The notes beneath the pieces are model-generated. The model was not told the origin of the DNA and ran no database searches. It saw only the letters and a list, made by a program, of their open reading frames with translations. Below, in pieces: positions 1 to 64,000 of a stretch of DNA of 64,000 nucleotides (position 1 is the first letter of the stretch; every line of letters starts with the position of its first letter). Origin of the DNA: Entoloma clypeatum (Eukaryota; Basidiomycota; Agaricomycetes; Agaricales; Entolomataceae); NCBI GenBank assembly GCA_963565915.1, contig OY751489.1, forward strand, positions 3,410,001 to 3,474,000. Direction: 5' to 3'. A program made the position numbers and the translations under genes.

Positions 1-38
1 CACACGACAAGCAAGTCTCTCATTATCGAACACGGGTC

Positions 39-683
39 ATGTCTTTCAACCTGCAGCCTCCGCCTACAGGCGAGTACAACATCTTTGCCGTCAACTATCG
101 CGTCACCCCACCTGAACAGCGGCCGCTGGGTATCAGTCGAACAAACGGAGAAACAACATATAGAATCGTCCTTCTTCCGGCAGGAAGTATACCTACCAAG
201 GTCAGTCCACCCTATCGCCTCTGCAATATCAAAACAGTGCATTCATATAGGATATTATGTAGTTCTTCTTCATCGAGCAGGGCAGAGAGAACAAGTATTC
301 CATCACAGCCTCAGGAATACCTGTCCTGCCCCTGGGCAACCACCCAGCTGCCGTCGACGCGTCGCTTACCACCTACACGTTCCTGGTGGAGCGAAGCATC
401 CCATCTCTCCCTCCCATTGGACAGAACTCATTCGTGTAAGCGGAGTCTTCCCCTAACTCTTGTGTTTGGAATCTAGCCTGATTCGCTTTATAACTAGTAT
501 CTACACACATCCAGCTCCAGCGAAAGGCCAATTCTGGGCACCGATTTCCAAAGATAAAGATGAAACCCCTGTGCGTGTTTCCTTGTGAAAGTCATTGACA
601 AAGTGCTCATGATAGTGTTGTCGTAGGTCATCTTTCAAGACGTTGGACATCTGTGGTTCATCACCTCTGCTACGGAACTATGA
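39..683 (+). CDS. Small beta-trefoil-like protein, possibly a mushroom protease inhibitor (four exons)
   Basis: Proposed exons are 39-200, 263-435, 498-570 and 627-683. They sum to 465 nt and give 154 residues ending in TGA. All three introns have GT..AG borders (62, 62 and 56 bp) and none of the reading frames is open without splicing. The protein begins MSFNLQPPPTGEYNIFAVNY and contains short alternating strands such as YRIVLLPAG, NKYSITASGIPVLPLG and, near the end, VIFQDVGHLWFI. Size and strand pattern resemble the small cytosolic beta-trefoil inhibitors of mushrooms (cospin/I66 type), which block serine proteases of fungivores. No signal peptide is seen, which fits that group. The family assignment is an inference from pattern, not a recognised signature. 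A lectin of similar size is the main alternative. Confidence 0.5.
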
Positions 684-3048
684 GGCACACAGTGCTGCGC
701 ACCGAGGAGGATTTTTCTTGTCTTTGTGTCAATAATATGAGTATTGTATTAAATAATAACGGGGTAAGGCCGGCGAGCAGCAAAGCCCGCTACCTTATTT
801 TCTCGGCATAATGATAATAGGCACCTTGTAGGCATGGGCGAGCAGTGCAAGCTTGCAATCTCGAACAGTAAGTCCACTATGATCGAGAACATGCAATCAA
901 AGAGATCCTTGAACAACATTGATGTCGTCGACAAATGGGGAACAGCATAAACCCTTGGTATACTTACCTGACAGAGTCTCGTGAAGCAGATCTGCACCAC
1001 TCTTCGAACTGGAAGAGTTTCGCAGCGACGTACTTAGGGAGGGTAGTTGCTCATCAATGCGCCCAACAACAGGTTCAACATTTGTATGCATTTCATCATA
1101 ATCAAGTATATGGTTATGGGTAGACGCCAAGTGCTGTCAGAGACAGATACGGGACAACTCAGACCAGAGGAACTCATGAAAGATCCAACTGGCAACAGGC
1201 CAATGGATTGCCGCGGTGAAGGCTATCAAGGAAATGGATGTGATGTGAAAGTCAGACGAGCGTACGTGGAGAGATGTCAGAAATTAATTGCCCCAGTCCC
1301 GAGTTCAGCGTCAATCCCACCCTCAATTTCCGATGCGATATCGAAATCGACGACGGTGGAGGCTGAGTACACGAGGGTTGTCGGAAAAACCCAAAAGGGG
1401 CATCACCAGGGTCTGATGATAACCGGCGTCCACAATAGAGTGATAATCAGGGTGCGATGGTGATATTTAGATATGTAAGGGTGAAGAAGTCTAGTACTAC
1501 AATAGTAGCACCTGTATTCTAAGTCAACAGAAGCCATACAACGTGATAGTAAGCCATAGATCATTACAACATTAGGAATAGTGAAACTGGGCGGACATAG
1601 TACTCGTATGCGATTTCGCTGGTGTTGTTCCTGAGACTGATTATAACCCAGTGCGAATCCGGTTATCACCGAAAGCCTCCGATATTTACGTGTGCTACTG
1701 TATGGACAATCAAGATTGCTTGGAATCCGGGTCGTCGGTGATTCCCGAGAGTAAGTTTCACAGCCAATCGTTCACTTCGTTTTCTGCGTTTGATGGTCGG
1801 GGAACGCCGTGAACTGTCGATTTACTGTTGATTTCTCCGTTCATCAGTCTTATTCTCAGCCAACCCAGCCTTTAGAACCTAGCGATGGTTCAAGGTGAGC
1901 TCGTTGATGAGAGCAGTCGCGGTTGCCTGAGTGAAACGAACTGAACGATGAACTGAACTAGGAAATGAACGCCGCTAGTGGTTACATACTTAAATTTTAT
2001 AGTTCCAGCTAAATGCGAAATGATAGGCGGTTGGGAAAAAAACAGGACATAGGGCGGGATTGGTTTTGGGACTCCGAAGGGTTACTTCCTTACGTTGCCG
2101 GCTCACCATTGCTGACAGCGCAATCCATCATTACCAATTTGGGCCATCGGGGACTTGAATTCTAGCCCCGCCCTAGATATTGTTTTGTTTTCAACCGCCT
2201 ATAATTTCGCATTTAGCTGTCAAATGACTGGCTTCGGCGAGTTAAATCGGAGTTTGAATTGACTTCAAAGTGCCATCGTGGGTGCGAAGTTCGAACAGGT
2301 GCAACGCACCTTTTCGTTGCAAGGCTGGGAATTTCGTGACCATCAGGAAAATTTCTGATGGTGTTTCGATTCCCAACTTTCCTGTCAGGGACCCCTCAAT
2401 CCCACAAGGGCCGGATTCCACCAGGTGCGATTTTGACTGGGAATGAGAGCAGTCGGGGTTTCAAAAACGACTGTGCCTGAGCGAAACGAACTGAACGATG
2501 AACTGAACTAAGAAATGAACGCCCCTACTACCAAAGGTAGCGGCAATTGTTTATCTTTATGCAATCCTGTGAATTGAGTGCCACAGTGTGGTCGATGAGT
2601 ACGATGAGTCGTCGAAGCCTCCACTCCAATGCCTTTCATCACAAAAGACGAGCGCAAGCCCGACTGCACACACACTGCACACACGTCCTCCTCATCACCG
2701 TAGCGTCCGTCAAAGCGCCCCCTCATCGTCCGAGAACTGCCCAGCCCAGATCCAGATCGGCGACGCGTCTTGGGTCACAAGGTAAAGTGGGAAATTGAAT
2801 ATTGCCCGAGGCAAAGGCTTTGAGCGTGAAGAAAGGCAGCTCTGAGCCTCTCAAGTCAAACGTTGAACCCCCACTGGATGCTATCACCGCCGATATCGCC
2901 TCAGACCTTCAATTGAGGTCCGACGTGTGGCACTAGTTGCTGCCTGTTTCCACACTTATTGACATGGGGCATTGCCGACAACCCTGAATCTTTTATATGT
3001 AGTCTGGTGCTGGCAGCATCATGGCCTGACGGAAACCTCGTCCATGCA
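684..3048. other. Gene-poor stretch with MITE-like repeat
   Basis: About 2.4 kb between the first small gene and the DUF6533 gene. The open frames present are short, overlap on both strands and show no family motif. The only structure I can support is the repeat cluster at 1906-2524 described separately. A short hairpin-like stretch near 2330-2380 carries CCATCAG facing CTGATGG. Confidence 0.5.
1906..2524. repeat. MITE-like inverted-repeat element between two direct repeats
   Basis: A 27-bp inverted repeat with one mismatch lies at 2007-2033 and 2192-2218 (it begins agctaaatgcgaaat on the left). It bounds an element of about 212 bp without coding capacity. Outside it, a direct repeat containing gcctgagtgaaacgaactga occurs at about 1925-1973 and again, with a few changes, at 2475-2523. 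The pairing suggests a small non-autonomous DNA transposon that landed within or beside a duplicated sequence. I cannot read a clean target-site duplication. Confidence 0.6.
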
Positions 3049-4959
3049 ATGATTTCCACTGACAATCCGGCAGACTACCCTCAGGTGTTAGAATACTTGA
3101 CACAGCTTCAACGAGCCCAGTATGCACAAGGTGAGCATCGAATTTGACAGTGAGTCCAGTTCCCCATCCCTGATTCAGCATGACTGCAGTATCTGCCGCC
3201 GCCTTCCTGGCCTACGATATTTGCTTTTCGTTCCCAGACGAAGTGAGCTCATTTTCCAAAGGTTTTTACCTTGTGATCGTTCAAAAAACATGTATTCCTC
3301 GCTTAGGTTGCTTATATCTGGAGGCATGTCTTCCACAATCCTTTAAATCAATATGTCACTGATTCATGAACTTTAGTGCTTCATGGTCAATCCCGAAATG
3401 TTTATATATAATCTGTAGATATTACGGATTGACACTGTTAATGTGAGTGCTAGTCTTTTGGGTCACTTTGTTGCACTACAGAATTCATCGTCGCGGCGTA
3501 GAGTAACGGTAATTGGTGCGCATCTTTGAACTCGCCTGTCCGCGATACTTAATCAGTTTGTGGGACAGTAGAGACGACTGATTTTGGACTCACAGTTCCG
3601 GTATGTGATTAGAGACCTTTCATGCCCATACAGTAGGAGCTGACCGCACTGTTTGTCTAGATGTACGTTTGAAATTCTGTCAACGATATCTTCCACGTTG
3701 GCTGATTTGCGTCATGCACCACAAAGGTGCCAGGCTTACATTATCCACTATTCATTGTAGGACTAGGGCTCTCCATCTGGTTGCTGGTTCTGACGAAAAA
3801 AAATCTGCTGCAGTGGAGGACGGCTGATTTTGTTGACCGCGGTAGATGTCCTTCTGGGTCTTAGAATTAGTGCCCTTTATCCAGGGAACAGGAAAGGTTT
3901 GTCTTTTCCCTTTCATTTCTGACCAGCACTTACAATAACTCCCAACAGTATTGGCATTTCTTGTTTTTATGATACTAGGTGAGAAATACGCTGGCTCAAA
4001 CGATCCAAACTGCTTATCAATATGATCAGCACAGTTCATAGTCAGTATCCATTTTATTCTGTAATCCAGGTGAATATGTTGACCAGCCGCAGTTCTCCCT
4101 CGTCATGGTGTCGATGTATGTGGAGTACATGAGGATTTCTCCCTATTTCTTGCCGCTATCTACCCCCGGGTTCGAATGTGTTCTACAACCACCTCCCCGT
4201 ACCATAATCGTGTCATGGTGGGTTCGCTCTCTATTGGCTTGAGTGATCGATTGTACTTAGTTCTCACACTGATGCAGGATTCCCATTCTTATTCTTCACA
4301 GTTGGTTCTCTGCTTCCTGTTCGAACTCATCATTTAATTCTCCTCAGCGATTTTCTTTTTCATGATGATTCACCAGTTCACGAATACGCTCCATAACGGC
4401 GCTGGGTGGCGTCGTCACTCCCCAATCACCACTCTCAAGGAAATGCGATCCTATTCGCCGATCGTGACGGCCTTCGTCCGCGATGGGACCATCTTTTATT
4501 TTCTGTGGGTACCAGGCTAATGAATATGTGCGATCGAATATATTTAAACTACGAATCCAGAACTCTTTGTGAGCCCTTTCTCGACTCATTCATTGAACCT
4601 CCTCACAGTTACAAAGTCATCACGGTTATATCCATGGTTGTCGAGGCGGCGGCGGCACCCATTGCAGTAGCGGGGGCGTTTGCGTAAGTCAAGCTCCAAG
4701 ACGGGGGTTATTGCACTCAACAGCTTCTTTGGATATCTAGATGGCTGATTGCCATAATGTCGTACTCTGTAAGTACCTGTTTCCCTACATACTTTTCTCA
4801 TGCAATGACCTATCTTTCCAGGCCTCTAACCTTATTTTAGGCCTCCGACAGGCAGCGGGACAACAGAGAAGGTGGACAATGGGTTCCCGAGCAATGCCTT
4901 CCACGTTGCATTCGGAGTGCTTTGAGCTAAGACTTCGGTCTGACCCGAATCATCCTTGA
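3049..4959 (+). CDS. DUF6533-family multi-pass membrane protein (many exons)
   Basis: The first exon, 3049-3130, gives MISTDNPADYPQVLEYL. It joins (acceptor before 3190) to VSAAAFLAYDICFSFPDE, then exon 3307 onward reads VAYIWRHVF. This is the N-terminal DUF6533 pattern: a helix, then Y-D and D-E-V..IW. Around 3661-3710 a segment like CTFEILSTISSTLADL follows. The C-terminal hallmark is clear: TTLKEMRSYSPIVTAFVRDG near 4430-4490, then an exon with VITVISMVVEAAAAPIAVAG, and finally NLILGLRQAAGQQ at about 4829-4866, matching the family's RLILNLR motif. At least eight exons are implied. Several middle borders between 3340 and 4080 I could not fix, so a decayed copy is possible. The family is greatly expanded in mushrooms and has no established function. 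Confidence 0.65.
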
Positions 4960-5222
4960 CATCGTAATTTCGGGTGTGGCACGTCCTTCGCATCATATAC
5001 TACAAAGCGCCACACAGGCTCGTCTTGATATGACAGCACAGTGGTCAATGTAAATATCAGGCGTTCTACTTAGTTACATTGTGGCAAAAATTATCTGCCC
5101 ATGGGGAAATTTCGGGTCTACTAGTTCTCAGAAAACCTTCTCGCGAGGCCAGTTGTATTACTAATTGCTAGTATCATTGACCCGGCGGATGATGGGAACC
5201 CGCTTCCGTCGTTTCAACTATC

Positions 5223-6312
5223 ATGAGGCCAACTCCTGCTAGACTGCTCAACATCTTGGTGCCTGTAAAACGGTCTGTGTCCTTCAAATGCGCCCCCGAG
5301 CTCATTTCTGAGAGAGAAACGCGCAGGGCCGTAGATTATGCAGTCAAGATCCGTGTCAATCCTCAACAAACAGGGATAGACCTCAATGTGAAGCATTCCA
5401 TGGTGCGTCTCGAGCTTTAGCACTCGGAGAAAAGAACAAAACTGACCGGGCTCTCAAGAACCCCTTTGACGAGATTGGTGTGTTTATCGCCCTGTACAAA
5501 TGATACCCTCGCCAACCTACATGGTGCTAGCGGTGGAGGAAGCTGTCAGACTCCGGGAAAATCTAAAGACTGCCGTCAAGTCAATAAAAGCGGTGACGAT
5601 AGGCCCCTCTAAGTCAGCGGAAACCCTTAGGACAGCCCTCGCCATGGGTGCAGACTCGGCCATTCACGTCGAAATTCCAGACGCTGCACCCTCGCCGGAA
5701 CCTCTGGCTGTGGCCAAAACGTTAAAGGAGATCATTAGACGTCAGAAAGAGGGTGTCGACCTTGTCATTCTGGGGAAACAGGCCATAGATGATGACCTTG
5801 GCATGACTGGCCAGATGTTGGCTGGGCTCTTGGGCTGGAGCCAGGCGACATTCGCAAGCAAGGTGGACGTTGACGTGGAGAAGAAGGAAGCAGTAATACT
5901 CAGGGAAATTGACGGTGGCGGGGAGGAAATTCGTTGTCGCCTGCCTTTGATTGTTACAACAGATCTACGGTGAGTGCTATTGTATCGTTCGTCGCTGGTG
6001 GATAATCATTGAATGACTTTTCCCTTTGGCGACCATCTCTAGACTAAACGGTAATGTTTTCTCCACTTTTAGTCACTTATATTTCGTTGATATTTTTCCT
6101 TAGAACCACGTTACGCATCACTCCCGAACATCATGAAAGCGAAAAAAAAGCCCGTTGAAAAGCTCACCCCTGCGGATCTTGGTGTTGATTATACGCCTCG
6201 GTTAGAGACCTTGAAGATCAGCGAACCTCCCCAGCGCGTTGGAGGTGGAAAAGTATCGGACGTCGATGAACTTGTTGCTAAACTGAAGGAAGCGGGGATC
6301 ACTGCTGTGTAG
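5223..6312 (+). CDS. ETFB: Electron transfer flavoprotein beta subunit (six exons)
   Basis: Exons 5223-5272, 5327-5402, 5459-5477, 5531-5969, 6043-6050 and 6104-6312 total 801 nt, giving 266 residues (animal ETFB is about 255). The product is the small subunit of the mitochondrial ETF heterodimer, which carries electrons from acyl-CoA and other dehydrogenases to ETF-ubiquinone oxidoreductase. Family landmarks run in order: [22 protein letters not shown], the AMP/FAD-side segment [12 protein letters not shown], the ETF-beta signature [14 protein letters not shown], then [19 protein letters not shown]. Exons 3 (19 nt) and 5 (8 nt) are micro-exons. Both are required to keep the conserved sequence, so they are not annotation artefacts. 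The first intron is 54 bp, divisible by three and without a stop, so an unspliced frame also reads through it. Start chosen as the first ATG before the conserved NILVPVKR. Confidence 0.95.
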
Positions 6313-6825
6313 GAGCCATCTTCCATAAAATCAGGTGTGACAAGGTATATCAAACCTACTTACCATAATACAACGAGCAGCAGAAGTACGATGCTCTACC
6401 CTTCTGCTCTTCAATGGTGATACACATGCAGTGATTGTCCGCCGGCGTACGACTCGCGACTGCCAAATCTTTTATTTTTGGCACCGGATGTCAGCCTCAG
6501 GGTATAAAAATGCCTTCGGAATCCAAGTCAGTCTTCCCTTTCTCTCATACGCCTCTTCCTTCTCGACTTTTATTCTCTAATCCATTTGACATCATCCTTC
6601 ACGATGATCTCCACCCTCACCCTTATCCGCCTCCTCATCGCCGACTTTGCTACCGGCCGTCCTAACGACCAACGTTTGCACTATCGTCGACCTCCGTAGC
6701 CACCAGCGACTCATGAGTTCGAGGACAATAAGCCATGCTATATAGTATTTCAAATCACATTTACGGATAAAGACCGCTTGGAATATATCTCTATTCCATG
6801 TCCCGAAGGGGGATATAACCACCTC
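6313..6825. other. Intergenic stretch with a TATA-like box and pyrimidine-rich tract
   Basis: Between the convergent ETFB and lipase genes. It holds a TATA-like gtataaaaat at about 6500-6509, then a CT-rich tract (6528-6580) and an ATG at 6604 opening a 31-codon frame that starts MISTLTLIRLLIADF. That layout is what a fungal promoter looks like, but the ORF is too short to call a gene. It may be the remains of a truncated gene. Confidence 0.3.
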
Positions 6826-8663
6826 TTAGAACCCCTCATCGTACAGCTTCCTCGACAAAGCGACATAGAACCGCTCAAGGTCCTTTTTTGTCTCCAATTC
6901 ATTCTTGCGCCCTTTCTCATGCGCCACCCGTTTTTGCTCCTCTGGTATCGACTCTCCCTTCACCGCTGCGACAGCCTCCATAGCTCGGGCCTGTACCTCG
7001 GCCATCGCCTTGCTGGCAAGCAGTGGTGAGGTCGGTACCTGGTCCGTCAACCAGTCCAGCACTGCAGAGAACTTGTCTGTCGATGACTTGACGACAGCAT
7101 CGTCCTTGGCCCTCTCCTGCTCGCGGTGCAGCTCACGTTCTGCGCTAGTCGCGGCACCAGGTTTGGGTTCATTGTCGCGCTGGGTACTGTGTTCCCTCTT
7201 CCAGGCAGCCATGAAACGTACCCAGTCAGGAAGTGCCCATCCGTCGTTGGCTGTGGTCGGACTCCGATGGCCAGACGTGCTGACGCCTAAACCGATGGCT
7301 GGAATAGCTGGTAAGTCGACGCCGAACTCGAACCCCCTCGCTCCTCTCATCTCCCAGTCTAGCGGCATGACTTCCATCAGCAGGGTGAAGAGGGGGTGTT
7401 TGTGATACTCACGATCGCAACCCTCCAGAATCCCCAGAAACTCGCCCCACTTGGCACTCTGCACCGTCACGAGACCATCATTACCCCATTCACGCTCCTG
7501 GGCCCAGAGAGGTAAATTCGAGCTACTATCTGGTAACTCCTTCTCCCATATTTCTCGTAGATATCCGCGATGCTTTTCCTCAAAGCTGTCGAGCACCATC
7601 TTGGTAAACCAAAATGGGTGCCAAATGCTGACACTGTCCATTCGTCCTGCGACACTAAAGTATTTCACAGTCGGATCGTCTGGCGTGGCGGGGTTGAAGA
7701 TATCGTTGAGAAATGCGGAGGTGAGGTTGGCATATGCTGGGGTGTCCACGACGGACAGAAGAAGAGTTGTGAATGATGATGGCAACGATCCAAGTGAAAT
7801 CGAAAAGGGAGAATCAAACTTGGGCTTCGGAGAGTCGGCAGTGGGTATCGGGTTTGTGGAAGGTTTGTGGAGTACAGAGTTGGGCAGGTCCTGCCCAATA
7901 TGGTTGTTGAGCTTACCGATTCCGATGTTTTCCTGCGAAGACATGAGCCTCTTTCTGATGTTGAGAGATACGAAATCATCATACAACACACCAGTCCATG
8001 AATGGACTACCATGATGGGGTGTGCTGATTGTCGTGAGCGATAGAGGGGCGTAAACTTCTGGCTTTAGGTGCGTTATGAGATGGCGGCAGTCGAGGCCAC
8101 CCATGGAGTGGGCCAGCAAATTTATGCCGCGACCGCGCGCTTTAATCTGTAGCTGTCTGTCCAGGGTTTCCGCGCGGGACGAGATGGAACCTGTCCTGTT
8201 TGGAGGCGGCGCAGGTATGAGCGAAGGTTCGCAACGGCTGGCACGCAACTGACCCAGGGACGGAAGTGACAACTACCTCTGCGCGGACAGTGTCACGCAA
8301 GACGTTCAAGACGTTTGTCCAATAATGCATTCGAAGGCTCGGAAATTTGGTCGGACCACGTGTATCGAAGCCATACAGGCCTTGGGAGATATCGATATTT
8401 GACGATTTGTGAGCGTAAAAATACGTACCGTGACATAGCACTATGGGGTACCGAGGCGTTCGGAGGGGGTCGTATAGGGGCGGGTTCTGCATCAGTTGAT
8501 GGATGGTGTCAGGCAGAGGCGGACCTCGAGTGACATCAGGGGAAGGGGAATTCGTGGAGTTGGGCGCTCTGTATTGCTTCTTCTGGGGTGGAGATGGGGG
8601 AAGGGGCGGGGGCGGGCCGTCAGCGACTGGCGTTGAAGTCGACTGGGGGGATGTGGTGAGCAT
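6826..8663 (-). CDS. Triacylglycerol lipase, TGL2-like alpha/beta hydrolase
   Basis: Reads on the minus strand from ATG 8663 (MLTTSPQSTSTPVADG) through introns at 8428-8381 and 8253-8196 and one near 7985-7930 whose exact borders are ambiguous. The N-terminal part carries the oxyanion loop YPIVLCHGLYGFD, spliced across the first intron. Next comes VPGTGSISSRAE, then the nucleophile elbow LLAHSMGGLDCRH with Ser in A-H-S-M-G-G, followed by TTISTPHHGSPFMDW. The long C-terminal exon (to 6826) holds SAKWGEFLGILEGCD. The catalytic His is likely in one of the later His-containing stretches. The arrangement matches the yeast Tgl2-like lipases, which act on triacylglycerol and are mitochondrial in yeast. 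The C-terminal 120 residues are charged and probably helical. The upstream start could lie further 5', because an open frame continues to 8849. Confidence 0.8.
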
Positions 8664-9295
8664 ACTTCGCCACGACCATTGATGTCGAGATGAGGATTCT
8701 GTGGAGTCAATGAAGTGAGACCGTCTGCATATTTTACGTGAAGAGTTCGTGTACCTCCTGAAGAATGGACCTCTGAGGGGACGGTGGCGTAATTCAGAGA
8801 CCTGGAGCACAGCCAATTCCAGTCGTCTCCGAGGTAATGCCAAGGCCACCTGAAGTTTTCTTGGTTGCCCAGAACACGATCTGAGGGTGAAGTTGGGGCC
8901 ATTGGGAATCGCACATTGACGGTGCAGTGGGTGAACCTATGTAGGTCCTCTTCGGCATTCGCGTTCTTTGGGAGAAGGTAGTGATTTGAAATGGAGAGAG
9001 TCGATATGACATTGACGATTCTGCGGAGGACGAGAACGACGTGAGCTGGGTAATACACGTTCGACATCGTCGAACTCGACGTCAAGGCCAAGTCCGAAAA
9101 ACACGTGATGACGCGTTGTATGAAGTGGTTGACGATATCTACGACATGCTCGTATCGTGCATCGGCCGGCGTTGTAGTTTCGACCCCAACATCGATTGTT
9201 CCCCTTGTCGCCGGCAAGAGCGACTGGGAATACAAGGAGAGCTTTATGAGTTTCTGCAACGCTGAAGGTTTTTGAACACGCTGCCACTCGATCAC
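8664..9295 (-). CDS. Unrecognised ORF upstream of the lipase
   Basis: An open frame on the minus strand starts with MIEWQRVQKPSALQKLIKLS at 9295 and runs without stop into the lipase region in a different frame; it is listed only as far as the lipase start. It contains YPAHVVLVLRRIVNVIS and LHRFTHCTVNVRFPM and has the C-rich third positions seen in neighbouring genes. I recognise no family. It may be a separate gene, or the 5' part of the lipase transcript joined by an intron I could not place. Candidate donors and acceptors near 8680-8780 leave introns shorter than any other here, so I did not join them. Confidence 0.3.
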
Positions 9296-9550
9296 AAATC
9301 GCTAAATGGGTTTCCCTTTCAACCTTTGTCTCCCTTCTTCAGTCGTCAAAGGCGATGCCAAGTATTGTATCAAAGGCCGCCCATGCTTTAAAATTTGACC
9401 AACAATTGTTTTCTTGTTCGAGGTGAGTTGTTCCTACTACCAGGCGGAATTGTTCTTGGTAATTGTTACATCAAAGCATGCATCCAATGTTTTCTTTTTA
9501 GGTCGTTTGTTTCTCATAAGAAAGCTACTCACCACATCATCTGAACTCCA

Positions 9551-10788
9551 ATGACTCGATTCGAACTCGATTTCCCGAACATTACACAGGTTCACAAGCT
9601 ACGAAGGGCTTTCCAGAACCTCAACACTGGTTTAGAACACGCTAACGGCGGGATTTGGCCTACTCCTCCTAGTTCTCCGACAAGTTCCTCCAGCGCTTCA
9701 GAAGAAGAGGATAGATTCGGCCTTACCCACATACGTTCACTCAGTCCACTCCAATATGATCATGGAGGCATACCCGACATCTCATCGTCGAATGCCCCCT
9801 TCCCCGACACTGTTGAACTCAACCCTTATGCTACAGCTTTCGTACCGCAACCATCTCCACCACTCCCCACACCGCCGCGATCCCTCCTCCGCCCGGCCCG
9901 CGATCCCACCATGCTCCAGCCACAAATAACAAAGTGGTTGCGGACATTTCAAAGAGCAACCTCACCCACCTTTGACGCACCTTACAATGCGCTTGCTCTG
10001 ATTCTCGTCCACGCGGACCCTTGGAGGGCGGAGACCATGGCGGAGCTCACTCAAGAGATCAGTTGGAAAGCTGCAGAAGCGACTCCCGAGGATCTCGAGA
10101 CTGTGATTACCATGACTGAATTGATTTACTTGCAAGTCCGGGAGATGAGGGGTCAGCACTTTGCCAATTCCTTCCTGTGGCATCTCGAGGAAACCCTTCT
10201 TTGGACTTTCCTGAACGTTTGGGGCGCAGTAGGTGTTTCGTATTGAATGAACAGCGTCATTCTTTCAAAAACTCACAGGGCGCATTCTGGTAGAATCACC
10301 ACGGTATGGCCATATCGTATCAATCGCGACCTTCCGAGCAATATGTCGTTTCCGCCACTCGACTCGGAATATTCATCGCGGAACTCTACAGGCGGAATTT
10401 GATAGAAACCCAACTCGTAGAAGTCTGTTTGGAGACACTGGTATCGAATTTTGTCTCCGTAGAGCATGCCGATGCCATTCAAGCCATCTTCCTTCACATT
10501 GGTCCAACATACTGGTTCCGTCACCCCAAGGGGCCGGCGCACATTGATCGCTTCGGCCAAGCTATTATCACGGTGGGGCAAAAGCTACGGGGGGAGATGA
10601 GCCTGATTGATCAGCCGCGCTCCGACGAAAATCTTCAAGACCTTTTACATAGGATTTGTGTGCGCTGCCAACAGTGGTCTACCGAGATGATGAAGACGAC
10701 TTCCAGGCGACACCCAGGCGGCGGGCGAACGAGTATGCTTTTAAAAGAACATTTGTTCTCACAGGAGGTCGAGAACCTTGCTATGTAG
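9551..10788 (+). CDS. MIF4G-like domain protein (two exons)
   Basis: Exon 9551-10228 plus exon 10294-10788 gives 390 residues; the 65-bp intron is GTAGGT..TAG, phase 0. The first 115 residues are a Ser/Pro-rich, low-complexity region (TPPSSPTSSSSASEEEDRF). The rest is helical. Within it, SATRLGIFIAELYRRNLIE followed by CLETLVSNFVSVEHADAIQA resembles the paired helices of MIF4G/HEAT folds of eIF4G-type proteins (compare RLGxFIxELY). A role in RNA or translation would follow from that fold, but only the fold is suggested by the sequence. No catalytic motif is present. Confidence 0.5.
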
Positions 10789-11091
10789 CTCCACGTTAAG
10801 TGTCTCTAATCGGAAGGCCACAGCAGCACTATCATGCCCGCGGTAATATGTACAAATCTTATCCTATTTTACTCCATATGACTATGCTACATGTTTTTCA
10901 CTTACTTGCTTGTATAAATCCACCTGAACCTCCTGAGTGACCAGCACACTGGTACTACTACTACCACTACCAGCAATGCACACCGTTTCGATCGATATTA
11001 TCGTACTCGCCTCTTCCTATTTCCCTCTGTAGCCCCCTTACTGACCTCGACCTACCGTCACCGCCACTTTGCCCTCATAACGCCCGTAGAA
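10789..11091. other. Intergenic, 5' region of the F-box gene
   Basis: About 300 bp between two genes on the same strand. It contains an irregular ACT/CCA trinucleotide tract near 10950-10975 and a pyrimidine-rich stretch (11010-11085) directly before the start of the F-box gene. I see no further gene. Confidence 0.4.
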
Positions 11092-12986
11092 ATGTCCGCG
11101 GTAAGCTTGTTGCCGACTCTTCTGTGTTGCTGCCACTTGACTTACAGATCCTCGGCCGGGATCAGTCCGTCCAATCCCCTCAGGAGGATCTTAATTTCAC
11201 CGTGACAGACATCCCTCACAGTTGCACCATGCACTGTATCTCTTTCCGGTCTACAGGCATAAGTTCACTACCTGTTGAACTATTAACTCGAGTCTTCGTT
11301 CTTGGTGCTTATTACGACTTTCCTTATGCCGACTCACCATTTCTCCTCAAACCCGATCAGGATTACTATGCCGTCCCCTCCTCCAATTTTCAGCTCCTCG
11401 TTTCTCAGGTCTGTCATCACTGGCGTCAAATCGCACGAAACACTTCTTCCCTTTGGAATATCCTTCACTTCCGTGCGCCTGAGCACCTCCCTCGGGCACG
11501 AGAATACCTTGCTCGTTGTAGACGTCCAGGACGGCTTCTCGACATCATCGTCGACACCGTTGCAGGACCCGAATACCTACAGGGCGTCAACTTATTTCGA
11601 AAAGAGCTTCAAGAGGTCTTTGAAATCATTGTGCCCCACGTTCGACGTTGGCGGTCGTTCCATCTCAAAATACGTGATCACGACTGCAAGGCGTTAGCCC
11701 GCAGATACCTTAGCACCTGCGGGCCAGCCCCCAATCTTGAGACCCTCCAGCTCTACCACTTTGAGGACTATCGCACGGCACAGAACCTGTATCTTGCGAC
11801 ATACAGGCCACCCGTCGTGGTCTTCGATAATGACCTGCCAAGGCTGAGGAATGTATCCCTCATTGGTGTTAATCTCCCATGGGCCGATAGCCCATACCTT
11901 GTCCACCTCCACACCCTTGAGCTTGCGCTCCACCCGGATAACATCAGGCCTCCTTACGAATACTGGGAAAGCATGCTTCGCAACAGCCCTGAATTGCAAA
12001 ACCTGTCCCTACACTATTCCGGACCACGCGTTGCCAACGGGGACGCGAAGTCGGTATGGCCGATCGGCAGGGAGCGTCTCTACATCGATTCGCTTGAAAA
12101 GCTGAGTCTAACGGACCTCGACCCGGACTATCTCTGCCTCCTGATGGGACGTCTTTTCCTACCAAACGTGAAACAATTGAGCCTCGACCTCCCCCATCAG
12201 GATTTTACGTCCTTTGTCGAGCTTATCGGCGGACTCAAGCTCTTGGTTTCCGATGCGATCCCGAGTACGTCACCATCGGCCGCTCCGTCTCCCGCGAATT
12301 CGGATACACTTTCGCCGTCCCCACCGTTTACGGCTCTCTCCCCTGCCTCCACCGCCACCGCCCATTTAACAAGTTCCCCCTTTCCTGTGCCAGCAAAGCT
12401 CGAAACGCTCATACTCACCGCCCTGGAATGCAGCATCGACAGTCTTCGTGGAATGTTGCGTTCGCTGGAAGGGCTCCTTCATCTCGAAGTCCATTTTGCC
12501 AGGGTCAGTGATGGTTTTTTCGGCCTTCTCATGGAGGGAGCACAGAGCGACAACACCGAAGACGACGGCGATGTGATGGTACACTCAAGATCCAAAGCCG
12601 AGAGTCTTGCGCCACCGCCGTCTGAGCCGTGTTCTCCCTACGCACCCTCGTGCCACACTTTATTGTTCCCTCGACTGCAGACCTTCAAGATATCTGGCCT
12701 CTCGGGTGAGAAGGTAAAACAGTTAATCGAATATCGAGAAAGCGAGCACACCGCGCGGGGCGCGCGTCGCCAGGTCTCATGCCAGAAGAATGGGCTTCAG
12801 AGGTGGATCGTTGCATGGAACTCCCGAAGGAGAGGTAAAGATGTAGTTTTGGATCGATTGGTAGAGTCGGGATGGGAGAGTAGCGACGGGTGGAAAATAA
12901 TGGTCGAAATCTTCGATGAAGAGGTGGATGACGAATGTGATGATGGTGATGACTATGCTATAGCAGAGGAAGAGACTGAGGACTAG
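11092..12986 (+). CDS. F-box-like protein with leucine-rich C-terminal region
   Basis: Exon 11092-11100 encodes only Met-Ser-Ala. A GTAAGC..CAG intron (11101-11147) leads to exon 11148-12986, giving 615 residues. Starting at 11124 inside that intron is the alternative. The F-box-like segment is ISSLPVELLTRVFVLGAYY, then about 30 residues later QLLVSQVCHHWRQIARNTSS and LWN, the usual form in mushrooms. Several leucine-rich stretches follow (LETLQLYHF, LHTLELALH, LEKLSLTDL), interrupted by a Ser/Thr/Pro/Ala-rich insert at about residues 385-430. The tail is strongly acidic (DEEVDDECDDGDD). Such proteins are predicted substrate adaptors of SCF ubiquitin ligases, binding Skp1 through the F-box. 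The family is hugely expanded in Agaricomycetes, so the substrate cannot be inferred. Confidence 0.8.
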
Positions 12987-13579
12987 GCGGGACACCCGAG
13001 AGGAATCACTGGTACATTTTCCGCGGTTGAACTGAGGACACGGTATCAGAAGGGTAGGGACAAGTATGTGACCATATAATTTACCATATGATTCTACCAA
13101 ACACCAACTATCGATATTCATTGGACTTCCAGAATCTAGGCGTATACTTGCTTCTTTGTTCATCACAAGTCTATTGGTATTGGTAGTTCCGACTACGGTG
13201 ACGACGCGCGTACTTATGTATGGGCCGCTTCGCTGGCTATGCTCTGTGTAGCCCACCCATAATTGACTGCGGGCCTTTTTGTTTATGATAAGATCTCTTT
13301 TCAAACTGCCGGAAAAAGCATCGTCTGGAACATCCAGGTATTCGGCTTCGTCCTTTCGAACGAATCGCCAGGATAAGATTATGCTACCAAGTCTCAAGTA
13401 TATATTTAAAAACCAGTATGAAACTCCACGCCTGTCATCGTTGTGAGAAACTGGGCGGTCCATGAAAGATGGATGAGAGTCAAGCCATTTGCAATTTGCC
13501 TTCCCCCTCCTTGGTGCTATCGCCTTTCTGAAAGCGGGGTATGGCCTTGCCGCTTTACGCCGCCTTTCAGAGAATATAT
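12987..13579. other. Convergent 3' region of F-box gene and farnesyltransferase gene
   Basis: Nearly 600 bp between two stop codons facing each other. A 268-codon open frame crosses it on the minus strand (13583-12777) and overlaps the F-box coding end. I do not count it as a gene (see rejected items). A T-rich stretch and several AATAAT/ATAAA-like words are compatible with polyadenylation of either gene. Confidence 0.4.
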
Positions 13580-15485
13580 TCATCCCCGTCGCATCTGTAG
13601 AGGCACTGTCTTCCTGTAAAAATACCCCATCATAGCCTCGGTATGTGTAATCGTCAAGTTGAATAGTGGGTGCGTGGCATTCTGTTGATAAATAATGAAG
13701 CCGTTAATGAGATATAAAATACGGGCAGGGGCACGAAGGGGACAAAGAAGAACTGGCGCGAAAGGACGACGTGGGCGTTATGAATCAGGACAGTAACTCA
13801 CTACCCGATTTTGGGGTCCACCAACAATCAAAGATTCACCCTCTTCTTCGGCCCAAGACAGCGCTGTAGCAAATACTCGTTGTTTTAATTCATCTGGGGG
13901 ACTCTTCTTGACCGTGCTGAGATCAGCGGCTTCATCTACAAGTCGGAGATGACCACACATGTTTTTGAGAGAGAAACAGAATATCCTAACCTGCATCGTC
14001 AGGCGAAGATTCAGATGCCCAAGCCTCGAGTAACTGGTCATGGCGCTTGGGAGAGGGAACAACGCGGTGCTGTGCTGCGGATAGGCCCGCGAGGCAGTAA
14101 AGTGTATGGTAAGCATCCGCGTTTCTGCGAATAAGGAAAAAGTGGAGACTCATTTGCTAAATCAAAGGAATATATAGGAAACACACCCACTTTGGCGGCT
14201 TATCGCGCAGACCTCCAGCGCGATGTTGTCCCGCATAAAGTATATACTCCTGTAATGCCTTACGATCGAAAAGTGTGTCTTTCATCATCGGGGTCCATGT
14301 TAGGTTGCACGTCCTCCATCAGGGCCTTTGAACTTACCATCCACATCATGCCATCCCTCCCTATCTCCATCGTCATTAAGATCGTAGACAGAGTCATGAG
14401 TGCGCGCCCTGAGGGCTTCAATCAACACGAAACTCCCACCGCACCACCAGGAGTAGCATCCATCCACAAGCTTGTTGGTCCGGCCCTTAAACCCTCCAAG
14501 TTCGCTTGCACCCCCTTGAACACTTACAAGCCAACGTTTGAGCCGTGTAATGTCAATCTCCGGTTTCTCACTGTCGTGATAGTTCTCCGCGTCCACAAAC
14601 GGTTTCAGCAGAGCCCATGCAGCGACGGCACAAAAGGTATATCCACCATGCGCCTCTCCTAAAGCGGGCCGCGGAACCTTCAACAGCTTACCGTCGGGTG
14701 AAAAGTAGGGCTGAGATGCTGACGCGAACCCACCCTCGTAGGTCTGACAAGACGCTATGAAGGCAGCAGTACCAGACACCAGGGAGGGAGTGAGGAGATC
14801 GAGGAGGGTGGCCACGGCGATCAAGCAATAAACACCGCGAACGTCCACTTCGGCGTGATGGGTGACGAGGAACGAGCCGTCGGACTGTTTGAGGGAGTGG
14901 AAAAAACTGGACATGGTGTGTCTGCGGATGCACAATAAGGTACATAATAGCGCTGTAGGGGAATTGATGAAGAGTAGCTATACCGGTCAATCTGGTCCCA
15001 GCCTCCGCCGGGCCCTGGACGCCCGACGATAGCAAGTGCGCAAACGGCGGCGTAGGTTGGGAGAAGGTGTGGCGCTTGGCCAGGGCCGCCGCCGAAGCCA
15101 CCTCTTGGGTGCTGGCAAGCCATTATCCTGTCGATGATCCTTTATACAACATAATTGTTCAGGCGCCAACGTATACGACGCTCACGAACCGTTGTTTATT
15201 GCCTGCATCTAAGCCAACTTGCAAGACACTGAACGCTTGTACTGTCCAAAAGAGCAGCCATGGCTGGCTGGCATCTTGACTAGTGTAACGCGCTGGGAAT
15301 CCTTGGACCAGATTGCGTATGAGGAATTGCATATGGGGGGTCTTGTTCAAAGTGGCTGACGAGGTATCTTCAGCATTGTCTGGATCAGGTATGTGCTTGA
15401 GGAGAACGGCTTCAGTCTCTGCCTGGGAGATGGATGTGGAGGTGGGGAAACCATCGGTGGGTGTTCGACGAGGGATGGTGGGCAT
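13580..15485 (-). CDS. RAM1: Protein farnesyltransferase beta subunit (seven exons)
   Basis: Exons on the minus strand are 15485-15190, 15127-14984, 14921-14338, 14278-14191, 14124-13991, 13935-13802 and 13681-13580. They total 1482 nt, 493 residues. With the alpha subunit this enzyme attaches farnesyl to the Cys of C-terminal CAAX boxes (Ras, mating pheromones). The repeated glycine-rich loops of the alpha-alpha barrel are clear: GGFGGGPGQAPHLLPTYAAV, YEGGFA, ALGEAHGGYTFCA and GRTNKLVDGCYSWWCGGS. The zinc ligands are the Asp and Cys of VDGCYSWW and the His of AYHTLYCLAGLSAAQH; all are present. DTLFDRKALQEYIL and NATHPLFNLT complete the family pattern. The last exon of 34 residues is separated by a 120-bp intron, the longest in the gene. 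Its stop lies opposite the F-box gene. Confidence 0.95.
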
Positions 15486-15602
15486 GATGAAGGAAACAAC
15501 GAGCCATCTACTAATCGTACCATATATGGCCAAGATCTATTACTATTTATTGTACATCCTGTATCCTATGTAATCTTGACAGTCTGCAACAGACAGATTG
15601 AG

Positions 15603-17356
15603 TCATTTCAGAAGGTCAATCATGGAAGTCGAGATCCTCACTTTGGCGTATAACGATTCAACAACCTTCCCCACATGCTCCAAAGTCGCTATCGCTGCGC
15701 CGTACGTATTCTATTGTCCAGGTTGCAGAAACAACGCAACAAACAAAGTCTGCACTTACATCTGCTTCGGGTTGATCAAACACCAATAGACATCCACGGC
15801 CTTGGTCCAGAACGCCATGTAGGATTTTATCAAGGATCATCTGCGAGAGCCTGCCGTTGACAGTTCAGGTCGGGTCTCGGCTGGAAACGAATTGGGAACG
15901 TACTTCGTCTCGACCGCCTGCCGTCCCTGCCCAACCGTCTCCGCAACATATTCAATTTCAACCACTGAATATGGCTCGACTATCCGCAGGAGATTCTGCT
16001 CTAAGAGGGTATCGTATAGGGCTGCGAGGTGGGAGCGTATTGTCGGATCCATTGAAAGTTCTGCGAAGGGCGTGAAATCGGTCGGAGAGCAGCAGAGACC
16101 CGGAGGAGCACACACCGTCTTTGTATTCACGAAGGACGTTTTCGAAATCGGCCAAGTTCCGTTCCTGGTGTGCTCGTGCGATAGCGCGCATACTTTCGAC
16201 CTCGCGTAGCTGGGCGTACTTGGATGCAAGCTTGATTGACAAGAGTGATGTGACATCTTCTGGCTATCTAATCATTTTAGAAATGGCTTGTCGAAGGAAC
16301 GCAGCGGACCCACCAAGTTCAACATGACTTTGCAGAGAAGCATGTATTTCAGTGCTCCAAGCGCTGCATCATCACCCTGCGAGGAAAAGCTTTCGAATGC
16401 CTCGAAAAAGTACGAGTAAGCAGTGGTGTAATCTTTGTCTTCAGCGTGAAGAATCCCTGATTGAAGGTCGAGTGCAGATTGGAGGGAGGGTGGGCAGTAG
16501 ATGGAGTTGGCAGCGGTTCGAGCAGAAGTCAGTGCAGCCTTATGCATGTTTAAAAGATAATGAAATTGCGAATGAAGGGTGTGAAATGCCGACCTTTGCC
16601 TTTGCTAAGTTTCCGATTCCGCGATATACTCGGCTCTCCAGAAGATGCACTTCCGTCAGAACCATCTTGTCATCCAATCGTTTGATTTCTGTGAGGAGGG
16701 AGTCTATGAGAGATAGAGCGGCTTTGTATTGATGGGTCTCGAGTTGTCTACGGAGCGTATGTTGGAAGAAAATCAAGAATTCGCTGCGACAGATACTCAC
16801 ATCGAAACCAGGCGCGTCTCGAGACTGTGCTTGAGGAAAATTCGCTTCTCTTTTTTGGCCCATGCAACATTATCGGACAATGTATCTATCTGTATTTGAC
16901 GACTGTCCGGGATGGGTGCAAAGAAGTCGAGTAGCGTTCGGACTATGGCGACTTAAGACCAGAGACGGAGAGCCAAACGTCATAACATACTCAGCTTCGC
17001 CGTCTTGGCCTTCGCCGTCGATAACATGAAAGCCCGGGATAGTGTAATGACTTCCGCAAGACCTTTCGCATTCCTGATTGTTGGGTGAGTCCAGAGGGCG
17101 TATACATTTGCAAGACACGAACTTTTGATCTCGATACAGCTCGCCCAGTTTCACCACCGCCGTCTCCTGCTCTTTTAACTTCTCCTCATTCTGATCCTCA
17201 ATAGAAGTCGACGCTATAAATCATAAGATCGGCAAACGTTCCTCAGAATGACAGACAAAGCTCACTCAGAATTTTCTTGTATAGGGCTTCAGCCTGCGCG
17301 GGCTGTTTCGATGCAACGGCTGACGCTGCTTGGGCTAATAAATTTGGTGGCGACAT
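15603..17356 (-). CDS. RPN6: 26S proteasome lid subunit Rpn6 (ten exons)
   Basis: Exons: 17356-17266, 17213-17123, 17073-16991, 16951-16801, 16747-16594, 16538-16314, 16263-16116, 16060-15904, 15850-15760 and 15710-15603. The sum, 1299 nt, gives 432 residues (yeast Rpn6 is 434). It starts [20 protein letters not shown] and has the TPR-like solenoid typical of PSMD11: [50 protein letters not shown]. The PCI domain follows ([43 protein letters not shown]) and a C-terminal helix ends SMIDLLK. Rpn6 clamps lid, base and core particle together and is essential for proteasome assembly. The start ATG lies 148 bp from that of RPN7 on the other strand. Confidence 0.95.
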
Positions 17357-17504
17357 AGCGGCCAGTATTGAAGAGGCAATTGTGGATGAGGGGACGCGCG
17401 TTTGGATCGTGGGAAGATGTAGATGACGCGTCCAACGTCGCGGCAAACAGCGCCGAACAGCTTTCACCGCTCCCGAGCCTTCATTGGCAACAAACCCAGA
17501 GGCC
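17357..17504. promoter_or_regulatory. Shared bidirectional promoter of RPN6 and RPN7
   Basis: Exactly 148 bp separate the two divergent start codons. No TATA box is visible. A CGCGGCAAA (17439-17447) is reminiscent of the core of the proteasome-associated control element known from yeast (GGTGGCAAA), but it is not an exact match, so I call it only a candidate. The spacing makes common regulation of two subunits of one complex likely. Confidence 0.55.
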
Positions 17505-18989
17505 ATGGCAGACGAAATCGTTCTTCCCATCCCTAATCTCACTTTACCACAGCATCTGTTCATACTCCAAAAACCATCCGAAACCCACCTACATGACAAT
17601 GCGCGGAAGGAGTTGCTCGCAGGGATCAAGGCAGACAGTACGTTTGCACGATATCTATTGCTGCCCATTGTTGACAGCACGATTCATTTTCCATAGACAT
17701 GGCACCCTACTATAAAATAATCACGTCCAGCTCTTCAGCACTGGAGTTAGATGCGACACTGCTCGAGACCATGGCCAAGGCCAACGAGGACGAGCTGAAG
17801 CGATTAGATGAGAGGCTCCAAGAAGCCGAGAAGACGGAGGGGGAGTCTGAGATATCTGATGCACTCAAGGCGCGGGCAAATTATCTGACGCGGATCGGGG
17901 AAAAGGTATGCTGGGTGCCCTTGAACTCGAGAAAAAGGCATTCGACAGTCAAGTTCTAGGAGCGCGCCATAGAGGCTCAACAACTTGCACTGCAGAAGAC
18001 GCCAGGACTGGGCTCAAGAATTGACGTCGTCCTGACGTTGGTTCGAGTAGGTTTCTTCTTCGGCGACAACGATGTCATAACGACAAACCTGGCCAAGGCC
18101 GAGGTGTAGGGCTGTTCTTAATTAGCCAGCTCAAGCTCACATACTATCTACAGGTTGATCGATGAAGGAGGCGATTGGGACCGCCGTAATAGACTAAAGG
18201 TGTACAACGGGCTGCACTTCATCTCCATACGGCAATTCAAACGAGGAGGGGAGCTTTTCAGTGACGCTTTATCCACATTTACTGCCACAGAACTCCTCCC
18301 TTACAATGATTTCGTTGCTCTCACCGTCATTGCGAATACTCTGACCCTCTCGCGAGTCGACCTCAAGAAGAAGGTATGTAGTGTGCCATTGCAACTTGTC
18401 GGGGATTTTTCTAACATTGTTCATCAGATCATCGCCGCGTCAGAAGTGAACCAAGTCCTTCCCGAACTTCCCATCCTGGGTGACCTCGTCAAAAATCTGT
18501 ATGACTGCCACTATGACAAATTCTTCATTGCCCTCGGTATGGCCCTACGTTCTCTCCGTAGAATTTTGATCAAACCACAATCCTGTTATGTAAACAGCAA
18601 CTCTCGAACGAACATACCTTATACCCTCAAGAATCCTCTCTCCGCATTCTAGGTACTACGTGCGAGAAATGCGCATCCTGGCCTACAGCCAGCTACTGGA
18701 ATCGTACCGAAGCCTTACGCTTGAAAGCTTGAGTGCAGCGTTCGGCGTCGGCATTGACTTTGTTGACAGGTGCGTCTTCGTGTTTCCTTTGGATTATATA
18801 TCTCATCCTTTTACTAGCGAGCTTTCGCGTTTCATTGCAAATGGGCGTCTTCATTGTTCCATCGACAAGGTCAACGGCATTGTGGAGACGACGCGGCCTT
18901 CGTTGAAGAACGCACAGTATGAGACTGTTGTGCGGCAGGGAGACATTCTGTTGAATGAAGTGCAGAGACTGAGCAAAGTGCTGTATTAG
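17505..18989 (+). CDS. RPN7: 26S proteasome lid subunit Rpn7 (seven exons)
   Basis: Exons 17505-17637, 17697-17905, 17960-18105, 18154-18373, 18428-18536, 18598-18769 and 18818-18989 total 1161 nt, 386 residues (PSMD6 is about 389). Landmarks: [20 protein letters not shown] at the start; the central [18 protein letters not shown] typical of PSMD6; [33 protein letters not shown] and [19 protein letters not shown] of the PCI domain; and the last helix [13 protein letters not shown] with [18 protein letters not shown]. Rpn7 sits in the horseshoe of PCI subunits of the lid next to Rpn6/Rpn3. An earlier in-frame ATG at 17484 exists, but conservation starts at 17505. The head-to-head position with RPN6 suggests co-expression. 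Confidence 0.95.
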
Positions 18990-19223
18990 ATGCTCTGAGA
19001 TTGAGTGACATATAACATACAGTCCAGCGTATCGGAATGTTGTATGATAGGAATGAATCACTACAAAATCTATCTCTATGATATACATGCATTACAAAAA
19101 TATGTCATAATTATCGGAGGGCGCACTCAGTGCCCGCCCCATGCTAGTGAATGCACCTGAGCAAAAAGCAGATTACAGGAGACATCACCAAGGTAAGGCA
19201 GCTCCAATATTAGTCTCTCAAAG

Positions 19224-20329
19224 TTACAGGACGGCTCTCCCCATTTTTACCCTTACTCTTGCCTGTTCGACCGCGCGGAGCAGATCTGCAGCAGAAGTTG
19301 ACTTCAAATCAAAGAGGCTAAGGATAGGGGGCACAGCTTCTCTTGTTAGAAGAGTGGTATGATGCTGTGGTGCCGATTCGTCTATGGTATCCGCCTTGTT
19401 GCTGGCGGCGGCAGGAGGAAAGCGTTTGTATACGTCATCTAAACTTCCACTGGATTCTGGGACGATGCAGCCGGCGTCCAAAAGAGATTGAAGGTATTGC
19501 GATGCTCTGTAGGCTATAAGCCGAAAAATGAGTGGCCAATGTGGAGATAGTGATGTGATTGCTAACCTTTATAATGTGACCACGACCGCCAAACACAGAA
19601 AAAAAATGGGAAATTTGGGATTATTGCTGGACGAGCGATCATTACATTGAAGGAAAGAAATGCATAGTAAAAAATACCACGCACGAATAATCATGAAAGG
19701 GGCGGTGAATGGTGCAATAACCATCCATAGAAGGAAACCCTTGCGGTGCCGAGGTGTTCGAGATTCGACTAACGCGAGAAGTTCATTCAGAGTAGCGGAA
19801 CTCGAGTTTATCGAAGGAGGGTATATGAGAGGGATCTGGGTGGATGAATAAACATTTCGAAGTCGAACGAGGCGAAATTCAACAGACAATAGTTTGCGAC
19901 GGTTGACTTGTTTGCTTCTCCAAAGGGTAGGTGCCAGCTGGAACATGTGGTCCCAGAGAGGGGTCGATGCCTTTCAATGCAAGTTCCTCAAACTCCATAC
20001 GATCTACTAGGCGTTCTCCCATCTGGAAAACTTTCAACTGCGAAAATTACGCGTTTTTATATATTTTGGGTTATTCGTAAGAGAGACTGACGAACCTTCC
20101 AGCCTCCTTCCGCTTCGCCAAAACTTGCCCATGTATTTGCAGCCTTGACCGAGATCCACTTCGCAAGACCGCCCTCTGGCATCCATCCCGGGGAATGACT
20201 TGTAGGCTTCGACACCGACCTATCATTGGCGATTTGGAACTGGTAATACGTCAATATGCGTTGAGTTCTCGCGTCTCGGGTTGTTTCTCGTAGTAGGGGC
20301 CGTGTGAGTGGTATGGCAATGATACGCAT
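19224..20329 (-). CDS. Mitochondrial K+/H+ exchange-related membrane protein (Mit_KHE1 type, five exons)
   Basis: Exons 20329-20096, 20037-19888, 19835-19685, 19626-19567 and 19513-19224 (885 nt) give 294 residues. The N-terminus MRIIAIPLTRPLL is followed by SVKAANTWASFGEAEGGWK, then KVFQMGERLVDRMEFEELAL and GPHVPAGTYPLE, the conserved pattern of this family. A hydrophobic pair of helices (KGFLLWMVIAPFTAPFMIIP and IIPNFPFFFCVWRSWSHYK) follows, crossing the splice at 19685/19626. Yeast members are inner-mitochondrial-membrane proteins linked to K+/H+ exchange and volume control. The junction of exons 2 and 3 is the least certain; I chose the phase that keeps LIYPPSIN in frame. A start ten codons upstream (20359) is possible. 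Confidence 0.75.
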
Positions 20330-20772
20330 GTTGCGCACCGCGTTTGAGGCTATCGGCATTGCTTGAGATAATGATGACGAGCAATGTCAGAAAATGGATC
20401 GGAGCGAAGACTGGCGACCATTTACATTGGCCGGGTCCCGACAGCAACGTCATGAATCGGCACGTCGTCTGACTGTGTGAGGCCACTCATTTCTCACTCG
20501 GCCACAACTCATAGGCCTCACTACAAGCCCTTTTCAGAATCTCGCTTGACGTTGCGAGTTCCATCTTTTTGGTATGAAAGAAGTGAAGAGATAAGAGAGA
20601 CTTGGAGAGTGATGAGCTGGGGCATGGGGCGTGCATAATTTTTGAAATGTGTCTATATAGAAGATTAAGAGACACCGACAAGACGGTTTTCTCCGTTAAC
20701 TGTTGTAGATTATCGTTCTGAACTCCGGCGGTCTGTGCAAGATCAGAAGTCTAGGCGGTCTATGAGAGGAAG
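20330..20772. other. Intergenic region between the KHE-type gene and cytochrome c
   Basis: About 440 bp. A 64-codon minus-strand frame (20681-20487) starting MSVSLNLLYRHISK lies here. It shows no motif and could be leader sequence of the KHE-type transcript. Nothing else is recognised. Confidence 0.3.
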
Positions 20773-21290
20773 TTAATTGGTTTCGCCCGGAAGGCAGAGA
20801 AATCGACGCACAGCTTCTTTAAGATAGGAGATGAGGTCATTCCTGTCCTTCTCTTTCTTCAAGCCTGCAAACGCCATCTTTGTACCGGGGATGTACTGCA
20901 AAAAGCGGTCAATACACCAATGCTGATTGACTCGTTGAGGTATGTGCTCACCTTTTTCGGATTCTCAAGGTATTCGAAGAGAGTCTGGTCCTCCCACACA
21001 ACGCCCTTGTTGACATTGGCCGCAGTGTAGGAGAAGCCTTCGCGTTGACCGGATTTACGCCCAAAGATACTGGAAAAGGTGATGTTCTCAGGAGGTCGCA
21101 GTGTGATGTTCGCACAGAACGCACCCGTGAAGATTAGGCCCTACTTTGTGGGGCTCGCTCGCACCGAGGGTATGACATTGAGCGCAGCGGGTTTTGAAGA
21201 GGGATGCGCCCTTGCTAGCATCACCTAGTGACAGTGGTTCAAAAGCAATACTTGTGAAGAGGATAGAGACATACCAGGAGCACAGGACAT
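20773..21290 (-). CDS. CYC1: Cytochrome c (four exons)
   Basis: Exons 21290-21275 (16 nt), 21224-21125, 21069-20952 and 20895-20773 sum to 357 nt, 118 residues. The heme attachment motif CAQCH lies in [16 protein letters not shown], followed by HKVGPNLHG, then [20 protein letters not shown] and [20 protein letters not shown]. The Met ligand is in [11 protein letters not shown]. The protein is the mobile electron carrier between complexes III and IV in the intermembrane space. The C-terminus ends ..[11 protein letters not shown], longer than usual and with an extra Cys. The first exon carries only MSCAP plus one base. The assembly gap lies 78 bp upstream, so the promoter is incomplete here. 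Confidence 0.95.
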
Positions 21291-21367
21291 TTCTATGGGG
21301 AGGGATATTAAATAGGTGAATATGCAAGAACAGAAAAACTTTTCTTAAAAGTAATTCAGTACATAGC

Positions 21368-21567
21368 NNNNNNNNNNNNNNNNNNNNNNNNNNNNNNNNN
21401 NNNNNNNNNNNNNNNNNNNNNNNNNNNNNNNNNNNNNNNNNNNNNNNNNNNNNNNNNNNNNNNNNNNNNNNNNNNNNNNNNNNNNNNNNNNNNNNNNNNN
21501 NNNNNNNNNNNNNNNNNNNNNNNNNNNNNNNNNNNNNNNNNNNNNNNNNNNNNNNNNNNNNNNNNNN
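21368..21567. other. Assembly gap of 200 N
   Basis: Exactly 200 undetermined bases. A catagc-like word stands on both sides (acatagc before, catagccgg after), suggesting a scaffold join rather than a measured gap. The cytochrome c promoter is interrupted by it. Confidence 0.95.
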
Positions 21568-21671
21568 CATAGCCGGTTTTTCCCGATGGTTTTCACCCGA
21601 TTTCCGATCACTACGCGGAGCGGAATCAATTCCGAAGAGATATTATTTATTATTATGCATCTACTACAGTA

Positions 21672-22159
21672 CTACCGTTTCTTTCCTTTGGGTCTTTTCT
21701 TCGTCGTGGTAGTTTCTGGAAGCCATTCATTCACAGGTTCTGACTTCTTGTCTTCGACACTCAGCGCGGGTTTGTCGTCCGGAAGGTGTCGTGCATCGTC
21801 TGCCTCTGCCTGTGCAGCTGCTCTGGCAATGTCTTCCGGGCTGACTTCTTCGCCGCGCCTTAGTCGAGCCGCGATCTCCGGGGTGACGCGTATACGCCTG
21901 ACACTCGTTTGAAAGCCAGGTGCTTTTGAAAAGTCTAAGAGGCCAGTTATGTTGAGATAATGCTGGGCTTCACCTCCTTTTCCAATGCCGTGTAGTCGCA
22001 ACCTCCTTGCCAAGTACCATTTACGCACTAGATAGGCTGAAATCAACAGGACAGACGGGATGCTGCCGTTGAAGGATCAGAAAGTGATGTGAGAGAGAGG
22101 GAAAGGACGCACGTAACCCATAACATAGATGGATAATCATCGATATCCGTTGCGGACAT
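21672..22159 (-). CDS. Small single-pass membrane protein with basic, Lys-rich tail (two exons)
   Basis: Exons 22159-22113 and 22062-21672 (438 nt) give 145 residues: an acidic start MSATDIDDYPSM, one hydrophobic helix formed across the splice (LWVTIPSVLLISAYLV), then a basic stretch RKWYLARRLRLHG and the well-formed YLNITGLLDFSKAPGFQTSV. The tail ends TKKRPKGKKR. Conservation-like composition and correct splicing mark a real gene. I do not recognise its family. The predicted form is an N-out/C-in or organelle-anchored protein with a cytosolic basic domain. The divergent FIST gene begins only 39 bp away on the other strand. Confidence 0.7.
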
Positions 22160-22198
22160 GAGAGCAAGTACAAGTAGTTGAGAGCCACGTGACTGATC

Positions 22199-23713
22199 AT
22201 GTCAGTGCAACTGTCCACCATCCTAACACGATCGCCAGCTGCTCTCTCTTCTATTATTTCGCGCTTGTCTAAAACTTATCCCGGTTATCCTCTACTTTTC
22301 GCCCTTTCACACAATATCCCGTCACAGGAGCTCTCGGGGCTTGTCAATGAACTGACCTCCTTCTCCTCACAAACAGCAGGCTGTCTTTCTGCTCCCCTTC
22401 CTGTCCCAAACTATGAGTCCCTAATATCCTGCTCTCTCGCTGTACTCGATCCTGCAAAATCTGTCTTGTTTCGATCCGCTATTCCGGGACGAGCTGTGCC
22501 TCAGGTAGGCCGATGGCACGCCTTCAGGAACAAGAACGAGGCCCCCCATGCAGCCCAGATGCCTGTCCAAGGTCCGATTCGCTGGGCGGATGTATGGGAA
22601 AATAATGCTCAAAGCGTCCCCTTGCCACCTGGTTTGCAATCCCTAAAGTCAGGCGCCTCTTAACACTATGCTTTGTTACCCCTTCTCAACTCCGTATAGC
22701 GATGCCGGTGTCAGCGAGGTCATCTATTTCTCGGATCGTTCTCCCGAAGGATTTTTGAATTCGTTAAATGCATTCCCAAATGCAACACGAGTTAGTTACC
22801 ACTCTTGCTCGCCAACTTCCCAAGTTATAGCTTTCTTCAAATTCAGCTTGGATTGCTTGCTTCCTCAACACCCTTCATCACAGGAAGACCAGTGACCCTC
22901 TTTCATAAGGGATCTGTATTCGACACTGGGGCAGTGGGGTTTGCTCTCAAACAGGGACTGAAAGCGCGGCCAATGACTGACTTTCCGGGGATAGTTCCGC
23001 TTTCCGGGCTAATGTCGATTACTCGGTGACTTCGGCCATCCATTCCTCCCCCCTTTTAATGAGATATTTAATTAAAAGTAGGAGCGAAGGCAACATGATA
23101 ATTTCGCTGGAAGGCTCAAATCCTACACAGTTATTGCTCAACACTCTGCAAAAGGGTGGTGTACATTTGGACTCCTCAGTTTCCTTCAAGTACGAAGATT
23201 CCTTTTTGCTCGGGACGATTGATGATGGCAAGGTAAGTGAAATGGACAACCTTCACGGCAGTGACACATAACTCAAGAATGGACAGGTGACTCGAATGTA
23301 TACAATCACAGCAGGGGATCCAGTTCGCGGTAGTATCTCCCTCGAATCTCATAATGCTCCCATTGCTGGGACCAAAGTTCAGGTCATAATTGGTCTTTTC
23401 CCCTTGTATCCCAATCAACGTCTGACAACTTCCGCAGCTTTTCCACCGCCCGGAGTCTGCTTTTCCATCTATACCAGCGAAATCTCTCAGAAACAATACC
23501 TTGCAATTCCTGATATGTCCAGAAACATCGCCTTCCATAAGTTTGGACGACAGGACAAGCCGTCATGATGCGGAAGGCAACGATATGGAAATATTATCCA
23601 GCAAGTTCTTGGCTGCAAGCGAGAATGGGTTTGTCATGAGCCGACCTTGGGAGGCTGCATGGACGTGCAGCGTTATCGGGGGGTCAGCTGCACTGGAATG
23701 GTCATCATCTTGA
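22199..23713 (+). CDS. FIST-domain protein (six exons)
   Basis: Exons 22199-22647, 22700-22790, 22847-23025, 23079-23232, 23287-23382 and 23438-23713 total 1245 nt, 414 residues. FIST (F-box and intracellular signal transduction) domains are predicted small-ligand sensors. The diagnostic stretch is STPFITGRPVTLFHKGSVFD followed by TGAVGFALKQG. The preceding VSEVIYFSDRSPEGFLNSLN and the later YTITAGDPVRGSISLE also fit. There is no F-box at the N-terminus; it opens MSVQLSTILTRSPAALSSII, possibly a mitochondrial leader. The last exon is rich in Ser and lacks the C-terminal FIST_C blocks typical of longer members. Substrate unknown. Confidence 0.7.
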
Positions 23714-24055
23714 GGTTGGGCAGGAGGCTTTTAACAGATAAGTAATCTACCCGGCAAATGAATGAAATCAGATCAAGGAAGATGCGGTGGGCGGAAAGTT
23801 GCCAAGAAAGGACTGAGGAGTGTAGAAAACAAAGATGTGACATCGTGACATACCTTACTCATCGGCATCAGCGTCGAACAAGTTTCTTACTGCAACCACC
23901 GACATCCTCTCGACTGTACAAAGCTGTCCAATCCTTCATTCCCTTTGCATACTCTTTAATTTTCGTTCTCGATTCCACACAGTTCAAGCATCGCATCCCT
24001 TGGATCCCATTCCAGAGGTTGTCCACGTCTCCAAACTCCATCATTGCCGCATATA
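23714..24055. other. Promoter region of the RING gene
   Basis: 342 bp between FIST gene and RING gene on the same strand. Open frames here are short and lack motifs. No TATA box at a convincing position. Confidence 0.3.
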
Positions 24056-27000
24056 ATGGGCCAGAACTCTTCCAGACAACATCGCCAATCAGAACCTGCC
24101 AGAGACTCACTCAGAAACAATAGCACAAACAGCGATAGTCACCCAACGAATTCCTCCAGTGGGAGCACTCTTTCTTCTGACACCAATTTCCCGCCACAAC
24201 CAGGACCTTCTCGCCGCACGTCTGTCAGAAGGAGCTTTCTTAACCTTATCACACCGTCTGTGAGAAATCGCGCGGACAGCAGTACGAGTAGTTTGCGTAA
24301 ATCTTGGCGGCATTCCCGACGGCTGTCTAAAGCACCATCATCTGACGCCCACCCAAATTCCCAACCATTCGACGCATCCGAGGCACCCATGGAGCCAATA
24401 TCTGCGGTGACTGAGAAGGGAGAAGATTTGGAGAAGTGCCCAGAGTCTTCATCTGCCGATTTGCCTGTTACCGTGGATTCTCACTCGAGTCTCTTGCCGA
24501 TTATAACGCCATCAACCGACTCTTCTAACAATCCAGAAGAACCTACCAAAGAAGTTCATAAAGAAATTGATGGTGGGCAGAGCGCAGGAGAAGTGTCACC
24601 AGAAAATAGTGTACAAGGTGAGGTGGACACCATGCCAGAGCCGGTCCCTGGCCCATCCGCACTTGTTCAACCACCGACGACCACGGCCGAGGCGAATGCA
24701 TCAGAATCGCCGGCAGAATTATCACAGGAGCAGCCAGCCAACGATCCGGCGCCTACTGTGCAGCAGTCACAAACCCTCGGTCGTCAGTTCCCACCACCTG
24801 GGACGCTCGTCGTCGTTCAAGGCGTCGTTCATACAACGGATGTCCCTCGACCTAATACGCCTCCTACCACGGCGGAAACGTCTTTCCCTCGCTCATCATC
24901 GTTGCCTCCAAATCCGTCACACGAGAACACGCGGAATACGCTCTCGTCCCTCCTACGTTCTCGGCCCGCAAGTACGATCGCACCTCATCCTTCATCCTAT
25001 TTTGAGACACCTTCATCATCGCCCAACGTGTCTACGGCACAGGGCTCCACATCTCAACCCGACAATCCTTCAGTTGATACCGCTCAATCTCGCACAGCAT
25101 CTCAAACCGAACTACCTAATTTGGAAAATGTCGGCCCGCCCCCTCTATCGGTTTTTAACGACTCACAACCTGGGACCATATCATCCAGCAGCATCGATGT
25201 CCTGGGAACACTTTTAAGGTAAGCTCCAAGTTTGGTATCTCTCGAGTTTTGGTGTTTAAACCAAACTGTAGTGTTGCAGCCGCTGCGACAGCGGCTTCTC
25301 TCCTTACTGGAACTACGGAGCCCATGCTACCTCCAAATATTGGTCCACCCTCATACAACTCCAACAGCACATCAGGTCGCCCAGCGCCTAACCCTCCACT
25401 TCGTGATTCCTGGGCTCAGTCCGCCTCACCATTACCCAGCAACGCATTGGGTCCCGGTATCGGGGCAGATCCTGCAGCAGCGGGCCGTGCGGAAAGGTTA
25501 CGTCAAGCCTGGGGAAGTATTCGCGAACGCCTCGGTCTGCGCCCTACACCGCCTCCAGCGACAATGGCTTCATTACCTGGAATTGAACCCGAGGCAACTC
25601 CTGGCTTGTCATCGAATGATCCTCGAGAGCTGGTTTTGGCACAAATGGCGCGCGCCTTCAATCTTGGTTTTGGTCTCACCGATGGTGCCGCAACGCCGGC
25701 AAATAGGGAAGGAGGGGAAGCCGAGGGATCTCAACCTCAACAAGAGGCGGGTTCAGTAACCCCACAAAATGGAAGTTCCCAGTTGCCTGCAGATGGCAGT
25801 TTCGAACGGTTTCTAGTCGATTTGCAGAGTGACCTGCGATCAGCTCTTACGAGTCCTCATTCACCCTCTGGTGCTACGAGCGATGTCGATCCATCTCCTA
25901 CCCCGGCGCCTGAGGGATCGTCGTCTATGAACACACAAAACCACACCGTCGGCGACTTCGATAGAGATGCCTCTGACTCAGAGTCCGAATATCAGGATGC
26001 ACATGACTCAGGGCCAGAAAATGACGATGAGACCACATCGGCGGTGTCTGATACACCCCGGGTTTCCACATCCGTAAACGAGCCGTTGGCTGCTTCGAAC
26101 TATGATCTCCCTCATGCTCCAGCGGAGACAGGGCGAGCAGTTGAGAGTCAAGACACCGATCCTCAAGGCCGAATCAATTGGTGGAGATTGTACCGTTTCC
26201 CACCGATCCTAACGCGGACACCAAGTGTTACAGGCATACCTGCGTCGCCTTCTCCTTCTTCTCCTTCTCCTTCAGTTCCCTCTACTTCCAACACTACACT
26301 CAATCCGGAGTCAGCCACCTCCGCCACCCCTCCAGACGTAACGGATCCGACACTTTTGGAGCTACCCTTCGCCGACTCCGATGCCAACCGAGGCGAGGCT
26401 CAGGAAAGGACACACACTGTGGTTCCTGTCATCGTCGTAGGACTTCAATCCGTAAACACAAACTGGCCAGCAACGCCGAATACAGAGGATAATACAGGGG
26501 ATCTTGATTCATTTGGCGGACTTGATGAAGACGGGCGTGAGGATCACGCTGACGCCACCCCCGCCGCGGCTACTAATCATAATCGAACCGAACCTTTGGA
26601 TGGGACCGGACGGCCAGCACCTTCTAGAGGACGTGCTTGGCATTCACGTGCAGCCGAAGCCCTCCGCAATCTGCGTCCGGGGAGAAGGAACAGGGCCGCG
26701 CCAGCACCAACTGCCCCTGGCTCCCGAACTTTCTTGATATACGTCATCGGCGGTGGGTACCGATATTCTCCCATTTTCGCTCCTATTGTAACCTCCTCCA
26801 TTCAGGGTATTATCCACCTGACCATAGTATTGTCACTGGTGGACCCGATACACTTGATTCTTTCGAAGCTTTACTGTGCGTATATCCTCTACCCACATCG
26901 CGAACTTGCATTTAATGCTTCCCGTGTAGAGAATTGGCCGAACTCCTTGGTCAGGTCAAGCCTCCGACTGTGACCAAAGAAGACATCGAAAAATCCGGTC

Positions 27001-27342
27001 TTGAGACCATCAAAACAACACAACTCGAAGAATATGAAAGGGAGAATAAGATATCTTCGAATTGCGTTGACCGGGTACCCCTTCTTGCATCCAGTGTAGT
27101 TCCCGTTGAACTCCAACTTTCATTCCAGTGTCTGATCTGCTTGGATGACTATCGCCTTGAGGAAGATATCAGGGTGATGAAATGTCGCCATGCATTCCAC
27201 AAGAACTGTGTCGACAAGTGGTTAGAAACTGGCCGCAATAATTGCCCTGCTTGTCGTTCAAGGGTGAGGAGCTTGATTCTATCGATTTGTTATCTTCGCT
27301 GACCTCCTCTAGGGGGTCCCCCTTACCTCATCCGACGTATAG
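24056..27342 (+). CDS. Large RING-H2 protein, likely E3 ubiquitin ligase (six exons)
   Basis: Exons 24056-25218, 25272-26752, 26806-26875, 26930-27074, 27129-27263 and 27313-27342 total 3024 nt, 1007 residues. Starting at 24056 gives MGQNSSRQ, a good N-myristoylation consensus (Gly2, Ser6), which would place it on membranes. An in-frame ATG four codons earlier would abolish it. About 800 residues are Ser/Pro/Thr-rich and disordered. Before the RING comes VIGGYYPPDHSIVTGG and then ELAELLGQVKPPTVTKEDIE. The RING-H2 follows: CLICLDDYRLEEDIRVMKCR, HAFHKNCVDKWL and CPACRSRG, i.e. C-x2-C..C-H-x2-H-x2-C..C-x2-C, all ligands present. The last exon of 30 nt adds GVPLTSSDV. The conserved C-terminal third is shared among fungal RING proteins; the function of this branch I cannot name. 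Confidence 0.85.
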
Positions 27343-27727
27343 TAACTGAAGGTTAGTAGAATATTTCCTTCCACTGAAGGACATCCGCAATGCCTCATCC
27401 TACTGTTTCATCGCATCGGCGACCTCGTATACGTATTGCATAGCCTTTCCTTTCATTGTATCTGTCCACCTGTTTGCCCAATAATGCTTCTGCCAATTGT
27501 TTTCCTCTATCACGCAACACTGTAGCCACGTAATAAAATAAAATTCGCTTTGTAGAATGACAGGACACTACAAGTTGAACGGAAGATCGCAACGTACTAA
27601 GTAGCAGAGACCCATGTTGCCCACACTTTTGTTCCAGATGAGGTTTTCTGGACGATGCTCTCACAGGAACGCAGAACGGCTTGTATTCGCGATGATGCGA
27701 GTGCTCGCCGCGAATAGTAACAGACAA
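27343..27727. other. Convergent 3' region
   Basis: 385 bp between the stop codons of the RING gene and the methionyl-tRNA synthetase gene. No gene recognised; ATAAAATAAA at about 27533-27542 could serve polyadenylation. Confidence 0.4.
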
Positions 27728-29668
27728 TTAGAATAGCTTCACTCCACTTACCGCTTTCCCTCCTGACCAAACCTCTTCCTCTCCTTTCCTCTCCAATTCG
27801 GCCCAGCTTCGTCTTTCAACGGGCACCCCGAGTCCGTTCAACAACTTATCAGCCGTCTCAGGCACGAAGGGCTGCAAACATATGCCGACGACACGTAGCA
27901 CTTCCAGCGAGCTGACATAGCACGCATAGACGTCAGAGGGTGCTGATGTTTTCTTCCAGGGTGCGAGGTCAGTGATAGTCTTGTTAGCCTGGTGCATTGC
28001 AGGGTATGAGCGTGTAAGATGCATCGGGAAAGGAAGAAGCATACACCGCGTAATAACTCCATCACCACGCTCAGCGCATCAGCCATTTCCAACGTGTCCA
28101 TACAAGTTTTCACCTTGTCTGGAAGCTCCCGCGTCGCATGTATCAAGGCCCGGATGGGGGCGATCGAGAGTGTTTGATCCGCATATATCTCTCCAAGAGA
28201 CAGGTGTGGGGCTCCTGCCATGCGCGTCTGGATCGTTCGCGAGGTTATGCGGAGGAAGAAGTTGCCGAGGAGTGATTGAATCTCTTTCTGATGTTTTTCT
28301 ACTTGGTCTTGAGACCAGTCTGGTCGTGGTTGGATTGATGAAAATTGAAAGAGGGAGATGAAAGTAAGGCGTACCGACATCATCCCTGAACCTGCCCCCT
28401 ACTCTCGCAAAGTAGAATCGGACGACATCGACCCCAAATTCTTGCATAGTCTTGAAGGGGTCAACGACATTTCCGACAGACTTTGACATTTTCTTCTGCT
28501 CGACGGTCCAGTGTGCATGAGTAAGGAGCCGCCTCTGCAAGGGAAGGTCGAGGGCTTGTAAGATTGCGGGTAGATAGATCGCATGGAAGCTGTGTTGAAG
28601 GTCTTGATCGTGAAGAATAAGATATGCATACAAAGTAACGAACCGCAATATATCCTTGCCAATGACCTGTAAATCCACAGGCCATGCTTCTGCACACCTC
28701 CGGCGCTGACCAAGTGGGTCGGCCTTCCAAGGGTATCCAATTCCTGCCAGATAAACCAGGAGAGCGTCAAACCACACATATATCGTGTGGTCAGGATCGT
28801 CGGGAACTGGGACACCCCAGTCCAACCTGGACCGCGGCCGCGAAATCGACAGGTCGTCAAGGGGCCCGGAGGACAGAATTTGCACGACATGAGCATGGTG
28901 TTGTGGTGGGAATATTGTTCCCGAATTTGTTGGGTTGGTATAATGCTCGAGGAGGGAGGATTGGAAGTTGGAGAGGCGGAACATGTAATTTTGCTCACTC
29001 TGCCATTCTACTGGGGAGGACGTTTCGGTAGCGATGGTGATTGAAGCCGCTGGCGAGGTCGTAGTGGTGACTTGGGCAGGGGTGTAGAAACATTCGTCTG
29101 TTATAGAGTACCAGCCTGAGTAGTTTCCTTTGTAAATGAGGTTTTTCGCGTCAAGTTGACGCTAGACGCCAGAGTTAATGCGCAATGTTCTGTTCGAGTG
29201 CATTCCAGAGCAAACATACCCAGACGCTCTCCACTGCCTGGTGATGGGCGAGCTCCGTCGTGCGCATAAACATGGTGTTGCTGACCTGTGCCTTTCCCCC
29301 TAGTCTCTGGCATAGTTTCAATAAGCTTGAGCACCACAGCGGGGAGAGCAGATGCGTACACGGAATTGGCTGCTGATGAGGTCGCAGAACTCGCTCGGGG
29401 GCAGACCTTTTGCCTGCGCGGCTTTCTGAATTTTTAGGCCATGTTCATCTGTGCCCGCGAGAAACTCTAGGTGCCGGGCAGGATTGAGGATGCGCTGGTA
29501 GCGAGCGAAGATGTCGGCAACGACGAGGCAGTAAAGGTGGCCGATGTGCGGGACGGCATTCGGGTAGAATATGGGGGTGGTTATGTAGTAAGGTTTCGTC
29601 GCCAACGCACGCGTCGTCGACCGCTGTGTCCGGTGGTGACGAGCGACGCAGCGGAACAGCAGAGTCAT
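27728..29668 (-). CDS. MSM1: Methionyl-tRNA synthetase, mitochondrial type
   Basis: Minus strand from ATG 29668. The leader MTLLFRCVARHHRTQRSTTR is rich in Arg and Ser/Thr and lacks acids, as expected for a mitochondrial presequence. Class I signatures are present: PIFYPNAVPHIGHLY (HIGH) and HWTVEQKKMSKSVGNV (KMSKS). Also seen are LEFLAGTDEHGLKIQKAA, WYSITDECFYTP, WGVPVPDDPDHTIYVWFDAL and the anticodon-binding end PFVPETADKLLNGLG, stop at 27728. Several short introns interrupt it (for example around 29340-29150, 28400-28330 and 28050-27960); I give the span, not all borders. It would charge mitochondrial tRNA-Met. Its start lies 24 bp from that of the divergent neighbour. Confidence 0.88.
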
Positions 29669-29692
29669 GGCCCGACGCGCACGTGATTTGTC
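29669..29692. promoter_or_regulatory. 24-bp divergent intergenic spacer with CACGTG box
   Basis: Only 24 bp separate the start codons of the MetRS gene (-) and the putative PEX8 gene (+). The spacer contains a palindromic CACGTG E-box at 29680-29685, the type of site bound by Cbf1-like bHLH factors in fungi. Transcription starts of both genes must overlap the opposite gene's 5' end, or the true starts are downstream. Confidence 0.5.
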
Positions 29693-32227
29693 ATGTCCAC
29701 CTCCGTCCTCCTCAACCACCTCCGCAACCAGACGCCCACCGTCCCGCTCGCCACTCTCACCGCCGCCCTCGCCCACCACCTCGCCGTCGACCAGCCCAGC
29801 CCAACTCCTTTAGCCGCTGCGGCAGTTTCTTCCCCCTTCTTCCTCGCCTACCCCCACCCACACGAGCGTCTTCAGGGTCTTGTCACCGCGTTCCGGCATG
29901 CCGTCCATCTCAAGCATCAGGCTCTGCTAAATATTCGTGAGGAAGGCTGGAGTTTCTCAAGCGCTGTCTTTTCAAAAAGCACGCACGCCGCGCTCCGAGA
30001 ATGGGTCCGCAATGTACTCAGGGGCTTGCAGGGTGGACTCGCGATCATAAAGTTGGCCTGCTGTACTGGGCTTCTGTGGGGTCTGCGCCAGCTAGGAGAT
30101 ACCATGAAGATCTCGCAGGTCGAGGACGAGGTTGTAATATCATTGGCAGAGGTCCTCGATAACTACACTTCGGGAACCGGGGAATGGGAGAAGGAATTCT
30201 GGCCAGATCTCGACGGTACATTTTTCTGGCACCCCCCCCGGCGTTCTGCTAACTTGGAACTGCTGTTCTGGCAGAAACAACCCTTTCACTCACCGTGATA
30301 TTGGCTTCTCAGTCGTTACCTCATGTCCCAGCAGCAAAACTCAAAGCCCTCCCACTCTCCTTGCTCGTCCGACTACTCGTTACGACCATTTCTTTTGCAT
30401 TCGACCAAGGGAATCTCATGAGCGCATTTCCGACATCGTTCCCCGGTCCATCACTTTCTATTGATGTCAGCAATATCTTCTTATACCGTGTAATGCTCAT
30501 TGCTAAGACGCATTCTAGCCATCGTCTCCCTTTTCCCAGAAGATAAAAAGGACATTGTCGACACCCACAATGCAGTCAATGGCCGCTTTATCCAGATTAA
30601 CAGCCGTGTTACTTGGAGTCTTGATAGGTTCACCAAAGGGTGGGTTGACAGAGGCTCTTGAATCGCTCGAAACTTTCCGGAACATTGCCAGAAGGGTCGA
30701 GCAGGATTGGATAGCAAGTAAACTCTCCGCTATACAAAACGAGGAAGATATAGGTGACCCCATTCCGCTTCTTTCCTCTCTATCGCCTCCTCACTCAACT
30801 CTCCCCGGCAGTACAGGACACAAGGGAACTCTCAAAATCTATCTGGATGCTCCTCAAAACCCTCTTTTTCACCATCATCATGATCGCGGATGGGACTCTC
30901 GACAGCGTCGTCTATGCGCGACCCCAGCCATCTTCCTTTACCCCCAACACGTCCGACCCACAATCTATCTTGCCGTACATGGTAGCGCAGTCGGTATTGC
31001 GTACACTTTCCCATCTCTCATTTGTTGTTTCGCAATTTGGTGGTGTCAGTGCCACTGGCCCAAGGAACGAACCCGGATTTACCGAGCTACGCAAGGTGTT
31101 TTACCTCGCCATTGATGTTCTCTGTTCAGGAAAAGGTCTTGAATTAACGCAAGGGCAAGAGAACCGGTGTGAAGCGTTTGCGAGGGAGTTGGTGGATGAT
31201 TTGAGTTGCTTCAATGGTAAACTATCCATTTTCTCGTGATTCCTTCTTTCATCTAATTCTCATTGTTTAGAAAACAGGGAGGCTGCTGAGTCCCTCAAAT
31301 ATGGCAAGGCCGCCTATACATTAGCCTGTATTGAACAGCTCGTCCCAATACTCCAAGAGCCCTGTTTGAAGAATTATGCTTGGAATACCTGTGTCCCGTT
31401 AGCCCTTTCTTCCTACCACTTTTGAGCTTTCACGGTAACGTGGATATAGATACCTTTCCGACCCATCTCACCGCGGAACATACGAATCTGCGCATTCCGT
31501 AGTCCTCGCCATTTTCGCTTCGCATGCACAACGGCATCCCAATTATAATCATCTGTCGGCGGAGCACAGTATACCTCTTGATTCGGGACCAACAAGCTTT
31601 GTTCATCACATGGTTCCCTTCTACTCTCAGTGTTTGATCGAGGCAAGTCCAACTCGCGTTTTCCCCCTTCATGACATTCACGCCTGTCAGAACTCGAAAG
31701 ATGGACATTTAAGCGCCTCCCAGCTCCGTTTGGCGTACGCGGCGCTGGTCCGGGGTGCCTGCAGCAACAACGGGACATCACCGCGGCATATAGCAGGCAA
31801 CAAGCTAGCATGGTACTGCATCATGGTCTTGACCGACGCAATTCGCGAACTATCAGCGAATTCGGCTGCAACGAGCAGCAAGGACGAGGCGAAACGAGAC
31901 TGGTTACACCGATTACATCTGACTTTGATATCAACCGTCCCATCGCTTCCTCTACCGCTCATGATGCGCGTACTAGGAGAGATTCTAGATATCCTGAAGG
32001 GACTTCACAAGGCTTCGGAGGAAGGTGTGAACGACGGTGATGTAGGAGCAGAGGGCAAGCTGAGGAAGGAACTCGTAGAGGCGCTCTTCGACGAGTTGTT
32101 GGAGGGGGTAGGAGATAGAGAGAAGGAGGCGGCGATGCGTTGGTGGTATGAGCACCGGGAAGAGCTTGAAGAAGTGATCAGTGACACGGGCTCTGGGAAG
32201 CATTCGGGCGTTCTTTCTCGCCTTTAG
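29693..32227 (+). CDS. Putative peroxin 8 (Pex8-like) with C-terminal PTS1
   Basis: Exon 1 (29693-30215) encodes MSTSVLLNHLRNQTPTVPLA and a helical region. Further exons follow: 30276 onward (TTLSLTVILASQSL), 30540 onward (TLSTPTMQSMAALSRLTAVL then EALESLETFRNIARRVEQDW), around 30820-31210 (SIWMLLKTLFFTIIMIADG), 31271-31400 and about 31700-32227. The protein is mainly hydrophobic helices without catalytic motifs and ends ..GKHSGVLSRL. SRL is a peroxisomal targeting signal type 1. Pex8 is an intraperoxisomal peroxin that itself carries a PTS1 and bridges docking and RING complexes in matrix import. The solenoid-like makeup, WxLLKxLxF segment and PTS1 suggest this identity, but I cannot confirm it by alignment. 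Borders of exons 3-5 are approximate. Confidence 0.5.
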
Positions 32228-35163
32228 GCCTACGTGCAACGCTTGCAGCGTCTGCTATCTGAGCCGCCATGCATCCGTGGAGCAAATTACCTTTTCACCC
32301 CGCTCCCACGTTAATGGAAACCCGACCAGGTGTTCACTGAGTGATCGACCATCATCACGTTATAGAGGCTGCTTACAGGAAACTGGAGAGCTCAGAGTAA
32401 CATCTTCTAGGTCACACTCCCGAGCGAAAAACGGCTTTGCAAGTTTGATCTCAAACGAAAAATCATCGATCCGATTGTGTATAACCTACTCTACGACGTG
32501 TATCTGCCGGGTTGTCTTGCATTTGAACGAGAATTCCTAACTACGTTTTCCCTACATCTACAAACTACCTGAATGAGGATGAGTGACAGCACTTGAAAGT
32601 CGATATTCAGCCGACTTACAGGTTCAGTAGGCACGCTCCGCTAACGCTGGCTGGTGAATGTATGGTGATTGCTCTATGATGGTTGTGGTGGTGGCGATGG
32701 TGGTAGTTACCGTCGTTGAAAGCGCGATGTGGATGCGCCTCGCGATGAAGAGGTGAGCGGAAAGCATGTCTGGCAAGTGACGCCGACGTCGGTGGAGATA
32801 TCGATAACCCGTTGAAGGCAAGCAGGTGATTCAGTAGAAAGAGACGCGCCGCTCCGTTTGAGGCATCGAGACCATTCGCAATGGTGGACGAAAATTCGCC
32901 GCCTATCGAATGTGACCGCGAAGAGACTTGTATTGGAACGCCCAAGGTGCTGGAAGAATGGCGGGGAATGGGTATTGTCGCGTCCGAATTTCAAGCCGGA
33001 ATCATGAAAATGCTGCTTTGGTGCATCGATCGGTGGTTGGTGCATGGTCATTGATTTATGTTGCTAAAAGACGCTGGGCCGACAAAAAGTGATTCTGATC
33101 ACCTTTCGCCGTTGGCCAGGACTCGCTCAACACAGCTCGACCATTGATGTTCGATCTTCAAGCACAGTTTTGTTGGAACTTGGAAGAAGCATGATAATCA
33201 AGGTGTATCTGAAATGATGCGTGAATAGCTGACAACACAGACGGAAGGTTCTTCAGCTTACCATGGACAAGTCGCATTCGTTGAGACAATTTCAAAGCAG
33301 TAGTTATGGTGGCGAGGGTCGTTTCCATGTGCGCTGCACTTGACATGCTCCTTTGGCCCGACTGATGATGTCGCCATCCAGAGAGTAAAGTTTTTTGACT
33401 TGCTAGGTAGCTGTCAGGAAGATTCTGAGTATGAATTGACATTCATGAGCAATACACAAGCTTGACAGACCATCAGGTTGCATAGTCGGTTTGCAGCGCA
33501 CCGATGCTTGTCCTTTGAAAGGGCGGAGGTCGCGGAGTGCTCGAAATGCAGGATATAGTTTGAGTGATGGGGCCGACGGGAGGAACATTAGGATTGCCGC
33601 CCGAAATGGATAAAATTCGTTGCCTAGTCCCAATGGAATGTTATCATCGCGACAGATGCTAATAGCGCAGCGACGCTCTTGATATGGCTGAGGCGACGAA
33701 GGCATGATAGTTCTGGCAAAAAATTTCTCCGTCTGAACAGTTGTTCATATAGTTGACGCGTGTTCCTGTAGAAGCACATTAGTAAAGAACAAGGAAAGAG
33801 AAGGAGATAAGAAAAAACTCGCCTAGGGCCAGGAAGGATGGGTAGCCAGCGTGTATGGAGCATGTTTGGAACCAAAAGTACACTACGATACGTAAACTAC
33901 AGGATATAGAGAAATATGAAAACCTTGGAAGGGATGCCCTACATCAGTGCCTGTTAGAAACCAACCATCAGCATTGCTCGTGAATCAAAGAGACAAGAGG
34001 ATGCTACGAGTGGTGGGTCAATCCAGCGCGGGGCCCGAGATGAATAGGGTAGAGCTTGGCGACTGTCGGCATAGTTAGAGTGGTGAAGGAAGAGAACGAT
34101 GGACAACATTACCGTCGCAATTGATCTCCTCGCCGGCCACATTCAAGGTCAGAGCACAAGAGCCCAGGCGAAGCTCTCGGACAAAGCACCGTCAGACGCG
34201 ACAGTACGGGACCCACCAACCCTCGGGCTGCGGCGTACCGAGGGCGACGATGGCTTGCACCCCGACACGACGCGCAGTTAAGGCAGCCCCGTAAAGCACG
34301 AAAGACACCTCAGGAGTGTGAACAATTATCATCTGCTCCCTATCCGGCGCTCGCGCAACCAGAACTAAGCAACCACGGACGACACCAGCGCCCACAGTAT
34401 ACTAGCGGCTGTGCATTGAACGGCTCATTAAGTTAGGGATCGAACACTCAGCCAAAGCGGTGGCTCGTTGTTGGCCATGGTGCCGAGGTCGATGGCGGTG
34501 TTGGCGAAGTTGACGATGATGACGAGGTCGACCATAGTGAGGAGGTCGACCATAGTGACGAGGTCGACCATAGTGACGAGGTCAACCATAGTGACGAGGT
34601 CGACGATGACGTTGGCGATAAGGTGAGGTTGGAGATCGTGGTGAACGACGACGACGACGAGATCAGAAGTTGAGAGAAAGGAACGAAGTCGAGGGAAAAG
34701 GCGAATTCCAAGGCCCTTTTGTACCCTGAGGGAGACGTGAGGGCTGACAGCTGCTGGGGAAAGAAAGACTTGGTGGGCGCTGCAGATCGTCGATCCACTC
34801 CCTCAGAATGTGAAGAGTGTGTGAAGGAGAGTTATGTTTGGCCTATATTGTCTCAGACTTTGCTCAGCGCGATTGTCGTTCAGCTCGCCGACTTCTGTGT
34901 CGATGTGGAATAGCATCAAGCCTTTCATACCTCAGGTATGCCTAGCCCTGACTCAACGGCCTAGAGGCCTTCTCCACATTCCTTGGAATACACTCACCTT
35001 CCAGTCGAAGCCGAGAAAGCGGCTGGCAGGTGCGTGTGCTTTCTACTGTAATCATCTTCAAAAGTGTGGTGGGCGGCAAGTAAGTTCACATCGTGAAAAC
35101 TTCAGTGGAGATGACGTCGACGTTCAATTGAGAAACACTGCTTCATCGTAACGCGTGCACGAT
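32228..35163. other. Gene-poor 2.9 kb interval
   Basis: No gene that I can support. Short frames on the minus strand at 33875-33158 might be remnants of a spliced gene; one reads NYMNNCSDGEIFCQNYHAF before a stop. They carry no recognised motif. An 18-bp tandem repeat lies at 34521-34604. An open frame of 116 codons across that repeat is low-complexity Ser/Thr and not counted. Confidence 0.4.
34521..34604. repeat. 18-bp minisatellite, about 4.5 copies
   Basis: Tandem copies of gacgaggtcgaccatagt begin at 34521, 34539, 34557 and 34575, with a partial fifth at 34593; two copies differ by a single base. Flanking gac/gat-rich sequence extends the purine-rich tract on both sides. Confidence 0.85.
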
Positions 35164-38100
35164 CTAGGTACTGAATGTCATGATACTCTCCCGAACCCTT
35201 AGCTTGACGCTTCGATCACCAAGCCACTCAAAGCGGACCCACTCCATAACTCCCTGGACACCCATGTTCCCTATGCGGATTTGATCATAAAACAAAAGGA
35301 TAAAAAACAAGTTGCCAGAACTCACCATCGCTCCCAACATTGAAGTTTAAGGTTTTGAATGGTTCAGATCCCCCGTGGCCCTGACGGGGTGGCGCCCCGG
35401 GATAAAAGAAGCTCACGAAGCTTGAGCCCACTTTCCAGACAAGGACCACACTTTCCTCCAAGGAGAGCGTGACCAAGCGTCTGCCGTCGGGTGAGAAACT
35501 ACATGCGGAGATTGTCTTCTGGTGGCCTTCAAGGACATAAAGTCGAACGGCCGTCTTGACGTCGTACATTATGACAGCACCTTCGCTGGTTCCTACCGCC
35601 AGACGCTGCGTGGTCATATGAAAGTCTACGCTGGGAAATCTAACAATACATGATTCCAGATGAGCATTCTCCACAGGCGAAAAAACTCACGTCTTCACAA
35701 CATATCCAATGATCTCAGTCGCTGTATCGAGGACTGCTTCACGATGTGTTGTGTTAGTGGGGTCGATAGATTTTACTACCGCCTCCATCAACTTCGGAAT
35801 GTTAGGTTGCAGGACCAATGGACGCTTTACAAGGTCGAAAGAACTGCTCATTCATAAAGGACTATTACTGGTTCTATAATGCGCACCTTTCGGATGAGGT
35901 ATGCCACAATTTGCAAAACGGATTTCCGGTGCTCAAGACTTGGCGGATTGAGGATATCGAGTCCCAGAGTTGTCATAAACAAACCCGTATGGCTCGACGC
36001 AATTTGCAAAACCGCAAGCCGCGCTTGCAACCCAATATTTTGAAGATTGATAGAATCCTTGCGAGAAGTGGTCGCTAGGGTAAAAAGAGATCGCAGAATT
36101 TCGATAGCGTCGATATAGTGTTGCCAAACATGAAAGCCTTTGGAGCACAGATCAACAGCCAGGACTCTGTAAGTCGATTTTTCGTCGTGGAGATGAAGTG
36201 CTATCGATTTTGAGATATCTGTCAAGGTACTGTCACAATTGGTAAGACTTTCGACAGCTCAGCAGTCCTTGGCCGTGTACCTGGTCTGGATTAAACTGTA
36301 TTTTTCGGCTGCGAGATATCCACACAGAAACAACGCAAGCGCAGCACGCGTTGATTCGCGCTCTGCCGTGGGTTGCAGGCAAGGGACTGGAATGCTCGGC
36401 TCAGCATGGAATGTTCATGGCGTTTTGCAACTCACGATAATGTTGCCAATGCTCGACTATGCCAAGTGAATCTTCATCCGAAAGACAGGCAATGGTGTAA
36501 TCGAAAAGCGTCCGAGCGGCCCGACTTACTTCGACTGGTATGATTGATGTCCAGAACTGTCGACAAGGTAGAGAAGATAAAGAACGCACTTGATCCGTCA
36601 AACCACCGCCGAGCAAGGTAAACCAGGCTGGGTGGCTTATACCGCGGGCCAACACGATCTGCCAACGATGTCGCATAGAAAACCATGACATTATTCGCTC
36701 CTTCCATACACTCTGGAGAATGTTCAGATGAGAAGAGGATAACCACGTAAAGTATCGCTTACCTTCGAAAAGACTGAGTGCATTCAGAATGACGGTTATC
36801 GACAAGGCGCGTGCGGCTGAGGCTTCGGCCGACCGACACCAAGGATCGCGAACGTTATTTCCCTGATACAAAGTGACTGCACTACAACTTGCTTCTCGAT
36901 GAGCAAAAAATTCAAGCCGACAGTACAAGGCAGTTACCTGACTAGGCCTATTGACACTCGCGGAAGTGAAACACCGAGTTTTTCGAAACATATTGCGTCA
37001 ATATCGCTATTCAAACCAGGCGTCAACAGCCCCGACAAGACGCAGCGGAGCCTGTCCAAAGTCAGAAGAATGGTGCGGGTCTGGTTGCGATTGGTGCTTA
37101 TGGCTTTCGAAATCTCTGTTGACTCTGCGGTGAAACGCTCTAGGTCAAGTACGAGGGTGGATGCTATTGGCAAGAAAAATGAACCGCAGATCACCATGAG
37201 AAATAACATACCTGTGTCGGGACCAAGCAATCCCGGGATCCTTTTCAATACAATATCAGGCAAACATGCATAGCCATCAAGAGACCTGCACCAGAATTCA
37301 GAAACGTTCACTGAGCAAATGATCTGCATACAAATCCGTCCAACCTCCTGAATCTAGCAGCTCGTTCGCTTTTTCCAGACTCATTGACCGCCAAAACTCG
37401 CGTGTTTGCACATCCCACAGTCGAGCACGACGGTCTGCATAGATGAGCAATAGGTTGTGCCCGCTGATGCAAATTCTACAAAGCGGTGCAGCCGACCCAG
37501 GAATGATGTACAAGCTATCTCGCCATTTCAGGGAGTGCTTTCCTGGGAAACAGGGAAACTGATACCCACAATTGGAAATCATCAATGACAATTACAGCGA
37601 TAGTCCCATCTTCCGATACACAAAGTACACATCCCGCCAGGGGCTCGTCTTGTGTATCTTGGACGGCAATGATGCTTCTGACAGGGGTGATGAAGACTGT
37701 CCATCGAGCACATAACTTGAGGTCGCTACGACGGCCCAAGGCATCAGATCAGAGTTGTTCAGCCTGGAATCGGAACTTACTGTATGGACCAGAACGCAAC
37801 CGAACCATCGTCAGCTCCACCAACAACGAATCTCTCCTTTGTCCGAGCGTTTTGCACTACGTGCAACCCTGTCACGGAACCATTTAAGGGTATCGGAGGT
37901 TCGTCCCGTGGCGGTCGGAGCTTGTCTGGCTTCCTGAGCATTTGCATTAATGATAACCGTCGAAGACAGCCATCACCTTGGGAGAACCTCAATTGAGTTA
38001 TCGCGAAACTGCAGCGGCATTGCGTACCATAGCCCCCGATAACAATGTCGGATTCTAACGGCAGTAGTGAAGTCACTTGAGGATTTTTGACTGGATCTCG

Positions 38101-40320
38101 TCGTTTGTGATTCGCTTGCCAAAGTGCTCGTGATATTTCAGCATCTTCATAACAAGTCAGTTTAGGACCTCCATATTCGAAAGTGGAAGTGGTCAAAATC
38201 TGTGATCCAAAGCCAATGTCTGCGGCATCGTACTGGTCCAAGGCAATCGTTTGAAGAAGCTGTGGTCTGAGAAGTTTGTTCAGCAGTATTCAATTACACA
38301 TGTCGTTAGATGTACCTCACTGGTGTTGAGGTCGTTGAATTTACTGTGTCTCCGTTGCTATTGATCTGTTCCATAGCAGAGACCGCGAAACGTTCAGCAC
38401 GGTCCTATTTACATGAGTTAGTAACTGGTAATAAGACAGCATGACCGAATTATACCCGAGATAGCACCGCGTATGATGAATTATCAAGCCATGGAACATC
38501 TTGAATTCCTTGTAATGTTTGAATGTATAAAATGCGGAGGACGCCAAGGCGGTATTCAAAGACCTGTTCGAGCCTCATGGGATCATGGTCGTCACAGGAA
38601 ATGGTCGCAGAACACACCGTCAACTCCTGTTGTGACCAGACAACGGCCAGCATTTTGCCCGTCATATTATGTGCCCGAAAGCCAGACGGTAATCCCCCGG
38701 GAAGGATTTCGCCGAGGTCCCTCTCTCCATCGAGTGCCACCTTCCCATGTTCCTTCCTGCTGTCTCCCAGAGGAATTTTCTCCGCAGATCGTGATTTCGT
38801 GGCTTTGAACGGGTTGGCTCGAGGGAGCGAGGATAGATGGGTTGCGGGCGCGGGTGCGTTCTGCGACTGCTCCTCCGTTTGTTCGGGCACACGGGGTGAA
38901 AAATGCACGCCTCGAATCACAAACCGGCCTACGGCAGTAACGGCGAAGAAAGTGGTCACCTCTAGAGAGACCATGTCAGAGATGTCGCGAAGGGATTCTG
39001 TGACGACGCACGATCCGAGTCCTGATGCAAGCCGACAGCTTGAGGCACACCGTCATATGACCATTGCCCAATTTTCAGAAGAGTCACATCATATGGTGCG
39101 AAATGTTCAGTTATGTGGAGTTCAAACAAAGCTAATCTGGCTTTCTCGCTATTGTCTTCCGAGTCCAAGGGACCAAGTGATGGATAGTTGGGATCGATCG
39201 CAGCGGATGCAAGTAGTATTGTGGACTAGTATGTCATAGATACATGTCAAGCATACCGACTGAAAAGATAGTACCTCTCGCACCTCTCCGATATGGTACT
39301 TTTCGAGACAATTCCAAGACCAGAGAGCATGAGATGACACCCTGTCTGTCATACCGGTCGGAGGTCGCAAAACTGTTTCTCCCTCCTGCATAGTTGCAAG
39401 GCAAGTTCCATCCTGTGATGAGAAAATGGAAACATCCCTAGAACTTCCGCATAAGTATTTAAAATGAATAGGAGTGATATTATGCCAGCTGACCCCATTT
39501 CTTGAAGGACCGCGATCAGATTATCTTCGTCGAGAAGGCAAATGCTGGTGACCGCCCCCCGTGGACCCGAGCGAGAAGGGATGATGTGGCACCATAAGTC
39601 AAAAGTATAAGGGGTCTCCGGAGAAATCGAGCCCACAGGGAATGATGCAGAAGAAGGAGAAGGAGACCGAAAGCCGGAAGATTGGGCGGCCGACAACAAC
39701 GATCTTGGGACGGTTTTGCGTTTGACGGTCGGTACAGCCAGGGCTGAGGGAGTCGGGGACAGTTCTCGAGACGGTGCTCTATCCGTTGCATCGTCTGAAG
39801 CACTTTGCATCTCTTTACCTTCCCTTGGATAACGACCTTTCAACATTTCCTTCAGCTTCTCAGGTTCATCTTCGAAGTCCACGTAATTCTTTGGTGCTTC
39901 AACCTGCTCTGTATTGATACCAGAAACAACTCTCGGTCGTGGAGTAACGTTGAATGGTAAGGGCGATGTTATGGAGGAGGATGAAGTACGAGATGGTGCT
40001 TGTGACTGACGAGAAGGATGGGACGGAGTGCTGGGCTGCGAAGGTGGTATTGGAGATCCTCCAGGTGTCTGCCTTTGATGCGGAGCAAATAGCCAGACTG
40101 TCCCGTCCTGCGATCCTACCACGATGCCGCCTCGCGAGGAATCATCTGGTTCTTCCAGGGAGGGGTTTGAGAGAGAGCCCCAATATTTGATTGTGCGCGG
40201 CTGAGTCTGGGAAAAGCTACCATTCAGAACTTGAAAATCAAGTCCATCGTCGTCGACCTGTTCCGAGAGATGCGCGAAAGTGAAAGGGACAAGCAGCGAA
40301 GATGATGACAGCTTCATCAT
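35164..40320 (-). CDS. Large WD40-repeat protein, WDR7/rabconnectin-3 beta type
   Basis: Minus strand from ATG 40320 (MMKLSSSSLLVPFTFAHLSE) to TAG at 35166-35164, with many introns. The N-terminal exon carries WD-like blocks (GGIVVGSQDGTVWLFAPHQR) and a long Ser/Pro-rich insert. Later come VTGLHVVQNARTKERFVVGG, LLLIYADRRARLWDVQTREF with WRSMSLEKANELL, and the C-terminal propeller: LAVGTSEGAVIMYDVKT, FSPDGRRLVTLSLEES, then after an intron MEWVRFEWLGDRSVKLRVRE. This last stretch is the typical WDR7 end. Animal WDR7 pairs with DMXL proteins to regulate V-ATPase assembly; fungi keep a homologous large WD40 protein. Most internal exon borders were not fixed. The transposon cluster starts about 60 bp upstream of the ATG. 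Confidence 0.8.
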
Positions 40321-41719
40321 GACATCGTGTTCAACTTCAGCGACTTGGGCTTGTTTGGCAGCGACGCCACGGTTACGGTACAGCTGTTTCGGAAAACCAT
40401 GTCCACGTGTGTTTGAGTGATCGAAAAATACTCAAAAATGCTTGAAAATGAGAAAAATAAAAACAATTCCCCTGCTGAAGCCTGCTGACTTCCGAGTGCT
40501 TTTAAATGCAAGATATGTTCGAAAGTTGATGTTGGCATAAGGTTGGACGATTTGGAGCCGTTCCGGGAGACAACAGGGTGCAGGAATGACAATGGCAGCC
40601 TTGGTGAATGTCCCCACAATCTCTGACTGTCTGAAAGCTCAGTGCATCATAGAATAGCATGAATCGACCTTCATACTCAGTTAAGGGTGGAACGGCGCCT
40701 TTTCCATTGCAAGGATCCAATGAAGACCGGACTTGGAGGTCAATACCGAGTCTGCACAGCTGAATACATCCACACTGCCGACGTCCTGGAGACTAGGCTG
40801 TTAACAAGAGCACTCGGCGGTCCATCTCCATCTCCTGACTGACAACATGAGGGGAGGTGCTCGGTAATGTGTTACACTTGTGATGATATTCCATAATTTC
40901 CATTCTTCCTACATTTGATATGTATGCTACAAGCCTTCGAAGGTATAACTACCATAATTTAAGCCAGAGTCAGAGGGTGTACCTTCTGGGTCTCGCCATC
41001 TCGGATTGGGCTTGTGGAGGTCAGGTGTTTCATCTGGGGGCCTGTTATCGAAAGTATATGAGGGAATGAAGGGCACCGATGCAGTACAGTGGGGAGGCGC
41101 AATGCAGTGTTATTTAAAGCTCCGACGTCGGAGTCCCGTCCACTAAGACGGACATGAGTTTTGGCAAGATTTACCACAGCATGAAGGAGCCACAATGGCC
41201 TTAAGTTTATATGGAGAGATTGAATGAGACTGACATTCTACATGTATTCTACAGAGCATATCTTTGAATAAGTGTTGAGATGTCGGTGAACTCATGACCT
41301 CTGGTGTGAGTTTGGATACTTCTGGTCCGAATTTTTGGATTCTGCCTTGTAGAATACAAATAAAACACGTAAAAAATGCGTGGTGCACATGTAATTTGCT
41401 GTTGGATGGTCAAGGAATGCCTGGGCCAGATACCCTCGAATCCGAGGGCGAACGAGTGATTACATAATGTAATCAACGCGTTCGTGACTCTTCATGCTAC
41501 TTTACAATTAAGTTATTCATCAAGATATATTAGAATTAACAATCACTTTATTGTCCTGGGTTATTCGGACTCATCTCAAGTGTCAGGGCATTGTTGGAGG
41601 GCTAACGAGTGTTGAGGATTAGTCGAAGAGCAAGAGGTACAAGGATTTGCCACTTTGAAATGGGAAATGTCATTATGTAATCTCACACATTTCTAATCGA
41701 CATTGCGCATCCCCAAGTA

Positions 41720-43103
41720 CAGACCTTTCTGAAAATCATGTCCACGTGTTTTTGAGTGAACCAAAAATGTTTGAAAATAATGAAAAATGAGAAAAATATG
41801 AAAAATCCTTGCCCTGTGTCTATATGTTGTATGCTGCATGGTATACCGCAAAATCAGTGCCAATATGAAGCAGCGTGCCCTCCAGCTTCTCCAGGAAGGA
41901 TGGGAGCTTGAAGAAATCACAGCTGCACTCGGGGTTTCATCAAAAAGCATCCACCATTGGTCCAGTAACTACGACAAACATGGGCACGCTGATCCACCCT
42001 CATTCCTGTGGGGACGACGCCGTCTACTGAACGTTCAGGCTATTGCTGGCCTTCGCGATCTTATTGAAGAAATGCCCAAGTTATTCCTCAATGAAATTGG
42101 GAATGGTTGTCTCTATTGTGATGTTGTATTTGAGTGCATCAAAAATAAAAGAAATACGAAAATTTGTTGGGCACATATGAGGGATTCTGAGGGCTGCTGA
42201 GACACCTGCATCCCATTGAAATATAAGAACTAGGTGACAGGGATGTACAAAGGAGACTATGGAAAATAGGTCAAGAAAAAGTGATGGTGAAGGCCTCATC
42301 GGTCGGAGGACAGGAAGGCCGTAGTTTCCCACTTTCATACCTCTGGATCCGTTGCAGGGCATGGTTTGGTTGTTTTGCGGAGTGCTGAGTGCTGAATGCT
42401 GGGAAGGGGCATCAGGAGGAGCAAATAAGCCTGGTGACTTGGAGTGACTTGGAGTGTGCTGGTTTGCCACCGCTTCTCACCTCATGAATGTCTTCCAACA
42501 ATAGAAAAGCCTCACAAGGACAACGGGGATCTGGAAGGGGCCCTATAACCGTTCGCGAAGCTGTCGCCGTCAGAAAGCAGGCCATGTCAAGTGCCCGGTT
42601 GAGACTTGGCTGAAGATTGCAGAAGCCAGAGCCTGAGCACTGAGCTCTGAGATAGGGCGGTCGAGTGAGTGACTGATAAGATGTGTTTGTTGCAGCATAC
42701 GACGAGGCCCTTCAAGTTGTATGTGGGGGGTGAACTTGAGAAGTGATTAGGTTCGGGCGCCACACACCTCTTAGGTTACCAGCTGCACATCCGCATTGTT
42801 GTTTCCCTTCTCCAAAGTATTCAAGTGCTTCCATGGCCTCTATTTTGTGGTGCTGCCTGCTGAGACTTGAGGATCATTGATACCATCGTGTTGAGGGCTC
42901 GTCCAACTTTTGCCCCAAAAACTTTGTGCCAGTGCCTTGAAGAGACTAACGGCCGATCTTATTGTTGTATTTGGTGGTCATAGAGGCTTGTACAAGGCGA
43001 TGACGAGCCCCTCAGGATTTTTCTCATTTTTCTCATTTTTCAACATTTTTCAGTATTTTCCATTCCACCAAATACATGTGGACATGATTTTCGGAAACAT
43101 CTG
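41720..43103 (+). mobile_element. Inner Tc1/mariner-like element with TA duplications
   Basis: Starts TA-CAGACCTTTCTGAAAATC at 41718 and ends with the inverse (..GATTTTCGGAAACATCTG-TA, 43105). Subterminal tracts rich in aaaatgagaaaa stand on the left (41770-41810) and tttttctcatttt on the right (43015-43060). The 1384-bp size is right for a Tc1 element, but only the N-terminal part of a transposase is left. Confidence 0.65.
41838..42200 (+). pseudogene. Truncated Tc1-like transposase (helix-turn-helix part only)
   Basis: The 120-codon frame holds a paired HTH: ISANMKQRALQLLQEGWELE, then EITAALGVSSKSIHHW, with PKLFLNEIGNG after it. This is the DNA-binding half of the fungal Tc1/mariner transposases. 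The D, D and E of the catalytic domain are missing, because the frame closes at 42200 and no DDE blocks follow. A dead remnant. Confidence 0.65.
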
Positions 43104-43851
43104 TAATTTCCCTGCTTGCAAATGTCGTAGGCTCCAACCTGCGAACTCATCTCGGCAGAACTCGAGGTGACTCTGAACTCAATTCTGGTGACCTTCCCCC
43201 TCTGTCCCCAACTCCATCAAAAGGACAATCAGTCCCCATCTCCAATGGAGAGCCGTGACATGTTTTATTCCTTGCTGTTGATTCTGGCAGAAGTTCGAGA
43301 ATCTGAGTCGGCTTTCTGTCACTGCAGTGTCGTGTTACCCTTTCTGCTGTTCGAGAATCATCGATAGGCTTCCGTTTCACTGTTTATACTTACCGTTCAC
43401 AATGTCGAGGCTGGTTTCAACCTCTGTGGGTAATTTAGAGGTAGTGGTGGGTTTCTGAATGAATTGACTGGCAATTCAAATGTCTGACATCTGCGTTCTC
43501 CTGATGAACGAGCTTCTCACAATAGAGAAAGTATCACTACAGGTTCCTAACTGAGTATGAAGGTCGATTCATGCTATTCTATGATGCACTGAGCTTTCAG
43601 ACAGTCAGAGATTGTGGGGACATTCACCAAGGCTGCCATTGTCATTCCTGCACCCTGTTGTCTCCCAGAATGGCTCCAAATCGTCCAACCCCATGCCAAC
43701 ATCAACTTTCAAACATATCTTGCATTTAAAAGCACTCGGAAGTCAGCAGGCTTCAGCAGGGGAATTGTTTTTATTTTTCTCATTTTCAAGCATTTTTGAA
43801 TATTTTTCAATCACTCAAACACACATGGACATGGTTTTCCGAAAACATTGG

Positions 43852-45220
43852 TCATATACTACCCAAGATTCAAGGACTTTCCATCGCTCAAGAAATGGTG
43901 CAGAGGGCACCATATTTTCTTTACTATGGATACATCACCCCAGGTTATTGTGGACGACATCACAGCAATATGTTGGCATGACTGAGTCCCAGCGCCAGTG
44001 CACCCATCTTCATCTCGGCCATCGTGTCGAGAACTTACTCAATCCGGTGCTATGAGCTTGATAGCACGTCTGTAATGAATGCAGGCATTGGGAAGAGTAT
44101 ATACACAGCGGGATCCTCTTGCTATTGGATAGATGGTCACCCAGATAACTTCCATTAGATTTAAGATCCGGAACTGGCCACCGACCTATTTACCTAGCAC
44201 CAGGCATTTATCTTCCAAGCTCCTTGATCTACGACTGATATTCTGCATACATTGTGAGCTTCGACTGCCCTATTCCCAAGAACGCACAGCGGATTTACTC
44301 ATGAATATTTGCAATTTGTCTGGACTGATATCATTTCTTATAGTTGTACTTGGTGGGGGTCTTACTATCTCCTTCCCTATGGCATTTGCAAACCTCGGAA
44401 CCCAGCACTTCGTTCTCCAGGTGCGTACTCTGCCGACTGACCCTGGAATCTTGATGAGCGAGAAAAGTTGATTTCGACGTGCACCTGACTATCCTCACTT
44501 CAGAGATAAGCTCATATAGCACCATTTCTCTCTCTAAATATGCTGAATTTTATGATCATTGTCATTTATCCACCTTGTATACTACGATCTAGTATTGAAG
44601 CCAATGAAAGGGCAGAAGAGGACGGCAATTTAGCTTTATCAGTCATTTATTACCAAATTTGGGAGTGTCACTGATGCCTGCACAGCCCATCCGAAGTCAG
44701 GGCAGAGCATAGTACAAGACAGAAGAAAGTCGACATACCACGACATTATTGCATGAGCCGTGCACGATTTTCGAAAGTATAGAAGATTGGCATGAGGGAA
44801 AGAAGTGGGCGAAGAAAACCAATGTTTGATTCATACAGAATACAGCATCAGCAAAGTAGCCCCAGGGCTGGTAGCAAGCCATAGCACTCTGTAGTGACTT
44901 CACTGGCAGGCATAGCAATGTAGCACCAAAGCATTGTAACATCATAGTACCATAGCATTGTAGTCTAGAAACCTGGCAGCACCATAGCATTGTAGTATAG
45001 AAACCTGGCAGCACCATAGCATTGTAGTCTTATAGCCTGGTGTAGTACTCAATATTTTACCACAAGGGGTGTTTTTTTTTTTTTTTTCATTCCTACAAAA
45101 TAAGTACTCTCAGCTGATAAAAGTCAAATTATAATGCAAAAGTGTGCATCAAATATCATGCTAGGCTAGGCTAAAAATGTACAAAAAATGGAGTTTCGTG
45201 AGTCATCCCTCTCGCCACCA
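43852..45220. other. Unassigned repeat-flank sequence
   Basis: About 1.4 kb between the Tc1-like cluster and the LTR retrotransposon. A 112-codon frame (44133-44471) has a hydrophobic stretch, but I recognise nothing. A 32-bp tandem repeat and a run of 16 T (45072-45087) are present. Confidence 0.4.
44937..45033. repeat. 32-bp tandem repeat, three copies
   Basis: Unit cctggcagcaccatagcatt followed by gtagtctagaaa; the first copy is partial and diverged. The copies are near-identical, with tag/tat differences. Confidence 0.75.
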
Positions 45221-45696
45221 TGTTACATTCCGATCAGCTCCAACGATTTCTGACCAATTCTGACACCTCCGACATTTTGACTAATACTTATTATGCATAC
45301 TTACTGTTATGAATCTCGTTACTACATACATTACTTACATCCAACCATTTTACTTATGTTAAGCATCTCCGACGCCACTCATTATCCGACTCCGACAAAG
45401 CCACACGTCCTCCGACATAGTATTTAAACTTATGTAGAATCATGTATTAGCTTCAGTTTGAATATCAACTTAGATTCAACATCATACCTCCCATCCTCTT
45501 TCCGACTCTTAACTTGAGTCCGACCTCCAACCCTCCGATCCTCCAAACCTCCAAAATAAGGACACCGACATATTAGCGAGGGCGCAACACACAAGTTGAA
45601 GCCAAGTCCTTGCCCCTATGTTGCATGCGCTCCAACCCTCTGACCCTCCGACGCGTCCAACATAGCTCCGATGTTTTTGTCGATCAGTTCTTAACA
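45221..45696 (+). repeat. 5' LTR
   Basis: 476 bp, TG..CA ends with the inverted hexamer TGTTA/TAACA. Nearly identical to the 3' LTR over its full length; differences are scattered, mostly C/T or G/A. It is rich in ctccgac-type words. Confidence 0.9.
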
Positions 45697-45742
45697 GTAT
45701 ATTCAAACTGCCACTCGCTTATCCGTATTTCAAATTCCAGTT

Positions 45743-46748
45743 ATGGCAGCCCGCAACACTCAGAACTCCTGCGCAGCAGCAGCTGCAGCGGAAGCATCAA
45801 ACCTGCAGGACACCAGGGCAACATTTCTACATATGTTCCAAGATTTTCCCACAGAAGAATCTGCACCCAAACCCGAACCCCACATCTCCGACACCTCATC
45901 TCCGAACACCTCAGACACAAGGACCTCTGATTCCTGAAGAATCCTGTTCTTTTGAATCTCTGACCTCTCCTTTTGACGATAACAATCCTTTCTGTCACGA
46001 GCAAACTCCAAACCTCGCCGAAGCAATTATGCTTATGACGCAGGAGCTCCGACGTAGAGAGACTCCGAAGACTCTGAAAACAAAGTCGAAGGAACCTGAC
46101 ACTTTTGACGGTTCTGACTCTCGGAAACTCACCAATTTCCTCACACAATGCACCCTGTATTTCTGAAATAACCCTGCTTTTGACGATGATGATAACAAAG
46201 TCAGTTTTGCTCTATCGTACCTCTGAGGAACAGTGCTCGAATGGTTTGAGCCCACCCTCTTGGGAGAGTCAGATGATGACACTGTCTGGTTGGACGATTG
46301 GTCTGCCTTTGTGCACATCCTCTGATCCAAATTTGGACATATCGATCGGACCGGAGAAGCAGAGGATAGTCTGGATCACCTTCGGATGTGCGACAATCAG
46401 AAGATCCTACATTACAACATGGACTTCAAACATCTTTCTGCTCGCACGCAGTGGGATGATGGCCCGCTCCGATATCGGTACTACACCAGTTTAGCGGAAC
46501 ATATCAAAGATGTTTTAGGGACCTACCCCAAACCTAAGACTCTGGCCAAGTTGAAGATAATGGCCCATAACATCGATGCTCACTACTGGAAATGTCAATG
46601 CGAGAAATCTCGCTCCTCTGACAAATTTACTCCAAAATCCAACAAATCCAACAAGAAACAGACCCCCACTTCATCATCTTCCAACAACTCTTCATCGTCT
46701 AAACCCAACTCGCAACAACAACAAAAATTGTTCACTCTCGCAATCTGA
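45743..46748 (+). pseudogene. gag remnant of the LTR retrotransposon
   Basis: Begins MAARNTQNSCAAAAAAEASN. After frame changes it continues with capsid-like text (EPDTFDGSDSRKLTNFLTQC, VLEWFEPTLLGESDDDTVWL, KTLAKLKIMAHNIDAHYWKC). In-frame TGA codons interrupt it at positions where the family has Arg. No CCHC zinc knuckle remains; the sequence runs from a Ser/Asn/Gln-rich linker straight into the start of RT, so the knuckle and protease are deleted. Confidence 0.7.
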
Positions 46749-47149
46749 ACTTGGATCTCTCTGAGACTTCATCAATGAGCATCTCAATATCAGTTTCATC
46801 AAACCTTCTAGTTCACCTCACGGCGCTCTGATCCTCTTCGTCTGAAAGAAAGATGGATCACTCCAACTCTGCCTCGACTACCGAGGCCTGAACAAAATCA
46901 CAAAGAAGGACCAATACCCACTTCCTCTCATCTCTGACCCCGGCTAGTGTTTGACGGTTTGGTTTGGTTCAGTTTTTTGCCCCAAAAACGGGTGGACCGA
47001 GACTGGACCGGTCTTTCAATCACTCAGAAATACAATAGACTGAGACTGAACCAAGGGGAACAGGTCTCGGCATGTCATTTTGCTTGGACCAGACCGGTCC
47101 AAACTGGTCTAGACCGGTTGTAACTACGGTAATACACTAATAATTTAAA

Positions 47150-47720
47150 AACATGTGTTGGGCGCGAGACAACGCTGTTGGACACAAGTGGGGAGCGTTG
47201 GGCGCAAGAAGGTGCCGTCGGGCGTTAGAGAGGGCCGTTGCGCATGACTTGTGGCAGTTGGGTATGAGGGGTGGCCGTTGCGCATGCGAGGGGGACCTTG
47301 GGCGCAAAGGGCGGCTGTTTGGCATGATGGGCAGCTGTTTGGCATGAAGGGAGGGCGCTGGGCATTAAAGGGTGCTGTTGGGCACAAGAGGAGCCGTTGG
47401 GCGCGCAGGGAGGCCATTGGGCAGTAGAGGGGGCCGTTGGGCATGATGGACGGCCATTGGATGCGCGAAGGGTCCATTGGGCATGAAAGGAGGCTGTTGG
47501 GTGCGCAGGGAGGCCGTTGGGCGTTAGAGGGGGCCGTTGGGTGCTAGTAGGGGCTGTTGGGCATGCGAGGGGGCCATTGGGCATGAAGGGGCGGCATTGG
47601 GTGTGAAGAGAGGCTGTTGGGTGTGAAGAGAGGCTGTTGGGTGCGAAGAGAGGCCATTGGGCATTAAAGGGGGCCCTTGGGCATGAGGGGCAGCTGTTGG
47701 GCAGTGGTGGTGGCCATTGG
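47150..47720. repeat. Left subterminal 20-bp degenerate tandem array
   Basis: About 28 units of roughly 20 bp with consensus like ttgggcatgaagggggccgt, e.g. gaagagaggctgttgggtgt repeated at about 47608-47650. Short open frames across it are repeat translations, not genes. Confidence 0.75.
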
Positions 47721-48627
47721 GCGGAAGTGGAGCCAGGTGGAGTGGAGGTGGGGGAATAAAAAGTGTGTGGGAAGATTTTGCTCGAGGTCGGATTTATGGT
47801 TCAACTTTTGGCAATTGCCGAGAGCCCTTGGCATGAATGCTGAGCGATTTGTGTTGTTGAAAATTGCGCTGTCGATGCCCAATCCGTGGCACTGGAAGTC
47901 CTAAAAATAGTTCTAAACCTATGTAGAGATACTTAGAAGCTAATAGTAAGTATTTAAACAATTAGATACATGAGATATGTATGGTAGAAAGTCTGTACTG
48001 CAAAATGATACACAAAACACACTGTAAATCATGATAAACAGTGCATCATGAGTTCCCTCAAACACAAAAACCAGTATTTTCCTGCTTCCTCCTTTCCACA
48101 ACCACTTTAAACTACCTGTAATATATATATGCTATTGAATCATTGTATGTGAACCTATTGAGACCCTTCAAATAAAATTAAAGGACTTCATAAGGTGAAT
48201 ATGGGCAAAGATAGGTCGAAAATTTCACCAAATTTTTTTTATTTCAGGATTGGATTCTCCTCATTCAGGGGACCTCCCAGCACCTTCATTTTTCAAATTT
48301 GGTTCATTCATTAGGGAGATATAACACTTTTACTGAAATATGTACATTTGATTATCCCTATCTGATCTGGACTTCTAAAATTTATATAAGGTGTTTCAGA
48401 AGGTGAATACATATCCCATGTATAGTTCTATTATCTCAACCTATTATTAGACTATGAGGAAGGGGCCGTGCGCGCCTGCGTGATGCATTCTGCACCTTGT
48501 TTACTATTATTTGGTGGGAGCGCCACATCGCTATATCATAAAGTCTGTGGCGAAATTTCACAAAATAAATACATAGAAAGTGACATATGATGCTATTATA
48601 CTTAATTGATATCATGCACAAAGTGTA

Positions 48628-49629
48628 AGGGCGACCTTACGATCCGAGACTCAAACTCAGATACTTGCAAGGGAGATCCAAAGTTTAGATTGAGCAGTCT
48701 GATAAGTAATACAACACATACCTTGCAAGGGAGATCCGAAGAGAAAGTTCTAAGGATTCCCCTGCAAGCTAGCTAGATAAATAGTAAAATGAGATATGAA
48801 ATAAGAGATAAAATGAGATGCATGAATGATGAGCAATGATCAGGAGTAGGGATGGGGGATGAATGGAAACAAGATGAATGATAGTACCTGTGATCCGATG
48901 TGCGGAGTAGTGGATGGGGGCGGAGTCGTCGGATGCGGAGAGGTGGATAAGATGTCGGAGACAGCGGATATGATTGGAGGACATCAGAGATGATGGAATA
49001 GAAAGGAAAGGAAGAAAGGAAAGGAAAAGTGAAAAGTGAAAGTGGTTGCCCTTACATCACCCCCCCTTCAAGGCATGGCGTCTCGACATGTCAGGTGAAA
49101 CAAGTCGAATATTGCGGCGGTGATCCACTGCGGAGCTCCCAGATGACATCGGTAGAAGTCGCAGACTAGGCGCAGAGTGTGGACATTGTCTTCTGCTTCC
49201 CAGGAATTCTCTTCGTAGCCATACCCCTTCCATTTGACCAAGAATTGAAGCTTGCCTCAATGCAGTCAGCTGTCCAAGAGGTTTTCAACATCGTACTCCA
49301 ATTCTTCTCTGACTATGGTCGGAGGTGGAGGAGAGCGGACTTGGTGTTGGAAAGGGTCGTTGGGAACTAGTGAAAGTTTGACAACATGGAATACTGGGTG
49401 AACACGGGACATGGAAGGGGGAAGGCAAAGTTTGTAGGCATGTGTTCTGACAGGTCAGACCGCTGGGAAAGGGCCTATGTATCGATGTGCAAGTTTTTTT
49501 GTGGGTCGGGTGGTTTTGAGGTCTGATGAGTCTAAAAAGACCTTGTCCCCCAGGCGGAATGTCGGAGTGGTGCTCCGATGCTGGTTGTAGTATTGCGCCA
49601 TGTCGTCTTTTGCCTTTGTCAGTGCTGCG
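48628..49629 (-). repeat. Left arm of a near-perfect inverted duplication (LTR plus 3' coding end of a second Ty3 element)
   Basis: On the minus strand this is the end of an integrase/chromodomain gene followed by a polypurine tract (aaggggggg) and an LTR-like unit (48628-49055) with inverted ends TGTAAGGGC/GCCCTTACA. The sequence is repeated in opposite direction at 50443-51418. Translated segments of both arms are identical. Confidence 0.75.
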
Positions 49630-51010
49630 GAAGGTTTGCTCTACTTCAGGGATCGTATCCATGTTCCTAACAATCCCCAACTGCGTCATCAGATCCTCAC
49701 ACAACACCACAACACACCGGTGGCCGGACATCCTGGATGGTGGAAAACCTTGGAACTGGTGGCCACACATGTCTCGTTTAATAGGTCAATATTGCAAGAC
49801 ATGCGACCCATGCCTCCGCACCAAGGTCCGATGCACTCCGCCCTCTGGAGAGCTCAATCCACTACTGGTCCCCACGGAGTGATGGCAAGTAACCAGTGTT
49901 GACTTCATTACTGAACTACCAGAAGCCCACGGCTACGACGCTATCATGGTGGTAGTGGACTCAGTAGGGAAGTGGGGACACTTCATCCCGATGCACTCCG
50001 ACATCTCCGCACTCGGGACTGCACGCTTCTATGTTCAAACGTCTGGAAACTCCACAGACTACCAGAGGCCATTGTCTCTGACCGAGGACCACAGTTTGTC
50101 GCCAAGTTCACACGCAAACTATACAGGCTGCTTAGCATTAAGGTTGCTGCCTCGACAGCCTACCATCCGCAGTCGGACAGACAGACGGAGCAGGTCAATC
50201 AAGGATTGGAACAATACCTTTGCCTATTCATCAATGAACGTCAAGACGATTGGGACGAATGGCTTCCAATGGTGGTATTTGCATACAACAACCATGTTCA
50301 CGCATCGACACATCAAACTCCATTCTACATTGACACCGGCTGCCATCCGCGCATGGGATTCGAACCTCGCGAGAAGCGGACGGAGATCGAGGTGGTAGCG
50401 GATTTCAGCCAGCGGATGAAGTCCGCTCTAGAGGAGGCTCGCGCAGCACTGACAAAGGCAAAAGACGACATGGCGCAATACTACAACCAGCATCGGAGCA
50501 CCACTCCGACATTCCGCCTGGGGGACAAGGTCTTTTTAGACTCATCAGACCTCAAAACCACCCGACCCACAAAAAAACTTGCACATCGATACATAGGCCC
50601 TTTCCCAGCGGTCTGACCTGTCAGAACACATGCCTACAAACTTTGCCTTCCCCCTTCCATGTCCCGTGTTCACCCAGTATTCCATGTTGTCAAACTTTCA
50701 CTAGTTCCCAACGACCCTTTCCAACACCAAGTCCGCTCTCCTCCACCTCCGACCATAGTCAGAGAAGAATTGGAGTACGATGTTGAAAACCTCTTGGACA
50801 GCTGACTGCATTGAGGCAAGCTTCAATTCTTGGTCAAATGGAAGGGGTATGGCTACGAAGAGAATTCCTGGGAAGCAGAAGACAATGTCCACACTCTGCG
50901 CCTAGTCTGCGACTTCTACCGATGTCATCTGGGAGCTCCGCAGTGGATCACCGCCGCAATATTCGACTTGTTTCACCTGACATGTCGAGACGCCATGCCT
51001 TGAAGGGGGG
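49630..51010 (+). pseudogene. Integrase and chromodomain of a second Ty3 element, 5'-truncated
   Basis: Plus-strand pol end: a zinc-binding HHCC part (HHNTPVAGHPGWWKTLEL, YCKTCDPCLRTK), the DDE core (SVDFITELPEAHGYDAIMVV, AIVSDRGPQFVAKFTRKLYR, AYHPQSDRQTEQVNQGLEQY) and, near the end, a chromodomain (KLQFLVKWKGYGYEENSWEA). Three or more TGA codons stand where Arg is expected. RT, protease and gag are absent. It lies in the centre and right arm of the inverted duplication. Confidence 0.8.
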
Positions 51011-51418
51011 GTGATGTAAGGGCAACCACTTTCACTTTTCACTTTTCCTTTCCTTTCTTCCTTTCCTTTCTATTCCATCATCTCTGATGTCCTCCAATCA
51101 TATCCGCTGTCTCCGACATCTTATCCACCTCTCCGCATCCGACGACTCCGCCCCCATCCACTACTCCGCACATCGGATCACAGGTACTATCATTCATCTT
51201 GTTTCCATTCATCCCCCATCCCTACTCCTGATCATTGCTCATCATTCATGCATCTCATTTTATCTCTTATTTCATATCTCATTTTACTATTTATCTAGCT
51301 AGCTTGCAGGGGAATCCTTAGAACTTTCTCTTCGGATCTCCCTTGCAAGGTATGTGTTGTATTACTTATCAGACTGCTCAATCTAAACTTTGGATCTCCC
51401 TTGCAAGTATCTGAGTTC
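50443..51418 (+). repeat. Right arm of the inverted duplication
   Basis: Mirror copy of 48640-49629. The LTR-like unit begins tgtaagggcaaccac at about 51016 and stops short at 51418 (..ggatcgtaag), lacking the last dozen bases present in the left copy. It then passes directly into the right subterminal array. Confidence 0.75.
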
Positions 51419-51429
51419 GAGTCTTGGAT

Positions 51430-51815
51430 CGTAAGCCAATGCCCACCACTCGAGCCCAACGGCCCTCTCTTGTCCCCAATGGCCCTCTCTCATCCCCAAC
51501 GGCCCTCTCTTGTCCCCAATGGCTTTGACTCATGCCTAACGCCCTCCATTCACGCCCAATGGCTTCGGCCCATGCCCAATGCCCACCACTCGAGCCCAAC
51601 AGCCCTCTCTCATCCCCAACGGCCCCGGCAAAGAGGGGGAAGGGAGAAAGAGGGATTGTGTTATTATGTGATGTAACTTGCCCCCACTGGTGCCCAACAG
51701 CCTCGACTCACACCTAACACCCTCCCTTCATGCCCAACAGCCTCGACTCGCATGCAACGGCCACCACTTGACCCCAATGGCCCCCACTCATGCACAACGG
51801 CCGGTCCTCATGCCC
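51430..51815. repeat. Right subterminal 20-bp array, inverted relative to the left array
   Basis: Copies like caacggccctctcttgtccc, the reverse complement of the left array's unit. A short non-repeat spacer (51626-51680) with gggaaggg interrupts it. Confidence 0.7.
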
Positions 51816-53094
51816 TGTAAATACATATATAGACCCTGTATTAACACCGAAAAGACAAGTTTAGACTGGTCTCAACTGGTCTTTTACCAGTCTTCAAAAA
51901 AAAAAAAATTTTGTTGAGACTGAAGACCGGGGCCATCCCAATTTAGCAAGACCGAGACTGCAGTCTCGGTCTATTTCGGTTCATTTTTCGTTTCAGTCTG
52001 GTCTGGTTCCAGTCCTATTGGACTGAACCTTGAAACACTACTGCCAGCAAAGCACACATTTATACCACCATAGACCTCCGACATGCATACCACCTAGTCC
52101 GCATCGCTGAAGGTGATGAATGGAAAACTGCATTCTGCACTCGCTATGGATCATTTGAATGGTTAGTCATGCCATTCGGATTGTCTAATGCACCTGCAGC
52201 CTTCCAATGTTTTATGAACGACATCTTCTCTGACCTTCTGGACATCTGCGTTACCGTTTACCTCAATGACATCCTGATCTACTCCGACAACCCCAAGGAA
52301 CACAAAAAACATGTCTGAGAAGTCCTCCAACAACTCCAACAACACGGTCTTTATGCCCATGCCAACAAGTGCAACTTCTCCGCTGAAACTGTAGAATATC
52401 TTGGATTTATCCTTTCTCCCGACGGACTCAAAATGTCGGAAGCGAAAGTCAAGATTATTCAGGATTGGCCTGAACCGCACAGAGTGAAGGACGTCCAGTC
52501 CTTTTTAGGTTTTGCAAACTTTTACTGATGTTTCATTCCATTCTATTCCAACATCACTATTCCACTCACTCGTTTAACCAGGAAACATGCCACTTGGCTG
52601 TTCTCCGACGATGCTCGAACCGCTTTTAATGACCTGAAAAAGGCATTTACCACCGCTCTGATCCTGACACACTGGATCCCCGACTCTCCGATAATTGTCG
52701 AAACCGACGCATCCGACTATGTCCTAGTGGCTATTCTGTCGATAATCACCTCCGACAATGAAGTCCACCCCGTCGCATTCAATTCCCACACCTTCACGGC
52801 CCCCGAAGTAAACTATGACACCCATGATAAGGAACTTCTTGCCATCTATAAAGCATTTAAAATTTGGCGCCATTACCTCAAAGGCTCCAGTACTCCGATT
52901 GACGTTGTTACCAACCACAAAAATCTCGAGTATTTTGCCACCACCAAAGTTCTTTCATGCTGACAAGTCTGATGGTCAGAATACCTTTCTCAGTTCAACC
53001 TCGTCATCTGATCCCGCCCCGGCTGATTGGGAACTAAACCCGACTCTCTAACAAGATGTTGGGATGTCTACCCTAAAGGGGGAAATAGCGACTA

Positions 53095-54170
53095 CGTATC
53101 AGGATTTTGTCAGATGCCTGGCATGACCAGATAGGTCTGATAAGTGGTTGCAACTCTGCAATGAAAAAATAATACATTACAAGGGCTTATTAACTGCTGC
53201 AAGCCCTGTATTCAAGGATCATTTGCTGATGCTTCACCCAGTAGAATGACAGAATATGACCTGGATACATTAGTATTAGAATGGATGAGATGAGATTTTA
53301 AAGCAATCATACAAGGCCAGTCTTTCTGAGGAAAATAAAGTGTAATAATATGCTTAAAAGTGTTGCATGGAAGGATCATCAGCTGACCTGATTACATCAA
53401 TATCAGAGGAGGTAATAATGTAATATGATACAATGTCAGCCTTCCTGAACATGAGAGAGGCTTACCAGTGAGTGGGCTGGAATTATTGTATCAAAGGATC
53501 ATCTGCTGACCTAGATACATCAACCTTTACAAGAGTTTATCATCGATTGTCAGCATGATATTTTCTTGTCCATCAAGATCAGTATTGCAGCAGCTGATAA
53601 AATATATCTAACTATAAAGAGACACTAGTTTATACTATCGAAAGCATTCCTTATAAAATTTAATCTATATAGCTTATGAAGAAATGTGAAAGGAGTGTGT
53701 TGTTGAGCAGTGAAAATTCAAACTAAAATGTTTTGTGGCACAGCCACAACCCTGTGGCCTGAACAAAAAGCAAAAAACAGTTTGTCAGCACATTACCTGC
53801 CTAAAGGAGATTGTGTGATAAGTGTGTGTGATGAATTTGAGATAATTGTGTGATCAACTAAGAGCCTTGAGAAATGAGATACATGAGTTAAATTATCAAG
53901 TATGAGAAAATAAGCAACAAAGTCAACAAAGAAATAAAGACTTTTTATATGTTTCTTCAGATCAAATTATAATGCTAGAGAATATTTTGTCACTCTGTGC
54001 ATTGATGACAACAACAAATCAACCTTATCAACACAGATAACTGTATTATACATCTGGTGAGGTTGGATCATATTAGGCCACTCTGGCACAAGACCCAACT
54101 CTGGCAGGCCTTGCAAATTTTGCCAACGCACAGGTGGATTATCTGGGATTATCTTTTCATATATAAGACT
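53095..54170. other. AT-rich sequence separating RNase H and integrase of the LTR element
   Basis: The pol frame reads to about 53095 and resumes near 54240 with integrase. The DNA in between has no coding signal. It contains three related blocks with aaggatcatctgctgacct (near 53213, 53370 and 53498). It looks like a third insertion, but I found no paired termini. Confidence 0.45.
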
Positions 54171-54239
54171 GATAGATATTTTACATTTTCTAAGACCTTA
54201 TCTAGCCTTAACCTAACCATCCCATTTTGTTCCTGACTC

Positions 54240-54958
54240 CGACGACCTCCGACTCCGAGTCCTACAGCACAAGCACAATCATATGCTTGCCGGACCACCC
54301 AGGTCAGAACAAGACACTTAGTCTCATTCAGCGCGATTATACCTGGCCCAGAATATGAGATTTTATCAAACACTATTGCAAGTCATGTACCACTTGCATG
54401 CAATCGAAGCCACAAAGACACAAGCCTTACGGCCTACTCAAACAGCTTCCAATCCCCAAATGTCCTTGGAATTCTATCTCAATGGATTTCATTGAGACCC
54501 TTCTGACCTCTGACAACTTTGACTCCATTCTCATTATCGTTGACTGATTAATGAAGCAAAGTATCTTCATTCCAACAACCATTCACTGCACCTCCAAAGA
54601 CCTTGCCGTACTCTTTGTATTACATGTCTTCTCTAAACACGGCGTTCCCGAACATGTCACCTCCGACTGCGGCCCCAAATTCGTCTCCCGATTCTTCCGA
54701 TCTCTTGGAAAGGCTCTAAACATGACCCTCCACTTCACCTCCAGTTACCACCCCGAAGGCAATGGCCAAACCGAACACACTAACCAGACCCTCAAACAGT
54801 ACTTGCGGATATTCTGCAACTACCAACAGGACAACTGGTCCACTCTCCTCCCAATTGAGGAGTTCATGTACAACAACACACCTAGTGCTACCACTGGCAT
54901 ATCTCCCTTCTTTGCTAACAAGGGTTACCATCCAAACATTACTGTTCACCCGGAATGA
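54240..54958 (+). pseudogene. Integrase part of the LTR retrotransposon
   Basis: HPGQNKTLSLIQRDYTWPRI, CKSCTTC, then the DDE core: NSISMDFIETLLTSDNFDSI (first Asp), VPEHVTSDCGPKFVSRFFRS (second Asp) and SSYHPEGNGQTEHTNQTLKQ (Glu). Interrupted by TGA codons at 54350s, 54546 and 54956 and a one-base frame change near 54297. Confidence 0.8.
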
Positions 54959-54988
54959 GACCTTGCCTCTTCCCAAGCCTGATCCTTT

Positions 54989-55561
54989 GTGACTGACTTA
55001 GACAAACTTCACCAAGAACTGAAATCCACCATCTCCGACGCTCAACGACATTACCAAAAGTCCTCTGACAATAATTGGATCACAGCTCTGACATTCTCTG
55101 TTGGACAACAGGTTTTCGTCAAAGCACAGTCCTTCCGCACAACACGCCCATCCAAGAAACTCTCAGAAAAGTACTTGGGACCATATGAGATCATTGCACA
55201 ACCCGGCACACACTCCTTTATCCTCCGACTTCCCGACACATTCTGTGGTGTTCACCCCATCTACCACGTCTCCATGCTTGAACCCGCAACTCCGAACACC
55301 ATTCTGAATCGGACCCAACCTCTGCCTCCTCCAATTGACATCAATGGAGAACTTGAGTATGAGATTGCTGAAATTGTCGACTCAAAGATCAACCGACAAC
55401 ATAGCTGCAAGCTACTATATTTTGTCCGTTGGTTAGGATATGAAAACACTGATGAAGAATTCTCTTGGCTACCAGCCAATGAACTGGAAAACGCCCCCGA
55501 GCTTGTCTCCGACTTTCATTCTGCTTATCCCGACAAACCGGGTCTGCTCACGTCGCTCTGA
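54989..55561 (+). CDS. Integrase C-terminus with chromodomain (open segment)
   Basis: This 190-codon frame is free of stops. It holds the GPY/F-type region (KKLSEKYLGPYEIIAQPGTH, FCGVHPIYHVSMLEPA) and a chromodomain: YEIAEIVDSKINRQ, LLYFVRWLGYENTDEEFSWL and ANELENAPELVSDFHSAYPD. In chromoviruses this module steers integration to methylated-histone chromatin. It is part of the broken pol gene upstream and can hardly be made on its own, although its ATG at 54989 opens the frame. Confidence 0.8.
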   Translation: MTDLDKLHQELKSTISDAQRHYQKSSDNNWITALTFSVGQQVFVKAQSFRTTRPSKKLSEKYLGPYEIIAQPGTHSFILRLPDTFCGVHPIYHVSMLEPATPNTILNRTQPLPPPIDINGELEYEIAEIVDSKINRQHSCKLLYFVRWLGYENTDEEFSWLPANELENAPELVSDFHSAYPDKPGLLTSL

Positions 55562-55589
55562 AACAAGAAAAAACAAGTACTATTGCTAT

Positions 55590-56511
55590 CTACTTAGTAT
55601 GTTGTTTCTTGTTTGACAGACCCTCCTCCTTGTCCGACTCCGCCTTCTCCGACAGCTCTGAAATCGACATGTCGGAATCATCTGACAGCTCCGGCAACTC
55701 CAACCTTTTCCTATTCATGATGTCCTTCCTTATTCTCCTCGTGATCCTCTTCTCCAGCCTTAATTCGTGGGTCTCCTCCCTCGTATCCATCTCCGACTCC
55801 GACTCCTCCTCCGACACCTCCGGTGACTTTTGTTGGTACTTGGTATTCACTGAGTCTTTGACTGCTGTTAGCAGTCGCCTCACCTGCCTCGTCTCCACCA
55901 GTATCATCTTGAGGACACCCAAGATGGTGTCCTCCAATGGCATCTCCGATGCCTTTTTCTTTCCCTTATTCTCCTTCACCGTTTTATTCATCTCCTTCAC
56001 CTCTGACGCTCTGACCTTGCACTTATTCTTGTCTTTGACACAACCCTTGCAGGACGACTTATTCCTAAAAACAAAAGGTTAAAACAGAAAAGATGAACCA
56101 AAGAAGAACTCACTCATCACATTCGCACTCGACGCCCTTCACAATGCACCTATCACAGGTGCCGACCCTGACCCTGACTCCCGACCCCTCTCCGACCTTC
56201 GCTGACACCTCCTCCACCTTCCTCTTCTTCGTCGCCCTCTTCTTCTTCTCTGCCTGCGGCTCCCCTGACCCCTTGCCCGACATGCCTTGCGCAGCGGCCA
56301 CCTCATCAGCCCTCTTCTGAGCTGCCAGCTCCAATGTCCGATGTGTCTCCTCTGCTAACCGCGCCGCCTCTGCAGCCCTCTCTTCCTCCGCTCTCCGCTC
56401 CTCCTCAGCCTTCTTGGCAGCCTCCTCCTCCACCACTTGCTTCTTAGCCTCCACCTCCATGAGTTTGGCCTGTAGCGCCTCCAATTCTTTTTGGAATTCG
56501 TTTGCCAACAT
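55590..56511 (-). CDS. Antisense two-exon gene inside the LTR element: coiled coil plus Zn2Cys6-like cluster
   Basis: Exon 1 56511-56114 and exon 2 56064-55590 (stop) sum to 873 nt, 290 residues; the 49-bp intron has GTGAGT..TTTAG borders. Residues 1-80 form an Ala/Glu/Lys-rich coiled coil (EFQKELEALQAKLMEVEAKK, AEEERRAEEERAAEAARLAE). A basic stretch KKKRATKKRK follows. Then come six cysteines as C-x2-C-x6-C-x8-C-x2-C-x6-C, the exact spacing of the fungal Zn(II)2Cys6 cluster. The first three are in exon 1 (CDRCIVKGVEC) and the last three in exon 2 (CKGCVKDKNKC), so splicing completes the domain. The rest is charged with acidic SDDSDMSISELSEKAESD near the end. No in-frame stop, unlike the sense-strand pol. 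It lies between the chromodomain stop and the 3' LTR. A nuclear DNA-binding role is inference only. Confidence 0.75.
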
Positions 56512-56677
56512 TTTGAGGATTATTGGAAGAGTTTTTCAAGTGGAAAGATAATGGGGGGAACAAGAAGAAAGAACCACTCAGACAGTATTTTCAACCAACA
56601 CATCACATGACACAGTTCATGCGCACTGACCACCTAGGTCCTTAGGCCTCATGGGTTCGGCCCTAAGGGGGAAATAC

Positions 56678-57154
56678 TGTTACATTCCGATCAGCTCCGA
56701 CGATTTCTGACCAATTCTGACACCTCCGACATTTTGACTAATACTTATTATGCATACTTACTGTTATGAATCTCGTTACTACATACATTACTTACATCCA
56801 ACCATTTTACTTATGTTAAGCATCTCCAACAGCCACTCATTATCCGACTCTGATGAAGCCACACATCCTCCAACATAGTATTTAAACTTATGTAGAATCA
56901 TGTATTAGCTTCAGTTTGAATATCAACTTAGATTCAACATCATACCTCCCGTCCTCTTTCCGACTCTTAACTTGAGTCTGACCTCTGACCCTCCGATCCT
57001 CCGAACCTCCAAAATAAGGACACTGATATATTAGCGAGGGAGCAACACACAAGTTGAAGCCAAGTCCTTGCCCCTATGTTGCATGCGCTCCAACCCTCCG
57101 ACCCTCCGATGCGTTCGACGTAGCTCTGACATTTTTGTCAATCAGTTCTTAACA
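56678..57154 (+). repeat. 3' LTR
   Basis: 477 bp; pairs with 45221-45696. Preceded by the purine tract cctaagggggaaatac and followed by the target duplication CACCA. Confidence 0.9.
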
Positions 57155-57159
57155 CACCA

Positions 57160-58034
57160 ATGCATCCCGCACGTCCCGTGTCCCCCACACGTGCGAGGTC
57201 TCCCTCATCACCTGTGATCTCTCAGTTACAGCCCTGCTCCACCCCCGCCGTTCCTGCATGTCACCCGCCATTTCTCGTGTCTCCCGCTGTTTCTCGTGTT
57301 TCCCACGTTCCCTGCCTTTCTCACGTGTCCTGTCCCATTTGTCGCGTGACTCACACCATTGCTTGGGGTGTGAATGGAGGAGGAGGCATTGATGGAGGGG
57401 AGGGGATGGAGGAGAAGGGAGTGGAGGGAGGTGATGGGGGGAGGCAAGAAGATGTTATGTGGGACTTGAGAGAGATATTTTTTGACTTTCAGACATTGCC
57501 GAGGTCGGCAAGTTCCGATGTTTCACTTGGCTGCCTGGGTCTGGAACCTGCCGAGTATAGATCAAGAACCGAATCTCGCCATGTCTAAGTTCTTGTCTTT
57601 CCCCCATCACTCCCTTCTCCTCCATCCCTCCCTCCCCTCTGTTCACATGAGGGCCACGAGGCCCTGTATAGGTAAGCTCTCCACCATCCATGTTGGGTCA
57701 GACCACTGACCAACCACACAAGAAACAGCAGGAGGCCCGTGAGCAAGCAACAGCAGGAGACATAGCGGGGGACGCGAGAAACGGCAGGAGACACAAGAAA
57801 TGGCAGGGGACATGCAGAAATGGCAGGGGAAGCGAGGAATCTTTTCACTTTTCCTTTCCTTTCTTTCTTTCCTTTCTATTCCACCATCTCTGATGTCCTC
57901 CAATCATATCCGCTGTCTCGACATCTTATCCACCTCTCTGCATCCGTCGACTCCGCCCCCTGAAAGACCGGTCCGGTCTCAGTCCACCCGTTTTTGGGGC
58001 AAAAAACCAAACCAAACCAAACCCTCAAACACTA
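57160..58034. mobile_element. Fragment of another palindromic DNA element with related end
   Basis: 57958-58034 is the inverse of the left end at 46945-47021 (..aaccaaaccctcaaacacta). Inside, a degenerate array of about 20 bp (cccgctgtttctcgtgtttc) at 57190-57360 faces its inverse (agaaacggcaggagacacaa) at 57715-57850. A 115-bp piece of the second Ty3 element's LTR-like unit (57843-57957) sits next to the end. The left end of this element was not found; the LTR retrotransposon inserted beside its first array. Confidence 0.6.
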
Positions 58035-59343
58035 TGTGAGAGCGGGGTCAAATGACTGAGGGGAGGCGACAATAAGGCATAGCACGAGTCTACTCACAAG
58101 TGACCCGGATCCTTACCCACAAGTACTTGTTTAGCTCAAAGTGAAACTCAGAACCTCACAAGTACATTCCCATGGATGACTTGGACTCGCGGGTATGAAA
58201 CCCATGAGTGTACAAGTACTCATTGACCCACAGGTCAACTGAAGTACTCATGAGTACCCATACAAGTACTTGGCTATATCACAAAAGAGTCTTCAAAAGA
58301 TGATATAATTAGCAAACTCAGATATTCTAGTCAGTAGTGACCTCAGTTGTTCGAGGATTGGAGGTTACCGCACCCCCTGGAGTTTTCTTTCCTGCTCGTC
58401 TACTCTTATCCTTGAATGTTGCTACAATCTTGCTATGCGGAATGAGGTCAGGGAGTGTCACCCAAGAACTGAGAACCATGGCTGCACAAGTCGATTCTAG
58501 CACCTGACTTTGTTGAATTTGTGGTACACCTTGTTTGAGTCTCTCGTTGCTTGTCACCATTGAATGTTGAACATTGAACATTCTGGTGACCTACATATGT
58601 CCTGCACATTTGCAGTCTCTTCACAACTCATCCATTGCTCTTTTGTTTACCTCCTATCGACCGGCTCATCCGATCTGCACAAATTCGGCAATATGTCCCG
58701 ATTTCTAGAAGGTGAGCATTTCATGTGCTCTCTCTTTGTTCTTTTGCTTTCAACCTACTGTATTCGAGTCATAAACAGTTCCGCCTTGGCCACACCTTAT
58801 GGGTGGTAAAACCTCTGCAATTTCGGGAGTTTGGAACGTATCTGCTCGACGTATGGCGAGAGGTGAGTCACTGGTTATCTACAATCCGTGCATGCTGCGC
58901 TAGCCCCTGTTGCCTTACAGTTAATCTACTGCCTCTGAAATGACACCACAGAGTGACCCCTCAACTAGATCTGAACCATCACATCCACACACCCCATTAT
59001 CATGGGCAGAAAGACCACCAGCAACATCGCACACCTCCCACCTGCCGTCGTGGGGCAAGCTGCATCACCAAGCGTGCCAATCATATACAACAACTCAACG
59101 GCAAATCAGAAGATGTATGAGATGTTAAATTTGATGTTTCTGAAGGTAAGTCAGACATCTTTGTAATCTCAGGTGTACAGTACTAAGGCATTTGTTGTGT
59201 CACAGGTGGATAACCAACTACGACCGCAGCAGATTAACGCCCTGAACTGCTCTGTACACGCTCAGAATTTGTTGGTAAGTCATTATTGTATTTTCTGCAT
59301 GATATCTCTAACAATTTTCAAATGCAGAATGCTTCCGATGTTA
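58035..59343 (+). pseudogene. Intron-containing gene remnant of unknown identity
   Basis: Exon-like pieces with good borders: 58693-58711 (MSRFLE) then GTGAGC..CAG; 58779-58862 then GTGAGT..CAG; an exon ending at about 59145 before GTAAGT; 59206-59274 (VDNQLRPQQINALNCSVHAQ) before GTAAGT..GCAG; and 59328 onward (NASDV), which is cut by the Tc1 insertion and continues after 60942 for eight codons to TAG. Direct words like cacaagtacttg and gactcg at 58085-58275 have inverse relatives at 61130-61225, so the gene may belong to a larger DNA transposon. I do not recognise the protein. Confidence 0.4.
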
Positions 59344-60939
59344 CAGTGACTCAAATAATTGTCTGGATGTTTGAGCTATTTTGATTGTTTGCTCAATAGC
59401 TCCAGGGGCAAGGCACACAAGACCAAAGTGTTGGTGTATGACAGATGGAGCTACATCGTGGCTATAGAAATATTTAACAATTAGGTAATTCCAATAAGTT
59501 CTCACAGAGATATATACAATCCAATCTGGTAACTCATCTGGACAATTATTTGAGTGGGTATCAGAAATACAGAAACTGGTCATTTTAGTACTTGGTATGG
59601 CCCCCCTTTGCCTTGATTACTGCTTCCACTCTTCTAGGCATACTTTCTATCAATCTCTGACACACCTCTGGCTCTATTTTGTCCCACACCTCTGCTACCC
59701 TGTCCCAAATCTCCCAAACTCTCTTGGCCTGTGTTGGAAACTTGCAAAGCTCTACTTTGATGTGTTGCCAAAGGTGTTCAATAGGATTTAGGTCTGGAGA
59801 TTGTGGAGGCCAGTCCAGAAGAGTGATATCATTGTTCTCCATCCAGATTCTGGCCTTGTTGGAGGTGTGCTTGGAGTCATTGTCCTGCTGGAATATGAGA
59901 TCCTCTGCAGGAATCTCACATTCCTCCATGCTGGGCAATAAGTAGTTGTCCAGAATGTTCACATACTGGTCAGCATTCATCCTCCCCTCAACTTCTGCCA
60001 GTTGTCCCACACCATTCCAACTCATACACCCCCATACCATGATATTTCCACCACCAAACTTGACTGTTCCCTGGATTTCCCTCTCAATCAGCCCCTCTCC
60101 CATCTGTTTCCACACCCACTGCTTCCCATCTGACCCCAGCCTGTTGATTTTTGTTTCATCTGACCAAACTACCCTCTTCCAGTCCTCCACAGTCCAGTCC
60201 TTGTGCTTTAAAGCAAAATCCAAACACTTCTTTCTATGCCTTGTGGTAAGCAAGGGCTTTTTCTTCTTTGTTACAGCTTTGAATGAGTGTTTCTTGAGAA
60301 CATTCCTCACTGTCTGTGAGCTGACTGGATTGGAGATGATGGTGTTGATGTGTTTTGTTGCCTGAACAGCATTGGCAGCCTTTCCAGTGATGATTTGTGT
60401 AACGATAGAGCACTGAGCATGGGCAGAAAGCTTTGAAGGATGACCAGCAGAAGGGATTTGTCGAGTAGGAAGGAGATTCTGAAGGATCTCAGACACTGTA
60501 GACTTCCCAACACCAACTTTGGAGGCAATATGTTGAATGGAACAATGGTTGGAGACTAGAGAAATGATGTTTTCCTTCTGGGCAGAGGAGATGGGGCGCA
60601 TGATGAATTGTGGAATGCTGAGAATATTAGCTCTGGTTATATAGCTTGAAATCAGGCACTATCTATGATAGCATCTAGCATTACTATAGTAACCATCTGG
60701 CATCAGATTCTGATATTTCTGATTGTCACCCAAATAATTGTCTGGATGAGTTACCAGATTGAATTGTATATATCTCCATGGAAACTTATTAGAATTACAT
60801 AATTGTTATATATTTCTATAGCTACAATGTAGCTTCATCTGTCATACACCAACACTTTGGTCTTGTGTGTCTTGTCCCTGGAGCTATTGAGCAAACAATC
60901 AAAATGGCTCAAACATCCGGACAATTATTTGAGTCACTG
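59344..60939 (-). mobile_element. Intact Tc1/mariner-like transposon
   Basis: 1596 bp flanked by TA duplications (59342-59343 and 60940-60941). Ends CAGTGACTCAAATAATTG and its inverse; the inverted repeats extend over about 220 bp each, with substitutions. Carries one uninterrupted transposase on the minus strand. Everything needed for mobility appears present. Confidence 0.9.
59585..60601 (-). CDS. Tc1-like DDE transposase, full length
   Basis: 338 residues without intron or stop. Paired HTH at the N-terminus (SAQKENIISLVSNHCSIQHI, ASKVGVGKSTVSEIL). Catalytic triad: first Asp in VVWSDETKINRLGSDG, second Asp in FQQDNDSKHTSNKARIWME, Glu in PPQSPDLNPIEHLWQHIK, with 34 residues between second Asp and Glu (DD34E). 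GGGNIMVWGCMSWNGVG is the usual glycine-rich block. The transposase cuts out and inserts the element at TA. Codon use differs from the host genes (more A/T at third positions). Confidence 0.92.
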   Translation of the reverse strand: MRPISSAQKENIISLVSNHCSIQHIASKVGVGKSTVSEILQNLLPTRQIPSAGHPSKLSAHAQCSIVTQIITGKAANAVQATKHINTIISNPVSSQTVRNVLKKHSFKAVTKKKKPLLTTRHRKKCLDFALKHKDWTVEDWKRVVWSDETKINRLGSDGKQWVWKQMGEGLIEREIQGTVKFGGGNIMVWGCMSWNGVGQLAEVEGRMNADQYVNILDNYLLPSMEECEIPAEDLIFQQDNDSKHTSNKARIWMENNDITLLDWPPQSPDLNPIEHLWQHIKVELCKFPTQAKRVWEIWDRVAEVWDKIEPEVCQRLIESMPRRVEAVIKAKGGHTKY

Positions 60940-61231
60940 TATTTCGAAGTTAGATACTGATAGTTCGTAGGGATGATATGCACAAAACACTTCTCAAGCC
61001 AGCACGTCATCGTTGGACGATTGCTGATTTAGTACCATGTGACAAGACAACTCTTGAGATGTTGAGAAGTAATGAGAGTACTACATGATTTCGGGACCCA
61101 AGATGATGTATCATTGACTGATGGTGGCAAGTACCTGCCTGAGTACCAACACATCATGTAACTCGAACTCGGATCCATGCGAGTATTGACCCACAAGTGA
61201 CATTGATCCACGAGTCCAATTACTTGTGAGT

Positions 61232-61601
61232 TGTTACGGACTAACGACTACGGACATATACGCTTACTTTTTCACTTTTACTCATCGGCCCCCGCTTACA
61301 CATATCGTATTATACTTTATTTCCTTTAGTATACTTCGCTCCCGCGCTGACTCGCTTTCTGCAGCTGTCTGACTCATTCCGCAGTCAGCTTACTCATTAG
61401 TACATAGCCTTCCGCAGTCGCCTTACTCATGCGCACTGCCTTCCGCAGTTACTGACTCATTCGCTACCGCTCATAGTCAGTACTATATAAACCTCATGTA
61501 CCATAGCTACATTCCTTAGATTTAGCAATCACATTGCTCTTTGCCTTTCCATCTTCCTGCATACTCTGCCCGAACCTTGGAACGGTTTGTTACGCATAAC
61601 A
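61232..61601 (+). repeat. 5' LTR of a third Ty3-type element
   Basis: About 370 bp from TGTTACGGACTAACG to ..TTACGCATAACA, with TGTTA/TAACA inverted ends. Contains a TATA-like actatataaacc (61482-61493). The partner LTR lies beyond the window, so the borders rest on the end motif and on gag following downstream. Confidence 0.65.
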
Positions 61602-61805
61602 AGTTGCTAAATCTCGTTAGGTTCGCCCAGAGCGAAGAGAGCAACTACCAGACGAGTCAAGACGTCGCGCTTCTTTGAAGACTTCACCAGTAACCCATTC
61701 AGCACGCCAGAAGCCCGACAGGAGGAGCTAAGTCCTCGAGACAGTATCGATTTTACGCTTATTCAGCAGTACATCGAATCGGAGATCCGTCGCATCCTAC
61801 AGCAG

Positions 61806-63256
61806 GTGCTTGACGAAGAACTAGACAACGACGAGCATCGCCCCCACGGCGAGATAGCAGAGAGCATCCATCTTGCTCGGCAACACCAGATCGCGCGTTA
61901 CAACGCCCGACAGAACGAACTCGAAAGCTTTCGCATTCAAGAAGGACCTCAGACAGGTCGGATCACAGAGATCAGAGAGTTTATCGGTGTCCAGACAACC
62001 GTTATCAGAAGATTGATTAGGACGCTCACATCGAGACGTCCCAGAGCCGCATCACCACGTCTTACTCAAAGCAGCAGATCTACGCCCACTTCACCACCAA
62101 CGAGCAACAGACCAAGTACAACCATTGGGCACGAAACAAGAGACTTGACCCCTTCTCACGACCAACAGACGTGCAGGAACAGAGATTCCTTAGAGATCTA
62201 CAGAGGAAATACCCCGAACGTTTTGCCACCGATTCCGCCGACGAGTCCCCTGACGAATTTACTTTTGACTCCGCGCAGTCAGATATCGAACAGATGCCTA
62301 GAACAGGGACTAATTTTCAACCCCTACCTGTATCCCGAACCCCATCTTCATCCCAACAACCCGACACCTCTCCTACTCCGCAGGTTCTAGACATGGCAGA
62401 AGCACCAACAGTGCAAACGATGGATACATCCAAGATCATCAAAGATCCTGGGATGTTCAAAGACAGACACACCTTTGACGAGTGGTGGAAAGCCACCAAA
62501 TTATACATCAGGTTCCAGAAGGGCCTGTCCGACGATCAGAAGATCCTGGCGGTGTTATCCCGCATTCTGGAAGGGTCTGGTAAACACTGGGCCAGCAACA
62601 AGTTAGACGATCTTGCCACCGATGGCGAGAACATCACCTGGTTAGGATTCTCAGACGACATCGCTACGCGATTCTCTATTGCCAACAAGTCGGCAGCGGC
62701 CAAGGCGAGACTGGAAGTCCTGAAACAGGAGAAACGCACCATCGACGAATTCTTGGACGAATTCGAAGAGCTCTTGAAGCTGTCAAACCTTGGCGAAGAA
62801 ACTGGGAAATACATCCTGGAAAAGAACGTCAACCGCAGAATTTCTGAACAAGTGGCTAGCGATGGCAAGACGTACACTGATTACGCAAAGGAGATCCGAA
62901 ACAAGGGACGACAGATGGAGGGACATGCATTAGTCATCCGAGGGGGTGGCGACACACGCACCGGATCGGGCACCACTTATGGTGGTCAAGGCAAAGCCAT
63001 GGAGATCGACAAAGCAGGAGTAGCCCGTTGCTACAACTGTCAGCGCTTTGGTCACCTTGCCAAAGACTGCAAAGCCCCAAAGAAGAAAGATGGTCGTAAG
63101 TGTTTCAACTGCGACCAAGAAGGACATATCGCGCGCAACTGCCGCAAGCCGAAGAAGAACTCTGGAAAGATTAGGAAGGTGTCTGATGGAGATACTGATG
63201 ATGAAACCATCACCATAGAGACCGATGAGAAGGATTTTCCCGAAGGGTCCGATTAA
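61806..63256 (+). CDS. gag of the third Ty3-type element (with one frame change)
   Basis: Two overlapping frames: 61806-62390 (MLDEELDNDEHRPHGEIAES..) and 62171-63256. The second is open upstream of its ATG to about 62030 and fits the first after a one-base shift between about 62020 and 62060. The second frame has the retrotransposon gag domain (FKDRHTFDEWWKATKLYIRF, KHWASNKLDDLATDGENITW, RRISEQVASDGKTYTDYAKE) and two CCHC zinc knuckles: CYNCQRFGHLAKDC and CFNCDQEGHIARNC, both with full C-x2-C-x4-H-x4-C. It packages the element's RNA into virus-like particles. Acidic tail, stop TAA at 63254. Confidence 0.85.
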
Positions 63257-64000
63257 ACGACGCTAAGTCGCGACCCTTATCCATTAAACGAACTCGCTTG
63301 CCTGGTGCAGTTACAGACAATATAACTTATGTTATCCCTGCAAAGCGAGCCGTTGCGTCAACTAAGATTGTCAAGGGAGATAAACCTCCGAAACGATGAG
63401 AGATCAAGCTGCAAGCTCAGATCAAAACACGACGAGGACCAAAGGCCATTCGACCCGAGGTTGATAGCGGATGTGAACGCACATGTATCCATCCCAGAAT
63501 AGTACGCGAACAGAACCTTCCCACATGTGGAATAAAGCCCATATCAATCCTAAATGCGGATGGATCGCCGAACCGACAACAGAAAGCAGAAAAACTTGCC
63601 GAAGTCAAGCTGGACTTAGGAACACACCAGGAAACCATGGAAGCAATGGTATTGGACATTGGGAGAATGGACATGCTTTTGGGACATGACTGGTTGGTAC
63701 ACCACAACCCCACAATCAATTGGACGACCGGCGCTGTAACATTCAACCGGTGCCCATCAACATGTCAAACCAAACACTCGGATTTCAGGGTTAACCTTAA
63801 TGGTCGCAAACATCGGGTTCACATGGTGGAAGTACGAGACAAGGACGCACCCAAGAAATCGGATCAGAAATGGAAGCCCGGAGACCCCATATTGGAAGCA
63901 GTTACTCCCACACCACCTCCCACAACCAAACGACCCTCATACGTTGAACGTTTTGCCCATCTCTTTGAAAAAGAAAACTTTGACAAGATCCCAAAGGAAA
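63257..64000 (+). CDS. Start of pol (aspartic protease) of the third Ty3-type element, partial
   Basis: The frame after gag reads EVDSGCERTCIHPRIV, the D-S-G of a retroviral-type aspartic protease, then MDMLLGHDWLVHHNPTINW, typical of Ty3 pol. One TGA (63397-63399) precedes the DSG, again after CGA-rich context. The 3' part (KRPSYVERFAHLFEKENFDK) leads toward RT and leaves the window. Whether the TGA is a natural gag/pol boundary or decay is unclear. Confidence 0.7.

Follow-up and report, generated by a model that had tools for sequence, protein, structure and literature searches.

Genes that run backwards at the 3′ end of LTR retrotransposons are known from plants, where these so-called aORF-3R genes lie between the stop of pol and the 3′ LTR, on the opposite strand, and include gene23 of Grande, the antisense gene of RIRE2, and the TRP28 ORFs of Retand (PMC7264820, PMC11963269). 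In one account, the possible roles of such genes are given as not yet determined and no clear similarity to other proteins is described (PMC7264820), while conserved domains, chiefly TRP28, were later reported in Retand (PMC11963269). A nuclear or DNA-binding role is suspected for the plant proteins in both papers (PMC7264820, PMC11963269).

Antisense genes beside a 3′ LTR also occur in retroviruses, where HBZ of HTLV-1 and APH-2 of HTLV-2 are antisense-strand proteins produced from spliced transcripts with their start in the 3′ LTR (PMC3736048). A third system of relevance is VANC of the Arabidopsis VANDAL elements, an element-borne protein that co-evolves with its target, a short motif recurring densely along the DNA of the element (PMC5735166).

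Here, we describe an antisense gene found in a stretch of 64,000 nucleotides, the whole of which is referred to as the window. In three related families of Ty3 elements, a gene with defined intron borders and six regularly spaced cysteines lies at one and the same place and strand; in the first of these families it is under coding selection, and the LTRs are laden with arrays of the pentamer TCCGA. We read it as an antisense accessory gene of Ty3 families that was selected during their spread, and whose predicted zinc-cluster protein would likely bind TCCGA in the LTRs and aid their transcription. Our confidence in that reading, taken as a whole, is evenly balanced.

The Antisense Gene and Its Element

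An earlier note on this DNA had proposed that an intact two-exon gene is situated on the minus strand between the stop of the chromodomain and the 3′ LTR, and a reading of the window bears this out, with the coordinates and the 49-bp intron being exact. The gene runs from 56511 to 55590 on the minus strand, with 398 nt of exon 1 counted from the ATG and 475 nt of exon 2, and its product is 290 aa in length. The features of the region are as follows.

52034..54958, plus strand: broken pol of the window copy, with RNase H and integrase segments (Pfam) and an RT segment recognized by eye
54983..55561, plus strand: 3′ end of pol, SH3_Tf2-1 and chromodomain, with the stop at 55561 (Pfam)
55590..56064, minus strand: exon 2 including the stop codon, with Cys4-Cys6, a likely helical segment (by eye), and an acidic and basic C-terminus
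56019..56157, minus strand: zinc-cluster-like motif C-x2-C-x6-C-x8-C-x2-C-x6-C, spanning Cys119-Cys148 in the protein and split by the intron
56065..56113, minus strand: intron of 49 bp, phase 2, GTGAGT...TTTTTAG, between Cys3 and Cys4
56114..56511, minus strand: exon 1, with the ATG, a long charged stretch, a basic KKRK-type stretch, and Cys1-Cys3
56512..56677, minus strand: leader of 166 bp between the antisense ATG and the 3′ LTR
56665-56674, plus strand: purine-rich (PPT-like) tract AAGGGGGAAA, inside the 166-bp leader
56678..57154, plus strand: 3′ LTR of 477 bp, TGTTAC...TTAACA

The end of the gene is thus 28 bp from the pol stop (55561) and its start 166 bp from the 3′ LTR, and so its location between pol stop and 3′ LTR, on the opposite strand, is that of the plant aORF-3R genes. 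Read without splicing, the antisense frame encounters a stop (GAG TGA) within the first four bases of the intron. The spacing of the six cysteines, and their division three and three around the intron, were found as the earlier note had given them; an extra Cys also occurs two residues past Cys3 in some copies, the window copy among them. By composition, the N-terminal stretch of the protein, which the earlier note called a coiled coil, is long, charged, and rich in E, K, R and A, and we take the KKRK-type basic stretch in exon 1 to be a possible nuclear localization signal.

PF24626 and PF00385 were both matched above their cut-offs at the integrase end, which places the element among the chromodomain Ty3 elements (chromoviruses); the integrase segment of the broken pol itself gave a Pfam match below the cut-off. 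Since no second LTR match for the window copy was detected within 49000-58000 of the window, and since pol is broken, the window copy is a dead, 5′-incomplete element. Among six two-LTR copies with flanks, the target repeats were exact 5-bp repeats in four and agreed at 4/5 positions in one, with the remaining copy having a truncated 3′ LTR.

Two other structures in the window deserve mention. The segments 48636-49629 and 50442-51435 form a perfect 994-bp inverted repeat, 100% complementary and 812 bp apart, whose arms hold a Ty3 SH3/chromodomain-type pol end, and which is either a very recent inverted duplication or else an assembly artefact. At 59342-60941 is a Tc1/mariner-type element with 228-bp inverted repeats (91%) and a 357-aa open frame on the minus strand containing DDE_3 and HTH_Tnp_Tc3_2.

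Copies of the Gene in One Genome

When the 922-bp region was used as a query against the 60-Mb genome, 45 match rows were obtained, with 40 candidates scored of 184, and the comparison that follows is of 40 copies of this family (family 1), including that of the window. A full frame of 281-318 aa is present in 29/40 copies, 27 of the 29 with an ATG, while the other 11 are broken, truncated or unreadable by a simple gene model. At the position of the start codon, 34/40 aligned copies have ATG, and three of the remaining six have no letters there. The intron borders GT...AG occur at the same site in 40/40 copies, with GTRAGT in 37 and a length of 48-50 bp, and TGT or TGC stands at every one of the six Cys codons in all 40; the x8 spacing of the zinc-cluster-like motif holds in 29/29 full frames. 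None of the other five reading frames is comparably open, as each was stopped in at least 24 of the 29 full-frame copies in exon 1 and in at least 28 of the 29 in exon 2.

Beyond these copies, a 30-mer from exon 2 was found with three or fewer mismatches at 140 places genome-wide, and at none for the reversed control. No pol frame of 1245 aa was present among 20 copies examined with about 10 kb, and such a frame was found elsewhere in the genome, in 22/137 family-1 pol rows among the matches listed.

Conservation is highest in the spacer that separates the two stops, antisense and pol (55557-55589), which is shared by family-1 copies and whose 26-mers occur at two or fewer mismatches in 40/40 copies. 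This high conservation may be due to low CpG content. Read on the antisense strand, the spacer resembles a splice acceptor (TTTTTTCTTGTTTCAG).

Sister Families and Linkage to pol

The earlier note had suggested a search for homologues lying antisense between chromodomain and 3′ LTR in other Ty3 elements, and genes with the six cysteines were in fact found antisense past the chromodomain in two more families. Altogether, three related Ty3 families carry the gene at the same place and strand, with pol ends that are 68-74% alike. The pol-end search returned family-1 copies with an intact 1245-aa frame, as well as family 2 at 67-68% identity and with 1246 aa; for young family-1 copies, the identity of pol to family 2 is 74%. 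Pol ends of family 3 are 71-73% identical to family 2, and many have a 1231-aa frame.

In family 2 (locus L059), the antisense homologue downstream of pol encodes 287 aa and has a phase-2 intron between Cys3 and Cys4. Its motif in this one copy is C-x2-C-x6-C-x10-C-x2-C-x6-C when the intron is taken as 52 bp, and an alternative acceptor for a 43-bp intron is also present. The C-terminus, EGPPAKKAKTQ, may be set beside EGPSNKKQRTK of a family-1 copy. Family 3 (locus L028) follows the same plan, with a 50-bp phase-2 intron flanked by Cys3 and Cys4 and an x11 spacing in one copy, in which a frameshift occurs near the C-terminus; for exon 2 of family 3, where the matching excluded the C-terminus, the distance from row end to pol end is 196-206 bp.

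At the protein level the likeness is weak, with 3, 1 and 0 of 200 shuffles reaching the pair score for families 1-2, 1-3 and 2-3, respectively. Because place, strand, intron site and phase, and the six cysteines are all shared, homology of the three antisense genes is nevertheless the best reading of these sequences. The antisense proteins are 25-38% alike in their aligned parts, as against 68-74% for pol, and have diverged faster than pol.

Linkage between the gene and pol was assessed on the listed rows covering exon 2 (101, 117 and 99 for families 1, 2 and 3), a set from which rows with exon 1 alone, short fragments, and a pair of spanning rows of family 1 were removed. Among the matches listed, 198/317 antisense exon-2 rows (81, 86 and 31 by family) adjoin a pol end (within 400 bp) on the opposite strand, and 0/317 adjoin one on the same strand. 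Looked at from the side of pol, the antisense gene stands beside 81/137, 86/101 and 31/34 pol rows of families 1, 2 and 3, again among the matches listed. For the rows with the longest pol frames (1245, 1246 or 1231 aa), the gene is listed beside 38/51, with a stop-free exon-2 row in 37. The other 13/51 have no antisense exon-2 row among the matches listed, and the gene may therefore be dispensable to the element. Four of those 13 show some other trace of it, in the form of exon-1 rows (C9:4902542 and C10:3428504), the exon-2 30-mer (C2:1755691), or an exon-1 row accompanied by a brief piece of exon 2 (C9:2224988-2225584), and nine show none among the matches listed.

More distant Ty3 copies, at 31-36% pol identity, had no antisense gene of their own in the 1.9 kb downstream, a weak negative given that several of the copies inspected (window 50955 and 49116, which are arms of one inverted repeat, together with L014, L012, L017 and L027) are truncated or run into family-1 copies. 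The genome also holds another Ty3 family, with a 1356-aa pol frame and dozens of copies, many of the same score, which is likely a recent burst.

Selection and CpG Decay

All measures of selection given here cover family 1. Under GY+F3X4, the antisense gene gave an omega of 0.243 with a kappa of 10.7 (lnL -5836.2), a fit better by 178 than that of omega 1 on the same tree (lnL -6014.6, the highest over a grid of kappas ending at 10). The earlier note had proposed that dN/dS be computed, with a value near 1 and a broken frame in other copies speaking against its reading, and the omega of 0.24 is not near 1. The raw ratio is biased downwards, because CpG transitions are near saturation, with shared variants showing 68/79 of the possible synonymous and 75/93 of the possible nonsynonymous CpG changes. 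In addition, divergence in the intron interior (0.050) and in the spacer downstream of the stop (0.044) is about as low as at first codon positions (0.045), against 0.120 for third positions and 0.141 for the leader, and raw dN/dS therefore overstates selection.

For this reason, a test on non-CpG variants was used instead, in which variants shared by two or more copies were compared with singletons private to one copy. The ratio of nonsynonymous to synonymous variants was 30:39 among shared variants vs 81:28 among singletons (Fisher p 6e-5). Measured against opportunities of 1871:536, amino-acid changes were depleted among shared variants (OR 0.21, p 4e-10), while the singletons gave an OR of 0.82 (p 0.41). 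The pol end behaves in much the same way, with ORs in 20 copies of 0.17 for shared variants and 0.98 for singletons; the antisense gene at the 16 of those 20 loci with full frames gave 0.19 and 0.87. When exon 2 is taken alone, the singletons lean against amino-acid change (OR 0.51, p 0.02), such that singleton neutrality is true for the whole gene and holds less cleanly for exon 2.

For shared variants the OR was 0.205 in the true frame and above 1 in both other coding-strand frames and in two of the three sense frames. The third sense frame, whose third positions coincide with those of the true frame, has a similar OR (0.25) and is interrupted by stops in 28/29 copies in each exon. Distinct alignment gaps were multiples of three in 14/21 cases in exon 1 and 14/16 in exon 2, compared with 0/4 in the intron and 3/16 in the flanks.

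The antisense gene and the pol end of family 1 are conserved in transposing lineages and drift after insertion. With shared variants constrained and singletons looking neutral over the whole gene, this pattern is the signature of an element gene and not of a host gene.

One further point concerns stop codons. The earlier note had remarked that the gene lacks stops despite a pol riddled with TGA, and the frame is indeed stop-free; as evidence of selection, the contrast is weakened, being partly an effect of CpG composition, because CpG transitions are near saturation and few of those in the gene are able to make a stop (2 in 303 codons, vs 4 in 192 codons of the pol end). The abundance of TGA in pol would likewise follow from the near-saturated CpG transitions of old family-1 copies, by change of CGA to TGA, and this decay suggests CpG methylation.

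Zinc-Cluster Identity of the Product

Cysteines of the Zn2Cys6 type are spaced as C-x2-C-x6-C-x(5-12)-C-x2-C-x(6-8)-C, and the spacing in all three families (x8, x10 and x11) fits this rule. The corresponding Pfam model, PF00172, scored 11.2 bits (cut-off 21) for a single member of family 1, a sister copy, and gave no row in the other four antisense proteins scanned (two of family 1, one of family 2, and one of family 3). Pfam scans of antisense proteins yielded no bZIP match and no match to TRP28 (PF04195). When a six-row protein profile was compared with all PDB sequences, only two entries appeared at E up to 10, both of them GAL4 and both matched over the six cysteines. With E values of 2.5 and 9.3, these matches are not significant and can be called suggestive.

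In the genome there are 59 PF00172 matches, 39 of them marked over the cut-off, as would suit a fungal host. The multi-copy matches among them (C12:78105, C6:1196315 and others) were followed at L051 and L053 and belong to a different repeated gene, not to the antisense retroelement gene. At L051 2016-3258 and L053 1070-2510, a PF00172-type ORF of 262-271 aa is followed, at each locus, by a second ORF that is similar.

Protein searches found no match for the whole product (7994 candidates scored, E up to 1e-3), nor for residues 105-300 of a sister copy or residues 85-215 of the family-2 protein at E up to 1, and 286 pattern stretches from IMG/VR included no relative. Coming from collections of uncertain fungal coverage, these negatives are no evidence for restriction to this species; similar hypothetical proteins are presumably numerous in the proteomes of mushrooms.

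TCCGA Arrays in the LTRs

The top over-represented 5-mer in 23 family-1 LTRs is TCCGA, at 14.3 per LTR vs 1.1 expected, and its orientation is almost wholly uniform, with 328 TCCGA vs 1 TCGGA. The 3′ LTR of the window copy has 9 TCCGA (20 when CpG-decayed forms are included) and 0 TCGGA. LTRs of families 2 and 3 were identified by the purine-rich tract, TGTTAT or TGTCAT starts, and TCCGAC clusters, and not from pair alignment. In the family-2 LTR part, TCCGA occurs 6 times vs 0.9 expected, with none reversed; in the short part of a family-3 LTR, it occurs twice vs 0.3 expected, and two reversed copies there stem from an adjoining family-1 LTR.

The same bias extends across the genome, where triple TCCGAC clusters with short gaps number 3541 vs 27 for the reversed pattern. 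In the first 100 such places listed, 61 fall inside the extents of 22 listed anchors covering 4.5% of the stretch, 59 of the 61 on the element's sense strand, and some places outside the listed extents look, by their letters, like solo LTRs. Around C1:617217, where the pol frame is 1245 aa, clusters pile up at C1:612479-612798 and 618972-619420 in a two-LTR-like fashion. Little or no excess was seen in other parts of the window (1-46000), with TCCGA counts of 17 vs 24 and 44 vs 30 expected, and one control LTR-like repeat of another family (135 bp) showed no TCCGA enrichment. In an unrelated family with a 1356-aa pol (C1 below 2.96 Mb, counted by eye), 1/5 anchors had a single triple-TCCGAC place among the matches listed.

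The sense strand of pol likewise has an excess of TCCGA, with 16 vs 2.6 expected in the window copy, and the motif runs through the whole element, less densely in pol and most densely in the LTR. The motif is therefore not confined to regulatory DNA.

A known zinc-cluster site offers a point of comparison. Pho7, a Zn2Cys6 protein, binds TCG(G/C)(A/T)xxTTxAA, with two sites in direct repeat at pho1, and its site at tgp1, TCGGACATTCAA, opens with TCGGA (PMC5559640). TCGGA is the reverse complement of TCCGA, a comparison that covers the TCG(G/C)(A/T) part of the Pho7 site.

Possible Roles of the Antisense Gene

The earlier note's idea of an accessory regulator remains the best reading of an antisense, intron-containing gene with a zinc-cluster-like motif on a Ty3 element. 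In the mechanism that we propose, the sense RNA would be the genomic RNA and would carry the gene backwards. Because the intron reads backwards in this RNA, it would be unspliceable there and would be kept every time the element is copied. Another transcript, running antisense and presumably starting in or near the 3′ LTR, would be spliced and give rise to a nuclear zinc-cluster protein, which might dimerize via its charged N-terminal stretch and bind DNA. Its targets would be CGG-type half sites in the LTRs (GTCGGA on the antisense strand), and binding at the TCCGA arrays would raise or protect LTR transcription. The sign of this effect is the weakest step; the CpG within each motif, together with the loss of CpG from old copies, appears to suit activation or anti-silencing better than it does repression. 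A purely promoter-based role leaves the arrays in pol unexplained, and an element-wide target like that of VANC would explain them (PMC5735166). In its fullest form, the proposal is one of a self-addressing system, in which the antisense zinc-cluster protein would read the one-way LTR arrays and either activate the LTRs or guard them against silencing at CpG, while protein and arrays would change in step between families; this we put forward tentatively, as a possibility on the doubtful side.

Another means by which the protein could serve the element is as an accessory to the replication or integration complex and not to the LTR, whether by binding RNA or cDNA or as a chromatin-targeting partner of the chromodomain integrase. 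The selection signature, being like that of the chromodomain end, is silent as to which step is served, and a protein with basic, Cys-rich and acidic segments could equally well bind nucleic acid or chromatin; the spread of TCCGA over the whole element likewise accords with such a role. However, expression of a gene that is antisense and has an intron of its own would be separate from that of Gag-Pol, the arrays peak in the LTR, and the sole PDB match, insignificant as it is, was to GAL4. On this evidence, a complex partner seems unlikely, if still deserving of serious attention.

A third conceivable role is that of a copy-number brake, the antisense protein repressing sense transcription from the LTR much as HBZ acts against HTLV Tax. 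HBZ and APH-2 are themselves proteins of the antisense strand whose spliced transcripts begin in the 3′ LTR (PMC3736048), and the present gene is alike in position and strand. Such a brake is improbable, however, as the gene was selected while the elements spread, which needs no brake, and next to the longest pol frames exon 2 is free of stops in 37/38 pairs among the matches listed.

The earlier note had also raised the possibility of a captured host gene under selection, that is, one acquired by the element and kept up on behalf of the host. This genome has zinc clusters in plenty, as the PF00172 counts attest, and the lean of exon-2 singletons against amino-acid change would agree with host selection. 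Yet variation private to single copies looks neutral over the whole gene, though less cleanly so in exon 2, the 30-mer finds 140 copies, and every listed pol neighbour is on the opposite strand, all of which makes maintenance for the host very improbable. Lastly, that the antisense RNA itself matters, through dsRNA or silencing, with the frame being incidental, has precedent in the antisense RNAs without coding capacity of other elements (PMC7264820), and is scarcely credible here given the depletion of amino-acid changes among shared variants and the prevalence of gaps in multiples of three in both exons as against intron and flanks.

Comparison with Known Systems

Antisense ORFs at the 3′ end of LTR elements are known in plants; the zinc cluster, the intron and the LTR arrays are new. 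Compared with the plant aORF-3R genes, the present gene has a likely fungal host, resides in a chromodomain Ty3 element, possesses a conserved intron that splits a zinc-cluster-like motif, and has had its coding selection measured. Neither PMC7264820 nor PMC11963269 uses the word "intron" in its main text, and the word "antisense" is absent from the main text of a paper on LTR retrotransposons in fungi (PMC3248453). Within the open-licence PMC literature, no paper was found in which an LTR element of a fungus carries an antisense gene of the zinc-cluster type.

The likeness to HBZ of HTLV-1 and APH-2 of HTLV-2 is that of an antisense, spliced (here predicted) regulator beside the 3′ LTR (PMC3736048). 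HBZ and APH-2 are nuclear (PMC11963269), a location that is predicted for the product described here. HBZ is, in contrast, a bZIP protein of a human retrovirus whose first exon is in the LTR, whereas both exons of the present gene are in the internal region and encode a zinc-cluster motif.

With the fungal Zn2Cys6 regulators, such as GAL4 and Pho7, the common feature is the six-Cys spacing. The cluster of such proteins is usually near the N-terminus, whereas here it is in mid-protein, scores below the Pfam cut-off, and is encoded antisense on a retrotransposon.

Finally, the traits that recall VANC are the dense TCCGA arrays and the fast-diverging protein. VANDALs are DNA transposons, unlike the elements examined here. 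Binding and loss of methylation were measured for VANC (PMC5735166) and are predictions in the present case. If it is true that the antisense protein binds the arrays, this would constitute a retrotransposon counterpart of VANC-type anti-silencing, and the element would carry its own switch. The gene offers a DNA-binding-type motif, coding selection like that of the chromodomain end, and hundreds of natural variants in one genome. As some copies adjoin long open pol frames and the LTR holds a candidate target motif, the question of function is directly testable.
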